Virus record (IMG/VR): IMGVR_UViG_3300046467_000720
Span: 1 to 27,723 of that record
DNA length: 27,723 bases
Source of the DNA: a virus
Direction: 5' to 3' (one strand)
In this document: positions 1 through 27,723 of the stretch, one piece after another
Position numbering within the stretch: the stretch's first letter is position 1
Layout of the letters: each line of letters starts with the position of its first letter
Made by a program: the position numbers and the translations under genes
The notes under the pieces: model-generated
Told to the model about the DNA's origin: nothing
The model's database searches: none
Seen by the model: only the letters and a program-made list of their open reading frames with translations

Positions 1-24
1 CCATAAATTGTTATTTTCAGTCAT
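1..24 (-). CDS. start of an unknown gene downstream of the tail fibre (cut by window edge)
   Basis: Only the first eight codons (MTENNNLW) are inside the window. The ATG lies just after the tail-fibre stop codon in a TAATAATG arrangement, and a GAGGG ribosome site sits about 8 bases upstream. The spacing fits the tight, coupled layout of the rest of the operon, which is why I call it a gene start. Its function cannot be judged. Confidence 0.45.
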
Positions 25-26
25 TA

Positions 27-3000
27 TTATCCCTCGTACCAGTATCCGTCATGGTAACTGTCGGAATACCACGCCGCGCCATCTGACACCGCTGACCAGC
101 TAACAGCAGTGTACATATTCTCAACACTCGACAGCCCAGCATAATTTGAGTTCACTATAGTATCGTAGTTATCATAAATCTTTTCCGAGCCTGCTGCCGC
201 AATTTTGAATGAGTTATTGTTGGAGTCCCTTACCGCAAATGTAAGCCTCGCTCCCTTGGCGGTTGCTGCCGCTGGTAATGTGAGCGTGAACGTGCCAGCT
301 AAACCCGAAATGTCTAAACTGTAAAAGTGGTCGTCCGTTGCGGTGGCAGTGTGCGTTGTGCCTGTAGTTAAATTGGTTGCGTCGGGGCCGCCAGCACCCA
401 GTTGGGTGTCCGTGCCAGCATCATCAGTAAAATACAAGCTATTGGGCGTTCCTGTTTTTACCCAGAGCTGCCCGTAAGCCGCCGTATCAGCGTCAGCCGC
501 AGCTTGCTCCTTGAGGGTGACCGCCCCTTCCACGGTGAGCTTCGTTGCTGGCGCAGTCGTCCCGATGCCGACATTGCCATCCCCCATTACAGCTAAAGCG
601 TTAGAATCCCCACCCGTGTTAACTCGCAACCCATAAGCCAACGCATGGGAGCTGGCGATTTGAGCATTAAGTCCGTGGGAGGTTGAGGTTGTGCCAGAGT
701 TGTACAAGTAAGAGAGGTAGACACCAGCGGCTGTTGCGGCTTCCACATGAAGAGGTGAGGTTGGCGCAGTCGTCCCGATGCCGACGTTGCCGTTCGTGAG
801 CAACCGAAGGTTCGTTACTGTCGGCGCGCCTCCGGTTGTTTCACCGTAGCCAATGGTCATTCCCGCGCCTGTAAAGTGCGTTAAATACGCGTCCGTTCCA
901 TCAAACCCTGTAGAGTAGAAATTACCATTATGGACTCTTTCATGTGTAAACCCACCGCCAGTATCCCTAATTTGCAGCCTTGAATCATTCGGGTCAGTGA
1001 CTCCGATGCCGACGTTGCCGCTGGAGTCAATCCGCATCCTTTCCAACATTCCTACTGTGGTGGAACCCCCATTAGTGAGGAATACCAATTCACCAGTGTG
1101 AACTGTTGTATGGTCAGTGTTGACTCCAGCGATGCACGAAGTAGTAAAACCAGCACTATCGTTAAATTTAACTAACCCGTAATTGTTATCCGTTGCGGAA
1201 GTATTCTGAATAACTAAATCTGGGCCATCTAGGCTGGGTATGCTTGTTGATGTGAGAGAATAGTGAAGACCGAGACAATACGCATTCGCCGCCACATCAC
1301 CTGTGCCAATCCCCACTTGTGAATCCCGGTAAATATTGGCCGTACTAGTTACGGTTGACCACGGCGATGAGCCGCCACCGCCAGCATCCTCCCATGTGGC
1401 TAATCCGTCTGCGTCCGAGGTCAGCACCTTATCAGCACCGGGAACGCCACCAGTAATCTTTATCTGACCATTGATTTCCAACTCGGAATCAGGGTCAGTG
1501 ACTCCGATGCCGACGTTGCCATTACTCTTGATAACAAAATCGTTGGTGGCTCCTGTTTCATTCCTTATGTAAAGAGAGTTATCATCAATAGCATGACTGG
1601 AGCCAGCTACTCCTATCCCCCATGTCTGAGTGGTACTCTCCTCGTTTGTAATCTTTATGACAGCAGCATCAGCTTGCTCTGTAATAAATTCAGCAATTAC
1701 GGCAGTAGTCCCAGCATCAAAAGTTGATTCACCGACAACGTGTAAATCTGTCCCCGGCGCAATCGTCCCGATGCCGACTTTACCGGTCTGAGTAACGGTA
1801 ACTACAACACCAGAGTCATCAGTGGTTAATTTAAACACACTGCCGGCCCCACCTCCTGCTCTAGAAAGCCGAAACTCCTCTGACCCTCCGCCTTTGAAAG
1901 TGATACCACACTCGTCGTCTGCATCACCGCTATCAATATTCAGAAGGCAGCCCTCAGCCGCATAAAGATTCAGTACATCACCACTATACAATCCGCTAAA
2001 GTCAGAGACTCCAATGCCGACTCTGCCTGAACCTGCGGTGCGGTAAATATCATCCCCGTAGGATGGGTCATTTTCCACCGTCCACGGCGATGAGCCGCCA
2101 CCGCCAGCAGGAGTAGCCCACGTATTGTCGCCCCTCAAAAATGTTGTGGAACTCGCTGTGCCTGTCGCTGAAAGCATCGCAATGTCAACCGCGTCAGTCG
2201 CAATCGTAGTTGCGTTCCCACTGCTGGTTACATCGCCAGTAAGGTTGGCGTTGGTGGTAACAGTTCCTGCCGTGAGGCTTGCTGCTGTTCCTGTGCAGTT
2301 TGTAAGCACTCCACTTGCAGGGGTTCCGAGAGCGGGCGTTACTAATGTCGGACTGGTAGCAAAGACCAGAGAACCACTGCCTGTTTCGTCCGAAATAACC
2401 CCCGCCAACTGCGCGGAGGTTGTAGCTGCCATAACAGAAAGATTGTTTGTAGTGTAAACACCATTGGTAACTGTCGCTGCGTTGCCTGTGCAGCTACCTG
2501 ACGAACCGCTGGCGTTTCCGGTCAAGGCTCCAACAAAGTCCGTGGAGGTAACACTGGTTAACCCAGTAATCGTTGCATCTAGGTTAAGTGTTACATCACC
2601 CGAAGCCCCTCCCCCATTAAGATTCGTCCCAGCCGTGACACCCGTGATGTCTCCTGTAGTAGGTGCTGCCCATGAGGGAACACCAGACGCAAGAGTCAGA
2701 ACCTCTGTGTCAGAGCCTTTTGCAAGTTTTGCTAATGTGGTTGTGGTGTCAGCATAAAGAACGTCACCTGCTGCAAACCCGGTTAATGTCGTGCCGCCCT
2801 TCGCAACAGGTATTACATTATTATAGGTTGTTGCGTTCCCGCTTGAAGTCACGTCACCCGTTAAATTTGCATTAGTGGTGACGGTTCCCGCTGTCAGGCT
2901 TGCTGCTGTTCCAGTCAGGTTTGTTGCCACACCGCTTGCCGGAGTGCCGAGGGCTGGAGTTACCAGCGTTGGGCTGGTGGCAAATACCAGTGAGCCACTC

Positions 3001-3854
3001 CCCGTCTCATCAGACATGACCCCTGCAAGAGCCGAGCTTGTCGCCGTTCCTCCATTAGCCAGTACCTCGGATAGCGTATCGGAAGTTCCAACCTGCGCGT
3101 CCACGTAGGCAGTCGTTGCAACCTTCGTGGAGTTGTTGGAAGCAGATTGAGTTGTACCTACAACCCCGTCAGCAAGAACGGACGTAGCCGTGACGTTTCC
3201 AGTTAAATCTCCGGTTACATCGCCTGTCACGTCTCCGGTTACATCCCCGGTTACATCTCCTGTTACGTTGCCTGTGACATTCCCAGTAACATTGCCCGTC
3301 ACGTTGCCTGTCAACGCGCCAGTAAAAGTTGTTGCCGTGACGGTGTTGTCCTTAACCAGAACGCTGTCAATCGTTACACCCGCAGCAGCAGTCGTCTCAG
3401 CAACCGTATCCGTGGTAATGGATTGGCTGGCTGAAACAATTATATTAGTTGAACCTGTCGTGTTGCCATTAGCCAACACCTCCGCCAAGTTATCCGCTGT
3501 TCCAACCTGTGCATCCACATAAGCCGTGGTCGCAACCTTGGTTGAATTGTCACTTGTACTCTGCGTAGTCCCGATAACGCCATCAACCAGAACGCTTGTG
3601 GCCGTGACATTGCCAGTAAGATCGCCAGTTACATCACCCGTCAAGTCGCCCACCACGCCACCTGTTGCCGTGGTTATCCCAGCCACCTCAAGTGTGCCAG
3701 TAGACTTAACCCCGGCAGTGCTTAACTGGAGAACAGAATCCGTGCCGTCACCGTCCTGAACAGTGTCCAGTGATGCGGTCAATCCGCTCGCGCTCGTCGT
3801 CTTTAACAGTTCAGTATATGAACCGGAAATTGATCTTCCTGTTAATGTAGCCAT
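27..3854 (-). CDS. repetitive tail fibre / receptor-binding protein (1275 aa)
   Basis: This is very probably the phage tail fibre that contacts the host surface. The protein is rich in Gly, Thr, Ala, Ser and Val and consists largely of repeats. There is a run of about ten VTGD/VTGN tetrapeptides near residues 180-225. A paralogous pair of blocks contains STKVATTAYVDAQVGT, and a second pair of about 70 residues contains SLVFATSPTLVTPALGTP. Seven VGIG-type units (for example NVGIGTTAP) are spaced through the C-terminal two thirds. These motifs are common in trimeric beta-structured phage fibres. No intramolecular chaperone (peptidase S74) domain is visible at the C-terminus, which ends in a Tyr/Trp-rich stretch. 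The ATG directly follows the stop of the upstream gene and has GGGGG about 6 bases upstream. It is the largest gene in the window and closes the structural operon. Confidence 0.85.
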   Translation of the reverse strand: MATLTGRSISGSYTELLKTTSASGLTASLDTVQDGDGTDSVLQLSTAGVKSTGTLEVAGITTATGGVVGDLTGDVTGDLTGNVTATSVLVDGVIGTTQSTSDNSTKVATTAYVDAQVGTADNLAEVLANGNTTGSTNIIVSASQSITTDTVAETTAAAGVTIDSVLVKDNTVTATTFTGALTGNVTGNVTGNVTGNVTGDVTGDVTGDVTGDVTGDLTGNVTATSVLADGVVGTTQSASNNSTKVATTAYVDAQVGTSDTLSEVLANGGTATSSALAGVMSDETGSGSLVFATSPTLVTPALGTPASGVATNLTGTAASLTAGTVTTNANLTGDVTSSGNATTYNNVIPVAKGGTTLTGFAAGDVLYADTTTTLAKLAKGSDTEVLTLASGVPSWAAPTTGDITGVTAGTNLNGGGASGDVTLNLDATITGLTSVTSTDFVGALTGNASGSSGSCTGNAATVTNGVYTTNNLSVMAATTSAQLAGVISDETGSGSLVFATSPTLVTPALGTPASGVLTNCTGTAASLTAGTVTTNANLTGDVTSSGNATTIATDAVDIAMLSATGTASSTTFLRGDNTWATPAGGGGSSPWTVENDPSYGDDIYRTAGSGRVGIGVSDFSGLYSGDVLNLYAAEGCLLNIDSGDADDECGITFKGGGSEEFRLSRAGGGAGSVFKLTTDDSGVVVTVTQTGKVGIGTIAPGTDLHVVGESTFDAGTTAVIAEFITEQADAAVIKITNEESTTQTWGIGVAGSSHAIDDNSLYIRNETGATNDFVIKSNGNVGIGVTDPDSELEINGQIKITGGVPGADKVLTSDADGLATWEDAGGGGSSPWSTVTSTANIYRDSQVGIGTGDVAANAYCLGLHYSLTSTSIPSLDGPDLVIQNTSATDNNYGLVKFNDSAGFTTSCIAGVNTDHTTVHTGELVFLTNGGSTTVGMLERMRIDSSGNVGIGVTDPNDSRLQIRDTGGGFTHERVHNGNFYSTGFDGTDAYLTHFTGAGMTIGYGETTGGAPTVTNLRLLTNGNVGIGTTAPTSPLHVEAATAAGVYLSYLYNSGTTSTSHGLNAQIASSHALAYGLRVNTGGDSNALAVMGDGNVGIGTTAPATKLTVEGAVTLKEQAAADADTAAYGQLWVKTGTPNSLYFTDDAGTDTQLGAGGPDATNLTTGTTHTATATDDHFYSLDISGLAGTFTLTLPAAATAKGARLTFAVRDSNNNSFKIAAAGSEKIYDNYDTIVNSNYAGLSSVENMYTAVSWSAVSDGAAWYSDSYHDGYWYEG
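2207..2415 (-). repeat. protein-level repeat block, copy 2, within the tail fibre
   Basis: The translated block matches the one at about 2829-3037 almost residue for residue (TSSGNAT ... LTAGTVTTNANLTGDV order on the minus strand), but the DNA differs at many third codon positions. Boundaries are approximate. Confidence 0.75.
2829..3037 (-). repeat. protein-level repeat block, copy 1, within the tail fibre
   Basis: This is the partner of the block at about 2207-2415. The encoded residues include SLVFATSPTLVTPALGTPAS and TAASLTAGTVTTNANLTG. The high protein identity with diverged synonymous positions shows that this is an old duplication kept by selection on the protein. Confidence 0.75.
3184..3320 (-). 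repeat. 12-bp tandem repeat coding VTGD/VTGN units in the tail fibre
   Basis: About ten in-frame 12-base units of the type 'ccggttacatct' (plus strand) follow one another. Each encodes Val-Thr-Gly-Asp or Val-Thr-Gly-Asn. Units differ mainly at third positions. Gain or loss of a unit would keep the frame and change the length of the fibre. Confidence 0.85.
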
Positions 3855-4124
3855 CTAAAACCCCCATGCTTTTTTGATTTGTTTGGTGGAGAAAGTTGAT
3901 TGGCGCAGGAACCTGGAGCCTTCCTTGCACTCCAATCCGTAATAGCCTTCCTTGACCTGATCCTTCTGCGGCTTGATGCCCACAGCCTTTCCGGGCATGG
4001 CAAAGCCAGACGGCCCGCTGGTCTTGGTGTAGACAACGCCATCAACATCAACGGTATCGGTTCCCTTCGGAACCAGACACTCAATGATGTTTCCACTGTC
4101 GTTCTTAAAGTCGTGGAGGGGCAT
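3855..4124 (-). CDS. small structural-operon protein, possibly a degenerate FmdB-like zinc ribbon (89 aa)
   Basis: The protein begins MPLHDFKNDSGNIIECLVPKG, which resembles the start of FmdB-family zinc-ribbon proteins (MPxYDFxC..CG..FE). The CxxC pairs are missing and only two Cys remain (about residues 16 and 66), so metal binding is doubtful. The rest is polar and ends KKAWGF. The ATG overlaps the upstream stop by one base (TAATG) and has a strong GGAGGAGGG ribosome site, so translation is coupled. The stop codon is followed directly by the tail-fibre ATG. Its position between capsid and fibre suggests a virion or assembly role, but the function is unknown. Confidence 0.7.
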   Translation of the reverse strand: MPLHDFKNDSGNIIECLVPKGTDTVDVDGVVYTKTSGPSGFAMPGKAVGIKPQKDQVKEGYYGLECKEGSRFLRQSTFSTKQIKKAWGF

Positions 4125-4393
4125 TAATAGCCCTCCTCCACGTCAGCGGCCATGGCTGCTTCCAGAAGCTCGGCTCCCTCCACATCCTCCGCTGGTGCGG
4201 CCTCTTCATTATGGGCAGCGTATTCAATGGGAACTCCTCCTGCACTTTTCAAGTCAATGGTGGCAATGCCCCCGTCAACTCCAGTCACCTCACCGGCAAC
4301 TTCATTCAGCACAACAGTATCGCCCACTTCAGGAGCCACTTCTTCTCCCTCGCCGTTTTCATCAACAAGAGCCTCTATTGGTAAGTTAATCAT
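4124..4393 (-). CDS. small acidic protein downstream of the capsid gene (89 aa from the favoured start)
   Basis: An acidic protein rich in Glu, Ala, Val and Gly, beginning MINLPIEALVDENGEGEE and containing a stretch GDTVVLNEVAGEVTGVDGGI that looks like a small beta-barrel. A capsid decoration or head-completion role is plausible from position alone. I chose the ATG at 4393 because AAAGGAGG lies 8 bases upstream. The frame stays open back to an ATG at 4507 (127 aa), but that extension has a poor ribosome site and would translate through the GC-rich hairpin at 4443-4471, which looks like an RNA element. Its stop overlaps the next ATG by one base. Confidence 0.7.
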   Translation of the reverse strand: MINLPIEALVDENGEGEEVAPEVGDTVVLNEVAGEVTGVDGGIATIDLKSAGGVPIEYAAHNEEAAPAEDVEGAELLEAAMAADVEEGY

Positions 4394-4442
4394 TTCACAT
4401 CCCTCCTTTTGGGATTTCTTTGAAGGTTTAACACTAGAGCCT

Positions 4443-4471
4443 GTGGGCGGGGGTTTTCCACCCCCACCCAC
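4443..4471 (-). terminator. strong GC hairpin just after the capsid gene
   Basis: On the minus-strand RNA the arms pair over 11 bp (GTGGGTGGGGG with CCCCCGCCCAC, one G-U) around a 7-base loop. The plus strand would have a C-A mismatch instead, so the minus-strand transcript is the folded one. No U tract follows, so it may act as an mRNA 3'-end stabiliser or a weak terminator that sets capsid expression apart from downstream genes. Confidence 0.55.
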
Positions 4472-4518
4472 GGCAATAATAATGGTCATGCCTTTCTTAT
4501 GGGCCATGACTTGTTTGG

Positions 4519-5613
4519 TTAAGCGGTTGAGGCCGTCTTGCTACGCATTACGACGTAGTAATTCGGATTCAAGCGCAACGTTGTCCAATAGGTCTTAAAT
4601 GAACACGTGGTTTTTTGGTTTAGCGGATCACTTTTGTCAGCCGTGTCAACAATCTCAACCTTGGGGCTGAACGGAGACTGACTTGATAAGTCAGGACAAC
4701 CGTAAGCCTCGTCACCAAGGAATAGTGTCGCATGGATGTCATTGGTGGCAGTAGTGCCGCCTCCCCCCGATGCGTCATAGATAACTCGGTCAGCGTCAGT
4801 GCCATTGGCATCACCGGAGATGAACGGATTTGTGGTCATAATGAATTTGGCCCCGTAGAGGGAACCCACTTCACCTTTATACAAATCCTGCACATTGCTA
4901 TATGTAGCAGCATTTTGCCAAACGGTGTCTGTCATCACATCGCTAATCACCTGCGGGCTTGCCGCTGCAACAAACATTCCGCCTCTGGCGGCTGTTGCGC
5001 GGTTAACCTTCAGTTGAGTAACAGCATTAAGAACAGCCGGAGCGTCAAGCAGCGTGCCTGTTCCCGTGGTGATCTCAAACGCAGTGTATTGAGTGGCTGC
5101 GGTTGTCTCTTTTGTTCCGTCAGCATACAACTCAACCAGCGTGTCTCCATTGTCGAGACTGGCTGACATATCAGCGGCATAGCCACCTTCCATGGCCGTG
5201 CCACCAACATTTGATCCCACAACTGTGTTGCGAGTGATGGTGTCCATATCCAACGCGGCATCCTGCCCATTGGTCTTGATGCTCTGCTGCAAGCTGTTGA
5301 ATAAATCAGTGGCAGTCAGGATGTCGGTCAACTCAATGACCTGACCCCGTTGAGTCAATGATTTCTCAATCTTGTCAAGAGCGAGCGTGCGAGTTCCGCT
5401 GGGTGCAGTGCCTTCAGTCAATGCCTCAATGGCAGAGGTTGAAGGTGCGCCATAACGGAACATTGTGATCGCCTTGTGGCCCGCCCTCGCAGGGAGAGGA
5501 GCTTTCTTGGCGAACTGATCCAATATCAGTGCTTGAACAGCGTAGGACAGTAATTTCTTACTGAAATAATTCTGATACTGGTTGGATAGTGTAGTTGTGG
5601 TATTCGTTGCCAT
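4519..5613 (-). CDS. major capsid protein, N4-gp56 family (364 aa)
   Basis: This protein builds the icosahedral phage head. Sequence features match the N4-gp56 family of HK97-fold capsid proteins. The N-terminus (NQYQNYFSKKLLSYA, then a short stretch to ALILDQFAKKAPLPA) leads to the RYG motif and the segment with EGTAPSG. The middle part contains LTQRGQVIELTDILTATD and RNTVVGSN, and the C-terminus has KTYWTTLRLNPNYYVVM. The length of 364 aa is usual for the family. An AAGGA ribosome site lies about 10 bases before the ATG. It sits directly downstream of the scaffold gene, as expected, and a 13-base near-palindrome occupies the short gap between the two. A strong hairpin follows the stop. Confidence 0.93.
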   Translation of the reverse strand: MATNTTTTLSNQYQNYFSKKLLSYAVQALILDQFAKKAPLPARAGHKAITMFRYGAPSTSAIEALTEGTAPSGTRTLALDKIEKSLTQRGQVIELTDILTATDLFNSLQQSIKTNGQDAALDMDTITRNTVVGSNVGGTAMEGGYAADMSASLDNGDTLVELYADGTKETTAATQYTAFEITTGTGTLLDAPAVLNAVTQLKVNRATAARGGMFVAAASPQVISDVMTDTVWQNAATYSNVQDLYKGEVGSLYGAKFIMTTNPFISGDANGTDADRVIYDASGGGGTTATNDIHATLFLGDEAYGCPDLSSQSPFSPKVEIVDTADKSDPLNQKTTCSFKTYWTTLRLNPNYYVVMRSKTASTA

Positions 5614-5644
5614 AACTTTTTATTCCTTCCCGTCAGCATAAACG

Positions 5645-5657
5645 TGTCACATTGTGA
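5645..5657. promoter_or_regulatory. dispersed near-palindromic 13-mer (TGTCACATTGTGA), site 1
   Basis: TCACA and TGTGA arms flank one central base. The same 13-mer recurs as its exact complement at 9620-9632, with variants at 6814, 15238 and 24269. This copy fills the gap between scaffold and capsid genes and could be an operator or stoperator. Confidence 0.45.
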
Positions 5658-5665
5658 AGAAGCTG

Positions 5666-6601
5666 TTAAAGCGAGTCGTCGTGAACCATGGCAGCTTGGC
5701 GCAGGTATTTCTCCTGCTCCCCGTCATCCATGTCATCAAAACCTCTCGCACCATTCAACTTCTCCGCTGTGAATCCGCCTTGTACCGACGTTTTCTTTTC
5801 CAGTTTGTTATATTTTTGCTGTAGTTCAAGGAGCTTGGTAGCAGACTCTTCAGTGCTGCCCGACTTCATTTCCAGTCTCGCCATCTTCACTGCCATTTCC
5901 AGTCCATCAGGACTAGCCGTCAGTGACGGGTTATTCTGGAGCATCGCTTGTGCCTTTTGGGTAAGAGGATTGCTCATGTCATTCAGTTCTGGGTTGCGCG
6001 TCATTAGTTCATGACGCTTCGCTTCCCACGCTTGTTTATACTGGGTCTGAGAGACGCTCGCCTTGGCCTGATCCTCTGCCGCTCCAAGCTCCTTGGCTTT
6101 GGCGCGGGCGGATTGGGCATAGTCAGACTCACCTTCCTCATCAAACCCTTTCGCAGCTTCCTCGTAATCCTTGGCTGTATGGCCGTGTTCATCACGGTAT
6201 CCCTGCTGGGCAATCATTTGCTGGCGTTGGGTTTCCAACTCCTGCGTCTGTTGCTGCAACTGGGCCTCAAGCTGCTTGTTCTGTTCCTTGGCCTCGTTTA
6301 CACCAGTCCAAGACTTTTCCAAGCGAGCCTGATTCTTCGCATACTTGCTCTGCTTCTTGTCGGCAACCTTTTCGGGCTGCTCCTCTTTCAATGAACTACT
6401 AATTTCAGCGTCTTGATCTGGAGGGCTGACTTCCTCTCCTCCTTCCTCCTGTGGTAGCTCCGGTGGCGGAGTTTCCTCCACTTCCGGTTCTTCAGTTAGC
6501 ACCTGCACTTCAGGTGTTTCACCCGCCTCCACAGCAGCATCATGCTCCTGTGCAGCGGCCAACAGTTGGTCGGCGGTTATGTCGCCAGTTTCCTCTGCCA
6601 T
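5666..6601 (-). CDS. capsid scaffolding protein (311 aa)
   Basis: Probable internal scaffold that guides head assembly and then leaves the capsid. It is highly acidic at the N-terminus (EVEETPPPELPQEEGGEE), followed by a long Gln/Lys/Glu-rich helical, coiled-coil-like centre and a C-terminal region ending YLRQAAMVHDDSL. There is no recognisable enzyme motif. The position directly before the capsid gene and the composition are typical of scaffolds in N4-gp56-type phages. I start it at the ATG with AAAGGAG 8 bases upstream; an upstream in-frame ATG at 6646 would add 15 residues but lacks a ribosome site. Confidence 0.8.
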   Translation of the reverse strand: MAEETGDITADQLLAAAQEHDAAVEAGETPEVQVLTEEPEVEETPPPELPQEEGGEEVSPPDQDAEISSSLKEEQPEKVADKKQSKYAKNQARLEKSWTGVNEAKEQNKQLEAQLQQQTQELETQRQQMIAQQGYRDEHGHTAKDYEEAAKGFDEEGESDYAQSARAKAKELGAAEDQAKASVSQTQYKQAWEAKRHELMTRNPELNDMSNPLTQKAQAMLQNNPSLTASPDGLEMAVKMARLEMKSGSTEESATKLLELQQKYNKLEKKTSVQGGFTAEKLNGARGFDDMDDGEQEKYLRQAAMVHDDSL

Positions 6602-6673
6602 CAAACGCTCCTTTTGTTGAATGCTATCCTCGTCCTGCCCGCGCATTCATGGGGCAGACCGTGCTGTGGGGTC

Positions 6674-7009
6674 TTAACTCAACGAACGCTCGACCCCAAT
6701 GTCGTCCGTTGTAAATTCCTCTATTGGCTCAATTTCCCTCGCCAGAGTTTCCAGCGTATGAACCGTGGTTCTCATACCGTTTGCATAACCTGCCTCTATT
6801 TGCAAGTTCTTTGTGTCACATTGTGCGACTACGTGCGCGTTTTGTCGCAGAACCATGTTCAACAAAATCGCCCTCAACCTTTTTCCTGCCCGACTGGAAA
6901 GAAACTGGCGCAGTGCATTCGCATCATCCACGCGCCATTCCGGCTCGTCCACCCAAGGCAGATTACCAGATAGACGCCAAGCCATGCGGATAAACTTAAA
7001 GAATCTCAT
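6674..7009 (-). CDS. small protein between portal and scaffold genes (111 aa)
   Basis: Unknown function. The protein starts MRFFKFIRMAWRLSG and has an amphipathic, possibly helical central region. The ATG directly follows the portal stop (TAA ATG), with GGGAG about 10 bases upstream, so it is in the same transcript. The coding sequence contains a 12-base match (6814-6825) to the dispersed palindromic motif. Location suggests a head-assembly or head-tail accessory protein, which is inference only. Confidence 0.7.
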   Translation of the reverse strand: MRFFKFIRMAWRLSGNLPWVDEPEWRVDDANALRQFLSSRAGKRLRAILLNMVLRQNAHVVAQCDTKNLQIEAGYANGMRTTVHTLETLAREIEPIEEFTTDDIGVERSLS

Positions 7010-8926
7010 TTAATAGTCTCCCTGCTGAACCACTGCTTCCGTCTCCTCAATCGCTTGAGCTTCAGGAGCCGGAACCTGTCCAGTGATGGCTTGCATCTCC
7101 ATGGCTTCCTGCTCCTGTTTGTCCGGCATGAAACCCAACTGCACAAGGTACTCTTCAACGTCCTTCCGCAACGCCCTCGCATTGTTGGTGTCCACCTGCT
7201 CATAGGCATTGAGTAATTCGCCCAGCCTTGAGCTAATAGCCTGTTGCCCCTGCGGTGGAACCTGCATCCCGCTCTGCCGCGCTTTCTCAAGGAACTGCAT
7301 GATGACCCCGATCCTCACCCTCGCGTCCTGACCGCCCTCCACGGGAATCATCTCCCCGATCAACAGCGCAGGAATAATCTTCTTCTCATCGGATACCTCG
7401 TTGCCCTCCTTCTCGTTCGGGTCTTGGATAAGTCGCGGTATCAATGACGGGTCTTCCAGTTCCAGAATGCTCTTGTCCAGTTCAACCTGGTTAATCCAAG
7501 GGCTACCCGAAAACAACTGCTTCCGTTGCACCGCCTTGTTGAGCAGCATGGCTTTGCTCACCATATCCATGCCCCCACGCGGTTCAATCTGGTACTCGTC
7601 GTGCAGCGCAACCGGATCAAGCATCAGGCTGTCCTCAAGGAAACGGAACTGCAAATCTTCCCCGTCAAACTGAATCAATAGTTCCCAAGCCTGACGATAT
7701 AATGTTCCCAGTGCCTGACGGAAAAGGCGCAGCCGCAAGTCCATGTTCTGCTGGGACTGGGCATTGATGGATTCAATCTCCGTGGCCGTGCGCCTGTCCT
7801 GCGATGCCATCACCTGATTGATTCCGTAATCGGGAACCGTCACGCGCTGTTCAGCCACCGACTGTGTTCGCATCAGTTCCTTGTCAAAATCTATCGGGGG
7901 TTGCGGCATGGGAACCGGCGCAATTCCAAAGGGCAAAATCTGTCCCGGTTTCATCCGCAGATTAACCGAGTTGGGCAGGTCACGTTCAGCCCTGAAGAGC
8001 GGCTGGTTGAACAACGTGGCGCAGTCCATCTTTTCATTCCAAATCTTGTTCAGGCTGACCTCAAAGGTTCCCAGCATCTCACACACGCCACGCGGACTGT
8101 ACCACCCGCCATCGGTGATCTCATACTCACAGGAGGCAAACGGAGGTTGCCCGTGGTCGTATGGTACAGCCATGGTATCGCGCAGCTTGGTTTCAGGTGA
8201 CTGCGGTGAGAAGGTTTCAATCTGCCATTCCCCGTCCTTTTCCTTCCGCGTGTAAACCTCCCAAACTATGATCTGATCGCGATCACGGCTAAAGGTTAAC
8301 CCCTCGCGGATTTCCTTCCGGTTACGGAGATTATTGCTGATCCCCTCGTTATCCTCCACACCGCCCCGTATCTTGTTAATGACCGCCTTGGATGTGTCAT
8401 AGATACCGGCGCGTTTATACGCCGCCTCGCTCATGGGCAACACATGTGCCACCCTGTCAGCTCCGTCCACCCCCTTCGTCCAAGGCGGAACAATCACAAA
8501 GAGCGGGTCTATCGCCTGAAATTCCACTCGCCGCTTGTCCGGGTTCCAAAACACCTTCAGCACCCCGCGACCGCCCATCAGCATATGGTCAATCCAACTC
8601 ATCACTTCCGTGGCGTAGTTGCTCTGCTCATGGAGCTTATAGGAAAACCATTGTTCAGCCGCCGTGGTGAATCCCGCCAACTGACTTCGCATAGGCACAA
8701 ACGTAGCCAGTACCTCAAGCCCCATGGCTTGCTGAAAGAATCCCGGCTTCAACTTGTTGATGGTGGTATCTATCAGCGGGAAATGCATATCAGCCGCGTT
8801 AGGCCAAGGCTTGTGTTTCCGCTTCAGACCGTTGTTACGCATCTGATACCACAACGCCTGTCGCGTCTCCCATTCCACGCGGGACTTGATGTCATCCGCC
8901 ACCAAGTTATAAATCTTCTCGCTCAT
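7010..8926 (-). CDS. portal protein (638 aa)
   Basis: Probable portal, the dodecameric ring at the head vertex through which DNA is packaged and ejected. The length and arrangement fit portals of podovirus- and N4-gp56-associated phages. It has an N-terminal region with ALWYQMRNNGLKRKHKPWPNA and a central region with RGVLKVFWNP and GGWYSPRGVCEMLG. A long helical part follows with RTATEIESINAQ, a recurrent portal clip/stem motif, and the C-terminus is Gln/Glu-rich. It overlaps the upstream 65-aa gene by four bases (ATGA). Terminase lies upstream and scaffold and capsid downstream, the standard order for a packaging and head module. Confidence 0.88.
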   Translation of the reverse strand: MSEKIYNLVADDIKSRVEWETRQALWYQMRNNGLKRKHKPWPNAADMHFPLIDTTINKLKPGFFQQAMGLEVLATFVPMRSQLAGFTTAAEQWFSYKLHEQSNYATEVMSWIDHMLMGGRGVLKVFWNPDKRRVEFQAIDPLFVIVPPWTKGVDGADRVAHVLPMSEAAYKRAGIYDTSKAVINKIRGGVEDNEGISNNLRNRKEIREGLTFSRDRDQIIVWEVYTRKEKDGEWQIETFSPQSPETKLRDTMAVPYDHGQPPFASCEYEITDGGWYSPRGVCEMLGTFEVSLNKIWNEKMDCATLFNQPLFRAERDLPNSVNLRMKPGQILPFGIAPVPMPQPPIDFDKELMRTQSVAEQRVTVPDYGINQVMASQDRRTATEIESINAQSQQNMDLRLRLFRQALGTLYRQAWELLIQFDGEDLQFRFLEDSLMLDPVALHDEYQIEPRGGMDMVSKAMLLNKAVQRKQLFSGSPWINQVELDKSILELEDPSLIPRLIQDPNEKEGNEVSDEKKIIPALLIGEMIPVEGGQDARVRIGVIMQFLEKARQSGMQVPPQGQQAISSRLGELLNAYEQVDTNNARALRKDVEEYLVQLGFMPDKQEQEAMEMQAITGQVPAPEAQAIEETEAVVQQGDY

Positions 8927-9120
8927 CCTTTACGCGCCATGTTCCTGAATGTCCGGGCCAAGACCGCCTGTTTCTTCGTTTTCGCGCTTGCCTTGGAACC
9001 CGGTTTCAGGACTTGCTTCACATACTGCCCGACAGACTTATCTGCTGCCTTGGCTTTCCTTGTGAATGCCCCCTTCTTCAGGTTCGCCTTCTGAATCCAT
9101 TTACCATTTCCTTTAGCCAT
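8923..9120 (-). CDS. small basic phage protein upstream of the portal (65 aa)
   Basis: A very basic protein (MAKGNGKWIQKANLKKGAFTR at the start, ending TFRNMARKG). It has the pattern of a small Lys-rich protein often coded beside phage structural genes (KWIQ ... KKGAF/LH ... AVLARTF). It may bind nucleic acid or serve in assembly; no function is established. A GGGAGGGGCAGG stretch upstream of the ATG provides ribosome binding. It starts three bases after the 47-aa gene and overlaps the portal start by four bases. Confidence 0.75.
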   Translation of the reverse strand: MAKGNGKWIQKANLKKGAFTRKAKAADKSVGQYVKQVLKPGSKASAKTKKQAVLARTFRNMARKG

Positions 9121-9123
9121 AAA

Positions 9124-9267
9124 TTACCTGCCCCTCCCACGATTACGCCCACGCGGGGCAATCTTCCCCGCCTTAATGTCTTCCTTTGTGGGAACCAACA
9201 TTCCCTGCGGTGTCACCTCTCCCGGCTTCACCTTTTCGCCCCCCTGCTTTTTAGATTTAGTAGTCAT
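9124..9267 (-). CDS. very small basic protein (47 aa)
   Basis: A short reading frame with start MTTKSKKQGGEKVKPGEV and end GRNRGRGR. Its ATG overlaps the TGA of the HExxH gene (ATGA), AGGTG lies just upstream, and its stop is three bases from the next ATG. This exact fit between two genes is the main evidence that it is real. It is rich in Lys, Arg and Gly and looks disordered, as nucleic-acid-binding small phage proteins often do. The function is unknown. Confidence 0.6.
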   Translation of the reverse strand: MTTKSKKQGGEKVKPGEVTPQGMLVPTKEDIKAGKIAPRGRNRGRGR

Positions 9268-9572
9268 TGGTTGCACCTATACCCCATGCGCCAGAGGAGT
9301 TTAGCTATGTTTGCCGCAGCCGTGTCCACCCACTCCTCCTCGTCTGCTCCCCTCTTTGAAAATAACTGCTCTCGCAACCTCGGAAATTCAGCGTGGAGGC
9401 TCTCATGGATTATCACATCCAAACGCTTACACCCGCGTAGTCTTGGGCTGATGGTAATAGATTTCTCATCCGTGCAATCAGGCTCCGGGTAGCAACACAA
9501 CCCATTTATCTCCTCAACTCGCACATCAAACTTTCCCGTGCTAAACTTATGCGTTCGTACTTTAGCAGCCAT
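9264..9572 (-). CDS. small putative metallopeptidase-like protein with HExxH (102 aa)
   Basis: The protein contains HESLH at residues 56-60 in the context DVIIHESLHAEFP, a zincin-type HExxH motif with hydrophobic residues before it. Four Cys lie in the first 50 residues (CC near 26, then 33 and 48). Family precedent suggests a zinc metallopeptidase-like or SprT-like fold, but no third ligand can be named with confidence. I use the ATG with AGAAGG 6 bases upstream; a TTG 24 bases earlier is the alternative. It lies between large terminase and portal, so a maturation or packaging role is possible but unproven. Confidence 0.65.
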   Translation of the reverse strand: MAAKVRTHKFSTGKFDVRVEEINGLCCYPEPDCTDEKSITISPRLRGCKRLDVIIHESLHAEFPRLREQLFSKRGADEEEWVDTAAANIAKLLWRMGYRCNQ

Positions 9573-9619
9573 TAACTCCCTTCTTCTGCTTGACAACTCT
9601 CATCCCTAAAAACCCACTA

Positions 9620-9632
9620 TCACAATGTGACA
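9620..9632. promoter_or_regulatory. dispersed near-palindromic 13-mer (TCACAATGTGACA), site 3
   Basis: Exact reverse complement of the copy at 5645-5657. It sits in the short non-coding gap between the large terminase stop and the HExxH gene start. Confidence 0.45.
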
Positions 9633-9656
9633 CCTCTGGCAAATAAATAATTCATC

Positions 9657-11156
9657 TTACCATCCAACCTCCATCCCCGGCGGGACAGACATTGAATCCG
9701 CTATCGCCTCCGCTTCATCATACAACTCGCCCAGTGATGGACGGCTAATACTCTCATAATATTCCCAAGACCCGCCTATCCCCCCTCCACACGCTATACA
9801 CCCCAACACCGCATCAGCCCTGTCAGGACTAGCCAATCCACGCGCCTTCATGCGATCCTTCGGTTCCACCCCCAACTTTCCTGACCGACCCACATCGCTC
9901 CTCCTGGTAATCATCTGTTGATGCAACAATCCATCATCAAACAACCTCACCTCCTGCCGCTCAATCGCCCTAGCTGCCTGATGCCAAATCTCTGCCCCAC
10001 GATTAGTGTATCTCGGGTCAAAAGGTTTTCCCCCAAAGTTTACCCGATGGATGTCAAACCCCGCTTCCATCAAGGCATCGCACATCGGCAATCCCAACCC
10101 GCCTTCATCTCCATACACCTCATCCCCCACCACCCCATGAATATCAAATAACTGCAATAACCTACCTATGCTCTTGTTCGTGTCCCGATCCTTCCAACAC
10201 TCCATCACCGTCACCTCATTGCCCACTCGCAAAGCAAACACACACTCATCCCCGCCAGCCGCGAAATCCACAAACGCACACTTCATCCCGTCCTTACGCT
10301 CAGGTGGTTCCTTCAAACATTTCTCCAAGTCCTTCAACATCAATACCACACCCTCATCACTGTCATCCATGAATTCCCCATAGATCATACTCCGAATCAA
10401 AGGGCTGCTCTCTCCATAAGTCTGGATCTGTTCGCTAATCCAGTCCTTCGTCAGATGCGGGCAGTCATATGCCGTCACAGTAAATGTCTCCCAACGCTCC
10501 CGTTGTTTAGTGAACGCATCATAAAAGAAACCCGTAGCCGCTCCCGGACTGCTCATCATCAATAACCGACTAGGTTGACACCGCTCAACCGCATGGAAAA
10601 TCTCGTCATCATGTATCCCCTTCGCTTCATCCACAATGAACAAAAGATTGTTACTCTCCCCCTGCCTATGCCAACCCTCCGCCTTGTGCGGGTCACTAGC
10701 ACTAAACCCAATCGCCCTAGCCCCATTCACAAATCTCAACCCACTCTGCGTAACCTCAAACCCCTCACCCGCCGTCAACTGCTGCACGTACCTCTTCAAC
10801 GTAGGCCACAACGCAGCCTCTACCTGCCGGTAAACTCCAGCAGTACAAACCACCAAACTATCCGGGAAACTAATCACATGCCACAACACCGCTATCGCCG
10901 CAACCATACTAGTCTTCCCACTACCATTCGCAGCCTTCAACGCCACACGGCTCTCCTTGTAATTCAATTCCTTCAACACATCCACCTGCCAAGGATACAA
11001 GTCCATGTCCAAATACGTCTTCGCAAACCAATGCAAATCCGATCGCTTTGAACGTGCCAACTCACTCTCCTTACCTTTCCGGTTACGCGATCCTTTCGGA
11101 CGACCCGCTTTCTTGGCCACAGGTTTACTTGTAACAGGCTTTGATGACTTGTTCAT
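9657..11156 (-). CDS. terminase large subunit (499 aa)
   Basis: ATP-driven DNA-packaging motor and headful/cos nuclease. The Walker A motif (ANGSGKT) is at about residues 76-82 and Walker B (LLFIVDEA) at 171-178. The C-terminal nuclease domain shows the acidic FVDFAAGGDE segment, a second site at GDEGGLG, and a third near SPDRADA, which is the usual Asp triad of large terminases. The N-terminus is basic and has a GRPKGSRNRKGK hook-like segment. I start it at the ATG that overlaps the upstream TGA (ATGA), which has GGGAG upstream, rather than at an in-frame start 45 bases earlier inside the preceding gene. The length is normal. Confidence 0.93.
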   Translation of the reverse strand: MNKSSKPVTSKPVAKKAGRPKGSRNRKGKESELARSKRSDLHWFAKTYLDMDLYPWQVDVLKELNYKESRVALKAANGSGKTSMVAAIAVLWHVISFPDSLVVCTAGVYRQVEAALWPTLKRYVQQLTAGEGFEVTQSGLRFVNGARAIGFSASDPHKAEGWHRQGESNNLLFIVDEAKGIHDDEIFHAVERCQPSRLLMMSSPGAATGFFYDAFTKQRERWETFTVTAYDCPHLTKDWISEQIQTYGESSPLIRSMIYGEFMDDSDEGVVLMLKDLEKCLKEPPERKDGMKCAFVDFAAGGDECVFALRVGNEVTVMECWKDRDTNKSIGRLLQLFDIHGVVGDEVYGDEGGLGLPMCDALMEAGFDIHRVNFGGKPFDPRYTNRGAEIWHQAARAIERQEVRLFDDGLLHQQMITRRSDVGRSGKLGVEPKDRMKARGLASPDRADAVLGCIACGGGIGGSWEYYESISRPSLGELYDEAEAIADSMSVPPGMEVGW

Positions 11157-11614
11157 GCTATCTCCCACCTGAATTTCTGTTGGCCGTATATCGGTTGCCA
11201 TTCACGCACCTTGCCGTCTCGCTTGCTCTTACGGCCCCAAGCATCATGCGGCTTTACCTCCGCGACTATCCGCCATCCCGATCCACGCAAACTCGCACCA
11301 CTCTCATCCTGCAATGTATAAGTCACCAACCTGTCACCACCCATCGCCCTCCACGCTCGCCAACACGCGCCATACAACTTTGAATTAGAGTTCCTCGGAG
11401 CCTGCCCATTCACACAAACCCGCAACACCTCCGCAGTTCCTCGCACCATGAACGTAGCCGATAACGGATTACCCACTATCGCTACCCCAACCAGTTCGCC
11501 TTCCTCCAAACCAATCGCAAACTTCCCACCATTCCTAACCGTCCTCCCGTTGTGCCGATGAAACGACTCAACGAAATCATTAGCCTCACGCAATGTTACC
11601 GGAACAATAGTCAT
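11153..11614 (-). CDS. XF1762-family GNAT-like acyltransferase (153 aa)
   Basis: The sequence matches the phage- and plasmid-borne XF1762 family, which has a GNAT-like fold. It shows an N-terminal SFHRHNG motif, then EEGELVGVAIVGNPLSA. The centre has EVLRVCVNGQAPRNSNSKLY, and RLVTYTLQDESGASLRGSGW follows. Its substrate is unknown; phage members are often suspected of modifying DNA or a host protein, but that is not shown here. It lies between the terminase genes and overlaps the large-subunit start by four bases, so it is co-transcribed with packaging genes. A C-rich, G-quadruplex-capable leader precedes it. Confidence 0.82.
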   Translation of the reverse strand: MTIVPVTLREANDFVESFHRHNGRTVRNGGKFAIGLEEGELVGVAIVGNPLSATFMVRGTAEVLRVCVNGQAPRNSNSKLYGACWRAWRAMGGDRLVTYTLQDESGASLRGSGWRIVAEVKPHDAWGRKSKRDGKVREWQPIYGQQKFRWEIA

Positions 11615-11754
11615 ATGCTTTTTTGTTGAGGGCTATTGGATGGAGGGGGGAGCAACAGCAACCGCAGGTGGTGGGGGTGGCGGGGGTCCGGGGTGGGGTG
11701 GAAATCCTTGAGCATTGGTTTTTAAAACCACAGAGCATGCCTGTTATTGTGGAG
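11615..11754. other. 140-bp gap between terminase small subunit and XF1762 genes
   Basis: No gene seen. It holds a G-rich plus-strand block (11641-11700) with a quadruplex pattern and a TGGTTTT/AAAACCA inverted repeat at 11716-11730 around one base. An interrupted GCAT/ATGC pair flanks that repeat. Confidence 0.5.
11673..11698 (+). other. G-quadruplex motif
   Basis: Four runs of 4-5 G (11673-77, 11682-86, 11690-93, 11695-98) are separated by loops of 4, 3 and 1 bases on the plus strand. This strand is the template for the minus-strand operon. Confidence 0.6.
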
Positions 11755-12213
11755 TCAAACGTCAATTGGTGGCTTGCTGGTGGATTTGAAAGCTTCTTTG
11801 TTTCCCGCCGTGCTTTGGATCAACTGCACAAGCACATTGTTTGAACCCGAACTGGCTCCGGCCTGGGCGTTTGGCACGGTAAAGCCGTGAATCCGTTCAC
11901 CCATCCACGCCAAGGCTGTCCAACGTGCCGGGGATGAATAGCCGGCCTTTGCAATGCCTTGCAATAGATTCTTTTTTCCCGTCTCTCTCTTTTGCTTCAA
12001 AAGAAGCGCAAGGTCTGTATCCCTTTTGCATATCTTATTGAACTGACTGACAGGCACGCCAATAACACCAGCCGTTGCACGTTCGGACATCCCCAGTTCA
12101 AAGCACTCTTGAGCCTCTGTTATCTGCTCTTTACTGAGTCGCCTTATTACTCTGGCAACCTTGCGTTTGGATTGGCTTGGTTTGCTTGGTGATTGGATAA
12201 TGTTCACACTCAT
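11755..12213 (-). CDS. putative terminase small subunit (152 aa)
   Basis: Likely DNA-recognition subunit of the packaging enzyme. After a basic N-terminal segment (KPSQSKRKVARVIRRL) comes a helix-turn-helix-like region, LSKEQITEAQECFELGMSE followed by RATAGVIGVPVSQFNKIC. Then a helical, Lys-rich stretch (LLLKQKRETGKKNLLQGI) and a Trp-containing segment resembling the oligomerisation part of small terminases. The assignment rests on the HTH, the size and the place as first gene before the large subunit; no family signature is decisive. The ATG at 12213 is used, but neither it nor a TTG at 12255 has a good ribosome site, so the start is uncertain. Confidence 0.6.
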   Translation of the reverse strand: MSVNIIQSPSKPSQSKRKVARVIRRLSKEQITEAQECFELGMSERATAGVIGVPVSQFNKICKRDTDLALLLKQKRETGKKNLLQGIAKAGYSSPARWTALAWMGERIHGFTVPNAQAGASSGSNNVLVQLIQSTAGNKEAFKSTSKPPIDV

Positions 12214-12342
12214 AAATAAAAGCGCGTTACGTTTTAGTGAATAGGGACGGGGCAAACAAGCTCATTATTCACCATTTGCTACAATATATCACATTTACCC
12301 GTGAATTGCCTGAAAATACTTTGCAATATGTGAAAATATAGC

Positions 12343-12370
12343 TTGTGCAATAGCGTGTAGAGTGTAGATT
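12343..12370 (+). promoter_or_regulatory. candidate sigma70-type promoter for the rightward cluster
   Basis: TTGTGC, a 16-base spacer, then TAGATT. The predicted start falls near 12377, exactly where a leader hairpin begins. The elements are weak matches, so this is tentative. Confidence 0.3.
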
Positions 12371-12376
12371 CCTTAT

Positions 12377-12394
12377 GTCGCCAATGCTGGCGGC
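12377..12394 (+). other. leader hairpin
   Basis: GTCGCCA and TGGCGGC pair over 7 bp (one G-U) around ATGC, at the probable 5' end of the rightward transcript. Confidence 0.4.
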
Positions 12395-12430
12395 AAAGTG
12401 TGAGACTAGGATTATTCGGAACAAATCATT

Positions 12431-12637
12431 ATGGCAACAAAACACAAATTCATTGCAAGAGTACACGACAAAAAGACCGTGCAGAAAATGCTTAAATCTT
12501 TTCGGCACGCTGGCCTTAATGTTGAAAAGCTTGACGCCGGGTATTCAGTCACCACTAAAAAAGGCTTTGAAGTATTCAAGGCCATGATAGGCAGCAGAGC
12601 ATACCTCTGCCGGTACGTGGATAATCTATTTGCATAA
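12431..12637 (+). CDS. unknown small basic protein (68 aa)
   Basis: The first gene of the rightward cluster. It is basic (starts MATKHKFIARVHDKKTVQKM, ends YLCRYVDNLFA), with alternating strands and helices that suggest a compact alpha/beta domain. No family is recognised. The ribosome site is weak. It is separated from the next gene by 152 bases that hold a complex RNA fold, so it may be regulated separately from the downstream genes. Confidence 0.6.
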   Translation: MATKHKFIARVHDKKTVQKMLKSFRHAGLNVEKLDAGYSVTTKKGFEVFKAMIGSRAYLCRYVDNLFA

Positions 12638-12652
12638 TCCCACTGTGCAGAT

Positions 12653-12772
12653 ACCGCGTTGCGGTGTTTGCCTTGTGTGATTAACACAAACCTAGCCAAT
12701 GAAAAGCCGATAGGGCGCGGCATTTGCTAGGATAAGAAAAACACCGCTCGACGCGTTAACGTCGCCTATCGG
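12653..12772 (+). ncRNA. candidate structured RNA: three-way junction with pseudoknot
   Basis: Stems visible by pairing: PA, 12661-12669 with 12739-12747 (9 bp, GCGGTGTTT/AAACACCGC); PB hairpin, 12673-12678 with 12684-12689 (6 bp, 5-base loop); PC, 12691-12696 with 12726-12731 (6 bp) continuing as 12698-12701 with 12721-12724 (4 bp); PD hairpin, 12749-12753 with 12760-12764 (5 bp). The 19-base PC loop contains CCGATAGG (12707-12714), which pairs perfectly with CCTATCGG at 12765-12772 and makes a pseudoknot. An alternative 5' hairpin, ACCGC/GCGGT at 12653-12665, would compete with PA. The element ends 17 bases before the 12790 start codon. I do not recognise it as a known class; it may be a cis-regulatory leader or a separate small RNA. 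Confidence 0.7.
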
Positions 12773-12789
12773 GGAAAAAGAATAAGATC

Positions 12790-13095
12790 ATGGCTAGGAG
12801 AATAACAAGCAAAAACCTTGAGAACCTGTGCGAACACCTCAACAAGTTAACCGGCAACCCAATTGAGCCTTACACTAAAAACGCAAGCGGCGACTATGAC
12901 GCGAACGTTGGCGCGTACCTCATAAGCGGTGCGTATGGCGGGTGGGCATTGCATCAAATGGACAATGACAAGGGCGGCGAGCGGGATGTTTTATCTTCCG
13001 GCCATGTTCCGGCACGGGAATTGTTTAACCTCATCCATGCGTACTTGCGCGGGATGGAAGCGCAAGGGCTGTATAGCCAGGAGGTGAGCGCATGA
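12790..13095 (+). CDS. conserved phage-type hypothetical protein (101 aa)
   Basis: The protein has the pattern of a hypothetical protein I recognise as common in phages: a polar N-terminal helix region, then GAYLISGAYGGWALHQM, and a C-terminal REL.NLIHAYLRGM segment. No biochemical role is known to me. It starts downstream of the structured RNA without a normal ribosome site (GGGGAAAAAG lies too far away), so its translation may depend on that RNA. It overlaps the next gene by four bases. Confidence 0.7.
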   Translation: MARRITSKNLENLCEHLNKLTGNPIEPYTKNASGDYDANVGAYLISGAYGGWALHQMDNDKGGERDVLSSGHVPARELFNLIHAYLRGMEAQGLYSQEVSA

Positions 13096-13490
13096 ACTAC
13101 CGAAACAGTCAATGCGGGGAAGGTTGGCAATTGGATTGGTTAACTTGGCAATATCCCTACGCCTACGCGGAGCGGGTTGACGGGTTGGGCGGCGTGCGTT
13201 GGGAAATTGTAAAGGTTGCACCTTACACACTGGAAGGAATCAAAAGCCTTGTGAAGTTGTGGGAAGATAACGGGCGCAAAGGCGCGGTTATTTATGACGG
13301 CCATATGCGCGGATTCCCGTGTGAATGGGTGGAGAATGCTTTGCGCGGGAAAGGTGATCCAAGGCATCAAAGCGGCGGCGACGAACGCGGGGCAACCTAT
13401 GGTTTTGATCGGTTAGCCTTTGACCATAGCGCGGAAAATCCCGTTTTCGGGTTTGACCATTTCGGGAATCGCGAGGGGGTTCAATTATGA
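13092..13490 (+). CDS. hypothetical protein (132 aa)
   Basis: Unknown function. The protein is rich in Trp, Tyr and Gly (starts MNYRNSQCGEGWQLDWLTWQ) and ends in a polar segment. The N-terminal 90 residues look like a small alpha/beta domain; the tail from about residue 85 is Gly/Asp/His-rich and may be flexible. AGGAGG lies 8 bases before the ATG, which overlaps the upstream stop as ATGA. Its own stop overlaps the next gene in the same way. Confidence 0.65.
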   Translation: MNYRNSQCGEGWQLDWLTWQYPYAYAERVDGLGGVRWEIVKVAPYTLEGIKSLVKLWEDNGRKGAVIYDGHMRGFPCEWVENALRGKGDPRHQSGGDERGATYGFDRLAFDHSAENPVFGFDHFGNREGVQL

Positions 13491-13687
13491 TTGCACCACA
13501 GCCACAACTAGCCACCGACCCCCGCCATATCCGCGCAAGGTTTGCCGGTTATTGCTGCGAAACAAACTTGCGTATTCGCGCGGGCGAATGGATTATCTAC
13601 CATCCCTTAACGCAAGACGTTTATTGCGCGTATTCCCTCGCGTATAAGCAATTTGAGAGTTCCAGGTATTATCAGTTAACCCATTAA
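13487..13687 (+). CDS. small Cys-containing hypothetical protein (66 aa)
   Basis: It resembles short phage proteins with the pattern ARF.G.C..T...I..GE.I.YHP, here ARFAGYCCETNLRIRAGEWI. Three Cys (CC near residue 23 and one near 47) might bind a metal, but a full zinc ribbon is not present. GAGGGGG lies upstream of the ATG, which overlaps the preceding stop (ATGA). The function is unknown. Confidence 0.65.
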   Translation: MIAPQPQLATDPRHIRARFAGYCCETNLRIRAGEWIIYHPLTQDVYCAYSLAYKQFESSRYYQLTH

Positions 13688-13691
13688 AATT

Positions 13692-14081
13692 ATGAACATT
13701 GAAGAATTCACACGCGGCTACATTGATGCCGCGATTTGGAGCAGCACGGGCGATGATGGCGAGCCATTAGACGCAACGCATGGGCCGGAAGATTTAGCGG
13801 CAGAAACACGGGCGACAATGGAAAAGGATTGCCGCGAATTTACAAAGCAATGCAATGATGATTTGCGGGAATACAGCGATAAAAGAGCATTGCCGATTGA
13901 TGCCGAATTTACAGCCGCCGATTGCGCGGGCCATGATTTCTGGTTAACGCGCAATGGACATGGGGCCGGCTTTTGGGATAGGGGCATTGGCAAGGTTGGC
14001 GACAGCTTGACGGTTGCTTCTGAAAAATTTGGCAGCGTTGATCTTCTCATTGGCGATGACGGGAAAGTCTACCAAGCATGA
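13692..14081 (+). CDS. conserved phage hypothetical protein with HDFWLTRNGHGAGF motif (129 aa)
   Basis: The sequence has the signature of a widespread phage protein of unknown role. It starts with GYIDAAIWSSTGDDGEPLD, has a central acidic helix region with EDLAAETRATMEKDC, and then the near-invariant GHDFWLTRNGHGAGFWDRG, ending with an acidic GDDGKVY tail. It is small, soluble and acidic. It lies four bases after the previous stop and overlaps the next start (ATGA). There is no clear ribosome site, so translation is probably coupled. Confidence 0.8.
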   Translation: MNIEEFTRGYIDAAIWSSTGDDGEPLDATHGPEDLAAETRATMEKDCREFTKQCNDDLREYSDKRALPIDAEFTAADCAGHDFWLTRNGHGAGFWDRGIGKVGDSLTVASEKFGSVDLLIGDDGKVYQA

Positions 14082-14254
14082 GCTTACTTAACATCAGCCA
14101 GGTGAAAGCCTATTTGCTCGCGCATTCGCCCAAGAGCAAGACGCGAGTGGCCAAGGCACTACTGGAAAAACTTGAACGCGCCTTTAAGCATGAATGCGAC
14201 AAGGCCATGAACCACCATGACAACAAAATATCCAAAGGGAAAACACTAGTATGA
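14078..14254 (+). CDS. small basic hypothetical protein (58 aa)
   Basis: A reading frame beginning MSLLNISQVKAYLLAHSPKS and ending HHDNKISKGKTLV. Both ends overlap neighbouring genes as ATGA, which is the typical pattern of this cluster and strong support for translation. The composition is basic and helical with no recognisable domain. A role in DNA binding is possible but unsupported. Confidence 0.6.
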   Translation: MSLLNISQVKAYLLAHSPKSKTRVAKALLEKLERAFKHECDKAMNHHDNKISKGKTLV

Positions 14255-14559
14255 AAAACACAAAGACAAAGAAAACCAAGTGGAGCGAAAAAACCGACAA
14301 GCAAAAAAAGATTGACTTGGAAAACCTGAAAACAGAAATCCGAAAGGGGGTTGCCGAAATGAAAAACGGCATTGATTCCTTGGAGGAAATGAATGACATG
14401 TGGATGAGCGAATCCCGCAACCTAATGTCCGGTTATTATGGCATTAACCGCGCCATTGATCAACTGGATCAAACGCACGTTTGGGCCGGTGAATGGGATG
14501 ATATGCCGGACGAAATCCTTGAAGTGGCAACCCACATGAACGCTTACCAGGGGAAGTAA
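14251..14559 (+). CDS. hypothetical helical protein (102 aa)
   Basis: It has a strongly basic start (MKNTKTKKTKWSEKTDKQKK) followed by a helical, coiled-coil-like stretch (ENLKTEIRKGVAEMKNGID) and an acidic C-terminus. No family is recognised. The start overlaps the upstream stop (ATGA), and the next gene begins within two bases of its stop. Confidence 0.6.
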   Translation: MKNTKTKKTKWSEKTDKQKKIDLENLKTEIRKGVAEMKNGIDSLEEMNDMWMSESRNLMSGYYGINRAIDQLDQTHVWAGEWDDMPDEILEVATHMNAYQGK

Positions 14560-14560
14560 T

Positions 14561-14782
14561 ATGAAAACAGACTACCCATTTTTGGGCCAAGGAAGAATTA
14601 AGGACAAATCTATGAAAACAAAAAAGAAAACAGACTGGTTTGATAGCCATGTCATCATTGCAGGGCCGGGATTGAGCGGCAAGGACAAGGAGTTCATCAA
14701 GGACACCATCAAAAAGAAATGCGCCAAGCCCATTGCCAAACTAGACAAGGACGCGGCTAAAAACCTTCCCACGGGCGAATAA
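14561..14782 (+). CDS. small basic hypothetical protein (73 aa, alternative start gives 56 aa)
   Basis: A Lys-rich protein of unknown function. The first ATG follows the previous stop with GGGGAAG nearby. A second in-frame ATG at 14612 has a better AAGGA site 9 bases upstream and would give a 56-aa protein that starts MKTKKKTDWFD. Its stop codon lies in the loop of a GGGCG/CGCCC hairpin. Confidence 0.5.
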   Translation: MKTDYPFLGQGRIKDKSMKTKKKTDWFDSHVIIAGPGLSGKDKEFIKDTIKKKCAKPIAKLDKDAAKNLPTGE

Positions 14783-14827
14783 CGCCCATTCCTAGCGGGG
14801 TCACTGGCGAAAGCTGGTGGCCCCTTT
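14773..14827 (+). terminator. two consecutive hairpins after the small-gene cluster
   Basis: Hairpin 1 is 14773-14777/14783-14787 (GGGCG/CGCCC, 5-base loop, containing the stop codon). Hairpin 2 is 14797-14808/14813-14824, twelve continuous pairs (three G-U) capped by a GAAA tetraloop, followed by only three T. It is probably an intrinsic, possibly leaky, terminator or an mRNA stabiliser in front of the Lar-like gene. Confidence 0.55.
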
Positions 14828-14845
14828 CCGGGTGAAAGGTAAAAC

Positions 14846-15193
14846 ATGACAAACAAAAAGACAAACATGGTGGCGGATTTATTGCCCTGCCCTTGGTGTG
14901 GCAACGCGCCCGAAACAATGACCTTGGACAAATCAGAATTCTGGGATGGGCCGGAGTATGTCATTCATTGCGCGGATGAAGATTGCCAAATATTTCACAC
15001 GGGTTCCACCTCGGACGCAAGTTGGAGTTTGGTGATTAAGGCATGGAACACTCGCGGGGGAAAGTTGGGTTGCGAACAGCCGATGGAAGTGGCGGCGAGA
15101 TTGGAGTGGCTGGACGAAACGCAGGCAGCGATTTTTTATCATTGCAAGGACATGGAAAAGCTGAAAGCTAGATTTGACTTGGGCTTTGAATAA
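14846..15193 (+). CDS. Lar-like zinc-ribbon protein (115 aa)
   Basis: It resembles the Lar family (restriction alleviation) and related phage zinc-ribbon proteins. LLPCPWCG is at residues 12-19, a second Cys pair is at 42 and 47, and the diagnostic A-W-N-T-R is at 66-70. In Lar, such proteins modulate type I restriction; here that role is inferred from the family only. About 45 residues after WNTR are extra and helical and end in an acidic tail. A GGGTGAAAGG stretch serves as ribosome site. It is the last gene of the rightward cluster. Confidence 0.72.
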   Translation: MTNKKTNMVADLLPCPWCGNAPETMTLDKSEFWDGPEYVIHCADEDCQIFHTGSTSDASWSLVIKAWNTRGGKLGCEQPMEVAARLEWLDETQAAIFYHCKDMEKLKARFDLGFE

Positions 15194-15314
15194 CTGATTC
15201 CTAAAAGCCTCTAAATCGTGCCTGTACACCTCCCAAGCTACAATGTGACACAACCCGCCACAAAATGCCGTCAGCACCCCTTTACGCGTCACTACGGGCT
15301 ATTCTGGTGAGACT
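15194..15314. other. convergent gap between plus- and minus-strand genes
   Basis: No gene and no convincing terminator hairpin seen. It contains a variant of the dispersed palindromic motif. Confidence 0.5.
15238..15250. promoter_or_regulatory. dispersed near-palindromic motif, site 4 (variant)
   Basis: CTACAATGTGACA matches the 13-mer at 11 of 13 positions, including the whole ACAATGTGACA part. It lies between the two convergent operons. Confidence 0.35.
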
Positions 15315-16019
15315 TCAGCTTGCCTTCTTGCCTCTCGCAAGCAGTTCGGCAATTCCTTCAATCCCCGGAGGAAGGGAGGCTTGCTGTTGCTCGCGTGGTG
15401 AGAAGCTCATCAGCGTGGATTTAATCTCGCGCTCCTTATCGCGTAGTTCTCGCAAGCGATTGGGATCATCCTCGCGGCTCCAGCTAATCACATCGCCTGT
15501 GGCGTCCAAGCATCTGCCATGGAGGATGGTTTTGATTTCCTCGGCCAATAGCTTTTGAGCGTGTTCAAGCCCGATTCGGTCAGCGGTTCCAAGGGGGGTA
15601 GGGGGGGTTAAAGGTATAGCTTTGACTTTAACTTTGACTGGCATACCGATCGCATTGCGATTTTGCTTGCGATCGGATATGCGATCGCTATCCGGTTTCC
15701 AACGTGCCTCTGCTCCCTTTTTCCCTGCTTTTGTGAGCTTTTGTCGGTTCTCCATGACCTCTTCCCTCACTTCTTCCATCCTTTTGTGCCTGTACCTTCC
15801 AGACTCATCTAAATAAAATCTTTCCAATGCGGCTTTAAGCTCTATGCGATCGCATCCGGCTAATCTGGCGAGCTTTGCCTTGTCAGAAGTCAGTCCATCA
15901 TCTATCCAAGCATGGCAAAGTAGGCTGATATAAGCCCCACGCTCGGCGGCACTCATCACCATGGTGGAGGCGATGAAATCATTCACGTAAAGGGGCATCT
16001 TAAAGAGTTTATCTTTCAT
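15315..16019 (-). CDS. DUF1376 (YdaU-type) replication-associated protein (234 aa)
   Basis: The N-terminal domain carries the DUF1376 pattern: MPLYVNDFIASTMVMSAAER, then YISLLCHAWIDDGL, then a winged-helix-like continuation to about residue 80. Such proteins sit at the place of lambda O-type replication initiators in many phages and are thought to act in replication, although the mechanism is not settled. A basic linker (QKLTKAGKKGAEARWKPDSD) leads to a variable C-terminal part with HAQKLLAEEIKT. The linker DNA holds GCGATCG repeats that could be iterons. It overlaps the upstream nuclease by 11 bases and is the last gene of the leftward early operon. Confidence 0.8.
   Translation of the reverse strand: MKDKLFKMPLYVNDFIASTMVMSAAERGAYISLLCHAWIDDGLTSDKAKLARLAGCDRIELKAALERFYLDESGRYRHKRMEEVREEVMENRQKLTKAGKKGAEARWKPDSDRISDRKQNRNAIGMPVKVKVKAIPLTPPTPLGTADRIGLEHAQKLLAEEIKTILHGRCLDATGDVISWSREDDPNRLRELRDKEREIKSTLMSFSPREQQQASLPPGIEGIAELLARGKKAS
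15646..15695. repeat. TGCGATCG repeat cluster, possible replication iterons
   Basis: One inverted copy (15646-15654) and two direct copies (15668-15676, 15680-15688) of TGCGATCG(G/C), plus a partial TGCGATTTT. The last reads TATGCGATCGC-TATCCGG and has a near-identical partner at 15843-15859. Confidence 0.5.
15843..15859. repeat. second copy of the TATGCGATCGC-ATCCGG repeat
   Basis: It matches 15678-15695 except for one missing T. Both include the octamer GCGATCGC. Confidence 0.5.
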
Positions 16020-16488
16020 GGAGGGGCTTTATTTCAACAATTTCGGGCTTACACATATAAAACTCTTGAGTCATGTCCTCGTAACGCTTGTCTGTGAGCG
16101 TTTTGACCCACCACTGGCTCTTTAATCGCCCATAAACCACTGCTACGTGAGTTTTCTCGGCATTGAGGATCATATAGGCATACGGCTTGGGGTTGGCGTT
16201 GTCGTAGGAGTGTCGCGCACACACTATGAAGTCGGTAAAAGGCCAGTCAGCGGTGCAAGTGAAGTCCCGTGAGCTATGTTTCACCTCTATGCGCTGCTGG
16301 ATGTACAAATCACCATTATCTTGGTGATCCAGACGGTCATCGTACCCCTTGGACTTGGTCATGGGGCAGATAGCGACCTGTACGCCGCGTAAATACAGGT
16401 ACTCGGCGCACTTAAAGACCGCTTCACTAGAGGCATCTAGGTGCTTTACGAACCTTTCATGGTCACGTTGTCTCAATTCATCTGTCAT
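16009..16488 (-). CDS. PD-(D/E)XK-type nuclease-like protein (159 aa)
   Basis: The segment GDLYIQQRIEVKHSSRDF gives the D...ExK core of the PD-(D/E)XK nuclease fold (Asp near residue 60, EVK near 69-71). The preceding YDDRLDHQDN may supply further acidic residues. The remaining strands (FIVCARHSY, YAYMILN, HVAVVYGR) fit the beta sheet. It is likely a small DNA endonuclease or resolvase in replication or recombination; the exact family is not certain. The start has only a weak ribosome site just after the 27-aa gene. Confidence 0.68.
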   Translation of the reverse strand: MTDELRQRDHERFVKHLDASSEAVFKCAEYLYLRGVQVAICPMTKSKGYDDRLDHQDNGDLYIQQRIEVKHSSRDFTCTADWPFTDFIVCARHSYDNANPKPYAYMILNAEKTHVAVVYGRLKSQWWVKTLTDKRYEDMTQEFYMCKPEIVEIKPLHER

Positions 16489-16492
16489 GCTG

Positions 16493-16576
16493 TCATTTAC
16501 TAATCATGTAGAGCAACCAGACCAGTGCAAGCACCAGCAGGAGGTCAATTACCAGTCGCCAATCCTTATCTTTCAT
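16493..16576 (-). CDS. tiny single-pass membrane protein (27 aa)
   Basis: It begins MKDKDWRLVIDLLL and ends WLLYMISK. One continuous hydrophobic helix (LVIDLLLVLALVWLLYMI) is flanked by charged residues, so it is a predicted transmembrane peptide. It overlaps the end of the 61-aa gene by 11 bases and its stop lies four bases before the next gene. Small membrane peptides of this kind occur in phages, but no function can be assigned. Confidence 0.45.
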   Translation of the reverse strand: MKDKDWRLVIDLLLVLALVWLLYMISK

Positions 16577-16751
16577 AAGTCCAAGTCCACGCCTTCTTGC
16601 GTTTCTTTGTTAACTCCGCTTTTAGCCATGCATCCCTGCTCCTGGTAATACCAATCAATGCACTATCAACTTCACTCCGACTGGCTTTAGGATCAGCCAG
16701 CACGCGGCGGGCTATGTTCTCCCATTCTTCAAGTGTCGCGCTTTTCTTCAT
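16566..16751 (-). CDS. small basic hypothetical protein (61 aa)
   Basis: It begins MKKSATLEEWENIARRVLAD and ends KRKKAWTWTYER, helical and basic. It may be a small nucleic-acid-binding protein, but no family is recognised. The start overlaps the upstream 58-aa gene by 23 bases and only a weak CAGG ribosome site is present, so it is probably translated by coupling. Confidence 0.55.
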   Translation of the reverse strand: MKKSATLEEWENIARRVLADPKASRSEVDSALIGITRSRDAWLKAELTKKRKKAWTWTYER

Positions 16752-16905
16752 CCTGTTCTTTAACGTGATCCTTAAAGGCTTTTATCAGACAGTCTGCCGA
16801 TTTATCCGCCTCCCAATCCATCGTCAGGAAAAACCGCTCTGCGTAGGCCATCATCTTTTTATTAAAGTTTCTCTGATACTCCTCCTCATCTGTTTCTTCA
16901 CTCAT
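16729..16905 (-). CDS. small acidic hypothetical protein (58 aa)
   Basis: A reading frame starting MSEETDEEEYQRNFNKKMMA and ending KEQDEEKRDT. GAAGGGAAAGATG precedes the ATG, the same leader that precedes the neighbouring RHH gene. The start overlaps the RHH stop. The composition is acidic with a Tyr/Phe/Trp-containing middle. Some small acidic phage proteins mimic DNA or act as anti-host factors, but this is only a possibility. Confidence 0.55.
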   Translation of the reverse strand: MSEETDEEEYQRNFNKKMMAYAERFFLTMDWEADKSADCLIKAFKDHVKEQDEEKRDT

Positions 16906-17257
16906 CATCTTTCCCTTCTCCGTTCAACCGTTTCACTTCCGATTCCAATTCAACTAGGCGAGCCAGTACTTCTTGCACTGGCAAACCCAACCGGAGGAGC
17001 GTCGGGGCATCCACTTTGTCGTACCGGGGAGCCTTGTGAAGGCGAGTCAGCGTAGGGTTCCCCTCAAGTAGTTGTGGATTTTCCTTCGCAAGCTCCAGTG
17101 CCTTCACCGCTCCACGTAATAACTCGCGATACAGGAAAGAATTGGATTCGTGCATTGTCTGGGCCAGACTACAAATATTATTATAAGTGTCCTCATCAAG
17201 CCTGACACATATGCCAGCCTTGCGGTTGTGTGGGTTATTTCCATAAACTTTAGGCAT
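16898..17257 (-). CDS. ribbon-helix-helix protein, paralogue B (119 aa)
   Basis: An Arc/CopG-type fold is suggested by the strand KAGICVRLDEDTYNNI followed by two helices (NICSLAQTMHE and NSFLYRELLRGAVKAL). It is likely a DNA-binding regulator or accessory protein. The C-terminal helix (LARLVELESEVKRLNGEGKDDE) closely resembles that of the preceding gene, and the DNA around both 3' ends is similar, so these are tandem paralogues. I use the ATG that follows GAAGGGAAAGATG; a further in-frame ATG 18 bases upstream lies inside the preceding gene. Confidence 0.68.
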   Translation of the reverse strand: MPKVYGNNPHNRKAGICVRLDEDTYNNICSLAQTMHESNSFLYRELLRGAVKALELAKENPQLLEGNPTLTRLHKAPRYDKVDAPTLLRLGLPVQEVLARLVELESEVKRLNGEGKDDE

Positions 17258-17612
17258 CATCTTTCCCTTCTTCATTCCGCTTCATTTCCGATTCCAGTTT
17301 GGCTAGGCGAACTGAAACATCAGCGAGTAATCCAGCGAGCGACACTGGCTCCTCACCCTTGGCAATGAGTTCATTCGCTTCATACTCTTCCTTGAAGTTT
17401 TCAACTTGCGCCCTGATATTCAGAATTGCTTCAGGGGGGTTTTTTTTGAGATGGTAGCCCATGGGTGAACATGAATCCAAACCTGCCCGGATCATCATGT
17501 TCATCAATTTGCTCATCGTCCATCCTGTGCGCTTGCCTAATTCACTGATTCTTTCCTTTTCACGGTTGGCGAAACGAAATGAGACTTGTACTGTGGCTTC
17601 TGGGTCTTTCAT
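17250..17612 (-). CDS. ribbon-helix-helix protein, paralogue A (120 aa)
   Basis: The N-terminal VQVSFRFANREKERISELGK followed by TMSKLMNMMIRAG gives the strand-helix-helix pattern of Arc/CopG proteins. The C-terminal part is a coiled-coil-like helix with VRLAKLESEMKRNEEGKDD, homologous to paralogue B. Between them is an A8-C6 homopolymer tract (around 17431-17444) that contains the heptamer A AAA AAC in the reading frame. The ribosome site AAAGGAAAGAGGA is excellent. The start overlaps the zinc-ribbon gene stop (ATGA). Confidence 0.7.
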   Translation of the reverse strand: MKDPEATVQVSFRFANREKERISELGKRTGWTMSKLMNMMIRAGLDSCSPMGYHLKKNPPEAILNIRAQVENFKEEYEANELIAKGEEPVSLAGLLADVSVRLAKLESEMKRNEEGKDDA

Positions 17613-17758
17613 TCCTCTTTCCTTTCATCGTACCCACATTCATGGCAAGCGAGCATATTGCTGCTCCCTGCCTCAAAGAATCGCATCGTCCCGCACTCCG
17701 GGCATTTGTTCACCGGCTCGTCGTGCAATTCGTCATCACTAAAATCGTATTCAGTCAT
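17609..17758 (-). CDS. small zinc-ribbon protein (49 aa)
   Basis: Starts MTEYDFSDDELHDEP and carries CPEC at residues 19-22 and CHEC at 38-41, so it has two CxxC knuckles about 15 residues apart and is very likely a single zinc ribbon. Its start overlaps the RusA-like stop (ATGA) and its stop overlaps the RHH start (ATGA). This fit supports the assignment. It may be an adaptor in transcription or replication, but nothing specifies a partner. Confidence 0.7.
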   Translation of the reverse strand: MTEYDFSDDELHDEPVNKCPECGTMRFFEAGSSNMLACHECGYDERKEE

Positions 17759-18050
17759 TCCACTTCAATCACGGTTTTTTCTTCTTTGCGCGTTTTGACT
17801 TTTTCTTGCTTGATGAAGACTTCAATTTCTTTCGTCGTGTCGTCTTTGATGACTTTGGTGTAGCGTAATGCGTCAATAATGTATTTGACGCACAGATTAT
17901 CTGGGTCGAGCAACCGACATCTTTTGCTAGTAATGCGGATGCGACTGCGACGAAAGTCTCCTCCTTCATCTTCTTCCGGCTCCATGGGTTCAATCCAAAG
18001 AGCCGATTTAGGCTCGGCACTCGCTCGGCTATCTCTATCCTTATCGCCAT
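17755..18050 (-). CDS. rusA-like: RusA-like Holliday-junction resolvase coded in two reading frames (-1 shift)
   Basis: RusA resolves Holliday junctions. From the ATG at 18050, which follows the DnaA-C stop (TGAATG) with a good GGGAGG site, the frame reads a RusA-like N-terminus: IRIEIAERVPSLNRLFGLNPW. That frame runs on to 17769 as a Ser/Lys-rich tail unlike RusA. The frame one base back reads RSRIRITSKRCRLLDPDNL and then IIDALRYTKVIKDD, the conserved catalytic core with the D-x-D-N-L and DD motifs, and ends at 17755 in an ATGA overlap with the next gene. So the start fits one frame and the end fits the other. A probable slip point is U UUC at 17952-17955, just after an AAGGAGG at 17960-17966. 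It may be programmed frameshifting, a real broken gene or a sequencing error. Confidence 0.65.
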
Positions 18051-18404
18051 TCAAGCTACCTCCCGCACTTGAGCCTTGGGCAACTTCGGCTCAATCTTCA
18101 GCACCTCTGCAACATCTTCCATCATGGGGCGCAAGTCCCAATCTCTCGCGTACATGAGTTTGTAAGCGATTTGTTTGAGTCCATGGATGACTGTGGCATG
18201 GTTGACCCCTTTGCCCCATCTGCGGCCAATGACAGCGCATTGAAGGCCCATGTGGCAATGGATGTAATGCCAGCATATCCAGCGTGCTTCCACAGCTTCA
18301 TCTGTTCGGAGTCTGCCGAGTATGGTTTGCTCGCTGACGCCTGTGACCTTTGCCACTGCCGCGACAATTTGATTAATTTGTTCCTGTTTGTTTTTAGTTT
18401 TCAT
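18051..18404 (-). CDS. stand-alone DnaA domain IV-like DNA-binding protein (117 aa)
   Basis: The protein matches the C-terminal DNA-binding domain of DnaA without the ATPase. It has VAAVAKVTGVSEQTILGRLR, then EARWICWHYIHCHM, and the signature helix RRWGKGVNHATVIHGLKQI, where DnaA has D-H-T-T-V. It probably binds DnaA-box-like sites, possibly at a phage origin, together with DUF1376. I start it at the ATG one base after the GNAT stop (TAATATG); an in-frame start at 18551 would lie inside that gene. Its stop abuts the RusA-like ATG. Confidence 0.78.
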   Translation of the reverse strand: MKTKNKQEQINQIVAAVAKVTGVSEQTILGRLRTDEAVEARWICWHYIHCHMGLQCAVIGRRWGKGVNHATVIHGLKQIAYKLMYARDWDLRPMMEDVAEVLKIEPKLPKAQVREVA

Positions 18405-18405
18405 A

Positions 18406-18996
18406 TTAGGCTTTATTCTCAAATAAGTTTCTGTATTCCTGAAGTTTTTTGCCTCTCGCAAATGAGGACACCCCCCCCAACCCTTCTTTGTGTTTCCTCC
18501 ATAGCGATGAATCAGTTTTACCTTCCGCACATTCAATTTCAGGCTGCTCAATCAAGGAGGGTTGTAAGTTCTTTCTCCACACATTGATTTTTCTTCTTCG
18601 CCTTATCCCCCCTTCCCGAATGTGAACGCATTTGTATCCCATCTCCTTCCAGAAAAGATTTGCCTCAAGATCAAATCCACAATTCAATGTTATACTTTCA
18701 GAACCGCTGGCGTACTCCTCTATGGCCGAGGCAAGCATTGCTCCGTAAAGTTTTCTCCGAGCATCATACTGAATGCACACTTGATGGCACTTTACATCCC
18801 CTCCCCTTGCCCCAACATAGATGTAACCAGCGGGTTCGCCATTGAGCAAACCAAGGAAGAGCCTTCCCTTCTTTTGCTCGCGCTCAAAAGCCTGTTTCGG
18901 GTAAAAGCTCAATTGCTCTGCATTCTTCTTTTGCAAGCTGTCAATATAAACCAACAAATCAGGGTGATCCTTCACGATTACAAAATCACTTTTCAT
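18406..18996 (-). CDS. GNAT-family acyltransferase (196 aa)
   Basis: The GNAT core is visible: the strand-turn region GEPAGYIYVGARGGDVKCHQ, the acyl-CoA loop region QYDARRKLYGAMLASAIEEY, and the C-terminal strand-helix LNCGFDLEANLFWKEMGYK, typical of phage GNAT proteins with an ANxFW motif. The last 70 residues are Arg/Lys-rich and carry a G8 homopolymer in the DNA (about 18470-18477). The substrate is unknown. Phage members include Mom-type DNA modifiers, but no evidence links this protein to DNA. The start at 18996 is used because the upstream in-frame sequence is the structured RNA. Confidence 0.75.
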   Translation of the reverse strand: MKSDFVIVKDHPDLLVYIDSLQKKNAEQLSFYPKQAFEREQKKGRLFLGLLNGEPAGYIYVGARGGDVKCHQVCIQYDARRKLYGAMLASAIEEYASGSESITLNCGFDLEANLFWKEMGYKCVHIREGGIRRRRKINVWRKNLQPSLIEQPEIECAEGKTDSSLWRKHKEGLGGVSSFARGKKLQEYRNLFENKA

Positions 18997-19009
18997 ATTA
19001 GTTAAAAGC

Positions 19010-19098
19010 ACCGACACGCAACGTGGGTTTTTGAATAGCCGGAGTGGATGCACCCCGCCTAGCTAGGAGGCGAACCCAGTAGACCGCTGCGTGTCGGT
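19010..19098 (-). ncRNA. candidate structured leader RNA with 11-bp stem and pseudoknot
   Basis: Between the 249-aa gene stop and the GNAT start the minus-strand RNA folds. P1 is 11 perfect pairs, 19088-19098 with 19010-19020 (ACCGACACGCA/TGCGTGTCGGT). After an asymmetric internal loop comes P2 (TGGGTT/AACCCA, 6 bp), then directly P3 (CGCCT/AGGCG, loop CCTAGCT) and P4 (GGGGTG/CACTCC, 6 bp with one G-U, CATC loop). The P3 loop UAGCU can pair with GGCUA in the strand after P4, giving a pseudoknot. On the plus strand P4 would have an A-C mismatch, so the minus strand is the RNA. It ends 13 bases before the GNAT ATG. I do not recognise a known class. Confidence 0.68.
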
Positions 19099-19847
19099 TA
19101 AATTTCATAGGTGAACTCCTTGAGCTTCTCGCGCAGCTTTGGGATTCCCTCCAGTGCCGAGAAAAAGTTCTTCCACACTTGGGCGACTTCGGAACGCTGG
19201 TAAGCCTTCAGCATCTCCGCCTTGAGGTTCACTTTAATTTCCCCAATCAGCTTCTTCACTTGAGGCGGGTCATGCTTGCTAGGGTTGGCAAGTTGCTTGA
19301 CAAGCAGGGTGTCTTGAAAGTTGAGGTGATCCCAAGTTTCAGGGTACGCCTCCACCCAACTGGTTCGCCCATCGCCCCAGCTAGGTTCGGGTGGGGGGTA
19401 GCCAAGCACGCCATCGTCCGGGTTGTACTTTTCCCTTGAGGCTTTGGCTTTACGCCTCGCTGCCTGAGCCTTCCGGCGCAACCTAGCATCCTTTTCAAGT
19501 CCGAGCCTTATGGCGCGGTAGTCTAGGTATTCTTTTACGCGAGGGGGGCGAGGGGGGCGAGGGGGGCGAGGCTGACTGCGTTGCCGTTTGACTCGTCGCG
19601 CAAATTCCCGCGCCGCACTTCTCTGCTCCTTTTCCAACTCTTTCCGCTTGGCGTGGCTCAAAAGCTCCGACTCGGTATAGTTCGGCAGCACTTTGATGAT
19701 CTCCTGATACTTGTAGGCTCCCGTCCGGTTGGCATCCTTGAGCGTCTCGCCATCGTCAATGGGAAAGAAGTCCCTTACCCAATGCGAGTTGCACCGAAGG
19801 AAAGGGTCAAGCTGCATGAACCCGTAACTGTCAACTGCCCCAGCCAT
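19098..19847 (-). CDS. unknown protein with PRPPRPPR repeat and basic helix (249 aa)
   Basis: No family recognised. It has an N-terminal region (MAGAVDSYGFMQLDPFLRCN, HWVRDFFPIDDGE) that resembles no enzyme I know, a basic helical segment with RELEKEQRSAAREFARR-like content, a PRPPRPPRPPR insert coded by a 9-bp tandem repeat, a second Arg/Lys-rich helix, and a C-terminal domain with WVEAYPETWDHLNF. The high basic content suggests nucleic-acid binding. It is coupled to the SSB-tip protein by a TAATG overlap and lies in the recombination/replication operon. Its stop abuts the structured RNA. Confidence 0.7.
   Translation of the reverse strand: MAGAVDSYGFMQLDPFLRCNSHWVRDFFPIDDGETLKDANRTGAYKYQEIIKVLPNYTESELLSHAKRKELEKEQRSAAREFARRVKRQRSQPRPPRPPRPPRVKEYLDYRAIRLGLEKDARLRRKAQAARRKAKASREKYNPDDGVLGYPPPEPSWGDGRTSWVEAYPETWDHLNFQDTLLVKQLANPSKHDPPQVKKLIGEIKVNLKAEMLKAYQRSEVAQVWKNFFSALEGIPKLREKLKEFTYEI
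19541..19567. repeat. 9-bp tandem repeat (GAGGGGGGC x3)
   Basis: Three copies of the unit code the Pro-Arg-Pro repeats. The three G6 runs are 9 bases apart. Unit gain or loss keeps the frame. Confidence 0.75.
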
Positions 19848-20212
19848 TAAAACGGTACGTCATCCTCTTCGGCTTTGGGGGCTGGTAGGCTTTGCTCCAC
19901 AGGCGTGGGCGGCTCACCTTCTTCAAGGCTCTCAATGAGGGTCGCGAATTTCTTCTTGCTTTCATCGGGAGTCAGAGGCTCTGGCTCGGATGGCGCACCC
20001 TGCTTTGAGTAGTCCTTGAAGGGTTCCACGCTCCCCGATATATTGAAATCACTCTGGCCGAATGTGCCATTGACCCAAAAGGATATGCTCTTCAGGTTGC
20101 CCCCGTCATTCCAAAGTCCTTTGAAATCGGGGAAGGTCGGTTTCTCCAGCTTCTTCTCCACTTGTTGTGTGATGGAGAATCGGCCCGGTTGTAACTTTCT
20201 TTTCTCTTCCAT
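19847..20212 (-). CDS. putative SSB-like protein with acidic C-terminal tip (121 aa)
   Basis: It ends EEDDVPF, very close to the DDDIPF tip through which single-stranded-DNA-binding proteins recruit partners. The first 70 residues look beta-rich (FSITQQVEKKLEKPTFPDF, then SISFWVNGTFGQSDFNISGS) and could be a small OB-like domain. The middle is Pro/Glu-rich and flexible. The neighbours, a RecB/Cas4-like nuclease and RecT upstream, are the usual setting for a phage SSB. The OB fold is not demonstrated, so this is inference. AAGGAA lies 9 bases before the ATG. Confidence 0.6.
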   Translation of the reverse strand: MEEKRKLQPGRFSITQQVEKKLEKPTFPDFKGLWNDGGNLKSISFWVNGTFGQSDFNISGSVEPFKDYSKQGAPSEPEPLTPDESKKKFATLIESLEEGEPPTPVEQSLPAPKAEEDDVPF

Positions 20213-20215
20213 AAT

Positions 20216-21298
20216 TTATTCCTTAACTAATCTTGGGGTGTCGGTTGTTGTTTCAATGAGGTCTTCCAATGAATCGGCTACTGCCTTGTAAGCCTCTGAC
20301 TTCTTCTTTCCCGTGGTAGCGCATACCCCGCTTTCAATTTGCGGGACGCTTACCTTCACGGCTTTGAGAAAGTCTTCTTGGCTGATAAGGTTGTCCTCCC
20401 GCAGCCGGTTGAATGCCTCTTGGCTATCTGTGATCTTCCTGCGCTTGCGACCTTCCGCAATCTTATAGCCAGGAATGGAGTAAGGATCATTGTCCAGAGT
20501 CTCCCGCGCCTTCTTCTCAATCTCTGGGATGAGCTTCTTGGCTACACCAACATAATCCAGTAGCTCTGCGAATCGGGTGGGGTCGCTTAACTCTGTCACT
20601 TGCACCAGCGTCAGCATGGCTCCCATCGCCTCTGGGCATTGGGTCTTAAACTTGCACCATTTGCATTGCTTCTCCCCTGCGAACCTTCGCGCCGAGGGAG
20701 TCAGGGCAAGCTCAAGGATGTTCATTATCAATTCCTTTCCTTCCCTTAATTGCTTGGCGTTGAAGGTTGCCACCTCCACAGGCTCCCGCGTCTGAAGGAT
20801 GGCGGCATGAATCTTGCGAACCTTGGGGAAGTTCGCCTTGAGCAGCACGGCGAGAGCCAGTAGCTGAAGGTTGCGTCTGCTAGGCGTCACCTCTCCACGA
20901 CCTGTCTTGTAGTCCACAATCAAAGCGGTTGAACCTTGAATGGTGATTTGGTCGGCCATCCCGCTGTAGTTTACGGCGGCAGTGATGGCTGGGGGCGAGA
21001 GCCAAAGACGATGCTCTTTCATCACCGTGACAATCTTCTTTGCGCGAGGGAAAACCTCGGCTTCCAAAAGCTCACGCTTCACTTCCAACTCGTCAGCAAT
21101 ATCCTGCTCGGCCCCATCCAATATTATTTCCTGCTTACCCTCAAGATAGCTATGGATGCGGATGCCTTTCACTGCATCAAAGCTCATCTGCTCTTCTTTG
21201 ATGTCCTTTTGCGCCGTGAAGGCTCCGGGGCAAAGGCTCAAGTTCTCAATCGCGGAAGCACTTGGCCAACCACCTCGGAGATCGCCGTTACTGCTCAC
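20216..21298 (-). CDS. PD-(D/E)XK nuclease, DUF2800/Cas4-like (360 aa)
   Basis: Exonuclease partner of RecT by context and sequence. It shows a CPGAF start region (Cys23), an H at 49 (RIHSYLEG), D116 in GMADQ, and the D-Y-K-T-G core at 129-133, followed by the RNLQLLALAVLL helix. A Cys cluster at 212, 215 and 221 (CKWCKFKTQC) together with Cys23 could hold an iron-sulphur cluster, as in Cas4 and AddB nucleases. The region after it is helical with KKLIPEIEKKARE. It is read from a GTG that overlaps the RecT stop (GTGA). It would produce single strands that RecT anneals. Confidence 0.83.
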   Translation of the reverse strand: MSSNGDLRGGWPSASAIENLSLCPGAFTAQKDIKEEQMSFDAVKGIRIHSYLEGKQEIILDGAEQDIADELEVKRELLEAEVFPRAKKIVTVMKEHRLWLSPPAITAAVNYSGMADQITIQGSTALIVDYKTGRGEVTPSRRNLQLLALAVLLKANFPKVRKIHAAILQTREPVEVATFNAKQLREGKELIMNILELALTPSARRFAGEKQCKWCKFKTQCPEAMGAMLTLVQVTELSDPTRFAELLDYVGVAKKLIPEIEKKARETLDNDPYSIPGYKIAEGRKRRKITDSQEAFNRLREDNLISQEDFLKAVKVSVPQIESGVCATTGKKKSEAYKAVADSLEDLIETTTDTPRLVKE

Positions 21299-22035
21299 GG
21301 CGATGCCTCCTCGGCAACCTTCACGGCATCTTCTGAAAACATATCTGAATGAGTGGCAGCAGCACGCTTGGGCTTGAAGCTGAACTGGTCATCGTCCGAC
21401 TCAATAGCATCACGGAGAGTGGGGGCGAGGCTGCACATTTTGCTGGCCCTTTTCACGACGATTTTTTTGTACATCTCCGCTGGAAAAGATTGATAAGGGC
21501 CGCTCGCCTTTGCCTTGCTGCAATTCTTAACTGCTTCCAGTTCGCTCATGTCCATGACCTCACACTTTTCATGGCCGTCCTTGTAACGGATGAGGCAGTA
21601 CGCGCCCACGATGTCGCCACGGTCAGTGCCAAGATCAAAGCGGTGGGTGATTAGCTCGCCCTTGTTGTAATCAAATTCATCGTTCGCCCGAACTTCCTTG
21701 GCGTAGATATTGGATATGTCCTCGGCATTCAGCATCAACTCAACCAGTCCTTGGTAACCAATGATAAGCTGGCACTGCTTTCCGTAGGGTATCAGATAGG
21801 CACGCCGCCCATCAGGTTCAATGCCATGCTGCGAGCAGGTCATCAACGCCTGGAGGACGCTGGCTGGATCACACTCTGCGAGCTTGGGGGTCTTTAGTAA
21901 CGTGGTTAGAGCAACTCGCGCCATGCGATCTGGCGTGAGATGTTTGGGGAGGGCCAAGGCCATTTCCTGCTTGAACTTATCGGAACCGATCAAGTCCTTC
22001 AGCTTCTTTGTGTTTGTCGTTAGTTGTTGTGTCAT
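21295..22035 (-). CDS. recT: RecT-family single-strand annealing protein (246 aa)
   Basis: It carries the RecT signature. HLTPDRMARVALTTLLKTP and CDPASVLQALMTCSQHGIEP occur early, followed by RAYLIPYGKQCQLIIGYQG and the DLGTDRGDIVGAYCLIRYKDG strand region, with a MYKKIVVKRASKM segment near the C-terminus. It anneals complementary single strands and drives phage recombination with the adjacent nuclease. The C-terminal 40 residues are acidic and flexible. It is coupled to the nuclease by a four-base GTGA overlap. Confidence 0.93.
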   Translation of the reverse strand: MTQQLTTNTKKLKDLIGSDKFKQEMALALPKHLTPDRMARVALTTLLKTPKLAECDPASVLQALMTCSQHGIEPDGRRAYLIPYGKQCQLIIGYQGLVELMLNAEDISNIYAKEVRANDEFDYNKGELITHRFDLGTDRGDIVGAYCLIRYKDGHEKCEVMDMSELEAVKNCSKAKASGPYQSFPAEMYKKIVVKRASKMCSLAPTLRDAIESDDDQFSFKPKRAAATHSDMFSEDAVKVAEEASP

Positions 22036-22038
22036 AGA

Positions 22039-22302
22039 TTATAAAAAGTTTTGGCGTGTTACGTTTAGCATATGCGTTTCATACGGGCGCGGGTGGCGAA
22101 TGCCCCACTCTGGGAAGGCCAAGCACATGAATTTCTCAATCGCAAGAGCATCTGGCGCACAGTCAGCGCAAATCATGCGCTCAATAGCTGCATCGCCTGT
22201 GACTACTACAGAGTCGTAGTCCTCACAGATATAGCAATATCCCCCACGCGGAGGCTCCAGCTTAACTAGCTGAACACTCATCTTTGGTTTTTTTCTTGGC
22301 AT
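22039..22302 (-). CDS. small zinc-binding protein (87 aa)
   Basis: Two CxxC pairs, CYIC and CADC, about 20 residues apart, in the context GGYCYICEDYDSVVV and RMICADCAPDAL. It is therefore a probable zinc ribbon of unknown role. I keep the ATG at 22302, which has GAGAGG about 10 bases upstream; an inner ATG at 22281 is the alternative. It sits between the excisionase-like gene and recT in the same operon. Confidence 0.62.
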   Translation of the reverse strand: MPRKKPKMSVQLVKLEPPRGGYCYICEDYDSVVVTGDAAIERMICADCAPDALAIEKFMCLAFPEWGIRHPRPYETHMLNVTRQNFL

Positions 22303-22549
22303 TCTTTTTCAACCTCTCAAAAATAAATCGGTCTATCTCTTGTGCTGTAAATCGCAGTGATGCCGTTTTTGCATCACCGAATTTGATAGCATGGAGTTTG
22401 TCAGCATGAACCCAACGCCTGATGGTTGAGCCGTCCACTCCTATCATATAGGCGACATCAGCCGTGGAAAGCATCGTGGAGATTTCAAGGTCATCTCCGT
22501 CCTCCATGATGACGCCGCTCTTATATTCATAGGTGAAATCGGTGGTCAT
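22262..22549 (-). CDS. excisionase/MerR-type HTH protein (95 aa)
   Basis: A helix-turn-helix of the HTH_17 type is present: STADVAYMIGVDGSTIRRWV, then HADKLHAIKFG and a wing with SLRFTAQEIDRFI. Such proteins act as excisionases or small regulators. There are two of them here in tandem. The start overlaps the preceding gene (ATGA) and has GAGGGACG upstream. The N-terminal 20 residues are acidic and the C-terminus is Lys-rich. Confidence 0.7.
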   Translation of the reverse strand: MTTDFTYEYKSGVIMEDGDDLEISTMLSTADVAYMIGVDGSTIRRWVHADKLHAIKFGDAKTASLRFTAQEIDRFIFERLKKNAKKKTKDECSAS

Positions 22550-22704
22550 CGTCCCTCTTCAAATTTAACAACATCAGCCAGTCGGAAGCGGAGGGTGCGG
22601 TAGCCTATCTTCCTCGCTTTGATTTTCCCTTTCCTAACCCAACGCCGAATTGTTTCGGGCGTCACCTCAAATCTCTCTGCAACTTGGTCAACGGTTAGCA
22701 TCAT
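22546..22704 (-). CDS. xis-like: excisionase-like HTH protein (52 aa)
   Basis: A compact HTH_17 domain: LTVDQVAERFEVTPETIRRW, then VRKGKIKARKIGY and RTLRFRLADVVKF. It fits a recombination directionality factor, since it lies just after the integrase in the same orientation. I start at an ATG with GGGG about 9 bases upstream. The reading frame runs back to a TTG at 22755, but that would begin inside the terminator hairpin. Confidence 0.72.
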   Translation of the reverse strand: MMLTVDQVAERFEVTPETIRRWVRKGKIKARKIGYRTLRFRLADVVKFEEGR

Positions 22705-22740
22705 GCGAACCCCAAGTATGCTCCTGAATTCATCCGGGCA

Positions 22741-22773
22741 AAGAAAAAGCTGCAAGCATCTCGCTCACAGCTT
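22741..22773 (-). terminator. intrinsic terminator after the integrase
   Basis: The minus strand forms AAGCTGTGAGC and GCTTGCAGCTT arms (11 bp, two G-U) around GAGAT, followed by TTTCTTTG. It lies 26 bases after the integrase stop and in front of the excisionase gene. Confidence 0.65.
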
Positions 22774-22798
22774 ATTCACCGCTTGTTGATATGTCTGG

Positions 22799-23959
22799 CT
22801 AGGGGAATATATTCCAGAAATCCTTTGCCATTGGGGGAGTAATCGCGCTGCCGATGTAATGAGTGAACAGGGTGGTGGTATTAATGGAATGCCCCATTGC
22901 AGTCTTCAAATCCGTCTCATGGCGGAAGTGCTTGAGGTGGCACGATGCAAAGGTGTGGCGCATTATGTCGGACTCATCCTTGCCCCATGTCACGCCGGAA
23001 ATATATTTAATCCTGTCCCTCCGGCGGCGTATGTTTCGCATAGCTGGCAAGTCTCCACCTAGCTCAAGCCACGCCTTCGCATTGTCTTGTAGAGGGACTT
23101 CCCTTTTCTCCCGCGTCTTTGATCCGCCTCTTGAAATGTAAACGGCGTTTGCCTCCAAGCATACGTAGCTCGGCAGGTTCTTCCACTGCTTGGCGGGGAA
23201 CTCATGCCGCCAATGCACGGAAGCAATTTCATTGGGGCGCACGCCGCAAAAGATTCCAAGAGCGTAGTACGGGAGAAGTTCGGGATCATGCTTGCGGCAT
23301 ACTTCAAATATCTTACGCACATCGTCGGGAAAGAATACGGCCACATCCTCCTTGCCTTGATAAGCTCCGAACTCCTCCTTGCAGTTAATCTTGGCAACCG
23401 GATTGTCCCGCCGGTAGTCCTCGCGCTTCACCCACGCAAAGAATTGATGTAGCTGATTCCGGCGTAGCCGCTTTGTGTTGTTCCCCCATCCATTGTGATT
23501 GAGGTACTCCAAAACGAACTGGTCGGTAACATCCCTTACCTTCACATCCTGGTAACCGTAAAACCCCTGCACGGCATACAGAAGGCATTCAATGCTTTTC
23601 TCTCGTAATCCCTTCTTGACCAGCGAATCGCGAAAGTCCCAGTACAGTTCACTCACTGGCACATCATCCTTTAGAGCCGAATCGGTATCCTTCTCTTTTA
23701 AAATCTGAAGGACATCAAAGAGGGAACAATCCATCTCACGCGATAGCTTGGCGATCCTGCTCAAGTCCATGCGCTGCTCGCTGGACAGGTCAGCAATGGA
23801 TGCGCCGTAGGTTGACAATTCCTTTTCCCGATCTGTAACAAACTTCTCGGCCTCGGCCCTGCTGGCAAACCACCTCTTTTTCCTTTTTCCCTTAACAGTA
23901 AAAGTGGCGCGGTATTGCTTTGTTCCTTCCGGCTTCTTGGGGTCTTTTATTATATTCAT
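22799..23959 (-). CDS. int: tyrosine-recombinase integrase (386 aa)
   Basis: Catalyses site-specific integration. The N-terminal arm-binding part (to about 60) is basic (KGKRKKRWFASRAEAEKFVT), then comes a SAM-like core-binding domain with LREKSIECLLYAVQGF, and the catalytic domain. Catalytic residues visible: R241 (GVRPNEI), K281 (GSKTREKREVPL), R334 in D331-I-M-R334-H335, H357 (MGHS) and Y368 (THYIG). The usual His before xxR is Asp here, a substitution I regard as tolerated. The C-terminus after Tyr is short. The gene leads the leftward operon from a strong promoter, and a terminator follows. Confidence 0.92.
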   Translation of the reverse strand: MNIIKDPKKPEGTKQYRATFTVKGKRKKRWFASRAEAEKFVTDREKELSTYGASIADLSSEQRMDLSRIAKLSREMDCSLFDVLQILKEKDTDSALKDDVPVSELYWDFRDSLVKKGLREKSIECLLYAVQGFYGYQDVKVRDVTDQFVLEYLNHNGWGNNTKRLRRNQLHQFFAWVKREDYRRDNPVAKINCKEEFGAYQGKEDVAVFFPDDVRKIFEVCRKHDPELLPYYALGIFCGVRPNEIASVHWRHEFPAKQWKNLPSYVCLEANAVYISRGGSKTREKREVPLQDNAKAWLELGGDLPAMRNIRRRRDRIKYISGVTWGKDESDIMRHTFASCHLKHFRHETDLKTAMGHSINTTTLFTHYIGSAITPPMAKDFWNIFP

Positions 23960-24018
23960 ATCCTAGCTTTCTCTTATGAGGGCTGCACACTGTGTCCAGT
24001 AACCTCAACGCGGGGGGC

Positions 24019-24046
24019 AAGATACACCCTCGGTGACCCCTGTCAA
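24019..24046 (-). promoter_or_regulatory. sigma70-type promoter for the integrase operon
   Basis: Minus strand: TTGACA (perfect -35), 16-base spacer, TATCTT (-10, 4 of 6). A GGTGACCC site (24032-24039) lies inside the spacer and could act as operator. Confidence 0.6.
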
Positions 24047-24054
24047 GGGGTATT

Positions 24055-24072
24055 TAGGCGTAAATAGGCGTA
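24055..24072. repeat. TAGGCGTA direct repeats, 10 bp apart
   Basis: TAGGCGTA at 24055-24062 and 24065-24072, followed by a related TAGGTCG at 24073. The spacing is one helical turn, as for arm-type integrase or regulator sites. Confidence 0.5.
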
Positions 24073-24134
24073 TAGGTCGCCACGCTTCAGTACGAAAAAC
24101 GTGAATACTCCCCGTAGCCCTAGCATATAGTCAA

Positions 24135-24149
24135 CGGTTTTCTAAACCG
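24135..24149. other. inverted repeat CGGTTT-TCT-AAACCG, candidate att core
   Basis: Six-base arms around TCT. Read as RNA, the loop TTTCTAA with its stem matches the geometry of an anticodon arm for tRNA-Arg(UCU). Tyrosine integrases often use such arms as crossover sites. No other tRNA part is visible, so this is a hypothesis. Confidence 0.3.
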
Positions 24150-24268
24150 ATGCCTATATTACTTTCACAACTGGAAAACTGCATATTGTAAATCGGGTGA
24201 CCCCTCGGTAGCCAGATGAACCTCGGCTTTCCTGCCATGGGTGACCCTTTCGCCCATCAACAACTTGT

Positions 24269-24281
24269 TCGCAATGTGAAG
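24269..24281. promoter_or_regulatory. dispersed palindromic motif, site 5 (variant) and weak promoter upstream of the RHH gene
   Basis: TCGCAATGTGAAG keeps the TC-CAATGTGA part of the 13-mer. Directly downstream are TTGACT (24284-24289) and, 17 bases further, a poor -10 (TGCATA). The RHH protein might bind here and control itself. Confidence 0.35.
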
Positions 24282-24322
24282 TTTTGACTTGTATTGTGTC
24301 ACGCTGTGCATAGGGTGTTCAC

Positions 24323-24547
24323 ATGTCTAGGATACTACGAAAGAAATCATCATTAAAAACCACGTTCGTCGCCTTTCGGATGACCGACGCAGAACTTAAA
24401 CGTGTCAATGATATGGCAAAGCGCGTGGGAATGTCGCGCTCTCAATTCATATCCCGCTCTGTCGTGGATACCATGGATCGTGTTGAGGCCAAGAGAAGGC
24501 CCAAACGCACCTTCATTGAATTGTGCCGGTATATCCTTGGGAAGTAG
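24323..24547 (+). CDS. ribbon-helix-helix regulator (74 aa)
   Basis: A basic CopG/Arc-like protein: strand TTFVAFRMTDAELKRVNDMA, helix RVGMSRSQFISRSVVDTM, and a basic C-terminal tail with EAKRRPKRTFIELC. It is divergent from the integrase, so it is the best candidate for a regulator of the lysogeny region; its DNA targets could be the GGGTGACCC or TCACAATGTGA repeats. AGGGTG is a modest ribosome site. The stop directly abuts the opposing gene. Confidence 0.72.
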   Translation: MSRILRKKSSLKTTFVAFRMTDAELKRVNDMAKRVGMSRSQFISRSVVDTMDRVEAKRRPKRTFIELCRYILGK

Positions 24548-24790
24548 TCATTGGCGTTTGCAATCCACCACGGCCCCCAGCGTAATGGCTGACCAGTCGC
24601 CAAAGCTCTTATCCTTGGGGTAGACGGCAGTTCGCAGGATCAGCTTCCGGTCATCCATGGAGATGAGGGTTCCTTCACTGACACACTCGGCCACATCAAC
24701 CTCGGACAGTTCTGAATTTATGAAACCACACGGGTCAAGCCAGCGCACCGAGATGCGTTTACCAATCCAAGTTTTTGGCGGCTTCTTCAT
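24548..24790 (-). CDS. hypothetical protein (80 aa)
   Basis: A small soluble protein (MKKPPKTWIGKRISVRWLDP at the start, GAVVDCKRQ at the end) with several beta strands (ISVRWLD, GTLISMDD, KLILRTAVY) that could form a small beta barrel. No family recognised. It ends exactly where the opposing RHH gene ends. Its start overlaps the upstream gene by four bases. Confidence 0.6.
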   Translation of the reverse strand: MKKPPKTWIGKRISVRWLDPCGFINSELSEVDVAECVSEGTLISMDDRKLILRTAVYPKDKSFGDWSAITLGAVVDCKRQ

Positions 24791-25071
24791 TCGGGAATCT
24801 TATAATGGTCAACTGGGTAAACCTTTGCTGCACCTTGCCGCCGGAACCGCTTCACCTCAACTTTGCCTTCTTTCCGCATCATGTAGATTTTGCGGCGCAC
24901 AGAGGATATGGACAGATGGAGTTGATCCGCCAACTCCACCACGGTGTAAAAACCCTCCGGCACAACGTCGGTAGGCTCTACAACTGACTCCAGAGCCTTG
25001 GCCCAGTCGGTTAAAGCTCCGTCAGGTTCGTTGGAAGAATCCACTTTCCTGCTGTCTTTTCTGCTTGCCAT
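24787..25071 (-). CDS. winged-helix DNA-binding protein (94 aa)
   Basis: The C-terminal half has a winged HTH: GFYTVVELADQLHLSISSVR, RKIYMMRKEGKVEVKRF, then a wing with GAAKVYPVDHYKI. It is probably a small regulator. The N-terminal region (SRKDSRKVDSSNEPDGALTD) is polar and likely flexible. The ATG is chosen because GGAGGAGGG lies 9 bases upstream; a GTG at 25131 would extend it into the preceding gene. It overlaps the metallophosphoesterase gene by 61 bases. Confidence 0.7.
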   Translation of the reverse strand: MASRKDSRKVDSSNEPDGALTDWAKALESVVEPTDVVPEGFYTVVELADQLHLSISSVRRKIYMMRKEGKVEVKRFRRQGAAKVYPVDHYKIPE

Positions 25072-25769
25072 ATCTTGAACCCTCCTCCCTTTCCGGTTTT
25101 TATGATCCCAAACAACCACCCGTTCTCCCACCGCATTGTTGCTGGTCGCAGTGCAGCATAATGAAGCTCGTCCTTGTCGGCGAGCATTCCGCCGGAATAG
25201 CCTTTCGCTCCACCGTGCCTCACTGCTTGAACAGCCTCAATGCGATGCAGATGCCCCATGACAACTGCACCACCAGGATCAGCATAAATCTCTGCGTGTT
25301 GTTTAACAGCCACCTGTGAGGCCGTGTAGCCATGGACAAAAGCAACCTTGCCAATACGGTGGACACCTTTGTCGTGGTGGTACGGGTAAACCTTGCACCC
25401 CATCTGGCGTAGATACTTCTCCAGCTTGCTGACACCTTCCTGACAGTATTCGCGCACGATGCCACTAGCCGCTTCCTCTGCTGCTTGGTAGAGCCGGTAT
25501 TCATGGTTGCCATTTAGGAAGACCGTGGGACGCAATCGCTCAAGGGCCATGTATCCGGCTGTCTGGTCTTGAAGCAATCCTTCCCACGATTCGCCATCTT
25601 GGCTTCGCGCTCCCTTCCTCAAGCACGCCATGTCAAACATATCGCCAAGGCAGATGCGATGCTTGGGTTTTAGCTCCTTGATGTGCCGCTCAAGGGCTGC
25701 GAGCGTGTCACGGCAACCATGTTGGCCGTGGTAATCTCCGAATGCGACAAATGTTTCAAATCCTGTCAT
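25011..25769 (-). CDS. calcineurin-like metallophosphoesterase (252 aa)
   Basis: The metal-binding motifs of the family are present in order: GDYHGQ near residue 11, CLGDMFD near 40, GNHEYR near 86, FVHGYTA near 144, and GHLHR near 171. The protein would hydrolyse a phosphate ester, possibly of nucleic acid or a nucleotide, with two metal ions. The substrate is unknown. In phages such enzymes are sometimes placed near recombination genes, but here the neighbours are a wHTH and a structural-type protein. Confidence 0.88.
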   Translation of the reverse strand: MTGFETFVAFGDYHGQHGCRDTLAALERHIKELKPKHRICLGDMFDMACLRKGARSQDGESWEGLLQDQTAGYMALERLRPTVFLNGNHEYRLYQAAEEAASGIVREYCQEGVSKLEKYLRQMGCKVYPYHHDKGVHRIGKVAFVHGYTASQVAVKQHAEIYADPGGAVVMGHLHRIEAVQAVRHGGAKGYSGGMLADKDELHYAALRPATMRWENGWLFGIIKTGKGGGFKIWQAEKTAGKWILPTNLTEL

Positions 25770-25802
25770 GCGCGGCCCCCCAGCACGCCTGTTGCTGTTA
25801 GG

Positions 25803-27723
25803 TTACTCTTCTTCTTTTTGCTCCTGCTCGCGTAAAAGCTGCTTCCACTCCTCTAGGCTTTCCTCTCTTGATCCCGCTGCGTTTGGCTCCATTAGTTCCC
25901 TGAACTCTGGAACGTCCTCGTTCGCCTTGAGGTATAAATTTAATAACCGCAGTGTACTCTCTGGCATTTGCTGGGCCGCTATTGCCTCCTTCGCCAGCAC
26001 TCCTACTTGCGGTAATGAGTGCTGTTTGTGTTTGCCAAGCCACCCCATCACTTGTGAAAATCCTTCTGGGTCATGTGCGCCCCCTGTAATGAACGCTTGA
26101 ACCCAGTCGGAAAGCAGGAATCTTGCTTTCAATGCCTTGAGTTGGGCCGTTGCCATCATGGGCTGGGAAGTTTCAGCCCCGAACGTGCCAACCGCCCCAC
26201 CGATCTCCCGCTCTCTTTCAAGTAGCTTGAAAATCGCCGTCCAATCATCAAGTTGCTCTATCTTTTTCGGCTCTAAAACTGACTCCAATATCCGCCTCTG
26301 TCTTTCGTTGCCGTAAATCAGGGTCATCCATTCGGGATACTTCACCTCTATCGCCATCGCTTTCTCCGGGTCTACTACCCCCGGCTTAAGCCCATAGCCT
26401 CTTGTAATCGCTCTTTGGGGCGATCTTGCAATATCAAGAGTCTTGGTGAAAATATGATTGGCAACCTCATCGGAAAGCTCTTTCTTCATGTCCGGCGGAA
26501 GCACTTCAACCCACCTCTTAACCAGTTCAGGGTTTTTGCTCCTAAACACAAGGTGTTCAACAAAGTCTTCTTTATTGTCTTTAATGAGGCTTATCCCCTC
26601 AACATCGCTGTACTTGAATGCTGCGTATAAATCATTATCAAACTGCTGTGTTCGCCTCGCCTCTGCCTTTAACGCAGCCTTCACCTCTTTTACAACCGTC
26701 CTCACTCGCGCTGGCCCCTCCAGAAGTGCGTCAGCTATCTCCAGCAAGTCTTCCTGTGTGATAACCGCTTGCTCTCCGAATGTGTTGTTTTTCCCCTTCA
26801 ACGCCATGAAATCGTCTAAAGCCTTTTCCAGTGACGCAACCGCCTTGGGTGAGCCAAACAGTTCGTTCTTAAATCCCTTATCAAGTTCTTTAAGCTGTTT
26901 AGCCACAATCTCAAGGTCAACCAAATTTTGTCCCAACCTTGTTTGGAAGGTCGCGGGGGCATTTAGGATTTTGTCCTGTAACCCCACTCTCAAGGCATCA
27001 TACCCTTCCGGCATCAATGTCTTTAGGTGTACGAGGGTCATTAGTCTTCCCTCGTCCTGAAGCAATTCCTTCCCAAGTTTGCCCACCTCAAACTGACCGC
27101 CTTCAGTAACTTCTTTGGTCAATTTTTGGAACCAAGAATCTGTGCGCTCAAAAATGTCTATGTTTATCTTTTTCCACGCCTGAAGCTCGTCCAAGTCATC
27201 AGCCAGCTTGTTGAACTTGATTTGATCGGCAGCAGTTGCGCCCCCAAGATTCCTGATGGATTTACTGAAATCATCTTTCAGGCTACCGTAAAGCGTGCTG
27301 AAATCTTTCATTTCATGGCCCGGAGCCACTACCATCATATTTTTCTTAAAGTTTCCCAGTTCTGTCCCAACCAGAGTCTTAATGCGTTGAGCCTCTTCAA
27401 AGGTGTGTTCCTTCGTGGAAAATTCCTTATACTTTTTTATCTTCGCCTTTATCTCCGCAAACATTGAGGCTATTTCCTCTTTTTTCTCTGGAGGAAGCGT
27501 TGCTGCCAAATCGTTGCCCTGTGCGTCAAGGAGAGTTACCTCTGGTTTCCCTCCTTGCTTTTTCGGCTTCAGGACAGTTGGCAAGCTCTCTTCCCACTCT
27601 CTCAACGCCTTGAGGAAACTGTCATCAAGCTGCACAAATGGCTCCTCTGGAAGCTGACCTATCAATGCTGCATATCTCTTTTTCTCCGTAGCCTTGTTCG
27701 CAGCAATCGCCTTCTGCGCTGCC
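25803..27723 (-). CDS. large helical phage protein, 5' end beyond window (at least 640 aa)
   Basis: The frame has no stop up to the window edge. The codons upstream of the first in-frame start candidate (TTG at 27665) read AAQKAIAANKATEKKRYAAL, the same style of helical, Ala/Lys-rich sequence, so the true start is probably outside. The visible part is acidic and helical without enzyme motifs, with coiled-coil-like stretches (EKKEEIASMFAEIKAKIKKY) and a Glu-rich end (LLREQEQKEEE). A large virion or internal, possibly ejected, protein is plausible from size, composition and phage context; the function is not known. Confidence 0.65.
   Translation of the reverse strand, partial: AAQKAIAANKATEKKRYAALIGQLPEEPFVQLDDSFLKALREWEESLPTVLKPKKQGGKPEVTLLDAQGNDLAATLPPEKKEEIASMFAEIKAKIKKYKEFSTKEHTFEEAQRIKTLVGTELGNFKKNMMVVAPGHEMKDFSTLYGSLKDDFSKSIRNLGGATAADQIKFNKLADDLDELQAWKKINIDIFERTDSWFQKLTKEVTEGGQFEVGKLGKELLQDEGRLMTLVHLKTLMPEGYDALRVGLQDKILNAPATFQTRLGQNLVDLEIVAKQLKELDKGFKNELFGSPKAVASLEKALDDFMALKGKNNTFGEQAVITQEDLLEIADALLEGPARVRTVVKEVKAALKAEARRTQQFDNDLYAAFKYSDVEGISLIKDNKEDFVEHLVFRSKNPELVKRWVEVLPPDMKKELSDEVANHIFTKTLDIARSPQRAITRGYGLKPGVVDPEKAMAIEVKYPEWMTLIYGNERQRRILESVLEPKKIEQLDDWTAIFKLLEREREIGGAVGTFGAETSQPMMATAQLKALKARFLLSDWVQAFITGGAHDPEGFSQVMGWLGKHKQHSLPQVGVLAKEAIAAQQMPESTLRLLNLYLKANEDVPEFRELMEPNAAGSREESLEEWKQLLREQEQKEEE

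What the first reader, a model, noticed from the sequence alone, without database searches (positions are those of the whole stretch)
12653..12772. Compact RNA with three-way junction and long-range pseudoknot in a phage leader
Five stems (9, 6, 10, 5 and 8 bp) pair almost perfectly within 112 bases, and the 8-bp one links the loop of the third hairpin with a strand downstream. The topology (junction, hairpin, then a loop-to-tail pseudoknot) is reminiscent of viral exonuclease-resistant RNAs, but nothing in the sequence identifies it with that class. It ends 17 bases before a gene without a normal ribosome site, so a regulatory role is attractive. Alternatives are a small trans-acting RNA or a processing signal.
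Basis: seen in the sequence. Interest (0 to 1): 0.85.

Follow-up and report, generated by a model that had tools for sequence, protein, structure and literature searches.

The report
Pseudoknot leader before swapped phage genes
In phages that probably infect Verrucomicrobiota, a roughly 100-nucleotide knotted RNA structure always fills the gap between one gene's stop codon and the next gene's start codon, and evolution has kept its shape while its letters and the genes on both sides changed, so it most likely controls how the next gene is translated.

Summary
The element is real, is a structured RNA, and was not in Rfam. I found 18 relatives in uncultivated phage contigs (19 distinct sequences). 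The 6-bp hairpin is also supported (14 of 17). It competes with an 11-bp local hairpin that is conserved.

In every relative the element fills the space from an upstream UAA stop to a downstream AUG. The pseudoknot ends 13-18 nt before that AUG, although the downstream genes fall into 8 unrelated families. The best reading is a cis-acting translational leader of an exchangeable early-gene slot. A switch is possible: the pseudoknot's 5' strand can pair either inside the pseudoknot or with the start region. That pairing shows no covariation, so it is a hypothesis. Exonuclease resistance, a ribozyme, a packaging RNA or an independent sRNA are unsupported.

The parts
12431..12637 (+). upstream small ORF (68 aa); its stop codon UAA (12635-12637) is the first base of the leader
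   Evidence: ORF list; in all 17 relatives with the hairpin module the leader likewise begins at an upstream UAA (L168's seen)
12647..12671 (+). hairpin P0: 12647-12657 / 12661-12671, 11 bp
   Evidence: in the minimum-energy fold; rebuilt with different sequence in 17 leaders, 92/94 pairs in the first nine
12673..12689 (+). hairpin P2: 12673-12678 / 12684-12689, 6 bp
   Evidence: 14 of 17 leaders; closing pair varies U-A, G-C, C-G, A-U, U-G
12691..12731 (+). stem P3 of the pseudoknot: 12691-12701 / 12721-12731; its 3' strand contains the first CUAGGA copy (12727-12732)
   Evidence: 97% of cells paired in 19 sequences with compensatory changes; 102/106 pairs by hand in 10
12707..12772 (+). pseudoknot helix A: 12707-12714 (in the P3 loop) / 12765-12772, 8 bp
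   Evidence: 157/157 pairs in 19 sequences, 10 sequence versions; compensatory changes in 7 of 8 columns
   Evidence: 89/89 pairs in 18 sequences, 5 versions; not found in L110
12732..12743 (+). A-rich strand crossing from P3 to B' (AUAAGAAAAACA; usually AUAAGAACAA in relatives)
   Evidence: alignments
12749..12764 (+). hairpin P5: 12749-12753 / 12760-12764, between B' and A'; A, B and P5 make a three-way junction
   Evidence: 79/79 pairs in 19 sequences, 6 versions
12790..13095 (+). downstream ORF, 101 aa; AUG 17 nt after the pseudoknot
   Evidence: spacing 13-18 nt in all 19; no Pfam or PHROG match
12791..12798 (+). UGGCUAGG overlapping the start codon, complementary to P3 5' strand CCUAGCCA (12691-12698): possible alternative, start-hiding pairing
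   Evidence: minimum-energy fold; no covariation support
   Evidence: no covariation, 65.6% of cells paired against 63.3% in shuffles

Best explanation
This is a cis-acting translational leader in the early rightward operon of a group of phages that probably infect Verrucomicrobiota. SHOWN: a conserved RNA fold runs from the upstream stop codon: hairpins P0 and P2, then an H-type pseudoknot. P3 is the first stem; strands A and B in its loop pair with downstream strands, and hairpin P5 completes a three-way junction. The fold ends 13-18 nt before the AUG. The same leader stands before at least 8 unrelated genes. INFERRED: the pseudoknot borders the initiating ribosome and sets how well the downstream gene is translated, whichever gene occupies the slot. 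PROPOSED: the 5' strand of P3 (CCUAG) can pair with either of two CUAGG copies. Paired with the first copy, the pseudoknot forms and the start site is free; paired with the second, the start region is hidden. Ribosomes, folding order or a phage or host protein recognising CUAGGA could tip the balance.
For: Covariation in 19 sequences: 94% of cells paired against 80.8% in shuffles; 15 of 24 pairs change on both sides, against 6.2 in shuffles and 3-6 when partners are slid. By hand: A 157/157, B 89/89, P5 79/79. L063, L020 and L110 were found by models built without them (E 3.8e-27, 4.9e-6, 3.1e-4). Eight more were fetched by P3 and CUAGG letters alone, yet A, B and P5 pair in all. Pseudoknot-to-AUG spacing is 13-18 nt in all 19. 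There are 8 downstream and 10 upstream protein families, so the leader, not a gene, is what stays. CTAGGA is the hexamer most enriched within 15 nt of ATGs in these phages (26 of 65). Nearly every pseudoknot-free fold hides the start-proximal CUAGG copy.
Against: No expression, probing or transcription data. The alternative start-hiding pairing shows no covariation: 92.0% paired against 91.0% in shuffles. In the window the second CUAGGA lies after the AUG, not before it. CUAGGA sits 1-19 nt from the AUG and is CUAGCA in L110, so it is not a plain Shine-Dalgarno sequence. No trigger is known. Most of the 19 phages are related, so counts of sequences overstate independent events.
Confidence: 0.6

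Rival explanations
1. RNA stability or processing element: the knot blocks a 5'-to-3' nuclease or marks a cleavage site in the polycistronic early mRNA and so protects the downstream part (working like an exonuclease-resistant RNA).
For: Topology is conserved while loop letters drift in L020 and L110, as a mechanical block would allow; a hairpin plus a pseudoknot with a three-way junction; downstream gene identity is irrelevant.
Against: A block does not need a fixed 13-18 nt to the AUG. In mosquito-borne flaviviral xrRNAs the 5' end threads a ring and conserved nucleotides are required (PMC5760640); no shared conserved unpaired core survives in L020 or L110.
Confidence: 0.14
2. Operator for a protein repressor: a phage or host protein binds the knot or the CUAGGA copies and represses several early genes, as gp32 binds its pseudoknot operator in T4.
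For: CUAGGA recurs before several genes of the same operon and before the integrase; a pseudoknot 5' of the initiation region is the T4 gene 32 layout (PMC535899).
Against: No candidate protein; the downstream genes are unrelated, so it is not autoregulation by the product. This is a sub-case of the best explanation rather than its opposite.
Confidence: 0.15
3. Transcription element such as a put-like antiterminator or an attenuator acting on RNA polymerase.
For: One copy per operon, few genes from the operon's start, with any genes downstream.
Against: No terminator-like hairpin with a T run at the element; the fixed position relative to both stop and start codons is not needed for an effect on polymerase.
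Confidence: 0.08
4. Independent small RNA or packaging RNA made next to the terminase genes (phi29 pRNA-like).
For: Single copy per phage, near the small terminase gene.
Against: No promoter-like or terminator-like site on the + strand at the element; it starts at a stop codon and ends at an RBS in all relatives.
Confidence: 0.05

Closest known systems
T4/RB69 gene 32 translational operator (pseudoknot 5' of the initiation region)
   Same: phage mRNA, a pseudoknot upstream of the ribosome-binding region, likely translational role (PMC535899)
   Different: the T4 knot is about 28 nt, is followed by more than 40 nt of unstructured UUAAA repeats and serves one conserved gene; here about 82 nt with a three-way junction, 13-18 nt from the AUG, before 8 unrelated gene families
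Flaviviral exonuclease-resistant RNAs (xrRNA)
   Same: three-way junction plus an apical-loop-to-downstream pseudoknot
   Different: the junction lies inside the pseudoknot rather than preceding it; no conserved ring nucleotides; lies between coding genes of a DNA phage, not in a viral 3' UTR
STAXI motif
   Same: pseudoknot RNA near genes for DNA-manipulating proteins (PMC2864571)
   Different: STAXI is a pseudoknot repeated two or three times in tandem; here a single, larger knot; no Rfam match
manA and wcaG leader RNAs of cyanophages
   Same: structured leaders carried by marine phages (PMC2864571)
   Different: those precede metabolic genes; no Rfam match here

Membership tests
any of the 4227 Rfam 15 families | score at or above the family's gathering threshold | tested here: not met
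   window: no match; best sub-threshold narK 17.6 bits against 43.2; eight loci with relatives: none
xrRNA (mosquito-borne flavivirus class) | three-way junction formed upstream of and around the pseudoknotted hairpin | tested here: not met
   the stem closing such a junction (12661-12669/12739-12747) is not conserved
xrRNA (mosquito-borne flavivirus class) | loop-to-downstream pseudoknot | tested here: met
   helix A 157/157 pairs
xrRNA (mosquito-borne flavivirus class) | resistance to 5'-to-3' exonuclease | not testable with these tools
   needs an in vitro Xrn1 or RNase J assay
T4 gene 32-type translational operator | pseudoknot upstream of the initiation region of an mRNA | tested here: met
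   13-18 nt before the AUG in 19 of 19
T4 gene 32-type translational operator | autoregulated single-strand-binding-protein gene downstream, with UUAAA repeats | tested here: not met
   8 unrelated downstream families, among them DUF7227, DUF7249 and DUF1419; no UUAAA-repeat tract in the leader
riboswitch or self-cleaving ribozyme | conserved unpaired nucleotides forming a ligand site or active site | tested here: inconclusive
   loops are conserved among close relatives but replaced in L020 and L110, which speaks against both; no cleavage or binding assay
phi29 pRNA | separately transcribed packaging RNA | tested here: inconclusive
   no promoter- or terminator-like site on the + strand at the element, but the scan covers sigma-70 types only

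The most novel reading that the evidence does not exclude
A new class of bistable RNA leader: one anti-strand (CCUAG) chooses between two identical sense copies, one inside a pseudoknot with a built-in three-way junction and one at the start codon. It works as a portable translation switch for an exchangeable slot of early phage genes, which may be counter-defence genes.
Probability: 0.25. Interest if true: 0.85.

Novelty: new variant of a known kind. Interest (0 to 1): 0.66.

Why it matters
It is an RNA family absent from Rfam, with unusually clean covariation and a pseudoknot containing a three-way junction. It stayed in place while genes on both sides were exchanged, so phages seem to keep a standard translation leader for a hypervariable early-gene slot. 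The leader could serve as a search tag for unknown accessory, perhaps counter-defence, genes of poorly known Verrucomicrobiota phages.

Tried and rejected
An outer stem pairing the stop region UAAUC with GAUUA: I first believed it, but its sixth position is almost always mismatched and five leaders break the stem, while hairpin P2, which uses the same strand, covaries; dropped. CUAGGA as a -10 promoter box: in L053 and L056 it ends 1 nt from the AUG, leaving no room for a start of transcription. CUAGGA as a plain Shine-Dalgarno sequence: spacing 1-19 nt and CUAGCA in L110. Weak model hits in L021 and L013: without A/B/P5 pairing and shared by two related phages within an apparent coding stretch; treated as chance. 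L050: shares the pattern on the other strand but folds differently. Host genomes: no element in 388 Verrucomicrobiota genomes, with strict filters and no positive control. DNA searches of annotated phages and plasmids: nothing convincing. A relaxed shape-only scan is useless: 137 hits against 133 in reversed sequence.

Full report
CHECK OF THE OBSERVATION. A strict description (P3 of about 10 bp, an 8-bp Watson-Crick link from its loop to a strand downstream, a 5-bp hairpin just before that strand) fits one place in the window and none of 3000 local or 60 whole-window shuffles. No Rfam family matches and no annotated phage shares the DNA.

RELATIVES. The window is a complete IMG/VR record of 27,723 bases. 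Its large terminase led to relatives; L002 and L006 carry the same leader. Pattern scans and two covariance models gave 19 distinct sequences: window, L002, L006, L048, L053, L055, L056, L057, L063, L020, L110, L161, L162, L164, L165, L167, L168, L169, L170. Three were found by models built without them: L063 (E 3.8e-27), L020 (E 4.9e-6) and L110 (E 3.1e-4). L161-L170 were fetched with a pattern that contained only the P3 strands and a later ACTAGG, so the pairing of A, B and P5 in those that belong to the family is an independent test.

THE FOLD. From 5' to 3' (window coordinates): stop codon UAA 12635-12637; hairpin P0 12647-12657/12661-12671; hairpin P2 12673-12678/12684-12689; P3 12691-12701/12721-12731, whose loop holds strands A (12707-12714) and B (12717-12720); an A-rich strand 12732-12743; B' 12744-12747; hairpin P5 12749-12753/12760-12764; A' 12765-12772; AUG 12790. 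A, B and P5 form a three-way junction that is pseudoknotted with P3. In the 19-sequence alignment 94.0% of cells pair (shuffles 80.8 +/- 1.0), 15 of 24 pairs change on both sides (shuffles 6.2), and sliding the partners by one to three columns drops pairing to 26-47%. That alignment was fitted to a model with A, B and P5, so it leans towards them. The hand count, with strand order enforced, gives A 157/157 in 10 versions, B 89/89 in 5 and P5 79/79 in 6; helix B was not found in L110. P2 forms in 14 of 17 leaders with five types of closing pair, and P0 is rebuilt with new letters. L020 and L110 lack P0 and P2, so the pseudoknot is the core.

POSITION AND NEIGHBOURS. In all relatives where it could be traced the element starts at an upstream UAA (for L168 the UAA is seen), and in all 19 the pseudoknot ends 13-18 nt before the downstream AUG. 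The downstream proteins fall into 8 unrelated families and the upstream ones into 10. They include DUF7227, DUF7249 and a DUF1419-like protein. Each whole record tested holds one confident copy. The closest cultured phages by terminase infect Akkermansia (36% identity), and several of the more distant genome hits are Verrucomicrobiota, so the host is probably in that phylum; this is an inference.

MECHANISM. A leader kept between stop and start while the genes on both sides are exchanged, with a constant gap to the AUG, argues for an effect on translation of whatever gene follows (inference). CTAGGA is the most enriched hexamer within 15 nt upstream of ATGs in these phages (26 of 65). The leader carries two copies: one in the 3' strand of P3 and one at the start (in the window just after the AUG, 12794-12799; the motif is CUAGCA in L110). 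The 5' strand of P3 is complementary to both, and pseudoknot-free folds of nearly all relatives pair it with the start-proximal copy around an intact A/B/P5 junction. This suggests a two-state switch. However, that pairing shows no covariation and may simply follow from the repeated motif, so I give the switch about 0.25 and the general translational role about 0.6.

COMPARISON. It works most like the T4 gene 32 operator, a pseudoknot 5' of the initiation region (PMC535899), but is not a member: different size and architecture, and no single conserved gene. A ribozyme or metabolite riboswitch is unlikely because unpaired letters are not kept in L020 and L110.

LIMITS. There is no evidence of transcription or function. 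Relatedness inflates counts. The negative host-genome search had strict filters and no positive control.

Noticed in passing
L002 8464-8536 (-), L006 7918-7990 and 8444-8519 (-), L048 1221-1295 (+), L056 1605-1679 (+): Short leaders with the same P0-type hairpin after a UAA stop and CUAGGA before the next AUG, but no pseudoknot; they stand before other genes of the same operon.
   Followed up: partly
window 23959-23966 (-) and 24323-24335 (+): The integrase start is preceded by GCTAGGATATG, the same CUAGGA motif; an ORF at 24323 has it just after its ATG.
   Followed up: no
L055 3083-3655 (-), and upstream of the element in 9 other relatives: A conserved protein of about 180-200 aa (MKIPKxCKLEKV...) precedes the leader in 10 of 19; no Pfam match for the L055 copy.
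   Followed up: partly
window 12790-13095 and the matching gene in relatives: The gene slot after the leader holds 8 unrelated small families, a candidate site for accessory or counter-defence genes.
   Followed up: partly
window 12256-12346: An imperfect 24-nt inverted repeat (71%) in the divergent promoter region between the small terminase gene and the first rightward gene.
   Followed up: no
window 11153-11614 (-): A Mom-like DNA modification protein next to the terminase genes (PHROG 1384, E 1.2e-31).
   Followed up: no
L050 about 8780-8910 (-): A different phage leader with CCUAGC...GCUAGG and a 12-bp alternative pairing before a gene with a normal Shine-Dalgarno sequence; probably unrelated.
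   Followed up: partly
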